Positions 1-47,706 of a stretch of DNA of 47,706 bases are shown here, piece by piece. The DNA is from Planctomycetota bacterium (lineage in GTDB: Bacteria; Planctomycetota; Planctomycetia; Planctomycetales; Planctomycetaceae), in assembly GCA_030836185.1 (NCBI GenBank), contig JAURQH010000008.1, forward strand, positions 1 through 47,706, read 5' to 3'. Under the pieces are notes generated by a model, which saw nothing but the letters and a program-made list of their open reading frames with translations, made no database searches and had not been told where the DNA came from. The translations under genes and the position numbers were made by a program. The stretch's first letter is position 1. Every line of letters begins with the position of its first letter.

Positions 1-142
1 ATCTTTATGAAGGGTTGCGAAGTTACTTTGACTTCTACAGCCACGAGCGAAGACACAGTTCGCTCGACCGCCAAACGCCAGCGGAAGTGTACCGCAGCGG
101 CCGGTCAAATCGCGTGGTTCTTTCTCTCTAAGCAGAACCCGA

Positions 143-171
143 CCGTGGTCCAAATAATGGGGTCCACTTCA
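143..171 (-). mobile_element. Possible IS3-like terminal end / insertion scar
   Basis: Exactly where the signal-peptide frame stops, the minus strand reads TGAAGTGGACCCC followed by ATTATTTGGACCACGG. This resembles the terminal inverted repeats of several IS3-family elements (TG at the tip, then GTGGACCCC and TTGGACC). No transposase is visible between here and the window start, and no matching inverted copy was seen, so this would be a solo end or scar. The similarity is from memory and is weak. Confidence 0.25.
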
Positions 172-273
172 TCCATACAAGACGTCGGCTTGCGCATGCT
201 TGCCAACTGACCCTATAACAGAGAAAGCCAGAACTCCTACCGTGAATAATCTCAAGATAAGAATTTTCATCAT
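169..273 (-). pseudogene. Truncated exported protein (signal peptide only), probable fourth PEP-CTERM paralog
   Basis: A 34-codon reading frame starts at tandem ATG codons (273/270) behind a purine-rich stretch (AAAAAGGAAC on the minus strand). It encodes a classic signal peptide: MMKILILRLF, then a hydrophobic core, then an HAQAD cleavage region. It stops at TGA after only four more residues (VLYG). It lies 57 bp downstream of the PEP-CTERM gene at 331-1104 on the same strand and resembles the starts of those genes (signal, then AD). It is therefore most likely the beginning of a fourth paralog that has been disrupted. At the window edge, the minus-strand bases 26-9 read VTSQPF in another frame, similar to FTSQPF at the mature start of the 331-1104 protein. 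This suggests the body of the gene may continue beyond the window. Family assignment is inference; the signal peptide is directly visible. Confidence 0.45.
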
Positions 274-330
274 GTGTTCCTTTTTCAGAGTGTAAAATTC
301 GGTAATTGTATGCAGCACAAAAAGAAGAGA

Positions 331-1104
331 TCAATTTTTGAAATTAATGGTTTGATTGACACGTCGATATCGTATTATCCCTAAACCACACACTGCGAGC
401 ATAAGTATCGAACCAGGTTCGGGAACCGCGTGGACTTCAATTCTGAAGGCACGATCGATACGTTGAATGAGCCGGAAATTTGCCGGTTGGCCGAGTGTTG
501 TACTCTCGGCAATAAATTCTGTGGGTGGCGAGATCACCGAGGGATATGTGGCCGACCAATGCCATAGATTTGAGGGGCTGGAGTTATTCGTCCGAGAATC
601 AATATCATAAATAGAAAGCCAGTAGTCAGTATTCGCTTCTAAGGGACGTAAAACGGGAATGTCAGCCATATAGCGATAGAACTGATGATTGGGGGCATTC
701 GGGTTATGGGTTAAAGCCTGCCCTCTCACGTTGACCTGCGTGGCCCACTTTAACGACCCCGGAACCTGTCCTGCTGCGTCATAAAATTCCAGTCGGAATC
801 CGAGGACTGGTTCGGGGTCATTGATGTTCATGGACCCATACCAAGTGACCCAGAGGGAGTTGTTCACTGGCAATGCTGATTGTGATAGCTGGAAATCATC
901 AGCGATTCGTCTTGGAGATGTCGCTCCTGTTGTGTCGCTGCGCTCGATGTCAGATCCGGGTTGCAGCGGATTGAAAGGTTGCGAGGTAAAATCTGCAAGC
1001 AGACTATTCGAGGATGTGATTGACACACATGCGAACGTAAGTACGATAAGTAATCGGCAACGAACATCGGGGGGGATGAATCTGAACATGACTGAGGGGA
1101 TCAT
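331..1104 (-). CDS. PEP-CTERM exported protein (paralog 1)
   Basis: Exported protein of 257 residues and unknown function. An N-terminal signal (hydrophobic residues 17-36, mature protein from about ADFTSQ) is followed by a beta-rich domain. The C-terminal sorting signal is VPEPGS at 227, then a hydrophobic segment and a basic tail (RYRR), the standard PEP-CTERM arrangement recognised by exosortase. Landmarks shared with its neighbours and with the kinase ectodomain are VTWYGSM (87-92), YWLSIYDIDSRT (161-172), NLWHW (179-183) and DRAFRIEV (217-224). It is the last intact gene of a minus-strand run starting with the kinase gene, 36 bp after the gene at 1141-1890. Start may be Met1 or Met6. PEP-CTERM assignment is secure; the role of the domain is unknown. 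Confidence 0.9.
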   Translation of the reverse strand: MIPSVMFRFIPPDVRCRLLIVLTFACVSITSSNSLLADFTSQPFNPLQPGSDIERSDTTGATSPRRIADDFQLSQSALPVNNSLWVTWYGSMNINDPEPVLGFRLEFYDAAGQVPGSLKWATQVNVRGQALTHNPNAPNHQFYRYMADIPVLRPLEANTDYWLSIYDIDSRTNNSSPSNLWHWSATYPSVISPPTEFIAESTTLGQPANFRLIQRIDRAFRIEVHAVPEPGSILMLAVCGLGIIRYRRVNQTINFKN

Positions 1105-1140
1105 TCGTGTTTGAGATTATTATTAAATCAAATTAGAAAG

Positions 1141-1890
1141 TTACAATTTCTCGCAGGTTCTCCTGATACGTCGCTTCATGAATCCGATACCCAGCAGTCC
1201 TACTAGAGAGAGACTGGATGGTTCGGGGACGGCGATGAAGGTAAATGCTCGCCCAAGATGGGTTGGCGTGAGAATATTCCAGGAGTCGATACTATCCGTA
1301 TTTCTGGTCGCCAACCTGACATCACGCGGAAGGCCGACTCCAGCCAGCCAATGAAAGGCCGTTTGATTTGTCTCCGCTGTAGAAGCCGATCTGTCCACAA
1401 TTTCGATCCAGTAACTGGAACCCGTCGAGAGATCCTGGTCTAAAACGAGAGTCGTGCGATATTCGTTGTACACAGATGATTGAAGGGGAGATGCTGGAAT
1501 GACATTGACTGTGCCAGTGGGCGAAAGGCTATTCGCAAAATGCTCTTGAATTATGATGTTGGGAAACGGTGTTGGAGAAAATATTGATCCCCCAGAATAG
1601 ATGCGCACACGAAAATCGAGCGGGTTGGGTGTCCCGATTGTTCCAGTCGGATCGAAGGCGTTTCCACCCCACCAAGTCACTTGGACAGCGGTGCCCAAAT
1701 CCATATCTTTTTCGAGGGTGATTCCATTCGCAAGACGCGGTGTATTAAAAGTCCCCGTCACTATGTCCGAAATGAGAGGGTCAGGATTGTCGGTATCGAC
1801 ATTGTTGATAAAAGACCCACTTGCAATTGTTCCCCTCAGAGGGACCATTAGCACAATCACCATTAGGATTTTGGGCAGTTGTAAATTCAT
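1141..1890 (-). CDS. PEP-CTERM exported protein (paralog 2)
   Basis: A 249-residue exported protein. It has a signal peptide at residues 1-24 (ending near TIASG), a beta-rich domain and a C-terminal PEP-CTERM signal (VPEPSS at 221, hydrophobic stretch, then KRRIRR). It shares the local domain landmarks VTWWGG (71-76), YWIEIVDRS (160-168), FHW (179-181) and RAFTF (214-218). It is divergent from paralog 1 in loop lengths, so the duplication is not recent. It lies 40 bp downstream of paralog 3 and 36 bp upstream of paralog 1, which fits an operon. The start is supported by AGGAC about 8 bases upstream of the ATG. No function can be assigned. Confidence 0.9.
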   Translation of the reverse strand: MNLQLPKILMVIVLMVPLRGTIASGSFINNVDTDNPDPLISDIVTGTFNTPRLANGITLEKDMDLGTAVQVTWWGGNAFDPTGTIGTPNPLDFRVRIYSGGSIFSPTPFPNIIIQEHFANSLSPTGTVNVIPASPLQSSVYNEYRTTLVLDQDLSTGSSYWIEIVDRSASTAETNQTAFHWLAGVGLPRDVRLATRNTDSIDSWNILTPTHLGRAFTFIAVPEPSSLSLVGLLGIGFMKRRIRRTCEKL

Positions 1891-1930
1891 AAAACACGTT
1901 GTCCTAAAAAATGCCTAACAAAGCAGAAGG

Positions 1931-2785
1931 TTACTTTGAGAGAGAAACCAAATTTGAGTCTCTTCTCTTACGCCTGAAAGCCTGACCTCCTGACAGGACG
2001 AGTAATAACACGCAAGTGGTCGACGGTTCCGGTACCGGCACAGCGGTTTCAATCGCAACCGCACGACTCATCGAATCGGTCCCCGTACTTTCCCATTGTC
2101 CCCCAAAGCCGAGGGACATGTTCCTTTGCAAGTCTCCTCCCGGAAGAAATTCTGAAGCCGAACTCCAGTAAAAGGCATCTTCGGAAGGGAGTGGGAACCC
2201 AGTTCCCGGATCGGTGCTGTTATCCGTTTCGAAAATAGAAATGAAGTATTGCTGGTTGGGATTCAGTGCCGGTGCATCAGACAGCACTGCGAGAAACGCG
2301 TGAAACTCCAGACCGGGAGTCTGCATTGCCGTGGGGTAAGTAAAGACTTCTGGCACTAAAAATGTCTCAAAGAATGGGGCTAGCTCGGGAAGAGTCGGAT
2401 CCAGAAAATCGGGTGAATAAAAACGAATTCCAAAACTGGGATTTGGGTCAGGAAGAAAATTTTCCGAAGAGGAGGAAATCCCTCCATCAGTCAAAGGAAG
2501 CGGTAGAGGTCCACTATCAAACCGGTCAAAGTATGCTCCTGCCCATGAGATAAATAGTGTTTGACCTGCTCCGGGCGTAAAGCCGACATTTGTGAAGTTG
2601 TCGATGGTTTCGACACCATAAAGGATCCCGTTACCAGGATCATTAAAGCCATCTGAACCGAGCAGATGGGCTGAATCTAAAGGTGTCAAATCTGACTGCA
2701 GAAAGTCGGCATCAACTCTCAATGGAGTCTGATAAAAACCGGTCATTGCCATCAACGTGATAAAATAATAACGCATGATTCTCAT
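1931..2785 (-). CDS. PEP-CTERM exported protein (paralog 3)
   Basis: A 284-residue exported protein and the largest of the three. It has a signal region at residues 1-26 (ending RVDAD), a beta-rich domain with longer loops, and VPEPST at 251 followed by a hydrophobic stretch and FRRKRR, a PEP-CTERM signal. The shared domain is visible but more diverged: FISWAGAYF (78-86), YFISIFETDNS (180-190), FYW (205-207) and RAVAIE (241-246). The start codon is 19 bp beyond the kinase stop codon, so kinase and exported protein are almost certainly co-transcribed. Loops are rich in Asp and Gly (SDGFNDPGNG), which may bind calcium; that is speculation. Function unknown. Confidence 0.88.
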   Translation of the reverse strand: MRIMRYYFITLMAMTGFYQTPLRVDADFLQSDLTPLDSAHLLGSDGFNDPGNGILYGVETIDNFTNVGFTPGAGQTLFISWAGAYFDRFDSGPLPLPLTDGGISSSSENFLPDPNPSFGIRFYSPDFLDPTLPELAPFFETFLVPEVFTYPTAMQTPGLEFHAFLAVLSDAPALNPNQQYFISIFETDNSTDPGTGFPLPSEDAFYWSSASEFLPGGDLQRNMSLGFGGQWESTGTDSMSRAVAIETAVPVPEPSTTCVLLLVLSGGQAFRRKRRDSNLVSLSK

Positions 2786-2804
2786 TCACTTAATTGCGTA
2801 CGGA

Positions 2805-4730
2805 TTATTTAGACGGAGACATTTCATGACTCGGTTTATCAACAATCTCGATTTGAAATGCACGATCACACAGTGACAATCGCGGATTGGACCAAGTCTC
2901 CTCACCGGTCCACTGCACCATGGCACCACCAAGAGAAGCAGATGGAGCCCATTGCCATAAATTGATATCTGAAGAGCGTTCCTCTGAAAGATTCCCTTTG
3001 GTTCGAGAGTCATTATCTGTAATCACAAGCCAGTATGTTTGGTGAGCCTGTAGTGGCCTCTCCCACGGAATTTCTAGTTGGTATTTCATCGTCCTGATGC
3101 GATCCGATTCTGCCTGAATTGGCTGTTTTTCACCTTTGGCAATGTGATCGCTGTGTACGTCTCGAGTACCAATATCTTCGGAGGGAAATCCGTCATTGTC
3201 GTCAAGGATTGTTATTTGAAACATCGAAGAATCAACCAGATGATTCTTGTTCATTGCCCCCCACCAGGTGAGTTTTAAGCGATTATTTTGCGGGTCATAG
3301 TCCAAGGGCAGAATAAAATTATCCGCCATTGACCGTGGAATCCCTGCTTGCAAATCACTCACCTTATAGTTTCGAAGAATAGATTTGGGGTCCCATTTTT
3401 GGCGGAATCCAAACGGTGTGAGAGGATCCCAGGTTGCCGAAGCCGATTCAGGACGATGAGAATTAGAAATAAGAACCGATTCGTTATTTGCCCCTGATGA
3501 GGGATGTGTAAAATCCTGAAAGATTCCGAACCAGACCAAGAATGCGATTACGGTTGATAATATGGCCCCAAGCAAAATATGGGAGTAACTTATCCCCGTA
3601 GTTTTCACAGACTCTTCAGCAAGCGGTTGGGACACAATTTGGACTGATGTCGCTGAATAGCTCACAATTGACTTCAAATCAGCACCAGCGACAAATGGAG
3701 CGAGAGCACCGCTTAACATTGAAGAACTCTCGATTCGATCCTCAAGATTTCGCTCAAGAGCTTGCCGAATACAATCCACAAGTTCTTGTGGTAACCCGAC
3801 CCTATGTTGAGTAATGGGTGAAGGCGATACGGAAAGCATCGCCCGGGTCTTCTGCAATGGATTGCTATACTTTTCGTGACAATAAGGTGTCACGCCTGCC
3901 AATAATTTGTAGAACGTGACGCCTAGGCTATAGATGTCCGCGCGATGATCGATACTGGTTGCATCCAGAGCTTGTTCGGGAGCCATGTAATCCAGCGTCC
4001 CCATAACTTGACCGGTGCGAGTCAATTCATCTTCCTCGCCCAACCCTCCGACATGAGCGAGACCGAGATCCATGATTTTGATCTCGCCCTCACATGTGAG
4101 CATAATATTGGACGGCTTGATGTCTCGATGAATGAGTCCTTGATCGTGGATGTATTGCAAACCTTCAGCGATCTGGCGAATAATTTCGCAAGCATCGGCG
4201 ACTGCCAGCGTTCCAGATTGCTTGAGTAAAGTCGATAAGTCGATCCCATCAACCAGCTCCATCGCCAAATACGAGACCCCATCAGATTCTCCCGCATCGT
4301 GTGCTTTCACGATGTTGGGATGATCAAGACGACCGACGGCCTTCATCTCTCGTTGAAATCTGGTAATCGAACGCGGATGATGCATTCGTGCGGAGGTGAG
4401 CATTTTGAGCGCCACGACGCGGTCCAGCGAAGTGTGAGTCGCCCGATAGACGGCTCCCATTCCTCCCTGCGCCAGAAACTCATCAATTCGATAATTTCCG
4501 AAAACCATGCCGATACGATCATCGACTGATGAAGATTCCTGTGAACTCTCCATCAATCTCATATCCACCAAATCTTCGGAAAATGAGAGCGCGCGCTGAA
4601 AATAGGCATCGTTCTCGAATGTCCATTCCGCCGGAGCATCCATTGCCTCTCCGATGGCCAGTTCAAGATCGTCTAAACTCTCCTTCATAGTCGAGAGCGC
4701 ATCTTGATTAGGCAGAGTCTCCGCCGCCAT
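2805..4730 (-). CDS. Transmembrane Ser/Thr protein kinase with PEP-CTERM-paralog ectodomain
   Basis: Receptor-type Hanks kinase of 641 residues. The kinase domain spans about 78-345: glycine loop AQGGMGAVY (87-95), ATP lysine in VALKML (K109), catalytic HRDIKPSN (201-208, D203), DLG in place of DFG (221-223) and APEQ (250-253). One membrane span follows (about 384-404, ILLGAILSTVIAFLVWFGIF), placing residues 410-641 outside. That outer domain carries TWWGAM (488-493), YWLVITDNDSRT (566-577), NLWQW (590-594) and DRAFQIEI (622-629), the same landmarks as the three PEP-CTERM proteins encoded directly downstream. It lacks a PEP-CTERM tail. The N-terminus is uncertain: an overlapping frame starting at 4792 may be the real beginning, joined by a one-base frame change. 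Kinase identity is certain; ligand and substrates are unknown. Confidence 0.95.
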   Translation of the reverse strand: MAAETLPNQDALSTMKESLDDLELAIGEAMDAPAEWTFENDAYFQRALSFSEDLVDMRLMESSQESSSVDDRIGMVFGNYRIDEFLAQGGMGAVYRATHTSLDRVVALKMLTSARMHHPRSITRFQREMKAVGRLDHPNIVKAHDAGESDGVSYLAMELVDGIDLSTLLKQSGTLAVADACEIIRQIAEGLQYIHDQGLIHRDIKPSNIMLTCEGEIKIMDLGLAHVGGLGEEDELTRTGQVMGTLDYMAPEQALDATSIDHRADIYSLGVTFYKLLAGVTPYCHEKYSNPLQKTRAMLSVSPSPITQHRVGLPQELVDCIRQALERNLEDRIESSSMLSGALAPFVAGADLKSIVSYSATSVQIVSQPLAEESVKTTGISYSHILLGAILSTVIAFLVWFGIFQDFTHPSSGANNESVLISNSHRPESASATWDPLTPFGFRQKWDPKSILRNYKVSDLQAGIPRSMADNFILPLDYDPQNNRLKLTWWGAMNKNHLVDSSMFQITILDDNDGFPSEDIGTRDVHSDHIAKGEKQPIQAESDRIRTMKYQLEIPWERPLQAHQTYWLVITDNDSRTKGNLSEERSSDINLWQWAPSASLGGAMVQWTGEETWSNPRLSLCDRAFQIEIVDKPSHEMSPSK

Positions 4731-4792
4731 CGAGTCTCATCCAGCCAGGCGAGATGTTCGGCTAATCGTTCCATGTCAGGTTTCTGTGCCAT
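4685..4792 (-). other. Small overlapping ORF, probable frameshifted N-terminus of the kinase
   Basis: A 35-codon frame starts at an ATG preceded by GGGAAGA. It reads MAQKPDMERLAEHLAWLDET and runs into the kinase start in another frame. The kinase ATG at 4730 has a TGA two codons upstream and no good ribosome-binding site. The upstream frame has a better site and reads like a normal helical N-terminus. One missing base near 4731-4733 would fuse LAWLDETR to MAAETLPNQD. Alternatives are a translationally coupled leader peptide, or chance. Positions 4793-4993, between this and the sigma gene, show no other gene. Confidence 0.4.
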
Positions 4793-4993
4793 GATTTTCT
4801 TCCCATGAACATATGAGATGTTCACTACATCGGCTTATTAATGTTCAAGCCGACTGCGCTGTACGGGAAGCTCAAGGCAAGAGCACTCCCGACGCGCAAA
4901 GGTCACGCGAAAATGTGGATTCTGGTCGCTCAGAGAGGGGGAGCAGAGCAATTAACACAATGTTTTCAAATGACTTATGTCATCTAAAAAAAG

Positions 4994-5575
4994 TCAGTCT
5001 GTTTCCAGGATTTCTTTCAGTCGCTGCAAGACACGGTACTTGGCCTGCTTGACCGCCGAAGATGACATGCCAAGCTCGGCACATAAATCGCAAACAGATT
5101 TCTTTTCGATGGCAATGCCATAGAAAGCTTGCCAGGTTTGCTCGGAAAAGTCGGGCCTTACCACGGTCAAGGCGTTTCGGAGCAACTGTTGTTGAACTCG
5201 CAGCAATTCTTCCGGGTCGTCTGATTCTGAAGGAGCATCGGGAAGCTGTTGCATCCTGAAATCTTCCGAAGAGCCCCCCTTGCCTTGTTGAGGGATCGCA
5301 CGTTTTCGAAAAACGCGTGCCATTCGGTTACGGGTAATCCCCCATAGCCAACCACGAAAACTCTGATGCTCGTACCGAGCAAGATCAGAATGCACCGTCA
5401 TTAATACTTCCTGGACGACATCGGCAGCGTCCTCCATCTGTAAACCGGCTTTCAAGCACCAGTGATAGACGAGCGGACAATACAGACGACACAGCTTTTT
5501 CCACGCTTCCGGGTCATGACGAGCCAGCTCACTCAGCATTCGAGAAGAGGTAGAACCGGGTGATAGATAGGTCAT
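4994..5575 (-). CDS. ECF-type RNA polymerase sigma factor
   Basis: A 193-residue sigma-70-family factor of extracytoplasmic-function size, with region 2 and region 4 only. Region 2 contains DAADVVQEVLMTVH and SFRGWLWGITRNRMARVFRK; the SFRGWLW/ITRNR signature is typical of planctomycete ECF factors. Region 4 contains LGMSSSAVKQAKYRVLQRLKE, a helix-turn-helix that contacts the -35 element. ATG at 5575 is chosen; an in-frame TTG at 5587 is the alternative. Neither has a convincing ribosome-binding site. It precedes the kinase gene by about 200 bp on the same strand. Planctomycete ECF factors are commonly encoded beside Ser/Thr kinases, and here it probably responds to or drives the kinase/PEP-CTERM operon. 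No anti-sigma gene is visible, so kinase control is plausible. Confidence 0.9.
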   Translation of the reverse strand: MTYLSPGSTSSRMLSELARHDPEAWKKLCRLYCPLVYHWCLKAGLQMEDAADVVQEVLMTVHSDLARYEHQSFRGWLWGITRNRMARVFRKRAIPQQGKGGSSEDFRMQQLPDAPSESDDPEELLRVQQQLLRNALTVVRPDFSEQTWQAFYGIAIEKKSVCDLCAELGMSSSAVKQAKYRVLQRLKEILETD

Positions 5576-5685
5576 GTCAATAGCCAAAAATCGGTCGAAC
5601 GAGAGTGACTTTGAGAGAGCCTAATGGAATTCTTCGGTTCTGGCAATCTGATCTCTGACGACTTCATCTTGAATTCTCTGACCTA

Positions 5686-8600
5686 TCAATCCACAAACAG
5701 AAATTCGTTGGTCAGCATCAAGGCTTGAATCACCTGTTCCCACTCTCCCAAAGGGGGGGGAGGAGGAGGTGAAAAATCACTCCGAGCATTCCAGAGTTTA
5801 AGTTCACTCGATGGTCCACCAGTTTGTTTGATCAGCTTAATCACGGGTGTCCATTTGGAAGCATCCGAATTCGTGGTCCCATTGTTGTCCAGTACGAAAT
5901 CGATCGTTTCTCCCACGGACACCGTGTACTCGGTCAACTCTGTTTGAACTGAAGATTGCAAGACTTTCCATTCTCCCAATCGCCCTGCTTTGCTGGCAAT
6001 GACCTGTGCCCGCACTCCATCACCTTTGTCACGCAGATGCTCTAACTCTCCTGTGATCTGTATGACTCCCGAGACAGGAGAGACCCAACGTCGGATCGCG
6101 GCAAACTGGTTGCTCTTTCCGGGATGCAGAATGGTGCTTCCGATTCGTAAGTGACCGGCATCAGGAGCAGGAAATTCTGCTGCGAACTGATACGCCTGAC
6201 CATACCAGAACGTGAGTTCCGTGAACCCTTCGTCAGACAGGACGGAGGGATCGGAAGATCCATAACCGTAACGCCAAGGGCCACTTCGCAATGAAGCCTG
6301 AGCATCGGTTGATTCAATGAAGTTGACCGTCAAGCGAATCTCTTCAGAAGTCGCTTCGCGTCCAAACAGATGTCGGTAAAGAAAGCGAACCTTGGCTTGA
6401 GGCGTCTGTTGCACTTGAAAATCGGAACTCTCTGCCAGCTTCTGTGCTTGCTCGATGACAAATGGATGGTTCATGGCAAACAGCGCTTGTTGAGGAACCA
6501 TCGTCTCGGCCCGTTCGGGCGTGCTCTGATCGGGCGTGGCGAAATCAAAGGTTGAAAAGATGGGATCAAGATTCACTCGGTCGATGAAACCGTAAACCGT
6601 GCGGCGAGTTGTGAAGGGAACTTCAGTGAGATCTTCGGGCTTGCCCCCCACCGTGACATCAATCTCGCCACCTGCCACTAACATCGCGTCTCGCATCGCT
6701 TCAAAGTCGAGACGCTTTCGATTCGCACGCCAGAGATATTGATTGTCGGGATCAACCTTTGCCTGACGTTCTTCGATCTCGCTCGATTGACGGTATGTCC
6801 GAGAAAGTACAATCTGACGAATTAATGATTTGATCGACCAATCACTCTCAATCAACGATGCTGACAACCAATCGAGTAGCTCTGGATGAGTGGGAGGATC
6901 GCTGCGAAGACCGAAGTCGCCCGGCGTGCTTACCAAACCCTGATCGAACAAATGCATCCAGATGCGATTAGCCATCACACGAGACGTCAAGGGATTGTCT
7001 TTCGCAACGATGGCTTCTGCCAGTTCCAGTCGTCCAGAACGGTTTTTGGCAAATGGTTCTCGCTCTTGTCCTGCAATGATTTCTAAAAATTGACGTGGAA
7101 CCCGGTCTCCTCGGCGTTTGGAGTCACCCCGCAAAAAGACCATGGGAGTCATCGGCTTCTCATTGTCGATCATCACCATCGCACGAGCCGGTGAACCGGG
7201 ATGTGAAATTTCGACGTCTTTGACTGCGTTCTGACGTTTGGCGAGTTCGACACGTCCTTTGCCGAGCAGTTTTGAAGCTGCTGTGACCGCTTCCACATCG
7301 AGGCTGAATGGCGATTTTGGATCATACAGAACTTGCCTAACGCCTTCCCAATTAGGGTCATCGAGCGTGATATTGGTCGGCTTGGTATTGGGGTTCGCTT
7401 TGACGGCCTGCGCCATTTTCTGCTGTGACTGTTTGAGCAATTGTCCCAAAGTTGTGTGAAGCTCGCTGGCATTCTTGGGTGGATTTTCGGACAACGCCTG
7501 CTTCATCAGAGGGTTTAATTTCTCGCCATAAGTTTTAATCAGCTCCTCACGTTTCTGATCGAACTGCTGATCAGAGACACGAATCAGTGACAGATAAGCA
7601 CCGAGGACCGGATGAGTCTTCCAGACTTTTTGTTTCGTGGCAAGATCGAGATTTCGAGCCAGAGGTGTCATTGCTGTCTCTTTGAGTTTTCTTTTGGAGA
7701 TCAGAGACCGAACCGATTCTTTCTTCAGGATGTTCATCTCATAATAGCCCTGTAAATAGTCCGCAGGACGTTGGCGAAGATTTTGTGTCGCTTCGACTTT
7801 TAACCCGAGCTTGTATTTGTCGAGTTCGGCCTGTTTTTCCGCACGGGCCTGTTGGAATTTCTTATACTCTTTTTCCGGGACCGGGAATCCTTCGATGAGT
7901 GGCAAGTCTTCGGGAATTGAACTACTGGCGAACACTCCATAGAGAGAATAGTAATCTTCGATAGGGATTGGGTCGTATTTATGATCATGGCAGCGAGCAC
8001 AAGTCACCGTTAACCCCAATACGCCACGAGTGACCACATCAATCCGGTCGCTGATTTGTTCCTGGGTGTTATTACGAAACCGTGGACCGACCGTGAGCAA
8101 CCCGAGTGCTGCTAGGTGCTCGGAATCTTCTTTCTCGACGATTTGGTCGGCGGCGATTTGATATTTCAAAAACTGGTCGTAAGGCATGTCATTATTAAAA
8201 GCACGAATGACCCAGTCTCGATACGTCCACGCATACGGGTAACGTGGATCGATCTGCGGAAACCAATCTCGCGTATCGGCATACCGGGCAATGTCGAGCC
8301 AATGTCGCCCCCATCGTTCTCCAAAATGAGGGGACGCCAATAAGCGATCAACTAATTTCTCGTAAGCATCGGGCGATTGATCGTTCACAAATTCGGTAAT
8401 TTCGCCTTCTGTCGGAGGTAAACCAATCAGATCAAACGAGACCCTGCGAATCACAGTGCGACGGTCGGCTTCCGAAGAAATTGCGAGGCCATTCTCCTTC
8501 AGCTTACGAACCACAAAGGCATCGATTGCGCTGGATGTTCCGTTCTCTGAGACCTGAGGAATCGCAGGCTTCACAATCGACTGAAACGCCCAATGGTCCT

Positions 8601-9027
8601 CCGCCTGCTTTCCAATATGTTCCTGATCACCCAACATTGGACCTGCTGGCATATCTCCTCGGGGCCACGGAGCTCCCATCTTAATCCAGCGCGATAAAAC
8701 GCTGATGTCGTCTTCCGTTAACGGATCGCTCGGGGCAGGTGGCATCTCAAATGATTCATGACGTACCGCTTCAATCAGTAAACTTTCATCCGGTTTTCCA
8801 ATCACCATCGCGGGGCCACTATCACCTCCCTTGAGAACCAGTTCGCGTGCGTCGAGTCGTAGTCCTGATTCCTGTTTTTTGATGCCATGGCATTCCTGAC
8901 AATGTTGCGCAAGGATCGGACGAATGCGGTTTTCAAAGAACTCGATCTGTTTGGGAGTCGGTCCCGCCGCGTGTGCAGACAAAATGGAACCGAGCAAGAT
9001 TATCAATAAATTGCAGGCAGGCTTCAT
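5686..9027 (-). CDS. DUF1549/DUF1553 cytochrome c-domain exported protein
   Basis: Large exported protein typical of Planctomycetota, about 1113 residues from the chosen ATG at 9027. An upstream in-frame start at 9078 would prepend 17 unlikely residues before the signal peptide MKPACNLLIILLGSILSAHA. Residues 22-130 form a planctomycete cytochrome-c domain (PSCyt1) with heme motif CQECH (43-47) and a distal Met candidate (EMPPAP). DUF1549 follows, including CARCHDHKYDPI, then DUF1553 (LTSRVMANRIWMHLFDQGLV). A beta-rich insertion lies near the C-terminus (WYGQAYQFAAEFPAPDAGH), and the family ending NEFLFVD is present. Members often pair with a DUF1501 protein, but none is visible here. The function is thought to be redox-linked surface degradation and is not established. 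A run of eight G on the plus strand (5753-5760) encodes part of a poly-proline stretch. Confidence 0.93.
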   Translation of the reverse strand: MKPACNLLIILLGSILSAHAAGPTPKQIEFFENRIRPILAQHCQECHGIKKQESGLRLDARELVLKGGDSGPAMVIGKPDESLLIEAVRHESFEMPPAPSDPLTEDDISVLSRWIKMGAPWPRGDMPAGPMLGDQEHIGKQAEDHWAFQSIVKPAIPQVSENGTSSAIDAFVVRKLKENGLAISSEADRRTVIRRVSFDLIGLPPTEGEITEFVNDQSPDAYEKLVDRLLASPHFGERWGRHWLDIARYADTRDWFPQIDPRYPYAWTYRDWVIRAFNNDMPYDQFLKYQIAADQIVEKEDSEHLAALGLLTVGPRFRNNTQEQISDRIDVVTRGVLGLTVTCARCHDHKYDPIPIEDYYSLYGVFASSSIPEDLPLIEGFPVPEKEYKKFQQARAEKQAELDKYKLGLKVEATQNLRQRPADYLQGYYEMNILKKESVRSLISKRKLKETAMTPLARNLDLATKQKVWKTHPVLGAYLSLIRVSDQQFDQKREELIKTYGEKLNPLMKQALSENPPKNASELHTTLGQLLKQSQQKMAQAVKANPNTKPTNITLDDPNWEGVRQVLYDPKSPFSLDVEAVTAASKLLGKGRVELAKRQNAVKDVEISHPGSPARAMVMIDNEKPMTPMVFLRGDSKRRGDRVPRQFLEIIAGQEREPFAKNRSGRLELAEAIVAKDNPLTSRVMANRIWMHLFDQGLVSTPGDFGLRSDPPTHPELLDWLSASLIESDWSIKSLIRQIVLSRTYRQSSEIEERQAKVDPDNQYLWRANRKRLDFEAMRDAMLVAGGEIDVTVGGKPEDLTEVPFTTRRTVYGFIDRVNLDPIFSTFDFATPDQSTPERAETMVPQQALFAMNHPFVIEQAQKLAESSDFQVQQTPQAKVRFLYRHLFGREATSEEIRLTVNFIESTDAQASLRSGPWRYGYGSSDPSVLSDEGFTELTFWYGQAYQFAAEFPAPDAGHLRIGSTILHPGKSNQFAAIRRWVSPVSGVIQITGELEHLRDKGDGVRAQVIASKAGRLGEWKVLQSSVQTELTEYTVSVGETIDFVLDNNGTTNSDASKWTPVIKLIKQTGGPSSELKLWNARSDFSPPPPPPLGEWEQVIQALMLTNEFLFVD

Positions 9028-9095
9028 CGGAAGGATGCTCCAAGGGTCGCAAAAGGGAGGGAATCGCAGTCGATTCAAAGGCTGGATCTTATATT

Positions 9096-9116
9096 GTATC
9101 GCATTTGAGGCGATAC
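9096..9116. promoter_or_regulatory. Inverted repeat upstream of the DUF1549 gene
   Basis: A perfect 7-bp inverted repeat, GTATCGC and GCGATAC, is separated by 7 bases. It lies about 70-90 bases upstream of the ATG at 9027. The size and spacing fit a dimeric repressor operator. No promoter elements could be confidently placed and no cognate regulator is identified. Confidence 0.3.
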
Positions 9117-9269
9117 TACAGTCTAAATAATGGGGCTGGCAGGTCTCTATGCGGCAGTTTTCACGGTTTGTTGACTGATGACAAGGTCATGATATCGTTT
9201 CAAAATTGGATGGTGGCCTTTTCTGATGGGAATCTGATCCGCCTCTTTCCCAAACGCTGAACCGCCGAT

Positions 9270-9366
9270 TCAAGATTTGAAGATTCGATGATTTGGGGGT
9301 GTGCTATTTCCGAATCTTGAAATCAAATCTTGCCAAATCTTGATTCTGAATCTTCCCGAATCTTGA
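9270..9366. repeat. Cluster of AATCTTG-type short repeats
   Basis: A roughly 100-bp stretch contains about seven near copies of AATCTTGA or its complement (TCAAGATTTGAAGATTCGA, then CGAATCTTGAAATCAAATCT and so on). It is non-coding. It looks like a degenerate intergenic repeat of the kind frequent in planctomycete genomes. It starts a gene-free region running from 9117 to about 11080, in which no convincing open reading frame was found. Confidence 0.5.
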
Positions 9367-9630
9367 GCAAGTTGTTGGCTTCGTTCGGTTTGTGACAAAA
9401 CGCGTGGAGAGTGAAAAAGTACCCCAATGTCGGTGCGCATTTTCTACGCCACGCGAAATCGCTCTCTTTCTCACGTTGCAGCGGTCGTCATTGGTAAACG
9501 CTCTACGAGACAAACACCCGCAAAAATAATCCATGACCGGTGGAACCGGCCCTACGAAAACACTGGTCTCATGCCAGAGTTCTGTTGATGTTCAAATTGC
9601 CAAAGATCGATTCGCCCGCCGGCGAACTCC

Positions 9631-9709
9631 GAACGCTAACTCTGGTACGAAGAGTTTGGCAAGACCAATCATCAGTGATCATAGCCCGAACTGCGCAAGC
9701 AGTCGGGAC
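9631..9709. repeat. Composite repeat, copy 1 (A box plus B hairpin)
   Basis: The A box GAACGCTAACTCTGGTACGA continues with AGAGTTTGGCAAGACC. Ten bases later comes the B box CATAGCCCGAACTGCGCAAG plus CAGTCGGGAC. The B box folds as CCCGA(A)CTGC, tetraloop GCAA, GCAGTCGGG. Related copies lie at 10544-10580 (A box) and 10774-10870 (A and B boxes). Confidence 0.6.
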
Positions 9710-9765
9710 AGGTGCGAATCATTTTCGGCTGGCCATCGCAATCACGCATAAAGGCTACTAAATAG

Positions 9766-9870
9766 AACACGGATGAAACGGATAAAAACAGATTGTCACG
9801 GATCCAATCATTATGACGCAAAGGTGCTAAGCCGCCGAGACACGCAAAGGGAAAGAAGAGGATTTTGAGT
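9766..9870. repeat. Degenerate CGGAT / CGCAAAG repeat families
   Basis: The sequence ACGGATGAAACGGATAAAAA, followed by GATTGTCACGGATCC, is succeeded by GACGCAAAGGTGCTAAGCCG and CCGAGACACGCAAAGGGAAA. These quasi-periodic A-rich motifs (CGGAT and CGCAAAG words every 7-12 bases) recur in variant form at about 9924-9960, 10143-10175, 10200-10262, 10280-10315, 10607-10625 and 10930-10965. They are non-coding. The same style of intergenic word repeat occurs in many planctomycete and verrucomicrobial genomes; its origin is unclear. Confidence 0.5.
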
Positions 9871-9966
9871 GTGATGGCTAACGAATTATGGCCGACGACG
9901 GCAGTCGGCAGGGGAATGTCTTGAAACCGCGGAGTTCGCTGAGAACGCAGAGAATAATAAAGATCC

Positions 9967-10062
9967 GTAGGTCGGATTAGCCGAGCGAAGCGAGTCGTAA
10001 TCCGACACTTGAATTGATGTCACTGATCATGTTGGGTTACGCTTCGCTCACCGCAACCTACG
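9967..10062. repeat. REP-like bipartite palindromic element
   Basis: GTAGGTCGGATTA is followed by an inner palindrome: GTCGGATTA (9971-9979) pairs with TAATCCGAC (9998-10006) around a loop rich in GAGCGAAGCGAG. About 25 bases later comes GTTGGGTTACGCTTCGCTCA and CCGCAACCTACG, whose end is roughly complementary to the beginning (GTAGGT with ACCTAC). The arrangement resembles dispersed REP/BIME-type elements. Strong RNA or DNA hairpin potential; not coding. Confidence 0.55.
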
Positions 10063-10425
10063 TGATTATCACACGGGGGATTCTGCTGCGCAGAGCGCCG
10101 ACCGCCACCCTTTGTGCTCCAATTGAGATATTGACAAATAGACTCACGCAGCGACGCGGCGGCGCAGAGAAAGACAAGCATGATGTTCGCTGATCAGAAC
10201 TCAGCCACAAAAAACACGAAGAGACACGAAAAAATACTCTTTGTGATTTTTTGTGTTTCTCGTGGCCATTAAATGAAAGAACCGCGGATCACGCGGATGT
10301 CGCGGATAAAAATAAGAGCCTGACAACTTCGGGTGGCACGTCCTCACTGTAATGGTCGATCATGATGAGTCATTTTGTGACTCATGTCACCCAGCCAAAG
10401 ACCAAGTTCGCTATGTTGCTTCAGA

Positions 10426-10522
10426 ACCGGACGCTAGCGCGTTCCGGCTGATTCGGTCGAACAGGCAGCGAAGCCGAATTGTTATTCTGCCTGATCAGCC
10501 GCTGGGCGCTAGCCCACGGTTT
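10426..10522. repeat. Pair of GCTAGC-centred hairpin repeats
   Basis: The first hairpin is CCGGACGCTAGCGCGTTCCGG (10427-10447): CCGGA and TCCGG arms around GCTAGC. About 50 bases later GCCGCTGGGCGCTAGCCCAC with GGTTT (10498-10522) forms TGGGC/GCCCA arms around GCTA. I recall the GGGCGCTAGCCC type as a common intergenic repeat in planctomycete genomes. Confidence 0.5.
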
Positions 10523-10543
10523 ACGAAGTTCACCAACGAACCA

Positions 10544-10580
10544 CGAACGCTAACTCTGGTAGGTCGCGTTTGGTAAGATG
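10544..10580. repeat. Composite repeat, A box copy 2
   Basis: CGAACGCTAACTCTGGTAGG then TCGCGTTTGGTAAGATGG matches the A box at 9631 closely (GAACGCTAACTCTGGTA identical). No B hairpin follows within 100 bases. Confidence 0.55.
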
Positions 10581-10773
10581 GATTTGAGCGACAAACTTTT
10601 TGACGCAAAGACGCCGAGAAATGACAACATGTGTGGCCGGGGACAAACGCAGCTTAAAATCAATTCGTGTTATTCGAGTGATTCGTGGTCTTGTCTGCAT
10701 CAGTCCTGTTCGCTGGGATCGCAAATGCGTATCCCGGCAAAAATGTGTCGGATCAGTAGATTCCAAAATCGAT

Positions 10774-10870
10774 AAACGCTGACTCTGGTAGATCACCTTT
10801 GGCAAGATGAGTTTGTAGGATGATTACAAATTTCGAAGAGTCATAGCCCGAACTGCGCCAGCAGTCGGGA
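10774..10870. repeat. Composite repeat, copy 3 (A box plus B hairpin)
   Basis: A box AAACGCTGACTCTGGTAGAT then CACCTTTGGCAAGATGAG; about 30 bases later the B box TCATAGCCCGAACTGCGCCA plus GCAGTCGGGA. The B hairpin stem is identical to copy 1. Only the tetraloop changes (GCAA to GCCA), which fits selection on, or templated spread of, a folded element. Confidence 0.6.
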
Positions 10871-11081
10871 TGGGAGTAAGTCTCATTCAACATGCAATGA
10901 CACTTGTCATCCGGATTCGTGAGAAAAACTGACCACGAATGAGACGAATTAAACGAATGAAAAACACATACTCACGCTGGCGAGAGATTGGCAGCCGGTA
11001 GAGAATTAACAATATGAGTGTCTGGGGTGATCGTTTTGGATACAATCCAACACGAGATCTCATTTGTACGAAGGGGAAGAG

Positions 11082-11390
11082 ATGTCAGTGTCTCCAGACT
11101 CCAATCGTTTTAGTACGGTACTCCAATACACTTCGACCATAATATTAACAGCCAACGGTCTCGGTTGGGGCTTCTTCGTTCTTCTCTATTTCAGCAGTTC
11201 GAGTGCTGCGGAGCTCCGTAAGGATCCCGAATTCGAGCCTATGGTCATGATGGCGAATGAACTCTCTAGGCTTGCTCCAGTTGTATTGATTCTTGGTCTG
11301 GTTGCGAGCTTCTGGAAGCCTCGATGGTTCGGAATTTGGGTGACTGTGTTGGGTTTGATCGGAACCCTCGTTCTCGTCACGACTCGGTAA
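11082..11390 (+). CDS. Small hypothetical membrane protein
   Basis: A protein of about 102 residues with three probable membrane segments: TIILTANGLGWGFFVLLYF, LAPVVLILGLVASFW and FGIWVTVLGLIGTLVLV. The ATG at 11082 is preferred because AAGGGGAAGAG lies just upstream; an in-frame start at 11064 would overlap that site. It resembles no family I recognise. It stands alone after the repeat-rich gap and about 150 bp before the GntR/ABC operon on the same strand, so a link with the transporter is possible but not shown. Confidence 0.7.
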   Translation: MSVSPDSNRFSTVLQYTSTIILTANGLGWGFFVLLYFSSSSAAELRKDPEFEPMVMMANELSRLAPVVLILGLVASFWKPRWFGIWVTVLGLIGTLVLVTTR

Positions 11391-11513
11391 AGACCAAAAC
11401 AGCCAAAATTGAGAGTTCAGAAAGCAAGAATTCGCTCACCCTCTTACCCGTTTCTCTCTGATTTCAGATGATTTCAAATGATTTCTCCTAAAGGGTATTG
11501 ACTTCTCTCGTCG

Positions 11514-11539
11514 AAGTGTATTAGTGTATTGATACACTT
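11514..11539. promoter_or_regulatory. YtrA/GntR-type palindromic operator overlapping a promoter
   Basis: Nested palindromes lie immediately upstream of the regulator gene. The outer arms are AAGTGTAT (11514-11521) and ATACACTT (11532-11539). The inner palindrome is GTGTATTGATACAC (11524-11537), a perfect 14-mer. A TTGACT -35 candidate lies at 11498-11503, so the -10 region falls inside the palindrome. This fits autorepression, as known for YtrA-subfamily GntR regulators that bind GT-rich/AC-rich palindromes. Confidence 0.75.
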
Positions 11540-11553
11540 ATTTGGCGATACTC

Positions 11554-11949
11554 ATGACTGTCCATCCTCAACAATTTGAAGTGCATCCCTCCTCGGGGGT
11601 GCCGATTTACGTGCAAATCATCGAACAGGTGCAGGCGATGATTGCGGGGGGAATCCTCAAACAGGGCGATATGCTGCCCAGTGTTCGGCAAATGGCGACT
11701 GAACTCGGCGTCAATCCGATGACCATTTCCAAAGCGTATTCAAAGCTCGAAGCCGAGGAAGTGGTCGAACGTGTTCGCGGCAAAGGGATGCAAGTTCGGA
11801 AGATGGCTACCGAGGGGAGTCAAAAAGAACGCCTGAATGATCTCGCTCCTTTGATGGGGCAAGCCGTTGTCCGCGGCCGTCAACTCGGACTGACCGATGC
11901 GCAGATTCTCTCTCTCGTCCGTCAACTCTTGAAGGAGTTTACATCATGA
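11554..11949 (+). CDS. GntR family transcriptional regulator, YtrA subfamily
   Basis: A protein of about 131 residues from ATG 11554; an in-frame TTG at 11542 sits almost on the operator and is less likely. The N-terminal winged helix spans about 10-75 (VPIYVQIIEQVQAMIAGGIL, LPSVRQMATELGVNPMTISK, KAYSKLEAEEVVERVRGKGM). The C-terminus is only a short helical tail, as in YtrA-type members that lack a large effector domain. Such regulators normally repress their own operon with an ABC transporter. That is exactly the context here: the stop codon overlaps the ATPase ATG (ATGA) and the operator lies 15 bp upstream. No good Shine-Dalgarno sequence is seen, so translation may be leaderless. Confidence 0.92.
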   Translation: MTVHPQQFEVHPSSGVPIYVQIIEQVQAMIAGGILKQGDMLPSVRQMATELGVNPMTISKAYSKLEAEEVVERVRGKGMQVRKMATEGSQKERLNDLAPLMGQAVVRGRQLGLTDAQILSLVRQLLKEFTS

Positions 11950-12856
11950 CCAGCGCAATCATCGAGACTCATGACTTGAAAAACAATTCGAGAAAATCAC
12001 CGTTCTGAACGGAATCGACCTGACAATTGAAGCAGGTCAGGTCGTCGGATTATTGGGGACCAATGGCTCAGGAAAAACGACACTCCTCAAATGTTTATTG
12101 GGTTTATTACGCCCCACATCAGGGACAAGTGCCGTCTTCGGAGAGAGATCGTGGGACTTGTCGGCGTCTTCAAAATCGCGACTGGGCTACGTCTCTCAAG
12201 AGTTCGCATTGCTTCCCTGGATGAACGTCCGCTCGATGACGGAATACACGGGAGCGTTTTACGAACAGTGGGACCAACCCTATGTCGACCTCTTATTAAA
12301 AGAATGGAGCCTCGATGAAAAAGCTCGGGTGGCCACGCTCTCGGTCGGCCAACGCCAAAAGCTGGCCGTCATTCTCGCACTCGGTCATCACCCCGAATTG
12401 CTCATTCTGGACGAACCGGTCGCCAGCCTCGATCCGGTTGCCCGGCGTCAGTTTCTCAAATCGCTGATCGAATTTACAGAACACGAAGAGAATACAATTT
12501 TGTTCTCAACACACATCACGTCCGACCTGGAACGAGTCGCCTCGCATGTGGTGTTTCTCGATGAGGGAAAAGTTGGCTTTAAGGAGGAACTCGACGAACT
12601 GAAAAACCGCGTGAAGCGAGTGCGCATCTCGGGCGTTCATAATCTGGAGCAGAAACTGAAGATTCCTGGAACTCTTCGAGCCGAGTATCACGAGACACAC
12701 GCCTTGCTCACCGTCAAAGATTATCAGGCCCAGCAGATGGACTCGTTGGCAGAAGAACTCAATGCCACCATCACGGTGGAAGATCTCAATCTGGAAGAGA
12801 TTTTTCTGGAACTATCGGATCAATCGACCTCGTCTCTACAACAGGTGATCGCATGA
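11946..12856 (+). CDS. ABC transporter ATP-binding protein, frame change near the start
   Basis: ATPase of an ABC-2-type exporter. The ATG at 11946 overlaps the GntR stop and encodes MTSAIIETHDLK. The frame then hits a stop, while the -1 frame continues as KQFEKITVLNGIDLTIEAG and the whole ATPase. The switch is at the AAAAAC run (11979-11984). The first in-frame Met of the long frame (12053) is inside the Walker A motif and cannot be the true start. Visible motifs are Walker A GTNGSGKTT, Q-loop YVSQEF, signature LSVGQRQKL, Walker B LLILDEPVASLDP and switch histidine STHITSDLE. The C-terminal part resembles CcmA/YtrB-type ATPases. The frame change could be a sequencing error, a mutation, or programmed -1 slippage on A-rich codons. 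It overlaps the permease gene by ATGA. Confidence 0.88.
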
Positions 12857-14984
12857 GCAAAACATCCGACCGCTATTATGAAATTCTCAGAACTTACTGG
12901 CGACGACCGTTGGTGTTGTTGCTGGCAGTATTGTTCCTGATCTGTTTCGGCAATCTGGCATTCATGCCAATGTCCAATCGAAACTCGGATATCTACGCGG
13001 AGCCAGAACATGAAGGACGTCTGGATTTCGTCAATTCGAGCGTTGATCAAGCACAATCTGCAACACATTCCACAGACGGACAAGAGACTCTGGATGACTT
13101 ACTCGAAAAACGAGATGGCAAGTCGATTCGTTCCTTGTGCGTGGTTGAGCAGAAAGATGGAGATCGGCTCCCCGATTTAACAAAGCTACCGAATCTCGGT
13201 TATCTGAAACTTTCAGGATTTGACCTCACCGATGAAATTGTCGAACAGATTTTGCGACTCCCAAAATTGAACGCTCTGGAACTTACCAGCACAGAGATGC
13301 CAACAGGTGCGCTCGAACGACTTGGACAAAAAATGACCGAACTTCAAATTCGCAGCCTCGGCATGGAACACCATCTGGACGAGATACCGAAGATGTCAGC
13401 CGTGCGGTTACTAACCGTGGAATATGAAAGTCCCTCTCCTGAATTGATGGAAGCCATTACAAAAATCCCTCATCTTCAGAAACTCTCACTTGTGCCACGA
13501 GGCCGCAGATCTGGCTCCCAAAATGCACCCGTACTATCACCGAAGATACTAGCCTTGCTTCAAGCTCACCCCACCTTGAAAGATGTCTACGCGGATGGGC
13601 ACAGTTGCAACACCCTCACCAATTCGAGACACAGCCGTTACTCCCCGTACGTTCATTTCCACTCCAATATTCTAGTGACAAGCATGCGGCCGTAAGAGGT
13701 GCATGCTTTGCAATTGGTGTACTTGGTGCTCTCATTATCATTCAACTATGGGGACATTTTATGCTCCCAGCCGCAGCCGTCGTCCCCAATTACCTGCGAC
13801 CACACCGTCGTGTGGCCGTTGCACTGCTGTGCTTTGGCTCTTTGTTGATTTGGCTCTCACTCCTGCGATACGATTTTGATCAACTCGCCATTACCTCGGT
13901 TGTGCTGGTCACTTCGGGAATAATGAGCCTCTACATGATGATGTTCACCATCGAAAATCGTCTCCTCAAGAACTGGATTGCACCGATTTTTGTCATCGTC
14001 TGTTTCACAGCTCCCGCAATTTTGTGGCAAGTAGGATCTGGATTATCGAGCGAATTTGCCTGGTACATGCACGGCCATACGCTAAGACTGGCAGCCGCCA
14101 TGAGTCTGCTATCGATTATGGTTATCGCTGATGCGTTTCGGCAATTATCCACGGTGACGCACCAAGTGAACGAGAAGTTTTCCTCGCTCCCGGCATTCTC
14201 TCCCTGGGATGCAAAAAAAATGAAAACGTTGGAGGGTCAGCAATACAACAACTGGTTGATCAGACTTATGGATCGTGGTTATCAGCGACTCGAATATCGA
14301 TCACGGACGACGCTGCAAATGGTTTCGCTTTGGCGCAGAGGAAATCTGTTTCGTCCGATCTATGTGTTATTTTTTATGGTTTTGGTAATGATATTTGGAA
14401 TCGTTCCACAACTGCTGATGCAAGTAATGGCCGGTACAGAAATCACCTCCAATTATTTCGAGCTGTTTACGAAATTACTGGCAGGACCATTTGGTGTGGG
14501 ATTTATGATGCCAATGATCGGATGGTGGCTACGAAGCCGAACGTTTGAATCAGAATCGCTTAAGCCAGTCTCCCGCGAGTCTCTGTGTAAGCAGCTCTAT
14601 CTCGGTTTGGCCTGCGATCATTGGCTCGCATGGCTCGTCATGATCGGCTTCGTCGGGCATCGCGCGACAGTCGCTCCCGAAGGATGGGTGGAAATCGGCG
14701 GACTGTTCATTCTTCTGGGGATTGCCGCCCCGCTCTGGATCATTGGGATCAGCACATGTGTGCTGGTCTTCAAACGCGCCTGGGTCGTTTTAGCCAGCAT
14801 GATTGGGCTCTATGTACTGGTTGCTATTGGGATCGGTATTACTGTCGCGTTCGCGTTCGGGGTCGTTCCCGGCAGCACCAAAGACATGCAGATGTTGTAT
14901 CTGTTTGCGATGTTCGCGCTGATTGCCGCCCTTGCGTTGAACCTGATCATGTACAAAGCCTTGTTGAGACGCGAATGGGGCTGA
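12853..14984 (+). CDS. ABC permease with leucine-rich-repeat loop, frameshifted
   Basis: Two frames make one protein of about 710 residues. The first frame (12853-13695) has a membrane segment (LVLLLAVLFLICFGNLAFM), a polar linker, then leucine-rich repeats (about residues 100-225: LPNLGYLKLSGFDLTD, LPKLNALELTSTEMPT, IPHLQKLSLV). At about 13597-13599 (GATGGGCACAG) the frame should change by one base to give ...KDVYADG-AQLQHPHQF. This leads into the second frame (ATG-defined part 13605-14984), which has about ten membrane segments. It is the transporter partner of the ATPase (ATGA overlap). LRRs inserted between the first and second spans of a permease are unusual and would lie outside the membrane, probably binding a protein or envelope ligand. 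The lost base is in a G run. The gene may be broken, or the base call wrong. Confidence 0.8.
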
Positions 14985-14991
14985 TTCAAAC

Positions 14992-16389
14992 TCACTCCGT
15001 TTGAATGATCCAATCTTCGGGTACCGTGAATCCTTCGCGTCCCTTGGAATAAACGGGGATACCATCGACGCCCCACAAGGTGAACTCATTCAGTTTCAGC
15101 ATTAGCATAGCCGCTTCGCGATGATGGCCCGCCAGAACGTCCTTTGTCTCGTAAGGGTCGTTGGCGAGATCAAACAGTTCCGACTTGATGACCGAGGGAT
15201 CTGTCGCTGCGAGAGCCGGTCCTTTCATAATCAGTTTCCAACGGTCGCTCGTGGCGGCCCACACTTTGTCGGTATTGTTGCCTTGAGCTTCGTAGGTAAA
15301 CCACGTTCGATCCGCCACTGTTTTCTTTCCTTGCCAGGCAGGAAGAACATTCACGCCGTCAAGTGTGAGGCCTTCGGGAACGGCCACTTTTGCCAATCCA
15401 CACAAAGTTGGTAACAAATCGATGTAACCGCAACGTGTTGTGATGGTCTTGCCTCCCACAAGCCCTCCTTCGGGATAACGGGCGCAGGCGACGACTCTGA
15501 TGCCACCTTCGTAGGGTGTCAATTTGGCACCACGGAGCGGTTTATTGTCGGCCACATTTCGCACACCACCGTTATCGCTGAAGAAGATGACGAAGGTGTT
15601 GTCGGCATCACCACGTTCTTCAATCGCATTGAGGATCTTCCCAACCCCTTGATCGAGCGAATCAATCATTGCGGCGAGAGTCTTTTTGTTCCCTTTGCGT
15701 TTTGGGTACTTCTTCAGGTCTTCTTCTTTGGCCTGAAAGGGAGAATGCGGCGCGTTGAATGGCACATATAAAAAATAGGGTGAGTCTTGCGGAGAATCAC
15801 TGATAAATTTTGCAGCGTCGGCAGCCAACAAATCAGTGGCATACCCCTCTTCATGAATGGTGTCATGGTTGCGATGCCAGTCGGTTTCGCCTTCGCGCTC
15901 GTGCGTGAAGTAATCAATGGCACCGTTGTAGTGGCCGTAGAAGTAAGTGAAACCATGTTCTAACGGATGATGATCGGGTTTGGAGTGTCCCAGATGCCAT
16001 TTGCCAATGATGCCTCGACGGTTGTAGCCAGCCGTCTTGAGTAATTCGGGAAGAGTGACTTCACTGGTCGGCAAACCATAGTCTCGCCACGGTGGAATGA
16101 CGGCTCGCATCATTCCAAAACGATTTGGGTAACGCCCCGTCATGAAACCCGCCCGAGTGGGTGAACACATCGGGCAAACATAAAACCGATCCAATGCGAC
16201 ACCTTCTTGCGCAATCGAATCGATGTTGGGTGTCTTGATATCACTGCCGTGATAACCGACATCACCCCAACCCAAATCATCGGCCAGTAGGATGACGATG
16301 TTCGGTTTGTTGGCCGCTTGGACGTCGCGCTGAGTCGAAAGAATTGACAGGCCTAACAACATTAAGAACAAGAAGCGATTGCGAGACAT
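14992..16389 (-). CDS. Sulfatase (formylglycine-dependent, exported)
   Basis: A 465-residue exported sulfatase. Residues 1-25 form a signal peptide (FLFLMLLGLSILST, cleavage near VQA). Metal ligands are in LLADDLGWGD (D37, D38). The CxPxR motif is CSPTR (75-79), whose Cys75 would be converted to formylglycine by a sulfatase-modifying enzyme. GKWHLGH supplies further active-site Lys and His, and FFSDNGG carries later metal ligands. The C-terminal subdomain (ELFDLANDPYETKDVLAG) is the standard one. It is likely to cleave sulfate esters from algal polysaccharides; the substrate cannot be read from the sequence. It starts 28 bp after the molybdenum hydroxylase large subunit, so it may be co-transcribed. 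It converges with the ABC permease at a 7-bp gap. Confidence 0.95.
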   Translation of the reverse strand: MSRNRFLFLMLLGLSILSTQRDVQAANKPNIVILLADDLGWGDVGYHGSDIKTPNIDSIAQEGVALDRFYVCPMCSPTRAGFMTGRYPNRFGMMRAVIPPWRDYGLPTSEVTLPELLKTAGYNRRGIIGKWHLGHSKPDHHPLEHGFTYFYGHYNGAIDYFTHEREGETDWHRNHDTIHEEGYATDLLAADAAKFISDSPQDSPYFLYVPFNAPHSPFQAKEEDLKKYPKRKGNKKTLAAMIDSLDQGVGKILNAIEERGDADNTFVIFFSDNGGVRNVADNKPLRGAKLTPYEGGIRVVACARYPEGGLVGGKTITTRCGYIDLLPTLCGLAKVAVPEGLTLDGVNVLPAWQGKKTVADRTWFTYEAQGNNTDKVWAATSDRWKLIMKGPALAATDPSVIKSELFDLANDPYETKDVLAGHHREAAMLMLKLNEFTLWGVDGIPVYSKGREGFTVPEDWIIQTE

Positions 16390-16417
16390 GCTGTTTCGAC
16401 TCCAGATTAAACGCGGA

Positions 16418-18703
16418 TTACTTTTCGCTGATCGCTTTCCACAACTTGGGTGGCGAAATTGGTAATTGAGTCATCCGCACACCGGTCGCATGATAAATGG
16501 CATTCGCAATGGCTCCCGGCGGTGGGCAAATCGGAGGCTCACCCACACCACGAACTCCATAAGGATGGTCGGGGTTGGGGACTTCAACGATGATCGTTTC
16601 AATCATCGGGACATCGAGACACGTCGGCATACGATAGTCGAGATAACTGGCATTCTTCATGTTACCTGCCTCGTCGTAGAAGTATTCTTCGTTCAGAGCC
16701 CAGCCAATTCCCTGGACCGCTCCACCCTGCATCTGTCCTTCGACATAGCTGGGGTGGATCGCTTTACCGGCATCTTGAACTGCCGTGTAACGTAAAATCG
16801 TCACTTTACCCGTCTCGGGATCCACTTCGACATCCGCTAAATGAGCGGCAAACCCGTTTGTGAAACAGTCGGGAGAGACGGTCGCGGAACCGGCCACAGG
16901 ATCACCCACCTGACTGGCTTTTTCCGCAAGTTCTTTGAAAGTCATTGTGTCGCCGTTGTGCGAATAAACTCCCTCCTCGATAGTGACATTTTCAGGCTCG
17001 CAGTCCCACAATTCGGCTGCACGCGCACGCAGTTGATCTTGAATGTCGAGAGCACATTTATAAGCCGCCAAACCGGTGGAGAAAGTCACACGCGAACCAC
17101 CCGTCACATCGGTGTATCCGATGCTGTCTGTGTCGGCCACTTTCGGAATCACATCTTCCGCAGGAATGCCGAGCGTCTCGGCAAACTGCATCGCAATGGA
17201 TGTTCGAGTCCCGCCGATATCGGTGGAGCCCTCGATCAAACTGACCATGCCGTCAGAGTTAACCGTCGCGGTCACCGAAGATTTCAAACCGATATTGAAC
17301 CAGAACCCACACCCCAAACCGCGGCCTTTGTTGGGGCCTTCGAGTTTACTTTGGTAGTGGTCGCTGTTCTTGAGAGCTTCGAGCGTTTCGACCAATCCGA
17401 TGCGAGGATACTTCAATCCATCAACACGAACAGTTCCTTCTTTGGCCGCATTTTGAATCCGAAAGTCGATGGGATCCCTCTCAAGCTTCTCGGCGATCTC
17501 ATCGACAATCGTCTCAACGGCAAATGCCACATGGGTCGAACCGGGTGCTCGATACGCTTGAGTTTTTGGTTTATTGACTAAGACATCGTAGCCATCGACT
17601 TTGGCATGTTCGAAGTCGTAACAACTAAAGACACACATGCAACCAGGGCCGATCACACCGCCCGGAAACGCACCCGCATCGTAAGCCAGCCAAGCTTCTC
17701 CGGCGACAAGCTTGCCATCGTTGGTTGCGCCGAGTTTCACTTTCATGTACGAGCCGGGAGTCGGGCCGGTCCCTTCAAAAACTTCGTTCCGCTGCATCGT
17801 CACTTTGACCGGACGACCACTTTTCTGGCTCAATAATGCCGCAACCGGTTGTGTGTAGACCGCGATTTTACCACCGAATCCACCACCAATCTCGCACGGG
17901 GTGACTGTCACTTTAGAAACAGGCAGCTCCAGTAGTTCGGCGGTTTGTTGCCTTGCTGTAAACGAACCTTGGGTGGCGGTCCAGATTTTCAGATGTCCGT
18001 CTTCATTCCATGATGCCACCGAAGCATGTGGCTCGATGTAACCTTGATGAACGGTTTCCGTGCGAAACTCTTTTTCGATCACAATGTCGCATTGAGAGAA
18101 GCCGTCGTCGATATCTCCTTTTTCAAAACGAATATGCTTGGCAACATTGGTGGGAGAGTCGGACATCTTCCCCATGTCGTCGGTACGGACACGATCCAGC
18201 AAGATCGGTGCGTCTTCTTTCATCGCATCGAGCACCCACGTCACAGCGGGAAGTTCTTCGTATTCGACCTTGATGTGCTTGATCGCTTCTTGAGCGATGT
18301 GAACTGTTTTTGCGGCGACCGCTGCCACTGCGTGTCCGCGATACAAAACTTTGCCGTGAGCGAGAACATTGCTCCCCAGATCTAGTAGATTAACCGAGCC
18401 TTCCCCCAAGTTGGCGTTTTTGTCTTTGAGACCCGGCATATCGGCTGCCGTAATGACGGCCATCACACCGTCCATCGCTTCCGCTGCGGAAGTATCAATC
18501 GATTTGATATTGGCATGTGGATGGGGAGAGCGCAGGATCGCACCGTGAAGCATGCCGGGCAATTTGAAGTCGGCGGTGTAAATTGCTTTGCCGGTGACTT
18601 TTTCGGCACCATCGTGACGAATGGGGCGAGTGCCGATCACTTTGTAATCGGTTTTTCCCAGGAAGACTTCTGTTTGTGGTTTGTCGGGGGTTTCAGTGCT
18701 CAT
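16418..18703 (-). CDS. Molybdenum hydroxylase large subunit (xanthine dehydrogenase family)
   Basis: Molybdopterin-binding catalytic subunit of 761 residues, the usual length. The N-terminal a/b hammerhead domain contains RHDGAEKVTGKAIYTADFKL and GMLHGAILRSPHPHA. Cofactor-binding motifs are GGGFGGK, QAYRAPGSTH and EGSTDIGGT. The C-terminal VRGVGEPP carries the catalytic glutamate position. It hydroxylates an aromatic or aldehyde-type substrate using water. The subunit arrangement (separate FAD, FeS and Mo subunits) is that of the CO dehydrogenase/nicotinate/hydroxybenzoyl-CoA type. The CO-dehydrogenase AYxCSFR active-site loop is not present, so CO is not the substrate. It overlaps the FeS subunit gene by 4 bp. 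It is predicted cytoplasmic, as no signal is seen. Confidence 0.93.
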   Translation of the reverse strand: MSTETPDKPQTEVFLGKTDYKVIGTRPIRHDGAEKVTGKAIYTADFKLPGMLHGAILRSPHPHANIKSIDTSAAEAMDGVMAVITAADMPGLKDKNANLGEGSVNLLDLGSNVLAHGKVLYRGHAVAAVAAKTVHIAQEAIKHIKVEYEELPAVTWVLDAMKEDAPILLDRVRTDDMGKMSDSPTNVAKHIRFEKGDIDDGFSQCDIVIEKEFRTETVHQGYIEPHASVASWNEDGHLKIWTATQGSFTARQQTAELLELPVSKVTVTPCEIGGGFGGKIAVYTQPVAALLSQKSGRPVKVTMQRNEVFEGTGPTPGSYMKVKLGATNDGKLVAGEAWLAYDAGAFPGGVIGPGCMCVFSCYDFEHAKVDGYDVLVNKPKTQAYRAPGSTHVAFAVETIVDEIAEKLERDPIDFRIQNAAKEGTVRVDGLKYPRIGLVETLEALKNSDHYQSKLEGPNKGRGLGCGFWFNIGLKSSVTATVNSDGMVSLIEGSTDIGGTRTSIAMQFAETLGIPAEDVIPKVADTDSIGYTDVTGGSRVTFSTGLAAYKCALDIQDQLRARAAELWDCEPENVTIEEGVYSHNGDTMTFKELAEKASQVGDPVAGSATVSPDCFTNGFAAHLADVEVDPETGKVTILRYTAVQDAGKAIHPSYVEGQMQGGAVQGIGWALNEEYFYDEAGNMKNASYLDYRMPTCLDVPMIETIIVEVPNPDHPYGVRGVGEPPICPPPGAIANAIYHATGVRMTQLPISPPKLWKAISEK

Positions 18704-19188
18704 GGGGAAACCGCCTCCTTGCTTTGTGTTTGACAGTTTTGGACGGCTTTGACAATTTTGTCATAGCCGGTACAGCGACACAGATTGTTGGCCAAGTTGA
18801 AACGTATGTCATGCTCGGTCGCGTCGGGATTCTTCTCCAAGAGGGCTTTTGCAGCAACCAGAAATCCGGGAGTGCAAATGCCACATTGAAGAGCGGCATC
18901 TTCGAGGAAGCATTGTTGGAGAGGATGCAACTCGCCTCCTTCGGCAATCGACTCGACAGTGGTGATCTCGGCCCCTTCCGCCTCAACCCCCAATACCAGA
19001 CAACTATTGACGGGATGCCCGTTGAGCATCACGGTGCAGGCTCCGCAGTTGCCGTTGTTGCAACCTTCTTTCGCCCCGGTTAAATCGAGTTCGTCTCGCA
19101 AAACTTCCAGCAATGACTGCTGCGGTTTGCAGAGAAACTCGACCTCTTCGCCGTTAATGTTTGAAGTCACGACCTGTTTTTTGGCCAT
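18700..19188 (-). CDS. Molybdenum hydroxylase 2Fe-2S subunit
   Basis: A 162-residue iron-sulfur subunit. The N-terminal plant-ferredoxin-like cluster is at CNNGNCGAC plus a later Cys (NSCLVLG). The second cluster, typical of this family, is at CGICTPGF and CRCTGY. It passes electrons from the Mo site to the FAD subunit. The gene lies between those for the FAD and Mo subunits, and its stop overlaps the ATG of the Mo subunit. AAAGGATAT upstream of the ATG is a plausible ribosome-binding site. No twin-arginine signal is present. Confidence 0.95.
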   Translation of the reverse strand: MAKKQVVTSNINGEEVEFLCKPQQSLLEVLRDELDLTGAKEGCNNGNCGACTVMLNGHPVNSCLVLGVEAEGAEITTVESIAEGGELHPLQQCFLEDAALQCGICTPGFLVAAKALLEKNPDATEHDIRFNLANNLCRCTGYDKIVKAVQNCQTQSKEAVSP

Positions 19189-19264
19189 GGATAATATCCT
19201 TTTTCAGTGTCTATCTGACTGATTAATTTCACATTGAATTGCAAGCGCGATGAAGATAACTCTC

Positions 19265-20140
19265 TTAATTATCTTTTGCCCGTTCGCAGGCAATGTTGAG
19301 CGTGCGCTTAGTCAAAACTCCTATGAGATGAATTCGATATTCGACAGTCCCTCGCATGTCATCAATAGGGGAAGCAACCTTCTTTGCGAGTTCTCCCGCA
19401 GCTGCGAACGTTTCGTCGGTCGCCGGTTTACCTGCGAGAAATGCGGACGCTTCTTCGGCGAATTGCGGAGTGGCCGAGACCGCACAGACACCGATCCGGG
19501 CGTCTGTGATCGTCCCGCCATCTTCGGATAGTTTCACCCAAGAGCCAACACCGGCGACGGCGATGTCCATTTCATTCCGAGGAATGAACCGAAGGTAAGC
19601 CGAAGCTGACTTGGAGACCGGAGCAGGCAGAGTGATTTTGACCAGCAGTTCACCGGGCTCAAGCACATTTTTTCCGGGTGCCGTACAAAATTCTGTCACC
19701 GGAACTTCGCGTGAGCCATTGGGACCGACGATATGAGCGACGGCATGATGGGCAATCAATGAGGGAATACTATCCGCGGCAGGAGACGAGTTGCAGAGGT
19801 TTCCACCAACGGAAGCGCGGCTTTGAATCTGCCAACCACCGATAATGCGTGCTGAATCGGTCACCGCACCATAAGCGCTGACAATCTCGGGACTCTCATA
19901 CAGGCGATAACAGGGAACAGAGGCTCCCATCGAGAGTTCGCTCTCCGTAGAATATTTGAGTTCGGTCAATTCAGGTATTTTTTTGACATCGACAACGACA
20001 TCAGCATCTTTGAGACCTTCCCGTAATTGGACGATAATGTCGGTTCCACCGGCGAGAATCTTGGCGCTGCCGTTATGTTGTGCCAGCAATGCAACCGCTT
20101 CCTCCAAAGCAGTCGGAGCGGCGTAATCGAAATCCTTCAA
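19265..20140 (-). CDS. Molybdenum hydroxylase FAD-binding subunit
   Basis: A protein of about 291 residues with the FAD-binding fold: AGGTDIIVQLREG near residue 35 and the second flavin motif GGNLCNSSPAADSIP, followed by the CO-dehydrogenase flavoprotein C-terminal domain. No ATG is available. TTG at 20140 is chosen because AAAGGGA lies seven bases upstream and the resulting start, MKDFDYAAPT, looks like the family. TTG at 20155 would place that ribosome-binding site inside the gene. It is the first gene of the FAD-FeS-Mo operon. The 76-bp gap to the FeS gene shows nothing notable. Confidence 0.92.
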   Translation of the reverse strand: MKDFDYAAPTALEEAVALLAQHNGSAKILAGGTDIIVQLREGLKDADVVVDVKKIPELTELKYSTESELSMGASVPCYRLYESPEIVSAYGAVTDSARIIGGWQIQSRASVGGNLCNSSPAADSIPSLIAHHAVAHIVGPNGSREVPVTEFCTAPGKNVLEPGELLVKITLPAPVSKSASAYLRFIPRNEMDIAVAGVGSWVKLSEDGGTITDARIGVCAVSATPQFAEEASAFLAGKPATDETFAAAGELAKKVASPIDDMRGTVEYRIHLIGVLTKRTLNIACERAKDN

Positions 20141-20243
20141 GGCTGTCCCTTTCAAAATTGTTACTTACCCGAGTTCCGGGAAATTTCAGTATAACGTTGT
20201 CCGATCACGATCCCAACACGTTTTATAGAAAGTGCGGCATCAT

Positions 20244-20279
20244 AAAAAAACTCGCAGGTCTCGATGTGAAACCTGCGAG
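20244..20279 (-). terminator. Rho-independent terminator of the Gfo/Idh/MocA gene
   Basis: On the minus strand a perfect 9-bp stem (CTCGCAGGT and ACCTGCGAG, loop of 11) is followed by seven T. It starts 32 bp after the stop of the oxidoreductase gene at 20311 and separates it from the molybdenum hydroxylase operon, which therefore needs its own promoter within about 20141-20243. Confidence 0.85.
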
Positions 20280-20310
20280 TGAAAATTGTCAAACTGCCAA
20301 CATACCGCTA

Positions 20311-21819
20311 TCAAACTTCAGCAGCGGTAGGACAAACGAAACCGGTGCGATAATTTCGCGAACACATTTCGGTCGCTTCGGGTGAATTCGGGAAGATTTC
20401 TTTCAATGGATCAAACGCGAGGCTTGGCCCTAATGAAAGAGGATACTTTCCGAGATCGACGCCATTCTTTTCCAAATGCATTACCGTGCGATGAAGAGTT
20501 TCCATGTTGTCATCGAGACTCTTCACGCCTGAAAGAACTTCCTTGATCTGATCAACGGAGGCCTTATTGTCTTCACCTAGGTAATAACTGATGTTACCCA
20601 AGTGGCTGACAGCAGCCGAACGATGCCCTTCGAGCACATCTGCGTTCAAATCTTCATGATTGCGGCTTTCGACCGCATCCAGGAAGTTCCCAAAGTGGTC
20701 TCCACCACCTTTGAATTCTTTGATCACTTCCATGTTCTTGTCGTAAGCGATGCAATGAGAGTAGGTACGCTGCACCATGTAACCATCTGTCCCATAAGCA
20801 ACCACGCCAATTTTATTACCTTTGGTTGACCGGAACAGTTTGTTCAACTCTTCATCGTCGGAGTTGTCGACGCTCAACCCACGCGTTTCGAAGGTCAGAG
20901 CTTTATCGCCGTAATCGTAAATCGAGACAATCGTATTGGGCGTGTCGCCAGCATCAACGTAGTCAGGATTTTTCTGCTCGGCTTGATACCCGAGTCGTCC
21001 ACCATAGGCGAAGACATTTTCAGGATGCCGATCCACTCCGAGGAACCAACGTGCGATATCGGTTTGATGCGGCCCCTGGTTCCCCAGGTCGCCGTTTCCG
21101 TAAGCACGTTGCCAGTGCCAATCGTAATGGAATCGTTTGCGTGTCAAACGAGGATCGGTGAATTGAGCCGGTCCACTCCAGATGCTGTAATCAACAACAT
21201 CTGGAATCGGATAATCACCTAAAGCACCAATTGATGCACGACGCTTGTAACACAAGCCACGAGCAAAGTTCACGTCGCCGATGCCACCTTCGCGAATAAA
21301 CATGACCGCTTCATGTAATGCAGAAGAGGATCGACTTTGCGTTCCGACCTGACAGATTTTTTTATACTTGCGAGCGGCGGCGACTAATGCAGAGCCTTCG
21401 GCAATATTATGACAAACCGGCTTTTCGACGTAGGCATCTTTACCAGCTTGCATGGCCCAGATGCCAGTCAACGCATGCCAATGATTCGGTGTTGCCGTGC
21501 TGATGGCATCGACATCTTTGGCGTCGAAGGCTTCCCGCATGTCTTTGACGAGAACCGGACGTGTGCCCTGTTTCTTTTCAATGGTATCAGCACGAGCGTT
21601 GCCGATTTTTTCATCGACATCGACGATGTATGTGATTTGTGTGCGTGAATCGCCCATCCAGGCCGACATATGGCTTTGACCGCGTCCGCCAACTCCCACA
21701 ACAGCCATACCGATTTTCTCGTTGGCTCCCTGAGCTTTCAGAAATGCCGGGGCTGCGAATGTGGCCGCCGTACCGGCAGCCGTGGTTTTGACAAAACTCC
21801 GTCTTGTTAACTTCGACAT
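20311..21819 (-). CDS. Gfo/Idh/MocA family oxidoreductase, Tat-exported
   Basis: A protein of about 502 residues. ATG 21819 is chosen: it has AGAGGTGA upstream and gives a twin-arginine signal (TRRSFVKTTAAGTAATFAAPAF). A longer in-frame start at 21870 would bury that signal. An NAD(P)-binding Rossmann fold follows (IGMAVVGVGGRGQSH), then the family EKP motif (YVEKPVCHN) and the C-terminal alpha/beta domain typical of planctomycete exported members. It probably acts on sugars or sugar acids in the periplasm; substrate unknown. It is a single-gene unit ended by the terminator at 20244-20279. Confidence 0.93.
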   Translation of the reverse strand: MSKLTRRSFVKTTAAGTAATFAAPAFLKAQGANEKIGMAVVGVGGRGQSHMSAWMGDSRTQITYIVDVDEKIGNARADTIEKKQGTRPVLVKDMREAFDAKDVDAISTATPNHWHALTGIWAMQAGKDAYVEKPVCHNIAEGSALVAAARKYKKICQVGTQSRSSSALHEAVMFIREGGIGDVNFARGLCYKRRASIGALGDYPIPDVVDYSIWSGPAQFTDPRLTRKRFHYDWHWQRAYGNGDLGNQGPHQTDIARWFLGVDRHPENVFAYGGRLGYQAEQKNPDYVDAGDTPNTIVSIYDYGDKALTFETRGLSVDNSDDEELNKLFRSTKGNKIGVVAYGTDGYMVQRTYSHCIAYDKNMEVIKEFKGGGDHFGNFLDAVESRNHEDLNADVLEGHRSAAVSHLGNISYYLGEDNKASVDQIKEVLSGVKSLDDNMETLHRTVMHLEKNGVDLGKYPLSLGPSLAFDPLKEIFPNSPEATEMCSRNYRTGFVCPTAAEV

Positions 21820-21930
21820 AGGTGTCACCTCTTCAATGATGGTCTCAGGTGGGAAAATAACGTGGACCATTTAGAATATCTGAATTCCAACGGCGAAGAA
21901 ACCATAATCTGAAAAGTTCTGAGCGAAAAC

Positions 21931-22413
21931 TCAGTCGTTGCAATGGACGAAAGTACGCAACTTTTCCAGTTTTTTCGGACCAATCCCCGAGACTCTCTGA
22001 ATGTCATCGGGAGTTGCAAAAGGACCGTTCGTTTCGCGGTCAGCCAGAATTTTCTCCGCCGTTATTTCGCCGACTCCTTCGAGTAACAGCAATTCGTCCA
22101 GCGTCGCGGAATTGACGTTGATTTGCAGATGGGTCAGTTCCGTCTCGTCACTCGAACGATTCTGGATGGCAGCCGTCCCAAAATAACAAAACGCAGAGAC
22201 AATAATTGCGATGGTCCACAAAGAGAACAATTGACGTGATGAGAGGTTTTGAGTCGCAGGTGATGTTTGCGGCTCAGGTTCTGGTGCTTCGAGAGCCTCA
22301 TCGGGAACATCAAACCAGACATCGTCGACCGAAACATGGTCGGACTTTCGGCGTTTGGGACGAACTCCCGGCGGCCTGGTTGTTTTTTCGATAATGTCAA
22401 AATTCAAACGCAC
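21931..22413 (-). CDS. ComEA-like helix-hairpin-helix membrane protein
   Basis: A 160-residue protein. It has a basic cytoplasmic N-terminus (PPGVRPKRRKSDH), an acidic Pro-rich linker, one membrane segment (LFSLWTIAIIVSAFCYFG, about 64-81) and a C-terminal pair of helix-hairpin-helix motifs (INVNSATLDELLLLEGVGEI and IQRVSGIGPKKLEKL). This is the ComEA arrangement, associated with DNA binding during uptake, though such proteins are also common in species without known competence. No other competence gene is adjacent. Upstream 22414-22533 is non-coding. Confidence 0.88.
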   Translation of the reverse strand: MRLNFDIIEKTTRPPGVRPKRRKSDHVSVDDVWFDVPDEALEAPEPEPQTSPATQNLSSRQLFSLWTIAIIVSAFCYFGTAAIQNRSSDETELTHLQINVNSATLDELLLLEGVGEITAEKILADRETNGPFATPDDIQRVSGIGPKKLEKLRTFVHCND

Positions 22414-22533
22414 GCGAAATGTTCCGATATTGAGAAGAGCTTTTGACCTCCTGCGTCACTCTTCTATCGAATAAAGTGGGGCAAAGACCTCAATGTTTGC
22501 CCGTTTGCCGTTACAACCGTCTCAAGTTCTTAT

Positions 22534-23502
22534 TCAACAGCCTCCACACCATACGCCGGTTTTAATCAGGGTCGGTTCCAAGTTTTCAAAGCTCGCCTTC
22601 GCTGCCGCAACGGGATCGTAACCTTCTTTTCGCCACAATTGCGAACTCACTTCGACCATGACCGTGCCCTGATACTTGTGATTCATTAAGGCTTTGAAGT
22701 AAGTCGGGTAATCGATGTCACCTTCCCCCGGCAACGCAAACTGGACTTTTCCATTCTTACCGAGATTGTCTTTGACATGCACAAAGACCGAGTTCGGCAA
22801 CAGCAGATCGAGAGACTTTTCAAAATCGTAATTGCCAATTTGATAATGACTGTAATCGTACGCCAGCCGAATCCACGGGCTATTGACTTGCCGAACCAGC
22901 CAATCCGCCGGCTCTGGTGCATGCACGGCTCCCGAGACATGAGGCTTCACCGCAACGATCGTCTGACAGGCTTCAGCCGCTTTCGCCCAATGTCCGAGTT
23001 CGTCGACCATTTCATTTTTGACCGTTGGCCAATCCTTCCCTTTGCCTCCCATGATGGTCTCAAGCACGGGTGGTTTCTCGGGACTTAAATCGTGCCCCAA
23101 CTCTCCCGCCGCCTTGATACGGTCGAGATGCTTCAGCCGTTGGTCTTTGGAAACCAATAACGGCAGATTCTCCATGAGTGCAGGAAGCTGCAAGTCGGAA
23201 ACCTCCAACTCCTGTTTGAGGGTCACTCGATCAGACTTGGAAAGATTTTCGGGAGCGGTCGACCAATCGGGCATACAAACCAATTCGACCGCATCGTACC
23301 CGATGCGTTTGAGAATCCGAAACGCATCGGTCGGAGCGACATCTTTCATCCCATAGAGTGAGAAGCCGAACGAGATGGCGTTCTTCTTGCTCTCAACTGT
23401 TGCACTTTTGGTATTGAGAGGAATACCTAATCCGAGACCCACCACGGCAAACGCTTTGACGGCTTGTCGTCGGTTGATGGAATGAGTAGAGTGATTGAGC
23501 AC
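22534..23502 (-). CDS. Sugar phosphate isomerase/epimerase-like TIM barrel protein, exported
   Basis: A 322-residue protein starting at GTG (no ATG available). Its N-terminal signal with twin arginine (INRRQAVKAFAVVGLGLGIP) is followed by an AP-endonuclease-2-type TIM barrel: FGFSLYGMKDVAPTDAF, IGYDAVELVCMPDW, VAVKPHVSGAV, WIRLAYDYSHYQI, VFVHVKDNLG and GTVMVEVSSQLW. Glu and His/Asp residues at the strand ends fit metal binding as in xylose-isomerase-like folds. It is probably active on sugars; substrate unknown. It is transcribed divergently from the DUF1559 gene across a 208-bp intergenic region. Confidence 0.9.
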   Translation of the reverse strand: MLNHSTHSINRRQAVKAFAVVGLGLGIPLNTKSATVESKKNAISFGFSLYGMKDVAPTDAFRILKRIGYDAVELVCMPDWSTAPENLSKSDRVTLKQELEVSDLQLPALMENLPLLVSKDQRLKHLDRIKAAGELGHDLSPEKPPVLETIMGGKGKDWPTVKNEMVDELGHWAKAAEACQTIVAVKPHVSGAVHAPEPADWLVRQVNSPWIRLAYDYSHYQIGNYDFEKSLDLLLPNSVFVHVKDNLGKNGKVQFALPGEGDIDYPTYFKALMNHKYQGTVMVEVSSQLWRKEGYDPVAAAKASFENLEPTLIKTGVWCGGC

Positions 23503-23710
23503 TGGTCGCCTTGCCGTTGAGTCAAATGGTTGTAGACAACTTCAATTGTCCTCGACGAAGCCGCAAAGATCCAGAAGAAAGACCTTATCTGCAAGAAAAA
23601 TGAAAGCACACGCCGATCCAACCCGAAGTATTTTTGCACGGCCCAACAAAACATTTATGCTACAGAACATAGTGTGAACTTTTGTCCCTTCTGTCTCAAA
23701 GGGGTTTGTC

Positions 23711-24475
23711 ATGAAAAAAACAGGAACTGAATCGTCGAGCTCACCCTATCATTCAGGCTTCACGATCCCGGAACTGATCGTCGTCATTATTATCATTGCG
23801 GGGATTTTCTTTTTGTTCGCCCCCGTGCATCGTGGACGAGAACCCGCGCGACGATCGTCTTGCAAAAACAATTTGAAACAAATCGGATTGGCGCTGCACA
23901 ATTACCACGATATGTACGGTGGATTCCCGCCCGCTTACACCACCGACGCACAAGGCAAACCGTTGCACAGTTGGCGGACACTCATTCTGCCGTTTGTCGA
24001 TCAAGCTCCCCTCTATGACACTATTGATTTGACCAAGCCGTGGGATGACCCCGTCAATGCAGAAGCATTCGCTCAGACTCCGCCAATCTATGGTTGTCCT
24101 TCGACAACGCTCTACAACAATCTGACCGTCTATCATGCTCTCATCACAGATGACAGTTTTTTGACACCCACCGAATCGCGGGTGCTCGAAACAAATACCG
24201 ATAATGCAGAGACCTTGTTGGTCATTGAAGTGGCTGAGGAACATGCCGTCCATTGGATGGATCCTCAAGTGATTGATGCAAAAGTCAGCCTGGGATTTGA
24301 TGAAGAAACAGAATTTCACCATACGGGCGGGACACATGGCCTGATGGTCGATGGTGCTGTTCGTTTTATACCCGCTGATACTCCTGCTGAGGAACGCCAG
24401 AACTTGGCATCTTACGAAGAAGCCGACAGTTCGCTTAATAGCCCGGAAATTTCAGACGATCAGGAATCGGATTGA
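23711..24475 (+). CDS. DUF1559 pseudopilin-like protein
   Basis: A 254-residue protein of a family expanded in Planctomycetota. It has a type IV prepilin/type II pseudopilin leader [11 protein letters not shown] (cleavage after Gly16, Glu5 of the mature protein present) and a single hydrophobic helix. The DUF1559 signature follows ([20 protein letters not shown], then GGFPPAY), and the late [17 protein letters not shown] motif matches the usual C-terminal H-G-G-G-x-N region. It is probably a surface or periplasmic pseudopilin of unknown role. The ATG is preceded by AAAGGGGTTTGTC. Its 3' end overlaps the convergent DUF2306 gene by 16 bp. Confidence 0.92.
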
Positions 24476-25119
24476 GACAAAGGCTGGACCAACTGAATAT
24501 TTCGATGGACTTCGACCAGGGCGAGAGGCAATAGCCAACTGATCCATGCCGACGCCTGATAAACCCACGGGGCGTCCCAGCCATACACAGTCCCCATCCC
24601 ACCGATGATGCGGATGACTACCGCCGAACAGAGAATTGCAAAGCAACGCAACATCCAAAGGCGATGGGTTTGGATCTTTCTGCGTACTGCTGCTCGCCAA
24701 CCGAGAATCGCACAAACTCCCGTCGCGATAGCAGACGTGGCAAATCCGACACCAGCCAGTATCCCAGTCAGTGCATAAAACGACATCCCGATGCCGCTCG
24801 GCACAAGCACGAATAAAATCATGCCGACCTGGATACGTCCCAAGATTCGATGCCCGTGAGGATACCGACCTCGAAAACGGTCACTCAACAGAATCAGCCC
24901 GAGAACGAGCGTTGTCGGCCCTGACGCGAGATGAGCATAAAACGACCACGAATACTGGCCAAAAAAATAACTTTGCCGACCGAGAAGAAATGGAACTTCA
25001 AAGTTGGGAGGAAAATAATTTCGGTAGCTATAGAGCGTAAACACAATCACCTTGACGACCAGCAAGACTGAGAGCCATTTAAGAAGACGTATCGAATGAT
25101 GTGAGAGGGTGATCTGCAT
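24460..25119 (-). CDS. DUF2306 domain membrane protein
   Basis: A 219-residue integral membrane protein with about six to seven predicted spans: [97 protein letters not shown] and [16 protein letters not shown]. Conserved histidines in [16 protein letters not shown] and [10 protein letters not shown]-like positions (here [11 protein letters not shown]) fit the DUF2306 family, whose function is not known. Positions 25120-25319 upstream show no further gene. Confidence 0.85.
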
Positions 25120-25319
25120 CCTTCCCGTTGTACTCCCTGTAGGTCATTTCTGAACAGAGTTTTTGCGGAATTCTCTCGCAATGACGCCTCACGAACCAAC
25201 CGCACGGCTTTAGGATTGCGGCGGAGAACCTTGTTTGCGACGATGCTGGGCGTTAAATCCCAGGAAGTCACAATCACCCGAAATTCATTTCCAGACTATC
25301 TTTTACGAAGTGATCACTC

Positions 25320-26639
25320 ATGAGCCAGCACGTTGTTTTAATCTCACTTCCCGGTTTGAGATCCCAAGATCTCGACCTGATGCCGAATCTCAAAGCTCTC
25401 GCGGATCGCGGTGGCTCTCGCCCGCTTGTTCCCAGTTTCCCTGCCGTGACGTGTCCCGTGCAAGCGACGCTCACCACGGGTGTCACGCCCGACAAACACG
25501 GCATCACGGCCAACGGTTTTTTCTGGCGTGAGAAACAGCAGGTCGAATTGTGGACCGCCTGGAATGAGATTTTTGAAGCCCCGCAAGTGTGGGACATTCT
25601 GCACGAGAAAGACGAATCGATCACCTCGGCGGTCTGGTTTCCTTTACACATTAAAGGCTGCGGCGGCGATTACATCTGCACCTTCGCCCCTATTCACAAT
25701 CCTGATGGGTCCGAATCGTTGTGGTGTTACACCAAACCGACAGAAATGTATGGCGAACTGCGAGACACCTTCGGTCACTTTCCACTCAAACATTTCTGGG
25801 GACCACTCGCCAACATCAAGTCGAGTGATTGGATCATCGATTCGGGCATCCACGGGGCTAAGAAATACCAACCCAATCTCAGCTATGTCTACCTGCCTCA
25901 CCTCGACTATGCCGCGCAGAAGTTTGGTCCTGATAGCGAACAGGCTCTCGCCGCCGTCAAAGAGATCGACGCGGGCCTCGAACGGATGATTGCCGGCTAC
26001 GAAGAGGCGATGGGTGAAGTGACATGGTTAGTCGCCAGTGAATATGTCATCACGACAGTGGATGGAGTGAGCTATCCGAATCGTAAATTGCGGGAAGCAG
26101 GCTTTTTAGCTCTCGATACCGATGACGACGGCAAAGAAGTTCTCAATCCGGGAGCCTCAACCGCTTGGGCGTTAGCCGATCATCAATTGGCTCACGTCTA
26201 TGTGCAAAATGAAGCCGCCATTCATGGTGTGGCCGAACTCTTTCGTAACGATCCCGATGTCGAAAAAGTGTTGGTAGGAGTAGAAAGAGCCGAATACAAC
26301 CTCGATCATCCGCGCAGCGGCGAAGTGGTCCTCATCTCGAAACCGGAAAAATGGTTCGCTTATTACTGGTGGCTCGATGATGCGAACGCCCCCGCGTTTG
26401 CACACACGGTCGATATTCATCGCAAACCGGGATACGACCCGGTCGAAATGTTTTTCAACATGGAGACAAAATCGACTCCGCTTGATGCGACACTCGTCAA
26501 AGGTTCGCACGGCTATCCCGCCGATGATCCAAGTCGGCAAGGAGTGATTGTCTCTTCCAACGCGGACTTGCTCGCCGACAAAAACTCAGTGGCCGACACC
26601 GATGTGACTCCGATGATTCTGTCGGTGTTTGGGTATTAA
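25320..26639 (+). CDS. Alkaline phosphatase superfamily protein (type I phosphodiesterase-like)
   Basis: A 439-residue protein of the nucleotide pyrophosphatase/phosphodiesterase branch. Motifs are [11 protein letters not shown], then [22 protein letters not shown] (nucleophile region with Thr), [12 protein letters not shown] (second metal-binding Asp/His region), [10 protein letters not shown] and [15 protein letters not shown]. The first motif, usually containing a metal-binding Asp before Gly, reads LISLPGLRS here, so that Asp is absent. No signal peptide, so probably cytoplasmic. Substrate unknown. Related proteins occur in the Ebo-type clusters, but no other ebo-like gene is seen beside it. 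It ends 10 bp from the convergent DUF4159 gene. Confidence 0.85.
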
Positions 26640-26649
26640 CCGCTTCCGA

Positions 26650-29016
26650 TCAGCGAATACTGGGCGATTGCTGCTGGGAATAGATCACGATATTCATGGC
26701 GATGTGAAGTGCGTCCTCGGGAGAATAGCCGTTACAGATAAGCGATGTTTGACGTTCGAGCGCACAACTCAAATCATATTGACTGTAGATCACCGCGAGT
26801 CGTCCGTCGATTTCGATGCCGTATAAAACCGGTTCCCCTTTTTGCGTGAGCGTTTTCAAAGGCTGACCGGGACGATTCACCGAGGGCAAACGGCGTGTCA
26901 CCTGCTGAATATCGAAAGGCGTTTGCATCAGCTCGTGTTCTACGGGAATACGAGTGAGTTTTTGATCGGGGAAGAGTTTTCCCATCTCGGCACGAAATGC
27001 GGCATCAAATTGAGACGCACCGCAACAGGCGTCGGCAAAGAGAACTCCATCTCGGTTGAGATACTTTCGCAACTGTTCGCGTTCTGCCTCGCTGAACGAA
27101 AACGATTGTCGACCGTGAATGTAGAGCATTGGGAAGTTAAAAATGTTCTGATCGCTAGGGACGAAATTTTTCTTGCTCATTGAAACCGCACCGACTTGTT
27201 CGTTAAGCGCTTTCAATAAATTTCGTAACGCCATGGGGGCGGTGTCCCATCCCCCTTCATGTCGTAGCTTGGCAATCTGCAAGAACCCGCGTTCAATGGC
27301 TTCCAACGGATTATCACTGCCAGCACGCTCCTGGCTTTCGAGTTTGTCGGCAGGTTCGCGCCCCGTGACATACGCCGCGATATTGGTCCCCAATTTCATT
27401 TTCTGATCAATTTTAAGACTGTTTTGCGGTGAGCGACCGGGGGGATCGATTTGTGACCAATGATCCCAGAGGCAACCGATATCATCGGGGGAGTAGATGA
27501 TGGGCGTGCGACAACCAAAGTCGATGCCCCATAACTCGTGCGCTTCGTCTGACAAAAGAAACTCGCTGCGGTACACGGGATGATCGACCGTCAGCCGTTT
27601 GAACAGACTCGCTTCATCGGGATACAACAGCTTCACAATACGCCGAAACCCCTGATCAAAATCAGCCGACTGACATCCCGCCGCGGCGAGTAAGGTTCCA
27701 CCCTGATCGAGATACTGCCTCAACCGACGAATATCAGCCGGCGTGAGCTGCGGAGCACGATCACTGGAAAGATAGAGGATGGGCGACTGAACCAACACAG
27801 AAAGTGCATTTTGATCGGTCAATTTCGGGAGTTCAAGAACTTGCCAAGTGAGTAATTTCGGCCAACCATCCTGAGTCGAAATAAAATCCATCAGGTGATG
27901 CACGTCTCGGGGATGCTGATTCCAGAGAGACTCGGGGATCTCGGCACCCGGACCTCCACCAAATTTGAGTTTAGAAACGACAACAGGCGACAACCCTTTG
28001 GAAAGAAACAGCAGAGAAAAGGCCGTCGAGAGAACGGGAGCTTTATCGATTCCTGCTTCGCCCATCCAAAAGCCGCGGCCCGATTGACGTTTGATGAGAT
28101 ATTCCGCTCCGGCTCGATACCAGTCGTTGTTTTCTCCAAAGAATCGCCGTCCACTCAGACGCCCGGCTCGTTCGAGTCCATACAGATAATAGAGTTGGTA
28201 ATTGCCTCCGCCGGGATTGGAACCAACCTCAAAATTATCGGAGAGCCATTTGATCCCACGATCAATCACCTGATTTTCTTCCTGTTCCTGACAACAATTG
28301 AAATTATCGTCGGGATCTCCCAGCATTGTTTCGCAGATGACGGAGGAAGCGATTCCGGCAACCGTCATGCTTCCTGAACTTTTACCGTTCCCCTGATATC
28401 CCCATCCTCCATCAGCGGATTGTTTGGACTGCCAATAGTTCCTGGCATTCACCCAAGTCTCTCGCTTGATAGGGACTCCATAGTGGGCAGCTTCCCGCAG
28501 CGCAAGAACCGAATACTGACTGTTACTCTCATCGGCGGCACCACCTTGACCTGCCCCCAATAGGTATGACCATCCTCCCACATTGGCTCCACTGTCGACC
28601 TGTCCTTTTTCGATCATGGAGGCCAACCGAATGATTCGATTTCGATCCGTGTCCTGATCGGCAACCGCCAGCGCCATCAGCATCAAGGAAAGTTCATAGT
28701 TTTCCGAACGCCCGGTGATTCGAGGCCAATCTGCAGGTGGGATCGAGCGCAGATAACCGAGCCCTTTTTGGACCGCAATATCTGTCACCGGAACCTGAGA
28801 ATTCAGCATCGCCATCACTGCCAAAGAAGTGATACCGATGGGGAACTGCCCACCACCATTATCCCAATGGCCATCGTCTTGTTGCTGAGTTTTCAGATAG
28901 CGAACTCCGACTTGCAACGATCTCGCGACTTGATCCCTCGTCAACTGTGCCTGAACGGGTTGGCAGCAAAAAGCCGCCAGACATGCCAGAACGATTAAAT
29001 TTCGGTGTTGAAGCAT
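26650..29016 (-). CDS. Exported alpha-toroid plus tandem DUF4159 protein
   Basis: A 788-residue exported protein with a signal peptide MLQHRNLIVLACLAAFCCQPVQA. Residues about 30-380 form a terpene-cyclase/prenyltransferase-like alpha-toroid of repeated helices (LQVGVRYLKTQQQDDGHWDN, LGYLRSIPP, SKQSADGGWGYQG) but lack the DxDD or zinc-ligand motifs of active cyclases, so it is probably a binding scaffold. The remainder holds two related DUF4159 copies. The first is about 385-520 (PILYLSSDRAPQLTPADIRR, YLDQGGTLLAAAGC, DFDQGFRRIVKLL) and the second about 590-788 (PMLYIHGRQSFSFSEAEREQ, YLNRDGVLFADACC, QFDAAFRAEMGKLF). Only a single DUF4159 is common in this type. The cellular role is unknown. It is divergent from the ketosynthase operon. 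Confidence 0.88.
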   Translation of the reverse strand: MLQHRNLIVLACLAAFCCQPVQAQLTRDQVARSLQVGVRYLKTQQQDDGHWDNGGGQFPIGITSLAVMAMLNSQVPVTDIAVQKGLGYLRSIPPADWPRITGRSENYELSLMLMALAVADQDTDRNRIIRLASMIEKGQVDSGANVGGWSYLLGAGQGGAADESNSQYSVLALREAAHYGVPIKRETWVNARNYWQSKQSADGGWGYQGNGKSSGSMTVAGIASSVICETMLGDPDDNFNCCQEQEENQVIDRGIKWLSDNFEVGSNPGGGNYQLYYLYGLERAGRLSGRRFFGENNDWYRAGAEYLIKRQSGRGFWMGEAGIDKAPVLSTAFSLLFLSKGLSPVVVSKLKFGGGPGAEIPESLWNQHPRDVHHLMDFISTQDGWPKLLTWQVLELPKLTDQNALSVLVQSPILYLSSDRAPQLTPADIRRLRQYLDQGGTLLAAAGCQSADFDQGFRRIVKLLYPDEASLFKRLTVDHPVYRSEFLLSDEAHELWGIDFGCRTPIIYSPDDIGCLWDHWSQIDPPGRSPQNSLKIDQKMKLGTNIAAYVTGREPADKLESQERAGSDNPLEAIERGFLQIAKLRHEGGWDTAPMALRNLLKALNEQVGAVSMSKKNFVPSDQNIFNFPMLYIHGRQSFSFSEAEREQLRKYLNRDGVLFADACCGASQFDAAFRAEMGKLFPDQKLTRIPVEHELMQTPFDIQQVTRRLPSVNRPGQPLKTLTQKGEPVLYGIEIDGRLAVIYSQYDLSCALERQTSLICNGYSPEDALHIAMNIVIYSQQQSPSIR

Positions 29017-29208
29017 CGCGAATCCTTCCGGGAAAGCCGGGAATCGAGTAGAGATTCCATACCAGCTCCCAGTATATCAATTCTCGCTGATTCAGACATC
29101 CCCAACCGCTTGCCTGTCTTACCGCAAAGTGCTACGCTGGCAGGTTCTTCCGTCGATTTGAATCGATGATTTTCGACCTTTTTGGCTCACACCTGCGGAA
29201 CGAGACTC

Positions 29209-30453
29209 ATGCCTTTGCCCGATGAATCCCGAATTGTCATTACCGGGATCGGATTAACGGCCCCCAATGGAAATTCGCTCGCGGAATACCGCGCGAATTT
29301 GCTCGCGGGCAATTCGGGGGTCGTCCCGTTTGAAACACGCTACATGCCCCCCACAGTGGCGGGCGTCTGTGACTTTGAAGTCACCCGCCATCAAAAGCGA
29401 AAAGAAGCTCGCCGCGGGACACGCGCTGGTCAGGTGGCGGTTTATTGTGCGAACGAAGCCGTCGTTGATTCCCAACTCGACTGGGAAAACACTCCAAAAA
29501 ATCGAGTAGGCGTCTATCTCGGTATCACCGAACACGGCAATGTTGAGACAGAAAACGAGATCTACGAGATCACACAGTTCGACTACGACACCAAAGTCTG
29601 GTCGCATCATCATAATCCACGGACCGTTGCCAATAATCCGGCTGGTGAAGTCACCATCAATATGAAAATCACCGGCCCGCACCTGACGGTGGGTGCGGCT
29701 TGCGCAGCCGGCAACGCAGGCTTTATTCAGGGAGTACAAATGCTCCGTCTGAATGAAGTCGATGTGGCGATTTGCGGGGGAGTTTCGGAAAGTATTCATA
29801 CCTTCGGAATTTTTGCCAGCTTTCAAAGTCAAGGAGCGTTAGCAACGCACGACGATCCAACAAAAGCCTGTCGGCCCTTTGATGCAAATCGCAACGGAAT
29901 CGTGGTGGCTGAAGGAGGAGGCATTTGCACTTTAGAGCGATTGTCGGACGCGAAAGCTCGTGGTGCTCGTATTTATGGAGAAATTGTCGGATACGGCATG
30001 AACTCCGACGCCACCGACTTTGTATTGCCTTCTGCCGAAAGACAGGCCGAATGTTTGGAATTGGCCTTGGGAAGAGCCAATCTGACCGCCGACGATATCG
30101 ACATCGTCAGCTCTCACGCGACGGCAACCGAAATGGGCGATATTCAAGAAGCGAAAGCTTTGCACACAGTTTTTGGTGATCGAGAGAGCTTGGCCATCAA
30201 TAACACCAAAAGCTTCATAGGACACGCGATGGGAGCGGCCGGAGCCCTCGAATTATTGGGAAATCTTCCTGCCTTTGAAGATCTGGTCGCCCACGCTACA
30301 ATCAACCTCCAAGACCGTGACCCCAAGATTGCCCTGAAGCAACTTGTGGCCAACGACCCCCGTGAATTGCCGAAAGTGGACTACATCCTGAACAACTCGT
30401 TCGGAATGCTGGGCATCAATTCGGTTCTTATTATAAAACGTTACGAAGCATGA
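29209..30453 (+). CDS. Beta-ketoacyl-ACP synthase (FabF-like)
   Basis: A condensing enzyme of about 414 residues from ATG 29209 (GGAACGAG upstream); a TTG at 29182 would add nine residues. The thiolase fold has an intact Cys-His-His triad: Cys165 in VGAACAAGNAG, His in SSHATATEMGD, and His in SFIGHAMGAAGALE. C-terminal NNSFGMLGINSVLIIK fits the family. It extends an acyl chain on an acyl carrier protein by decarboxylative condensation. It heads a three-gene unit with a dedicated acyl carrier protein and an FAD oxidoreductase, separate from any primary fatty-acid operon, which suggests a specialised lipid or polyketide-like product. Confidence 0.93.
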   Translation: MPLPDESRIVITGIGLTAPNGNSLAEYRANLLAGNSGVVPFETRYMPPTVAGVCDFEVTRHQKRKEARRGTRAGQVAVYCANEAVVDSQLDWENTPKNRVGVYLGITEHGNVETENEIYEITQFDYDTKVWSHHHNPRTVANNPAGEVTINMKITGPHLTVGAACAAGNAGFIQGVQMLRLNEVDVAICGGVSESIHTFGIFASFQSQGALATHDDPTKACRPFDANRNGIVVAEGGGICTLERLSDAKARGARIYGEIVGYGMNSDATDFVLPSAERQAECLELALGRANLTADDIDIVSSHATATEMGDIQEAKALHTVFGDRESLAINNTKSFIGHAMGAAGALELLGNLPAFEDLVAHATINLQDRDPKIALKQLVANDPRELPKVDYILNNSFGMLGINSVLIIKRYEA

Positions 30454-30495
30454 ACTTGCGATTAGTGACGGAAAACTGATCCGTCGGAGAGACGA

Positions 30496-30759
30496 ATGAA
30501 CGAAGAGCAGATTCGACTGGTAATCCTCGATATTCTGGACAAGATTGCGCCAGATGAAGATCTCTCAGATCTTGATGATTCACAGCCCTTCCGCGACCAG
30601 ATGGAGCTGGACAGCATGGATTTTCTCGACATCGTCATGGAATTGCGAAAGCGATACCGTGTTCAGATTCCAGAAGAGGATTATCCAAATCTCGTGACAA
30701 TGGACAGCACTGTCACCTATCTCCACCCTCTGCTCAAAGACGTCGAAAGCCCCGCATAG
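30496..30759 (+). CDS. Acyl carrier protein
   Basis: An 87-residue acidic four-helix carrier protein. The phosphopantetheine attachment serine is in MELDSMDFLDIVMEL (DSM motif, about Ser41). Asp-rich helix 1 (MNEEQIRLVILDILDKIAPD) is normal. The start has GAGAGACGA upstream. It lies 42 bp after the ketosynthase and 33 bp before the oxidoreductase on the same strand, so it is the probable shuttle for both. It is more divergent than a housekeeping AcpP, which typically has GADSLDTVE. Confidence 0.95.
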   Translation: MNEEQIRLVILDILDKIAPDEDLSDLDDSQPFRDQMELDSMDFLDIVMELRKRYRVQIPEEDYPNLVTMDSTVTYLHPLLKDVESPA

Positions 30760-30792
30760 GCAAGATCGTTTACGAGTGATCAGTCCCGGCAA

Positions 30793-32196
30793 TTGGCAAG
30801 AACGGGAACCACGCAGGTGCAATACGATACGATCATCATCGGTGCCGGTCTCTCAGGACTGGCTGCCGGCATTCGGCTTGCCTATTACGACCAGAAGGTC
30901 TGTCTGCTCGAACGCCATACAACCATCGGCGGTCTCAACTCTTTCTATCGCTTAAGACATCGAGATTATGATGTCGGTCTGCATGCCGTCACCAACTATG
31001 CAGAAAAAGGGGACCGTTCCAAACCTCTGAACAAACTGCTTCGGCAATTGCGACTCTCTTGGGATGATTTTGCCCTCTGCCCACAAATTGAATCGTCGGT
31101 CGTCTTCCCCGATTGCACGTTGCGAATGACAAACGATTTTGAACTTCTCCGTTCACAAGTGGCTGAATGTTTTCCCGATCAAGCCGACGGCTTCAATCGA
31201 CTTGTCCAATCGATCGACGAGTTTAACCCGTTCGCCGACACCGAAGGATATCTGTCGGCCCGCGAACATATTCGCAAATTCCTGACAGACCCGTTGCTCG
31301 AAAATATGTTGTTCTGTCCGATTCTTTTTTATAGTTCCGCGACGCCCAACGATCTCGATTTGAGACAATTTGTCATCATCTTCCGCAGTATTTTGCAAGA
31401 GGGTTTCAGTCGCCCACAAGAAGGGATTCGTCGCATTCTGCGTGTGTTGGTGAAAAAGTTTCGCGGCGAAGGAGGAGAACTCAAGCTGCGGACCGGTGTG
31501 AATCGGATCCTTGAAAAGAACGGGACAGCTTACGGCGTCGAACTCGATAACGGAGAAGTTCTGGAAGGAAAGAGAATACTCTCCTCCGCCGGACTCGTCG
31601 AAACTCAACGCCTTTGTGAGAAGCCGTTTGTCGAAGAGAAAGCAGCCACGGGCGATATCTCGTTCGTCGAATCAATCTCGACGCTCGATTGCTCTCCTGC
31701 GGATTTGGGACACCACGGCACGGTGGTCTTCTTTTCCAACCAAACTGACTTCTGCTACGAACGACCAAGCACGCCGGTCGATTTACGCAGCGGGATTATC
31801 TGCTCGCCGAACAATTATCAGTTCGAGGAACCGTTAGAAGACAATAAAATCAACATCACGGCTCTCGCCGACCATCAATATTGGCTGAACATTGACGATG
31901 AAGAACAATACCAGCAGGCGAAGCAGGAACACGCGACGGCGATGATTGAAAATGCGATTGGTATTGTCCCCGACTTCCAGAATCACATCATCGATCAAGA
32001 TATCTTTACGCCACGGACCATCAAAAAGTTTACCGGGCATCTCAACGGAGCCGTCTATGGCTCACCCACCAAACAACTCAGTGGAACAACTCCACTCGAC
32101 AATCTCTATTTGTGTGGGACAGATCAAGGATTTCTGGGAATCATCGGAGCGATGCTCTCGGGAATTTCGATGGCCAATGCACATTGCTTGAAGTAA
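30793..32196 (+). CDS. FAD-dependent oxidoreductase, phytoene desaturase/CrtISO-like
   Basis: A protein of about 467 residues with an N-terminal FAD dinucleotide-binding motif (TIIIGAGLSGLAAGIRLA, then LLERHTTIGGLNSFYRL) and a C-terminal FAD motif (NLYLCGTDQGFLGIIGAMLSG). The architecture is that of carotenoid desaturases/isomerases and retinol saturases. No ATG is available: TTG 30793 and GTG 30817 are the choices. The GTG has ACGGGA at a reasonable distance and starts directly before the FAD motif. It has the same strand and close spacing as the ketosynthase and carrier protein. It may introduce or reduce double bases in an ACP-linked chain, which is inference. Confidence 0.88.
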   Translation: MARTGTTQVQYDTIIIGAGLSGLAAGIRLAYYDQKVCLLERHTTIGGLNSFYRLRHRDYDVGLHAVTNYAEKGDRSKPLNKLLRQLRLSWDDFALCPQIESSVVFPDCTLRMTNDFELLRSQVAECFPDQADGFNRLVQSIDEFNPFADTEGYLSAREHIRKFLTDPLLENMLFCPILFYSSATPNDLDLRQFVIIFRSILQEGFSRPQEGIRRILRVLVKKFRGEGGELKLRTGVNRILEKNGTAYGVELDNGEVLEGKRILSSAGLVETQRLCEKPFVEEKAATGDISFVESISTLDCSPADLGHHGTVVFFSNQTDFCYERPSTPVDLRSGIICSPNNYQFEEPLEDNKINITALADHQYWLNIDDEEQYQQAKQEHATAMIENAIGIVPDFQNHIIDQDIFTPRTIKKFTGHLNGAVYGSPTKQLSGTTPLDNLYLCGTDQGFLGIIGAMLSGISMANAHCLK

Positions 32197-32246
32197 TCCT
32201 GATTCTGCAATGACACAATGACTAAAGAGTGATCCAGCGAGACTCA

Positions 32247-33578
32247 TCATTCATCGGCCGATTTTAGAATCAGTGCATTGCCCCAATTGGCACGATCCTG
32301 CACATCTCCTCGATCTCCAAAATCCACGCGAAGTGTCAGTGTTTTTTTTCCCTTTAAGTCGATCCGAACTAATTTCGGTTTCTCGTCACCTCGAATGATT
32401 TCGCTTTGATAAACGGATTTCTGATCGGTCAATATTTCGAAGACAACGCTTCCTGTTCCTTTCGCGACATCATCAATCCCAATTTCTGCCAGAAACGACG
32501 CATCGCCTTCTTCCAATAACCATTGAACTTCGGTGCGAGAATGCATGCCGAGCCCCGTCAGGTAGCCAGCGGTTTGCATTCTCATCTGAGTCCCCAACAC
32601 ATTCGCATCGATTTGCCAATGAGGAACTTTGGAAAGAAACGGCGTGTAGTCCACCTTTTGAGGCGTCCGCTCCGAGAGTGGCCTCCGGTTCTCTGTCAGA
32701 GACAGAAATGAATCCACAGATCCCAACGGAACTTGCCAATCCCCACAGAGTTCTGTCTTCAATAAAAACGCATTGAACTCGACCAACATCACTGAACGTG
32801 CCGAGACGCGGCTACCATCTTGAAGCCGGACTAATGTTTTCTGAGACTCGGGTTTGGGGACGATCACCAATTCGGGGTTGAAACGCAAATGGGTGAGTTC
32901 CTGAATCAGAAAATCGCGAGGACCAGAATCTGTTTCTAACGTCAATGTTGTCGCAGAAAAACCGGAGAGTTCTCCTCGAATTTTGTCGCCGTTTGAGAGA
33001 GTGAGCTGATCCTGTTGAAGGTTATTATTCTCTCGCCCACTTAATGAATCGAGGGCTGAAAAACTCCCATCGAGCCGACTCCACTCCAATTGAGTCACCG
33101 ATTCCAACATGATTTTCAGAGGTTGCGGAGCAGGAACTGTCCTGCCAGATTCTTCAACCAAAAGAACTGACGGTAGAAACGTGATTTCTGTCTCGGAGAG
33201 GTCCACCAGATGCCCCATTAGGGAATCACCATTCGACAACGTCACCCGACAATTTTTCTTTGTGGATGATTTCTCTGTGAGTGAATCGAATCTCATGGGA
33301 AATCCAAGAGGAAACAGATGCTTAACAGAGAGCACTTCGTCGGGAGTGAATCGACGTATTTTGTCTCCTCGCCCGAGCAACCAGTGCGTGCTTGTGACAT
33401 TCATATCTGCTGAACCCAACTGCTCTCCCTCAACCGTTATGAGTTCCCAAGTTTCCGAAGAGGGTGACTCGGCTGCGAGAAACGCTAACGGCAGAGAAGC
33501 AAAAAATAAAAACAGGCAAACAGAATTTTTGGAAACAATATTAATCATGGATGAATCATTCAGAACCGACATAGACAT
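32247..33578 (-). CDS. Exported NPCBM-domain protein
   Basis: A protein of about 443 residues. The ATG at 33578 overlaps the stop of the metallophosphoesterase gene (TGATG), which suggests translational coupling; a Met at 33548 is the alternative and would leave the signal peptide (VCLFLFFASLPLAFLAA) intact. The middle region is beta-rich with repeated LSNGD-type segments (VTLSNGDSLMGHLV, LTLSNGDKIRGEL, VRLQDGSRVSARS). The C-terminal 140 residues form an NPCBM/NEW2 carbohydrate-binding-like domain, recognisable from LGMHSRTEVQWLLEEGDASF and RVDFGDRGDVQDRANWGNA. It is probably a periplasmic or surface binding protein. No catalytic domain is visible. Confidence 0.85.
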   Translation of the reverse strand: MSMSVLNDSSMINIVSKNSVCLFLFFASLPLAFLAAESPSSETWELITVEGEQLGSADMNVTSTHWLLGRGDKIRRFTPDEVLSVKHLFPLGFPMRFDSLTEKSSTKKNCRVTLSNGDSLMGHLVDLSETEITFLPSVLLVEESGRTVPAPQPLKIMLESVTQLEWSRLDGSFSALDSLSGRENNNLQQDQLTLSNGDKIRGELSGFSATTLTLETDSGPRDFLIQELTHLRFNPELVIVPKPESQKTLVRLQDGSRVSARSVMLVEFNAFLLKTELCGDWQVPLGSVDSFLSLTENRRPLSERTPQKVDYTPFLSKVPHWQIDANVLGTQMRMQTAGYLTGLGMHSRTEVQWLLEEGDASFLAEIGIDDVAKGTGSVVFEILTDQKSVYQSEIIRGDEKPKLVRIDLKGKKTLTLRVDFGDRGDVQDRANWGNALILKSADE

Positions 33579-34282
33579 CAAAGACGCAACCCGCCATCAG
33601 CGAGTGTTTGAAAAGCCAAGTCGCAAACATCCTCGGGGAGTCCCGCGGCTCGATAACTGGCGATGGCGTCCTCGATAGCATACTCGACCTGCTTCAAAGT
33701 GACAGCACCGTTCTCATAGATCGCGTATGCGGCTCGGGGATCGAGATTTCGCGGTTGGCCAACCGATCCCGGATTGACGACTGTTGTTCCATTGTCTAAC
33801 TCCAATAAATATGGCTGATGCGTGTGACCAACACATACAAAGTCAGCGTCAATATTATTGAGGCGATGTTGCCAGTCCTCCTGTTTGGGACCGAGGTATT
33901 CTTCCAGGGGATCACGGGGCGTCCCATGTACCAGGTAGAATCGCTTGGCATCCAATTCAACGAACTGGGAGGTCGGTAGTTGACTCAACCACCTCAATTG
34001 GTCATCACTCATCCATTGCCAATGCAACGGTCGAGTCGCGAATGCCAAGTGTCGAAGTCCGAGACCACCGCGAGGTCGGACTTTTTGGCCGACTGCGTGA
34101 TCGTGATTTCCACGAACACACGCCACAGTATTTTCCTGCATCCAGTTCACGACTTCCGAAGGGTCGCAACCGTAGTCAACAACATCCCCGGCACAGACAC
34201 ACGCATCAAATTCTTCAGCCTCGAACACTGCCCGCAATGCGGCCATATTGGAATGAATATCGGAAATAATCAGGATTCGCAT
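33578..34282 (-). CDS. Metallophosphoesterase (YfcE/MJ0936-like)
   Basis: A 234-residue calcineurin-like phosphoesterase. All metal-site motifs are present: SDIHSN, AGDVVDYG, RGNHDHA, VHGTP and GHTHQP. NPGSVGQPRN is the family C-terminal signature. It is cytoplasmic and its substrate is unknown; relatives are phosphodiesterases. It is divergent from the small protein at 34411 across 128 bp that probably holds both promoters. Its stop overlaps the NPCBM gene start. Confidence 0.95.
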   Translation of the reverse strand: MRILIISDIHSNMAALRAVFEAEEFDACVCAGDVVDYGCDPSEVVNWMQENTVACVRGNHDHAVGQKVRPRGGLGLRHLAFATRPLHWQWMSDDQLRWLSQLPTSQFVELDAKRFYLVHGTPRDPLEEYLGPKQEDWQHRLNNIDADFVCVGHTHQPYLLELDNGTTVVNPGSVGQPRNLDPRAAYAIYENGAVTLKQVEYAIEDAIASYRAAGLPEDVCDLAFQTLADGGLRL

Positions 34283-34410
34283 CGTTTCTCACTGTTCCAA
34301 TTTGGCTGCTCAGTAAGCGATCCGGCTCACTTCTGTCGTCCGTCCACAAAGATTCATCTTGAAGCGAATCAGTATTCAGAGTGTAATGTGTACAAATCAG
34401 AGGAAAACAT

Positions 34411-34710
34411 ATGGATCACTCCATCGAGAGTATGACACTACAGGATAAAGTCAAGAAATCAGAGGTCTTGGTGCGCGAAATGATCGAACACCTAGAGCTT
34501 GGCTTTCTTCCTAAACTCAAGAATTTGCAGAAAATCTCTCGGGTGGGCAACAGTCAATCGCAGTTGGAAGAGATTGCCGACTTAACGGTTCGCAATCATG
34601 TTGTACAGGTGCTGGAATCTGAGCAGTTTACCGAGAGTTTGTTCGAAAAACTGTCCGTACTGACCGACGCCCTCGAAAAAGATATGAATGATGTATTGTA
34701 CGGCAAGTAA
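34411..34710 (+). CDS. Small helical hypothetical protein
   Basis: A 99-residue soluble protein, predicted almost wholly helical and acidic (DKVKKSEVLVREMIEHLELG, LEEIADLTVRNHVVQVLE, EKLSVLTDALEKDMNDVLYG). A good ribosome-binding site (AGAGGAAAA) precedes the ATG. I do not recognise the family; it could be a coiled-coil adaptor. It stands alone, divergent from the metallophosphoesterase. Confidence 0.7.
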   Translation: MDHSIESMTLQDKVKKSEVLVREMIEHLELGFLPKLKNLQKISRVGNSQSQLEEIADLTVRNHVVQVLESEQFTESLFEKLSVLTDALEKDMNDVLYGK

Positions 34711-34735
34711 AATTGCGTTCGCTTGAAGCGAGCCC

Positions 34736-34764
34736 CTCAGCCTGCAAATAATCAGCGCGCTGAG
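34736..34764 (+). terminator. Possible weak terminator
   Basis: CTCAGC (34736-34741) can pair with GCTGAG (34759-34764), and an alternative perfect palindrome TCAGCGCGCTGA lies at 34752-34763; TTATTCTT follows. The stem is short, so terminator activity is uncertain. The rest of 34711-35057 shows no gene; it should hold the promoter of the kinase gene that follows. Confidence 0.3.
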
Positions 34765-35057
34765 TTATTCTTCCTCGCGAATCTCTGTTTTTTTCGTGCT
34801 AATGCTCCACAAAAAGCTACAATAATATTGTGTACGGTTTGCCTTTGGCACAATCGATAAACACGGGCCCATCATTTGCGTCGATCCTGGGAAATGTTCT
34901 TTTTTCTACGGGATGGACGGAACCTAAGATGTCGATTAATCGTCTACACTCCTGAACTACCTGCAAATTCTGAACGATGGGAGACCACCTTCTTCAGCCG
35001 TACAGGATTTGTGGTCATCAAGTACATCCATTTAATTTCCTCTTATCTGACTGCAAA

Positions 35058-38012
35058 ATGGCCGAATCGGGATCAACAGGTTCGACACCAATCTCAGCGA
35101 GCGGACAGGCGTTTCCGTTCTCTGACGCCCCCCCTGTGCGCAAGTCCCAAGAGACAGTCCTGAATCCTGAGGGACGCCCACAATCCGCGACAACCGCGAC
35201 AACCGAGACTCCACAAACCTCCACACAACCTGAGCCCGAAATCCATAGTTTATTGTTCCCTGACCTGTCTCAGCTTTCTCCAGGCGAGATTCCCGATTCT
35301 CCTCACGGAGTGAAACTTGCACATTTTGAGTTAGTGGATCGAATTGGTTCGGGCGGAATGGGTTCGGTGTTTCTGGCTCTCGATTTACATTTACAGAGAT
35401 ATGTGGCACTCAAAATCTTGGCCCCTTCTCAAGCCAGAGAACCCTCCTCAATTCAAAGATTTCTCAACGAAGCACGAGCCGCGGCGAGGCTCGATTATGA
35501 TGGAATTGCCCGTGTTCACTTTTATGGTGAGGACTGTGGGTTTCATTTCATTGCTTTTGAATATGTCACGGGGACGAATGCGAGAGATCTGATTAGTCAA
35601 CGCGGCCCCTTAAACCCGGGTGATGCAATTAACTTCACTTTGCAGATTGCCCACGCGCTGAAGCACACTTCCGCTGCCGGAGTCGTTCATCGAGATATCA
35701 AACCCTCGAACATTATTGTCAATCCGGCAGGTCGCGCGAAACTGGTCGATTTGGGTCTCGCTCGTAAAGAGTCGTCTGAGTCGATGGACGATCTAACGGT
35801 CGCCGGGACCACTCTGGGGACATTCGATTACATCTCTCCCGAGCAGGCACAGGATCCGCGAAATGTCGATGTGCGAAGTGATATCTATTCACTGGGATGC
35901 ACGCTGTTCCACATGCTCACAGGCGAACCACCTTACCCCGAAGGAACATTGGCTCAAAAACTTCTCGATCATCAACAAACCTTCGTCCCTAACCCGGCAG
36001 ACGTCAATCGAAGAATCGCACCACAATTAGCTGCCGTCACGCAAAAAATGATGGCCAGCGATCCCAAGAAGCGATATCAATCTCCCGAATCGTTGATTCG
36101 GGATCTGCTGATGGTCGCCAGCGATCAAGGGTTACGTGGTGTCACTCCTGAAGGCCTTGTGTGGTCGGATAGTTTAAAAACCAATGAACAACCCTTCCTG
36201 GCCAAACACGCCGGTTGGATCGCTGCGGTCGCCGTGCTACTTCTGATCGTCTACTCTTTGGATCGACTCGATAAAACTCCCCCCGACGCAAATCAGTCGG
36301 TCGCCAATTCGAACATCAATCCCAATGACAGTCTCGAAAACTCAGGTGTCGATTCCAATTCCGAAGAAGAAAAAACAGAACCTTCCATCCCGGCTGACGA
36401 GACTCAGGACAAGCAACCGGAAAACAGTCTGATCACGATGCAGGACAACCTGCCAGAAACAATCGGAGGATCACTTCCCCAAGAGACACTTCCTGGAACG
36501 GGTGTAGGAAATATCCTGAATCTGCACAATCCCGATGGCATCTTCAACCAACCCCTCGTTGATAATTCCGATACACCCGAACTGCTCATCGCAAGAAACT
36601 CGAACGGTAACAATACCCCTTCCACCACCTACACAGATTCGGCATTATCACCTCAAATCCCGTTAGCCCCACCAGAAGTCGTCTCAGTCACACCAAATAC
36701 TCCGCCAGAAAAATCCAACACCACGGCCTCTCCGCTTCCCGATGACCCAGAAACATCACCGCTGATGAAATCAGAGTTGCCTGAGAGCCCGGTTGTTCTC
36801 TGGGCGATGGGAGCCTCGGAACCTCAAGAATACAATACGTTAGAAGCAGCTTGTGCAAATGCGCGAAGTGGTAGCATCATCGAACTGCAATACAATGGTT
36901 TTTTGAAAGATCGTCTGGAAAAACCGATCACCATCAATAAGAACATTACGATTCGAGCTGCCAAAAACTTCCGCCCCGTAGTTTCGTTTACCAGTCGACT
37001 CAATCCCGATCAATCCGACACCCGTATGATCACCATTCGGGAAGGTTCACTCAATCTGGTGAATGTCGATCTACACCTGAATATCCAGCACGGCGTGACA
37101 TACCCCACACGGGAACATTGGACCCTCTTTTCCGTCCAAGGATCGGATCAGTTAAGTTTGAAGAATGTAACTGCAACGATTCAGAACGAAGCTCGCGAAC
37201 CTGCGGCCATCATTGAACTTGTTCGCGGATTGGGTGATGAACTGGAAAAAATGAAGATGAAAACAACTGGTTCATCTTTGAATATCGATCCCTTTGTTCT
37301 CTCCATTCAAGACTCGGTCTTGCGAGGTGAATCTCACGGCTTGCTCGTAAAAACCGCCCGCCCGGGTCGCGTTCGTGTCGAAAACAGCATGATCGCTGTC
37401 GAGAGCTCGCTCATTTTGAATGAAGGCTCGACCGATATGCCAGTGGAGTCGAGTCTGGTTGAACTCGAATTGAAACATTCGACAGTGGCCACAGGCTCTT
37501 CACCGTTTCGTTTTGCGAGTGGCGAAGCGCAACGATTTCTATTACCAGTTTCGGTCACCAGCGAAAACTCACTCTATGCTTTGAATCCTGTATTGGTTGC
37601 CCCGTTTGTCTCGATGACCGGAGCCACCAATCCAGCTGACTTCAGATCACTTTTGAGTTGGTACGGTCGCCGAAATTTCTATCACGGCTTTGAGCTGTTC
37701 TGGACAATCGCCGATGATTTCGGAAGCACAGAACTGACTGATCTCAACTTTGAAGACTGGAGCAACCACTGGTCAGATCGAGAAGGTACAATTGAAGACG
37801 CCGCCGTCGCAGGCATGATCCAGTGGGCTGATAGTTGGGAAACAGGAGCTTCAATTTTCTCTAAAGTCATTCCTCAACAATTACAAATCGAACAAGACTC
37901 TGAAAACCAACAGGATTTATTAGCCTCGGATGGTTCGATACTGGGAGCAAGTTTGGATCGACTCCCCACCCCTCCCAAATCTCTGACTCCTCCACGCCTT
38001 CCACTGGAATAG
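35058..38012 (+). CDS. Transmembrane Ser/Thr kinase with beta-helix ectodomain
   Basis: A Hanks kinase of about 984 residues from ATG 35058; an upstream in-frame start at 34977 gives an implausible leader. A Ser/Thr/Pro-rich N-terminus (1-82) precedes the kinase domain at about 89-352: GSGGMGSVF (97-105), K119 in VALKIL, HRDIKPSN (211-218, D213), DLG (231-233) and SPEQ (260-263). One membrane span lies at about 384-402 (HAGWIAAVAVLLLIVYSLDR). A long Asn/Pro/Thr-rich linker (405-560) follows, then a region with pectate-lyase-like parallel beta-helix character (ACANARSGSIIELQYNGFL, PITINKNITIRAAKNFRPVV, LNLVNVDLHLNIQHG, LSLKNVTATIQNEAREP). The outer domain may bind polysaccharide or envelope material. 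It is unrelated to the ectodomain of the kinase at 2805-4730. Confidence 0.93.
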   Translation: MAESGSTGSTPISASGQAFPFSDAPPVRKSQETVLNPEGRPQSATTATTETPQTSTQPEPEIHSLLFPDLSQLSPGEIPDSPHGVKLAHFELVDRIGSGGMGSVFLALDLHLQRYVALKILAPSQAREPSSIQRFLNEARAAARLDYDGIARVHFYGEDCGFHFIAFEYVTGTNARDLISQRGPLNPGDAINFTLQIAHALKHTSAAGVVHRDIKPSNIIVNPAGRAKLVDLGLARKESSESMDDLTVAGTTLGTFDYISPEQAQDPRNVDVRSDIYSLGCTLFHMLTGEPPYPEGTLAQKLLDHQQTFVPNPADVNRRIAPQLAAVTQKMMASDPKKRYQSPESLIRDLLMVASDQGLRGVTPEGLVWSDSLKTNEQPFLAKHAGWIAAVAVLLLIVYSLDRLDKTPPDANQSVANSNINPNDSLENSGVDSNSEEEKTEPSIPADETQDKQPENSLITMQDNLPETIGGSLPQETLPGTGVGNILNLHNPDGIFNQPLVDNSDTPELLIARNSNGNNTPSTTYTDSALSPQIPLAPPEVVSVTPNTPPEKSNTTASPLPDDPETSPLMKSELPESPVVLWAMGASEPQEYNTLEAACANARSGSIIELQYNGFLKDRLEKPITINKNITIRAAKNFRPVVSFTSRLNPDQSDTRMITIREGSLNLVNVDLHLNIQHGVTYPTREHWTLFSVQGSDQLSLKNVTATIQNEAREPAAIIELVRGLGDELEKMKMKTTGSSLNIDPFVLSIQDSVLRGESHGLLVKTARPGRVRVENSMIAVESSLILNEGSTDMPVESSLVELELKHSTVATGSSPFRFASGEAQRFLLPVSVTSENSLYALNPVLVAPFVSMTGATNPADFRSLLSWYGRRNFYHGFELFWTIADDFGSTELTDLNFEDWSNHWSDREGTIEDAAVAGMIQWADSWETGASIFSKVIPQQLQIEQDSENQQDLLASDGSILGASLDRLPTPPKSLTPPRLPLE

Positions 38013-38124
38013 TATCGAGACCAACCTGCGCTGAGTGTCGAAACGTCCCTCATTTCTCGAACTGCGGTAGACCAACAATGGCGGAGAACAAATGGAACCT
38101 TTATCATCCATTTGGAGGAACCTC

Positions 38125-38412
38125 ATGTCAAACAATTCTGCCAACCATTCCCACTCATCCGAGAAGCCAAAACGCCCCAGACGCACCTTCTCTGAAGACT
38201 TCGAATGGTACGCCGTCAATCTCGTCGTCAACGAAGGCTACACCAAAGCCGACGCGGCAAGGGCCGTTAATGTCGGCTGCAAAACCTTTCGTGACTGGCA
38301 CGCCAAATTTGCTCCCGAACCAGAACCGTGCGGTGAGGGCGCGACCGCCGATCAGCTTAAAGAAGAAAACAAGCGGCTTCGCAAGCAGCACCGACAGGTG
38401 AGGTTGACATAG
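38125..38412 (+). pseudogene. IS3-type transposase OrfA remnant
   Basis: ATG 38125 has GGAGGA upstream. The frame encodes KRPRRTFSEDFEWYAVNLVV, NEGYTKADAARAVNVGCKTF and RDWHAKF, a helix-turn-helix of IS3/IS1-type OrfA, then the start of a leucine-zipper region (LKEENKRLRK) which stops abruptly. No OrfB follows and no terminal repeats were found. It is a 5' remnant of an insertion sequence and sits 113 bp after the kinase stop. Confidence 0.8.
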
Positions 38413-38508
38413 CCCACGTCAAAGCAAGAACCAAGATGAGGACGAAGTCGTTTCGTTTCGATTTCACGGGACGCCTTTCAATGGGAGCCATCTCGATATA
38501 AGGCTCTG

Positions 38509-38943
38509 ATGAAGAAGTCGTGTTGTACGGCCGCGATTCACGATTGTGTGTGGCGCAATTCTAGCCGCCATCGAACACTGATGGAAATGACTGGTAGTAC
38601 CAAACTGGTTCTTTGCAATCTTGCGGCACGCGAGAAGTGGTTTCATACCTGCGACCTCGTTGTGAATGGAGAGGAGGTTCTTTCGGCTGTGGAACATCAG
38701 AAGTACGATTTGTTACTCATGGATTGCCAAATGCCAGAAATGGACGGCTTCACGGCGACCCGGGAGATCCGCAAACGCGAAGAGTCCGGCCAACTCTCGG
38801 GGCATTTGCCGATCATCGCGCTGACGGCCAACGCACTCAAAGGAGACCGAGAGCGGTGTCTCGAAACAGGCATGGATGAGTACATCATGAAACCGATCGA
38901 AGTTGATGCTCTTCAGGCAGTGATGCGAAATATTCTACAGTAG
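38509..38943 (+). pseudogene. Decayed response-regulator receiver domain
   Basis: The last roughly 95 residues form a good receiver domain: WFHTCDLVVNGEEVL, YDLLLMDCQMPEMDG with the phosphoacceptor Asp, IIALTANAL with the Thr/Ala switch, DEYIMKPIE with the Lys, then the C-terminal helix. The N-terminal part with the acidic pair is missing. In another frame just upstream (ILAAIEH) there may be a decayed version of the usual beta-1 strand. It looks like the C-terminal receiver of a hybrid histidine kinase, left after deletion. The frame's own ATG at 38509 leads through non-homologous sequence. Not expected to work. Confidence 0.7.
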
Positions 38944-39466
38944 GATGCGTGCAGGATGAGAGTCGCTCGGTTCCGTCGGCGGACACAATTTTGAAAGCGA
39001 ACGGTCTCAAGTAATTGATTAATCTCATCTTACGCTGAGAGGCCACTTTTGCAAAGCGTTGCAAAGCAGCGAATTTCTTAGCGACTATTCTCCGTAATCG
39101 GCTTGTTTCTCCGTAAATTCCGTAGAGCTATTGAGAGCTCTGACTGCGCTCCTCAAACCACGCTGACGGAGCGAATCTGGTCACCTTGTAACGGTTCTTT
39201 CGACTCTCGAAATCGACTTCTCAAAGTCGCAGATTTTGGACGGCATTTTCGCCTCCCAACAGGGACTTAGCCCTGTACAACGAATGTGTAACACCGCTCC
39301 CAATTACAGAATAGCACTCTACCGACATGACTAGGGTTTTCCACCCTCTGCTGGCGTTTTCCTGTTAGCGCTTCATTGAGCTTCGGTCTCGGCTTCAACT
39401 GTTCGCGCTGGCCTACAATCCGTCCAATTTCCTGAGGCGGCCTCTCTGAGAATCGTCTTATCCCAG
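38944..39466. other. Gene-free decayed stretch
   Basis: No credible coding frame, RNA gene or mobile element was recognised. One short inverted repeat is visible (CAGGGACTTAGCCCTG, near 39261). It lies between two gene remnants and is best read as debris of earlier genes. Confidence 0.4.
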
Positions 39467-39697
39467 CTACTCTTCACCTCCCAGCAGCTTGAGCATGCCC
39501 TTGCCCAATGCCTCGCCAACCAGCATGTAAGTCTCGGCATTCTGGTTATAGTGGAAACCCTGGTTTTTGTCCGTATGGGGGTCGGGCAGATAACGACAGA
39601 ATCGTGGGAGACCGCTTTGGCTCCACAGTGCCGTAAAAGATTGAGCATCAGAGAACTCCAATTCGAAAGAGTCTAAGAAAATACTCGCAGACAACAC
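39467..39697 (-). pseudogene. C-terminal fragment of a sialate O-acetylesterase-like SGNH hydrolase
   Basis: A 76-codon frame whose last half reads RYLPDPHTDKNQGFHYNQNA then ETYMLVGEALGKGMLKLL. This closely resembles the end of planctomycete sialate-O-acetylesterase/GDSL proteins (GYHWNHNAETYFLIGEAMG-type, His of the catalytic triad present). The remaining 200 or more residues, including the Ser nucleophile motif, are absent. The upstream part (MLSASIFLDSFELEFSDAQS) may be partly native. It is a relic of a lost gene. Positions 39698-39929 beyond it show no gene. Confidence 0.6.
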
Positions 39698-39929
39698 GTC
39701 TCCGGGCAGCGGCTGACAGGTAAGACAGCCGTCACTTTATATGCCACGAATTGGAGGTGAATTTAGGTCCCGCGCGTGAGAGAGAGGCGTAGGAGACCGA
39801 TTCGGCAAGAGTTCCTTACAGTCTGTTCAAATGCTTGCGCGACCGGGGGCCAGTTTCGTACAATGAGAGAAACGGAACCGTTGACACCTTGAGGGAACTT
39901 TCATTTTTTACCGATCAAAAGGCCCTGTT

Positions 39930-40118
39930 ATGTCGTTACCCGGAAAAATGCGCAGCCTGAAAGTCCCTCTGACTGACGAGGAGTTCCGCTCGCTCCACAT
40001 CGCCACCACCCTCTCCCCGTATGCAACGCAGAGCGAATTTCTGGCGTCCATCATTCTCACAGCCTCTCATGAGATGATTGGTCAGTTCAGGAATCCTCCG
40101 CGCAGATTGAACGAGTGA
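39930..40118 (+). CDS. Small ribbon-helix-helix-like protein
   Basis: A 62-residue protein. The pattern MRSLKVPLTDEEFRSLHIAT followed by TQSEFLASIILTAS fits a short beta strand and two helices as in CopG/Arc-type DNA-binding proteins or antitoxins. AAAAGG lies about 8 bases upstream of the ATG. No partner toxin is visible. The family assignment is tentative and based on pattern only. Confidence 0.5.
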   Translation: MSLPGKMRSLKVPLTDEEFRSLHIATTLSPYATQSEFLASIILTASHEMIGQFRNPPRRLNE

Positions 40119-40403
40119 AGTCGGTGAGGAGTTCCGTAATATTTTACGGGAAGGAGATTGATTCACATTGATTGCGGTTCTTCAAGACGAAAATGTACAT
40201 CTGCGGAACCGAAGGCCTGTGACTGGATGGAGCAATTGTGGATCGCCAGGGGTTCCTGGCAGCAATCATCATCGAGATCTTCTGTCGACAATGTCATTTT
40301 CAGGAAACAAGGCTCGAATGGCCTTGAGAATTTCGACACAATGGGAGGTACTGCGATCTTTACGACCGGGATTCCAAATCACTTCTGCAGACTGAGTAAC
40401 ACC

Positions 40404-43400
40404 ATGCGTTTAGTATTACTATTCACAACTTTGCTCCTGTGGCTTGCACCTCAACAGACTCAAGCTCAACGTCTCGAGGAGGTCTTAAAGCAGACTGATC
40501 GAAACACTTTAGCCGAGGAAGCTCGGGAGAACGGCAATGCAAAACAGGGAGCGGTGCTGTTCTATCAGCAATCGACGGCATGCCGGAAATGCCATTTGCC
40601 GACATCGGAGGCAACCGCACTCGGTCCTAACTTGTCGAAGTGGGAGAAGAAGCCGACCGACGGAGAACTGATCGAAGCGATTTTATATCCCTCTAAAACA
40701 ATTCGCAAAGGATTCGAACCGGTCACAATTATCGAGGACTCGGGAAAAATCCGCAACGGATTGCTCGTGCAAGAGACAGAGACGGAAATCGTGTATCGAT
40801 CTCTCGAAACGAACAATCTCCCCGAATCGATCGCCAGAGAATCTGTCGACGAAATGGCTCAAGGAAAACAGTCGCTGATGCCTGACGGACTGGTCAACCT
40901 TCTCGCAAACCGGGGACAGTTTCTGGACCTGCTGAAGTATTTAATGGAAATTCGCGACGGTGGTGAGCAGACAGCACGGCTTCTGAAGCCGGCCAAGCAC
41001 CTTTATGCAACACCGCCATTACCGGTTTACGAAGCCAACATTGATCATGTTGGCTTTTTGAACGAACTGAATCAGGAAGCCTTCCAACGCGGCGAAGCGA
41101 TCTACAATCGCGTCTGCATGAACTGTCACGGCACGAAGGACAAACCTGGGTCGCTTCCAACCTCCCTGAAGTTTGCCTCGGAACATTTCCGCAACGGTTC
41201 CGATCCTTACACGATGTATCAAACAGTCACCCGAGGATTCGGCATGATGCCGGCTCAATACCAATTAGTCCCCCAGCAAAAGCATGATGTCATTTACTAC
41301 ATTCGCGAGGAGTACGTCAAAACGCATAATCCGACTCAGTACGCTCCGATCACTCCTGACTATTTGAGCGGGATCCCCAAGGGAACCAAGCGTGGCCCGG
41401 TACCACTCGACACCGCCCCCTGGATTGCCATGAATTATGGCAACTCATTGATCAACACCTACGAATCGGGACAGAATTCAGGCAACTTCAACTACAAGGG
41501 GATCGGCGTGCGAGTTGATCCCGGACCGGGAGGAATCTCTCAGGGGAATCACTGGATGGTCTTCGATCACGACACCATGCGTCTCGGATCCGCCTGGTCG
41601 GGACAGGGATTTATCGATTGGAACGGGATTCACTTTAATGGCAAACATGGAGTGCATCCAACGACCTCGGGAGAGGTCGACTTTTTCACCCCGGTGGGTC
41701 CGGGTTGGGCTCATCCCGAGACGGGAAATTGGGACGATCCACGCCTTCGCGGACGAGACGACAAACCTTATGGACCGCTTCCGCGTGAATGGGCGCATTA
41801 CAAGGGACTGTACCGTCATGGAAATCGTCGCGTGATCTCCTACACGGTGAGCGATACTCCGATTTTCGAATCACCGACATTGATCCCATCGGGGAAACAA
41901 AATCTGTACGCGCGTCAAATCATCATTGGACCTCATGCCAAACTCTACAGCATGGCTGTCGCCAAACTTCCAGACGGACATCAATTTGACATCTCAACAC
42001 TCAATACTGATGGCATGCACACAATGTATGCGAAAACAGAACAGAACGACGAATCCGAGCGTAAGGAGACACTGAGGCTCAATGGTGATCGTTTCGCTCA
42101 AGTGCCACCAAAACACAAATTCGATCTAACGAAGCAAGACTTCTCTATTTCAGCAAGAATCAAAACGAAGCAGGGAGGCACCATCTTCAGCCAGACCGAC
42201 AATGGGCCGAAATGGGCTCCCAACTGCAAAGCCTTGTTTATCCGGGATGGCAAACTCTGTTACGACATCGGTTGGGTGGGGGTTATCAGGTCCAATAGAA
42301 AGATCAACGATGGGAAATGGCATGACATCGTCATGACATGGGACCACGAAAATGGTCGAGTCCGTTTCTTCATTGATGGTTATCTTGATCAAACCGGATT
42401 ACTCGCACCGAAAGCTACAATGCAAAAAGAAGTCATCCGACTTGGATTCGCCTCTTCCAATTTCCCCAGTGAAACCTATTTCCGCGGAGATATTCAAACC
42501 GTCAACTTTTACAATATTTCGAAGGCACCGACCGAGTTGGCAGACAGAAAACCGAGCGCTTCGTGGAATCTGAATTCCACGAAAGACGGATGGGTCCTCG
42601 ATCAACAAGGAAAGGCGAATGCCCGCATTGTCAGCCGCTCGATCGAATCGTCCCCGGTCGCAAAATCTCTGCTGGCTGGAGTCACGCCGGGACCTTATCG
42701 ACTGCACCATCAGGACAACCGTATCACCTTAGAGTTCCCTCCCTCTCAACAGGAGCAACACCTGACCGTCTGGGTGTCTACCGATTTTGAACAACACCAG
42801 ATTGAGAATTTTGTCAGCAAATCCGAGACGCTCTTTAACGATCTCCCCAATCTGGACGATCTGCTGGAAGGAGGGCCTGCTGAATGGCCAGAACAGATAA
42901 CAACCCAGCGAATGACCGGCGAAAACGACTCAACATTCGCCGTTGATCAATTCTCGTTACCGGTCGACAACCCGTGGAATGCACAAACTCGCGCAACAGG
43001 ACTCGATTTCTATCCTGGCGAAGATGCAGCCGCTGTCTGCATGTGGGACGGGGATGTCTGGAAGGTGACAGGGCTCAACAGCACAGAAGGCAATCTGGTC
43101 TGGCAGCGTATTGCAGCGGGCCTGTTTCAGCCGTTGGGTCTGAAATTCGTCCACGGAAAGATCTACGTCTCCTGTCGAGATCAACTCGTCATCCTGCACG
43201 ATCTGAACGGTGATGGAGAAACCGATTACTACGAAAATTTTAATAACGATCATCAAGTGACCGAGCACTTCCACGAATTCGCGATGGGGCTGCAAACCGA
43301 TGAAGCTGGTAATTTCTATTACGCAAAATCTGCTCGACACGCCAAGACGGCTCTTGTCCCTCATCACGGGACACTATTACGAGTCTCACCCGATGGAGAA

Positions 43401-44261
43401 TACACCACAATTCTGGCAACAGGATTTCGCGCAGCGAACGGAGTCTGCCTCAATCCAGATGGCAGCTTTATTGTTACCGATCAGGAAGGACACTGGAATC
43501 CCAAAAATCGCATCAACTGGGTCAGGGAAGGGGGCTTCTATGGAAACATGTACGGCTACCACGATGTCACCGACTCTTCCGACGAAGCGATGGAACAACC
43601 GCTCTGCTGGATCACAAATGCATTTGATCGATCTCCGTCTGAACTACTCTGGGTTCCTGAAGACGCCTGGGACAACCTCGGCGGCTCTCTGTTGAACTTA
43701 TCCTATGGCTACGGGAAAGTATTTCTCGTTCCACACGAACAGATCAACGGACAAATGCAGGGAGGGATGATTGAACTCCCGTTGCCTCAATTCCGAACAG
43801 GTTTGATGAGGGGGAGATTTCATCCCGACGAGAAGCAACTCTACGTTTGCGGCATGGTTGCTTGGGGCAGTAATCAACGAACGCCGGGCGGCTTTTATCG
43901 TATCCGTAAAACCGACCATCCCGCCCACTTGCCAGTTCATCTCCATGCAGAAGAGAACAGCCTGAATATTGTTTTCAGTGATCCCATCGATGCCGCAATG
44001 GCAAACGATCCTAAAAACTATTCCGTTCTGACTTGGGATCTGAAACGCACTGCGAACTACGGTTCAAAACACTTTAACGAACGAATTTGGAACATCGAAC
44101 GAGCCGAGCTTTCTGCGGATGGGAAAACGGTCAGCTTGACGATCCCTGATATTTCCAAAACGTGGTGTATGGAAATCAAATACTTTCTCACCACACCATC
44201 GGGAGAGCCTTTGGAGGGAACGATCCACAACACAATCCACGATATCCCTCAATCAAAATAA
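40404..44261 (+). CDS. Giant exported cytochrome c / DUF6797 / LamG / beta-propeller protein
   Basis: A protein of about 1285 residues. ATG 40404 is chosen because it gives a signal peptide (MRLVLLFTTLLLWLAPQQTQA); the open frame extends back to 40158 without good sequence. Order of modules: a first cytochrome c (CRKCH, near residue 54) of the Haem-binding-region type used in planctomycetes; a second cytochrome c (CMNCHG, near 240) with MMPAQY as distal Met; the DUF6797 domain (WIAMNYGNSLINTYES, GIGVRVDPGPGGISQGNHWM); a LamG/concanavalin-like domain (FSISARIKTKQGGTIFSQ, WHDIVMTWDHENGRVRFFID); then an NHL/PQQ-like beta-propeller (LDFYPGEDAAAVCMWDGDVW, GANGVCLNPDGSFIV-type). It is probably a periplasmic sugar or polymer oxidising protein. 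The substrate is not known. Confidence 0.9.
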   Translation: MRLVLLFTTLLLWLAPQQTQAQRLEEVLKQTDRNTLAEEARENGNAKQGAVLFYQQSTACRKCHLPTSEATALGPNLSKWEKKPTDGELIEAILYPSKTIRKGFEPVTIIEDSGKIRNGLLVQETETEIVYRSLETNNLPESIARESVDEMAQGKQSLMPDGLVNLLANRGQFLDLLKYLMEIRDGGEQTARLLKPAKHLYATPPLPVYEANIDHVGFLNELNQEAFQRGEAIYNRVCMNCHGTKDKPGSLPTSLKFASEHFRNGSDPYTMYQTVTRGFGMMPAQYQLVPQQKHDVIYYIREEYVKTHNPTQYAPITPDYLSGIPKGTKRGPVPLDTAPWIAMNYGNSLINTYESGQNSGNFNYKGIGVRVDPGPGGISQGNHWMVFDHDTMRLGSAWSGQGFIDWNGIHFNGKHGVHPTTSGEVDFFTPVGPGWAHPETGNWDDPRLRGRDDKPYGPLPREWAHYKGLYRHGNRRVISYTVSDTPIFESPTLIPSGKQNLYARQIIIGPHAKLYSMAVAKLPDGHQFDISTLNTDGMHTMYAKTEQNDESERKETLRLNGDRFAQVPPKHKFDLTKQDFSISARIKTKQGGTIFSQTDNGPKWAPNCKALFIRDGKLCYDIGWVGVIRSNRKINDGKWHDIVMTWDHENGRVRFFIDGYLDQTGLLAPKATMQKEVIRLGFASSNFPSETYFRGDIQTVNFYNISKAPTELADRKPSASWNLNSTKDGWVLDQQGKANARIVSRSIESSPVAKSLLAGVTPGPYRLHHQDNRITLEFPPSQQEQHLTVWVSTDFEQHQIENFVSKSETLFNDLPNLDDLLEGGPAEWPEQITTQRMTGENDSTFAVDQFSLPVDNPWNAQTRATGLDFYPGEDAAAVCMWDGDVWKVTGLNSTEGNLVWQRIAAGLFQPLGLKFVHGKIYVSCRDQLVILHDLNGDGETDYYENFNNDHQVTEHFHEFAMGLQTDEAGNFYYAKSARHAKTALVPHHGTLLRVSPDGEYTTILATGFRAANGVCLNPDGSFIVTDQEGHWNPKNRINWVREGGFYGNMYGYHDVTDSSDEAMEQPLCWITNAFDRSPSELLWVPEDAWDNLGGSLLNLSYGYGKVFLVPHEQINGQMQGGMIELPLPQFRTGLMRGRFHPDEKQLYVCGMVAWGSNQRTPGGFYRIRKTDHPAHLPVHLHAEENSLNIVFSDPIDAAMANDPKNYSVLTWDLKRTANYGSKHFNERIWNIERAELSADGKTVSLTIPDISKTWCMEIKYFLTTPSGEPLEGTIHNTIHDIPQSK

Positions 44262-44313
44262 CCTGAACCCTCCTGTTCAACAGAAATTATCGCTGTCAAA
44301 TCCAGAAGCCACC

Positions 44314-44823
44314 TTAGCTTATCTCAACAAAATCCGGCTCTTTTCTGACAGATGGCAGATGATCAAGGTGTCGTTTCCCGAAGATGATGAACTTGTTCAG
44401 GCATACCAGCTTGATCGTTTGTTCGACGACCCACGCGGAATTGGGATGTTCGGTAGATGTCGAGACGATGACTTCCCGAGACGACATGCAGAGCCATGCC
44501 AACACGTACATCTCTTGCAGGCCGCGTTTGGTGACTGTCTTCACACTAAAGAAATCACACGCCCACAGGGTTTCCTTGTGTCGGTCGATGAACTGATTCC
44601 AGGAATCCGAGGTCCGATCCGGCCCCGGCGAGATGCCCTCCTCTTTCAGGATGTTACGGACCGTCTGACGACTGATCTTCTTGATCCCCATCTTGCGAAG
44701 CTCACCAATGATACGTGTGTAACCAAAGCCGGTGGTCTGGGCGATGTGAACGCGAATGGAACCAATGGCGTCGGATATCGATTTGATTATGGCCCTTCTT
44801 TCACATTTTCCAGTACCTCTCAA
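44314..44823 (-). pseudogene. Integrase-core transposase remnant
   Basis: An internal segment of an rve/DDE transposase, with homology-like sequence from about 44770 down to 44430. It reads VHIAQTTGFGYTRIIGELRK, ISRQTVRNILKEEGISPGPD, WNQFIDRHKETLWACDFFSV (with the first catalytic Asp, ACDFF) and LQEMYVLAWLCMSSREVIV. The later Asp and Glu regions are missing. The frame's first 20 and last 40 residues look unrelated to transposases, so the remnant is cut at both sides. It differs from the OrfA at 38125 and from the IS21 at the right end, so it is a third mobile-element family. Confidence 0.75.
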
Positions 44824-45009
44824 ATCAATTCAACTTTCTATGACGCTCCTCTCGTTGAGCGTCTCGATATTACAGGAGGCATTTCTGCCACTACCAACGC
44901 AATACAGATCTCAGATACAGCAAGCATCGGGTCGATCAACATCATGAATGGAGCCTCCATTTCTGGACACAGCATGAGCAATGCGCTAACTCAATTTACT
45001 TTATTCTAA
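44765..45009 (+). pseudogene. C-terminal fragment of an exported beta-rich (adhesin-like) protein
   Basis: On the strand opposite to the transposase remnant, the frame ending at 45009 reads VGYRFDYGPSFTFSSTSQIN, APLVERLDITGGISATTNAI and TASIGSINIMNGASISGHSM. These are Ser/Thr/Asn/Gly-rich, beta-repeat-like residues as in autotransporter-associated or PEP-CTERM surface proteins. The upstream part of the same frame (44359-44764) is only the antisense of the transposase. The gene's 5' part is lost at the junction near 44765. It overlaps the convergent UbiD gene end by 4 bp. Confidence 0.45.
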
Positions 45010-46847
45010 ATAATCCCATGCAACGCTTTGCCGGGTGATGCCAGTTCATCCACGCGGCGGGTGACTTCGGGATCTTCCACGAGTGGCGGAGCGTGATGCG
45101 GCTTCAAGCGGGCATCAATGACGAGCGAACCCCGACAGCCAAAATGTTTCTGATGGTTGAACGCGCCAATGCCATAAATATCAGCGGCGGGATTGGACCG
45201 CGTGAAGGTGACCCAGAGAAAATTGTTCAAAGTGGCCGCGGTGAATTCTGCATCATCGACGAGCACAATCAACGGAAATTGATTAACGGGATGTTCGACG
45301 GGCAGTGATTCGCAAAACCGGTCTAGCGTTGCTTCACGCCCGTCGCCATATGCGGTGAACTTTGGACCGCGGATGGCGAGAACACCGGGAAGACAAAGTT
45401 GGGCATCATCGAATCCCTCGGGGAGCGAGAAACCACTGGGGATTTCTGCGGGAAGTTCCCGTTGCTTCGAGCCGACAGCCGCCAAAACAACTTTTGATCC
45501 CGCATTGAAACCGTCTCCGCTGTAATCAAGCGTGTCCATCGTCGTGCGAGTTTGAAAATGGAGATCATGTTGCCAATCAATGCGTTCCAACAACCGCATC
45601 AAAAACTGATCAATCTGTTCGATATCAAGCCCCGGATGGTCAGAGTCATTCAGGATCATCAGGTATTTGGCGAGTGATAATTGCCCTTGCCCAAGAATGG
45701 CGTTGGCTTGCGTCAATAATTCTTGCGGTCGCGCTGGTTTGTCATAAGGAACATAGCGTTCGCTACCCATCGCCAACAACAGTGGATGGACTCCCGCCGC
45801 ATCAACGGCGTTGACCGCTTTGACACCATTAATGACTGTGGGAATAGCGGGGCCGGTGATCTCATGGATGATGTGACCGAACGAGGTGTCTTCTTGAGGC
45901 GGTCTGCCGACAGCCGTCATCGGCCAGATGGCGTCCTTGCGATGATAGACTTTGTGCACTTTCACACAGGGAAAAGGATGTTGGAGGCTGTAATATCCGA
46001 GGTGATCTCCGAATGGTCCCTCCGGCTTGAGGCCATTGGGATCAATCGTGCCGCTGATGCAGAAGTCGGCCTCCGCATAAATGGCGGGTGCGTTCTTCTG
46101 TTTAATCATACGAATGGCTCGCTTTTGTAACGCACCGGCAAACGTCAGTTCGCTCATTCCTTCTGGTAACGGCATCACGGCGGAAAGAATCATCGATGGT
46201 GCCCCGCCGACAAAAATATTGACCTTCAACGGCTCTCCTCGATCAATGGCAGCTTTGTGATGCACGCCGATGCTGCGATGGATTTGATAATGCAAGCCGA
46301 CTTCCTGGTCAGGGAGATATTCATTTCCTGCAATCTGCACGCGGTACATACCAAGATTGGATGACATTAGGCCGGGCTTGTTTGGATCTTCTGTGTAAAC
46401 TGCGGGCAAAGTGACGAAGGGGCCCCCGTCGTCAGGCCAACTGACATGTTGTGGCAAAGCAGAGAGTGTCGTTGTGAACTCGGTGGCTGGTCCCGAACGG
46501 ACAGAGCGAGGCAACATTGACAGAGCAGGGCGTACGGCAGTGAGATATTTCCAAGGTGTCTTCACATACTGCATCGGATCAATTTTCAGTGCGACCAATT
46601 TCTGGACTGCTGCAAGCGCGTCGCGAAACAGGAACTCGGTCCTGTCGAACGTGCCGAACAAATTCGTCACCATCGGGAACTGTGTCCCTTTGACGTTTTC
46701 GAACAGGAGGGCCGGTCCTTGTGCCTGATAGACTCGGCGTTGGATCTCGGCTGCTTCAAGGTATGGATCAATTTCTTCAGAGATGCGGACCAAGTGTCCG
46801 TGCCGTTCGAGGTCGGCAACACACTGCTGCAGATTGCGATACCCCAT
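45006..46847 (-). CDS. UbiD family decarboxylase
   Basis: A 613-residue prenylated-FMN-dependent decarboxylase. The active-site segment is PEGPFGDHLGYYS (about 275-287): Glu276 and Asp281 match the catalytic acid positions, with Asp in place of the more common Glu. MYRVQI (168-173) contains the Arg position, and RSIGVHHKAAIDRG and GGAPSMILSAVMPLP are further cofactor-site motifs. It decarboxylates an unsaturated or aromatic acid. The substrate is unknown; members longer than about 500 residues form a separate clade from UbiD of ubiquinone synthesis. No UbiX-like prenyltransferase gene is in the window. Its promoter region is shortened by the IS21 element inserted about 65-95 bp upstream. Confidence 0.93.
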   Translation of the reverse strand: MGYRNLQQCVADLERHGHLVRISEEIDPYLEAAEIQRRVYQAQGPALLFENVKGTQFPMVTNLFGTFDRTEFLFRDALAAVQKLVALKIDPMQYVKTPWKYLTAVRPALSMLPRSVRSGPATEFTTTLSALPQHVSWPDDGGPFVTLPAVYTEDPNKPGLMSSNLGMYRVQIAGNEYLPDQEVGLHYQIHRSIGVHHKAAIDRGEPLKVNIFVGGAPSMILSAVMPLPEGMSELTFAGALQKRAIRMIKQKNAPAIYAEADFCISGTIDPNGLKPEGPFGDHLGYYSLQHPFPCVKVHKVYHRKDAIWPMTAVGRPPQEDTSFGHIIHEITGPAIPTVINGVKAVNAVDAAGVHPLLLAMGSERYVPYDKPARPQELLTQANAILGQGQLSLAKYLMILNDSDHPGLDIEQIDQFLMRLLERIDWQHDLHFQTRTTMDTLDYSGDGFNAGSKVVLAAVGSKQRELPAEIPSGFSLPEGFDDAQLCLPGVLAIRGPKFTAYGDGREATLDRFCESLPVEHPVNQFPLIVLVDDAEFTAATLNNFLWVTFTRSNPAADIYGIGAFNHQKHFGCRGSLVIDARLKPHHAPPLVEDPEVTRRVDELASPGKALHGII

Positions 46848-46927
46848 GTTATGCCCGGTGAAAGTTGAGAATGCCTTTTATCTGGCTGATTATAGAGAGA
46901 GTGGCCACAGATGTAATCATCGGCCAG

Positions 46928-46976
46928 AAAACGTAGCGCTTGTCGGGGGGTGGTTCGTCGGAATAAAAACGTAGCG
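46928..46976. repeat. Terminal direct repeats of the IS21 end
   Basis: AAAACGTAGCG occurs at 46928-46938 and again at 46966-46976, a 38-bp period. Multiple terminal repeats of this type are transposase-binding sites in IS21-family elements. Confidence 0.6.
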
Positions 46977-47059
46977 TCCAGAGGATCACCTGTTGAATTT
47001 TGATCAGACTCTCTGATTTCCTAGAGATTTCTGATGATGAAACTCAGCAGGAGGCCAGG

Positions 47060-47706
47060 GTGTTTACCAATATGCAGAAATGGGCCGAAATTCGTCGCCG
47101 AGTGTTGACCGGTGAGATCAGTAAACGTGCTGCCTGTGCCGAATACGAAATTCACTGGGATACGCTCCAGAAGGTTCTCACTCACACCGAACCGCCCGGG
47201 TATCGCCAGACCAAACCACGCCCGTCCAAGATTGATCCGTTCCGACCGATCATCGCAGAAATCCTCACCACTGACCGGCAGGTGCATCGCAAGCAGCGGC
47301 ATACGATCCAAAAGATCTTTCAGCGGCTGAAAGACGAGCATGGCTACACAGGCGGCATGACGATCGTCAGCCATGTGGTCCGGGCCTGGAAACAACAGTC
47401 CCGCGAGGTGTTCTTGCCTCTGTCTCATCCGCCGGGGGAAGCTCAGGTTGACTTTGGTTATGCCGATGTCTGGCTGAATGGAGAACAGGTCAAGGTGGCG
47501 CTGTTCATGATGACGCTGCCGTACTCGGATGCGATCTTCATCCAAGCGTTTCCGCGTGAATGCACCGAATCCTTTCTGGAAGGCCACCGCCGCGCGTTCG
47601 AGTTCTTCGGCGGTGTCCCCACGCGGATCAGCTACGACAACTCGAAGATCGCCGTGGCCCGCATCGTCGGCAGCCGCGCCAGGAAAGTCACCACCGAGTT
47701 CCTGCG
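47060..47706 (+). CDS. istA: IS21-family transposase IstA (partial, runs off the window)
   Basis: Open to the window end, 215 residues visible. GTG 47060 is chosen because AGGAGG (47049-47054) lies at ideal spacing; an in-frame ATG lies at 47072. The N-terminal helix-turn-helix is WAEIRRRVLTGEISKRAACA, with EYEIHWDTLQKVL. A linker with PSKIDPFRPIIAEIL and RLKDEHGYTGGMTIV follows. The DDE core begins with the first Asp in GEAQVDFGYADVW and the second in RISYDNSKIAV. The accessory ATPase gene istB should follow outside the window. Together they catalyse cut-out/copy transposition. No stop codons or frame changes are seen in the visible part, so the element may be active. Confidence 0.95.
   Translation, partial: MFTNMQKWAEIRRRVLTGEISKRAACAEYEIHWDTLQKVLTHTEPPGYRQTKPRPSKIDPFRPIIAEILTTDRQVHRKQRHTIQKIFQRLKDEHGYTGGMTIVSHVVRAWKQQSREVFLPLSHPPGEAQVDFGYADVWLNGEQVKVALFMMTLPYSDAIFIQAFPRECTESFLEGHRRAFEFFGGVPTRISYDNSKIAVARIVGSRARKVTTEFL

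Follow-up and report, generated by a model that had tools for sequence, protein, structure and literature searches.

A planctomycete Ser/Thr kinase with an ectodomain related to the exported PEP-CTERM proteins of its own gene run

Gene content of the locus

The window, i.e. the whole stretch of 47,706 nucleotides that was analysed, comprises positions 1 to 47,706 of contig JAURQH010000008.1 from the Planctomycetota assembly GCA_030836185.1 (97.9% complete, 107 contigs). An ECF sigma factor gene adjoins a Ser/Thr kinase gene, which is followed on the same strand by the genes for three exported proteins, C, B and A, with intergenic gaps of 19, 40 and 36 bp (Table 1). The kinase and the three PEP-CTERM reading frames were found by an ORF check where the original prediction had placed them.

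Table 1. Features of the sigma factor, kinase and exported-protein gene run
Feature	Position	Strand	Evidence or remark
ECF sigma factor	4994..5587	-	NCBIfam TIGR02937 sigma70-ECF, 65.6 bits vs cut-off 42.9
Transmembrane Ser/Thr protein kinase of 641 aa; C-terminal ectodomain DUF7901-like	2805..4730	-	
Cytoplasmic kinase domain, aa 80-339	3714..4493	-	Pfam PF00069, E 5.3e-53
Single kinase membrane span, between kinase domain and ectodomain	3522..3578	-	Hydropathy peak 2.51, 19 residues
Extracytoplasmic domain of the kinase, DUF7901-like, aa 456-632; mainly beta by prediction	2835..3365	-	BLASTP, profiles, model
Exported DUF7901-like protein C	1931..2785	-	PEP-CTERM tail 1964-2038; start 19 bp past kinase stop
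Exported DUF7901-like protein B	1141..1890	-	PEP-CTERM tail 1159-1233
Exported DUF7901-like protein A; no closer relative of the kinase ectodomain was found	331..1104	-	PEP-CTERM tail 361-429
Possible start of a fourth exported gene, near the contig end	169..273	-	Signal-peptide-like 34-codon ORF, stop-terminated

With its kinase domain, one membrane span and a C-terminal domain beyond the span, the kinase is very likely a sensor, as judged from the sequence. The N-terminal hydrophobic stretches of the exported proteins are compatible with signal peptides, a reading taken from 15-residue hydropathy means (A 2.14, B 2.27 and, weaker, C 1.13). A scan for sigma-70 promoters and terminators gave 12 and 8 sites, compared with 7.3 and 5.5 in shuffled sequences, and was not informative.

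The short reading frame at 169-273 is cut off by a stop, and a DUF7901-like copy on contig C7 of the genome contains in-frame stops; both might be taken as signs that the locus is decaying or was shuffled recently and retains little function today. This is extremely improbable: no stop interrupts the sigma factor, the kinase or any of the three exported reading frames of the window, and the score of the kinase domain is 180.5 bits.

Sigma factor and kinase

By its genes the setting is a familiar one: an ECF sigma gene next to that of a transmembrane Ser/Thr protein kinase (STPK). STPK-linked ECF groups described in section 3.4 of PMC8999054 include EcfP/PknT and EcfK/PknS as well as the planctomycete groups ECF59, ECF61, ECF62 and ECF217. 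NCBIfam returned general and other ECF models for the sigma factor of the window. As in the described modules, its sigma2.2 motif deviates from the canonical DAED and reads DAAD; the same motif occurs in 10 of 18 aligned sigma factors, that of the window included, while those of contigs C35 and C43 of the same genome have DASD. DAAD, unlike the serine-containing motif of C35 and C43, offers no phosphorylatable residue, so there is no support here for control through phosphorylation of that site. What sets the locus apart is the ectodomain: in the literature searched, no described STPK-linked member was found whose ectodomain is common to the exported proteins of its neighbours.

Relationship of the kinase ectodomain to proteins A, B and C

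Pfam DUF7901 (PF25470, cut-off 24 bits) is reached by protein A only (25 bits); proteins B and C, the whole kinase and the kinase ectodomain are not listed at E 1. The term "DUF7901-like" is used here because only A passes this model, the others being joined to it by leave-one-out profiles. On these profiles the ectodomain and the three exported proteins are members of a loose family around DUF7901.

The original prediction was that the sensor domain is a paralog of the exported proteins, and the motifs it quoted are found in order in both the kinase and protein A. By direct BLASTP the kinship holds for A (67.4 bits, E 5e-17, 57 of 174 positions identical or 33%, 16 gap positions) and falls short of significance for B (best E 0.085) and C (best E 0.41), which are linked to the kinase through profiles. 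Leave-one-out HMMs of nine domains, run against 18,000 shuffled decoys, recovered all nine, including the kinase ectodomain (61.2 bits, best decoy 14.3), protein A (93.1 and 17.6), protein B (52.3 and 11.8) and protein C (42.0 and 14.7). These domains were picked from 12 match rows, keeping the window, C35, G002, G106, G127 and G060; protein C was added though absent from the match list, and G142, G126, G035 and G064 were left out, G142 being included in the later alignment. The check proposed with the prediction, an HMM built from the three exported domains, finds the kinase at 34.2 bits (best decoy 14.7). With A omitted, a profile of B, C, C35 and G002 still gives 22.2 bits against a best decoy of 12.5; hhalign of the same four-sequence profile with the kinase domain gave a weaker result, 38% probability over 39 columns.

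In the alignment, protein A shares 30% identity with the kinase domain and the 18 other rows 14-23%. The domain tree, in which 9 of 17 inner branches are open, pairs the window ectodomain with protein A (94/92); the composition of the kinase row is unusual, and the join of B with the C35 protein is flagged as a meeting of two long branches. Taken at the level of sequence, homology of the kinase ectodomain with the exported proteins is considered firm, and shared ancestry of the sensor and exported domains is supported.

Predicted folds

Confidence is middling for the models of the kinase ectodomain and of protein A (mean pLDDT 68 and 73). The best structural match of the ectodomain model is the lectin-like domain of Cwp84 (Z 10.3, rmsd 2.9, 136 aligned), above the next unrelated entry at Z 8.2. 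For protein A the best value is Z 7.1, to an unrelated entry, with many carbohydrate-binding modules at Z 5-6, and values of Z below 8 may reflect merely a common arrangement. Foldseek gave no match for either model against the PDB at E ≤ 0.001. That sensor and exported proteins share one fold, as had been proposed, agrees with the compatible predicted folds; the agreement is partly built in, because 19 rows are common to the two folding alignments. With middling confidence the models suggest a family of beta-rich domains that resemble lectin-like or carbohydrate-binding folds. As a side observation, Cwp84 is not among the 50 matches listed for protein A, which carries no weight.

The sister module on contig C35 and related kinases

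Contig C35 of the same genome carries a second module of sigma factor, kinase and DUF7901-like PEP-CTERM gene. Depending on the choice of start codon, the latter overlaps the kinase stop or begins 8 bp behind it. The kinases of the window and of C35 are sisters (100/82) within a 100/99 clade that includes the kinase of C43, and the C35 kinase has a different ectodomain. As the sister kinase bears another ectodomain, that of the window was probably gained by a swap. The window ectodomain has no match at E 0.1 among 20 other ectodomains of related kinases; these are varied, and ectodomain turnover among related kinases looks common. Pfam gave nothing convincing and NCBIfam nothing for the C35 and C43 kinase ectodomains, which are marginally similar to each other (BLASTP E 0.002) and leave an impression, no firmer than that, of being propeller-like.

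At 15 related kinase loci of other genomes no DUF7901-like match (E 0.01) and no PEP-CTERM tail (regular expression) was found. A related sigma gene lies in the fetched stretch at 12 of them; the three others are on contigs of 3.8, 5.6 and 9.9 kb. A DUF7901-like PEP-CTERM gene also occurs in the same-genus genome G002, where the 20 kb fetched contain neither a kinase nor a sigma match, so the family is not tied to sigma/kinase modules.

These findings bear on domain shuffling without a functional link, in which a generic outer-surface domain was copied from a gene at hand and the kinase senses something unrelated. The lone gene of G002, the varied ectodomains of related kinases and the spread of the family (frames of 208 to 1356 aa in 23 of 392 genomes from the phylum) speak for such shuffling. 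We consider it rather unlikely, given that the closest relative found for the ectodomain is encoded in the same gene run and that both sister modules have DUF7901-like exported genes.

Within the genome, 29 kinases match at E 1e-20, of which 23 could be tested for likeness between ectodomain and neighbour, six being left out because the part behind the kinase domain or span is no longer than 60 residues; two more kinases, on C43 and C102, sit at contig ends. Among the 23, the window's ectodomain is the only one that resembles the protein of a neighbouring gene, a WD40 pair on contig C8 excepted. There both reading frames consist of WD40 repeats and overlap, so the pair looks like one frameshifted gene and was rejected.

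PEP-CTERM tails and exosortase

In the whole-genome PEP-CTERM scan, proteins A, B and C score 23.8, 25.4 and 20.7 bits and are all marked as over the cut-off of 20.7, while in a whole-protein hmmscan (20.6, 21.1 and 17.5 bits) B alone passes. Four of the eight PEP-CTERM matches of the genome lie within the modules of the window and of C35. The 15-residue means of tail hydrophobicity are 2.11 for A and an only moderate 1.56 and 1.61 for B and C.

Although these tails reach the scan cut-off, the earlier description of the proteins as exosortase substrates is doubtful, since no exosortase was detected in the genome by PF09721 (E 0.01) or TIGR02602 (E 10). By PF09721 an exosortase is present in 33 of 59 genomes, same-genus G001 among them, and is not found in G002. 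As no exosortase was detected, the tails may remain as membrane anchors; an exosortase too diverged for both models, or encoded in the 2% of the genome that the assembly lacks, would overturn this step.

Cleaved proteins, released or moved to the cell surface, could act as soluble competitors or mimics of the kinase ligand, and the tail scores and the N-termini described above would fit this. Such a role is nevertheless very unlikely in a 97.9% complete genome with no exosortase by either model, and with G002 likewise negative by PF09721 where other genomes, G001 included, have one.

If uncleaved, the exported proteins could instead assemble in the inner membrane beside the kinase ectodomain as a co-receptor complex and tune or gate the kinase directly. 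The common domain family with its compatible predicted fold, the hydrophobic tail segments of A, B and C, the tight gene order and the lack of a detected exosortase are consistent with such a complex, which the low identities to the kinase domain (30% at most) and the moderate hydrophobicity of the B and C tails make unlikely. In plants, receptor-like proteins assemble side by side with receptor-like kinases. The parallel, by analogy only, lies in kinase-bearing and kinase-less membrane proteins with a common ectodomain type. A bacterial counterpart of that signalling would have an operon of one receptor kinase and three kinase-less anchored relatives of its ectodomain, with PEP-CTERM tails that anchor permanently in a lineage where no exosortase is detectable; the relatives would assemble with or gate the receptor and so control the ECF sigma factor. 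We regard this counterpart as unlikely.

Precedents

The original prediction knew of no described pathway in which a receptor kinase and exosortase substrates share a domain in one operon. In the open-licence literature searched, no case of a receptor kinase with PEP-CTERM proteins was found; the sharing of a domain between sensor and product as such is known. As described in PMC4711584, RsgI anti-sigma sensors of Clostridium thermocellum carry CBM3 or GH10, kinds also present in cellulosome parts, and the promoters of those parts are recognised by SigI factors in a Bacillus subtilis host. In that system, too, a membrane sensor lies beside a sigma factor and has an outer domain (CBM3, PA14, GH10) of a kind found in exported products, and in the window the sensor ectodomain belongs, by BLASTP and profiles, to the same domain family as the exported proteins. 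The products of the SigI/RsgI system can be transcribed by its sigma factors; a corresponding regulation in the window is putative. RsgI is an anti-sigma factor and its products are cellulosome parts, not PEP-CTERM proteins; the window kinase lacks the N-terminal anti-sigma domain of RsgI, its cytoplasmic part being a protein kinase domain. PEP-CTERM/exosortase sorting with PrsK/PrsR, as given in PMC1569441, likewise combines exported PEP-CTERM proteins with a membrane kinase linked to their expression. It differs in that PrsK is a histidine kinase, control is by sigma-54, and the organisms are Proteobacteria, whereas the genome studied here has no detected exosortase.

Proposed function of the module

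The reading that we prefer, at a probability of roughly 0.4, is that of an ECF sigma/kinase module in which the sensor is product-homologous and has its ligand in common with its exported relatives. The module would consist of the ECF sigma factor and a transmembrane Ser/Thr kinase bearing an outer, lectin-like domain of the DUF7901 family, derived from the module's own exported product family and probably swapped onto a kinase whose relatives bear other ectodomains. The kinase would activate its partner sigma factor, which would drive the genes of the kinase and the exported proteins; the latter, with no exosortase detectable, would keep their PEP-CTERM tails as membrane anchors. Sensor and exported copies would have one class of surface or matrix ligand in common, perhaps a glycan; what the sensor reads would then also be bound by the exported copies, which could compete for it, a feedback by product-homologous sensing. 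The homology of the four domains, the gene order, the C35 sister module and the pairing of the ectodomain with protein A argue for this reading; it is weakened by the middling models, the DAAD motif without a phosphorylatable residue, the lone G002 gene and the open tree branches.

The relationship suggests that the sensor watches the co-encoded exported proteins or has a target in common with them, and pairing or competition between these proteins and the ectodomain may be among their roles. Planctomycete Ser/Thr kinases are described as mostly membrane-spanning, with very varied accessory domains (PMC11032199). Where a kinase ectodomain is related to the proteins encoded behind it, the first signal candidates are their ligands or these proteins themselves. 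To our knowledge, the ligands of planctomycete Ser/Thr kinases are almost unknown. The locus also raises the question of what role PEP-CTERM tails have in genomes without a detectable exosortase.

Occurrence in other genomes

Surveys of 149, 170, 392 and 397 overlapping genomes revealed no second kinase of the window type, and a contig-collection search for the pair of kinase and protein A gave 39 pattern matches and no confirmed relative. Among DUF7901-like genes elsewhere, that of G106 adjoins a kinase and a sigma gene, and those of G191, G142 and G060 have a kinase nearby; as kinases are common in these genomes, the four were not counted as support. The contig-collection search with the whole kinase delivered seven loci from planctomycete MAGs, with 40-48% identity over the kinase domain.

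Homology of the kinase ectodomain and the exported proteins

The region beyond the membrane span of the Ser/Thr kinase aligns in BLASTP with protein A, one of three exported PEP-CTERM proteins (A, B and C) encoded beside it, with 67.4 bits (E 5e-17, 57 of 174 positions identical); direct pairwise comparison of the kinase with B and C gave no significant alignment. The original prediction had described this region as a relative of all three proteins, and the likeness was confirmed by BLASTP with A and by HMM profiles, with the ORF positions and motifs present as described.

In a leave-one-out test each of nine domains was sought with a profile from the other eight, together with 18,000 shuffled decoys. 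All nine were recovered, the best decoys reaching 11.8 to 17.6 bits. Domains from outside the window scored 45.9 (contig C35 of the same genome), 58.5 (the same-genus genome G002), 72.6 (G106), 42.2 (G127) and 32.4 bits (G060). A profile from A, B and C, the check suggested with the prediction, found the kinase at 34.2 bits versus 14.7 for the decoy. With A left out, a profile from B, C and the contig C35 and G002 proteins gave the kinase 22.2 bits and the decoy 12.5, and hhalign of that profile with the kinase domain was weak (38%). As judged from sequence, the homology of ectodomain and exported proteins is solid.

Coordinates of the features discussed, with leave-one-out (LOO) HMM scores of the window domains
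Feature	Location	Positions	Strand	Remarks
Signal-peptide-like ORF	window	169-273	minus	
Protein A	window	331-1104	minus	LOO 93.1 bits
Protein B	window	1141-1890	minus	LOO 52.3 bits
Protein C	window	1931-2785	minus	LOO 42.0 bits
Ser/Thr kinase	window	2805-4730	minus	one membrane span after kinase domain, 238 residues beyond span; LOO 61.2 bits
Short ATG ORF	window	4731-4792	minus	
ECF sigma factor	window	4994-5587		upstream of kinase; TIGR02937 65.6 bits (cut-off 42.9)
Second kinase frame	window	34974-38009	plus	
Second PEP-CTERM-like ORF	contig C35, L016	4047-4760		
DUF7901-like copy	contig C7, L102	from 7853		
WD40 ORF pair	contig C8, L132	5517-9700		
Head-to-head gene pair	G106, L018	8924-12870		

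Organization of the sigma factor and kinase module

Downstream of the ECF sigma gene and on its strand come the genes for the kinase, C, B and A in this order, the three intervals between them measuring 19, 40 and 36 bp. That the locus is merely decaying is scarcely credible. A signal-peptide-like ORF near the contig end is aligned with the exported genes, has a stop after 34 codons and may represent the beginning of a fourth such gene. A short out-of-frame ATG ORF, read by eye, runs into the kinase gene and may encode a leader peptide. The window also holds a second transmembrane Ser/Thr kinase frame, which is not close kin of the first.

The pairing of an ECF sigma factor with an adjacent Ser/Thr kinase is of a described kind, and several groups have planctomycete examples (portions of PMC8999054 and PMC8103513). 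EcfP has STTA in place of the sigma2.2 motif DAED, and a Thr is phosphorylated (portions of PMC8999054). DAAD stands at this place in 10 of the 18 aligned sigma factors, the window's among them; DAED occurs in none of these 18, some of which are distant. The sigma factors of contigs C35 and C43 of the same genome have DASD. Because the window's sigma factor carries Ala where these sister modules have Ser, phosphorylation at that site is not supported for it.

Sister modules and history

A kinase search of the window's genome (E 1e-20) gave 29 matches, and the two closest, on contigs C43 and C35, each adjoin a gene for a relative of the window's sigma factor. Behind the contig C35 kinase lies a DUF7901-like PEP-CTERM ORF, which overlaps the kinase stop codon if read from GTG and begins 8 bp behind it if read from ATG (the latter by eye); on contig C43 about 200 bases separate the kinase from the contig end. 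A tree of 46 kinase domains places the three kinases in one clade (100/99), with those of the window and contig C35 as sisters (100/82). With nine of 17 inner branches open and an unusual composition in the kinase row, a tree of 20 DUF7901-like domains is indicative only. It pairs the ectodomain with A (94/92), C with the G002 protein (98/94), and B with the contig C35 protein (92/84), the last pairing being flagged as a meeting of two long branches. When 20 other ectodomains from related kinases were compared with the window's, none matched it at E 0.1. The simplest history would be an ancestral module of sigma factor, kinase and DUF7901-like protein, from which the window's kinase later gained an ectodomain of the product type. 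That chance domain shuffling accounts for the shared domain is somewhat unlikely.

Behind the DUF7901-like gene of contig C35 lies a second PEP-CTERM-like ORF, whose upstream part is signal-peptide-like and followed by an in-frame stop (translated by eye). Contig C7 has a DUF7901-like copy with in-frame stops that by eye resembles an intact ORF of G002 contig C71.

Occurrence of the arrangement

Within the genome, the region past the membrane span (or past the kinase domain in frames without a called span) of 29 kinase frames was compared with ORFs of the same stretch (at least 10 kb, the whole window for two) at E 1e-4. Testable were 23 of the 29 kinases, six having at most 60 residues past span or domain; those of contigs C43 and C102 lie at contig ends. 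Two of the 23 matched an ORF of their own stretch, the window's and one on contig C8. The latter was rejected as a second case: a WD40 kinase ORF and an overlapping WD40 ORF look like one frameshifted gene.

The genome surveys overlap and each includes the window's own genome. Among 149 relatives the ectodomain alone matched one genome, its own, and protein A matched nine. A nine-row profile matched 23 of 392 genomes of the phylum (up to six candidates per genome scored), and a six-row profile matched 3 of 170 genomes of the family and 8 of 397 of the class (up to eight scored). In the 392-genome survey, 28 match rows fell outside the own genome, and for 27 of them loci with about 1.5 kb on each side were obtained. 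Among the loci of the protein A search and the three profile surveys, no frame except the window's kinase joined a kinase domain to a DUF7901-like domain, and a second such kinase could be missed because long frames may exceed the loci and the candidates scored per genome were limited to six or eight. At E 1e-80, other genomes yielded 15 related kinase loci; 12 of them contain a related sigma gene in the stretch, and none of the 15 showed a DUF7901-like match (E 0.01) or a PEP-CTERM tail by regular expression. Domain sharing between kinase and exported protein is rare in what was searched.

G106, from another planctomycete family, has a DUF7901-type PEP-CTERM gene and a Ser/Thr kinase gene in head-to-head orientation; immediately past this pair is a sigma-like ORF.

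Domain family and predicted fold

Pfam DUF7901, a name not met in the open-licence papers searched, matches A narrowly (25 bits, cut-off 24) and the G106 relative clearly (47.9 bits); the G127 relative falls just under (22.8 bits). As B, C and the ectodomain are unlisted in this search, the family is called DUF7901-like here.

AlphaFold2 models reached a mean pLDDT of 68 and pTM of 0.71 for the ectodomain (20-row alignment) and 73 and 0.75 for A (19 rows, kinase left out). The fold comparison proposed originally gave compatible folds, both models being mainly beta with similar strand order, a similarity partly built in because the alignments have 19 rows in common. Foldseek against the PDB returned nothing for either at E 0.001. 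The best fold match of the ectodomain model is the Cwp84 lectin-like domain (Z 10.3, rmsd 2.9, 136 residues), followed by a phage baseplate protein (Z 8.2); the same baseplate protein is best for A (Z 7.1), followed by several carbohydrate-binding modules (Z 5-6). These models make binding of a glycan or a surface a reasonable guess for the domain's role.

PEP-CTERM tails and exosortase

The proteins had been taken for exosortase substrates; all three indeed carry PEP-CTERM tails, but the genome (97.9% complete, 107 contigs) gave no exosortase match with PF09721 at E 0.01 or TIGR02602 at E 10. PF09721 found exosortase in 33 of 59 genomes, including the same-genus G001 and not G002. The DUF7901-like protein of G002 has a PEP-CTERM-like tail below the cut-off (14.4 bits), and that genome has no exosortase match.

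The eight PEP-CTERM matches of the window's genome comprise three in the window's gene run, one in the contig C35 module and one each on contigs C92, C49, C74 and C56, the last a frame of 52 aa. Some 5 kb separate the contig C74 match from another kinase; no kinase or sigma matches occur near the other three in the fetched stretches.

If real, the absence of exosortase, which rests on these two family models, would leave the tails uncuttable by the usual enzyme. A, B and C could then remain as inner-membrane-anchored proteins, facing the side where the kinase ectodomain also lies. Such anchoring would make a co-receptor or competitor role near the sensor more likely than release of the proteins to the outside. 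Released exosortase products acting as competitors are very improbable; direct co-receptor assembly of the exported proteins with the kinase is rather unlikely.

Proposed mechanism and precedents

Our main reading, given a probability of roughly 0.4, is that the kinase would use a domain of the exported proteins' family to sense a surface or matrix ligand and would activate the sigma factor, and that the exported copies, binding that ligand too, would give feedback. To our knowledge, SigI/RsgI of Clostridium thermocellum offers the nearest precedent for a sensor that shares a kind of domain with exported products. The likeness is one of principle, not of membership, because RsgI is an anti-sigma factor whereas the window's sensor is a kinase. 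CBM3 and GH10 are among the outer domains of RsgI, and SigI6, placed in a Bacillus subtilis host, recognised the promoters of cellulosomal genes that carry domains of the RsgI kinds (portions of PMC4711584). Literature searches, mostly outside subscription journals, found no paper that names PEP-CTERM along with ECF sigma, protein kinase and Planctomycetes, nor one that names it with sigma factor and serine threonine. In Proteobacteria, the histidine kinase PrsK and response regulator PrsR are linked to PEP-CTERM protein expression (portions of PMC1569441).
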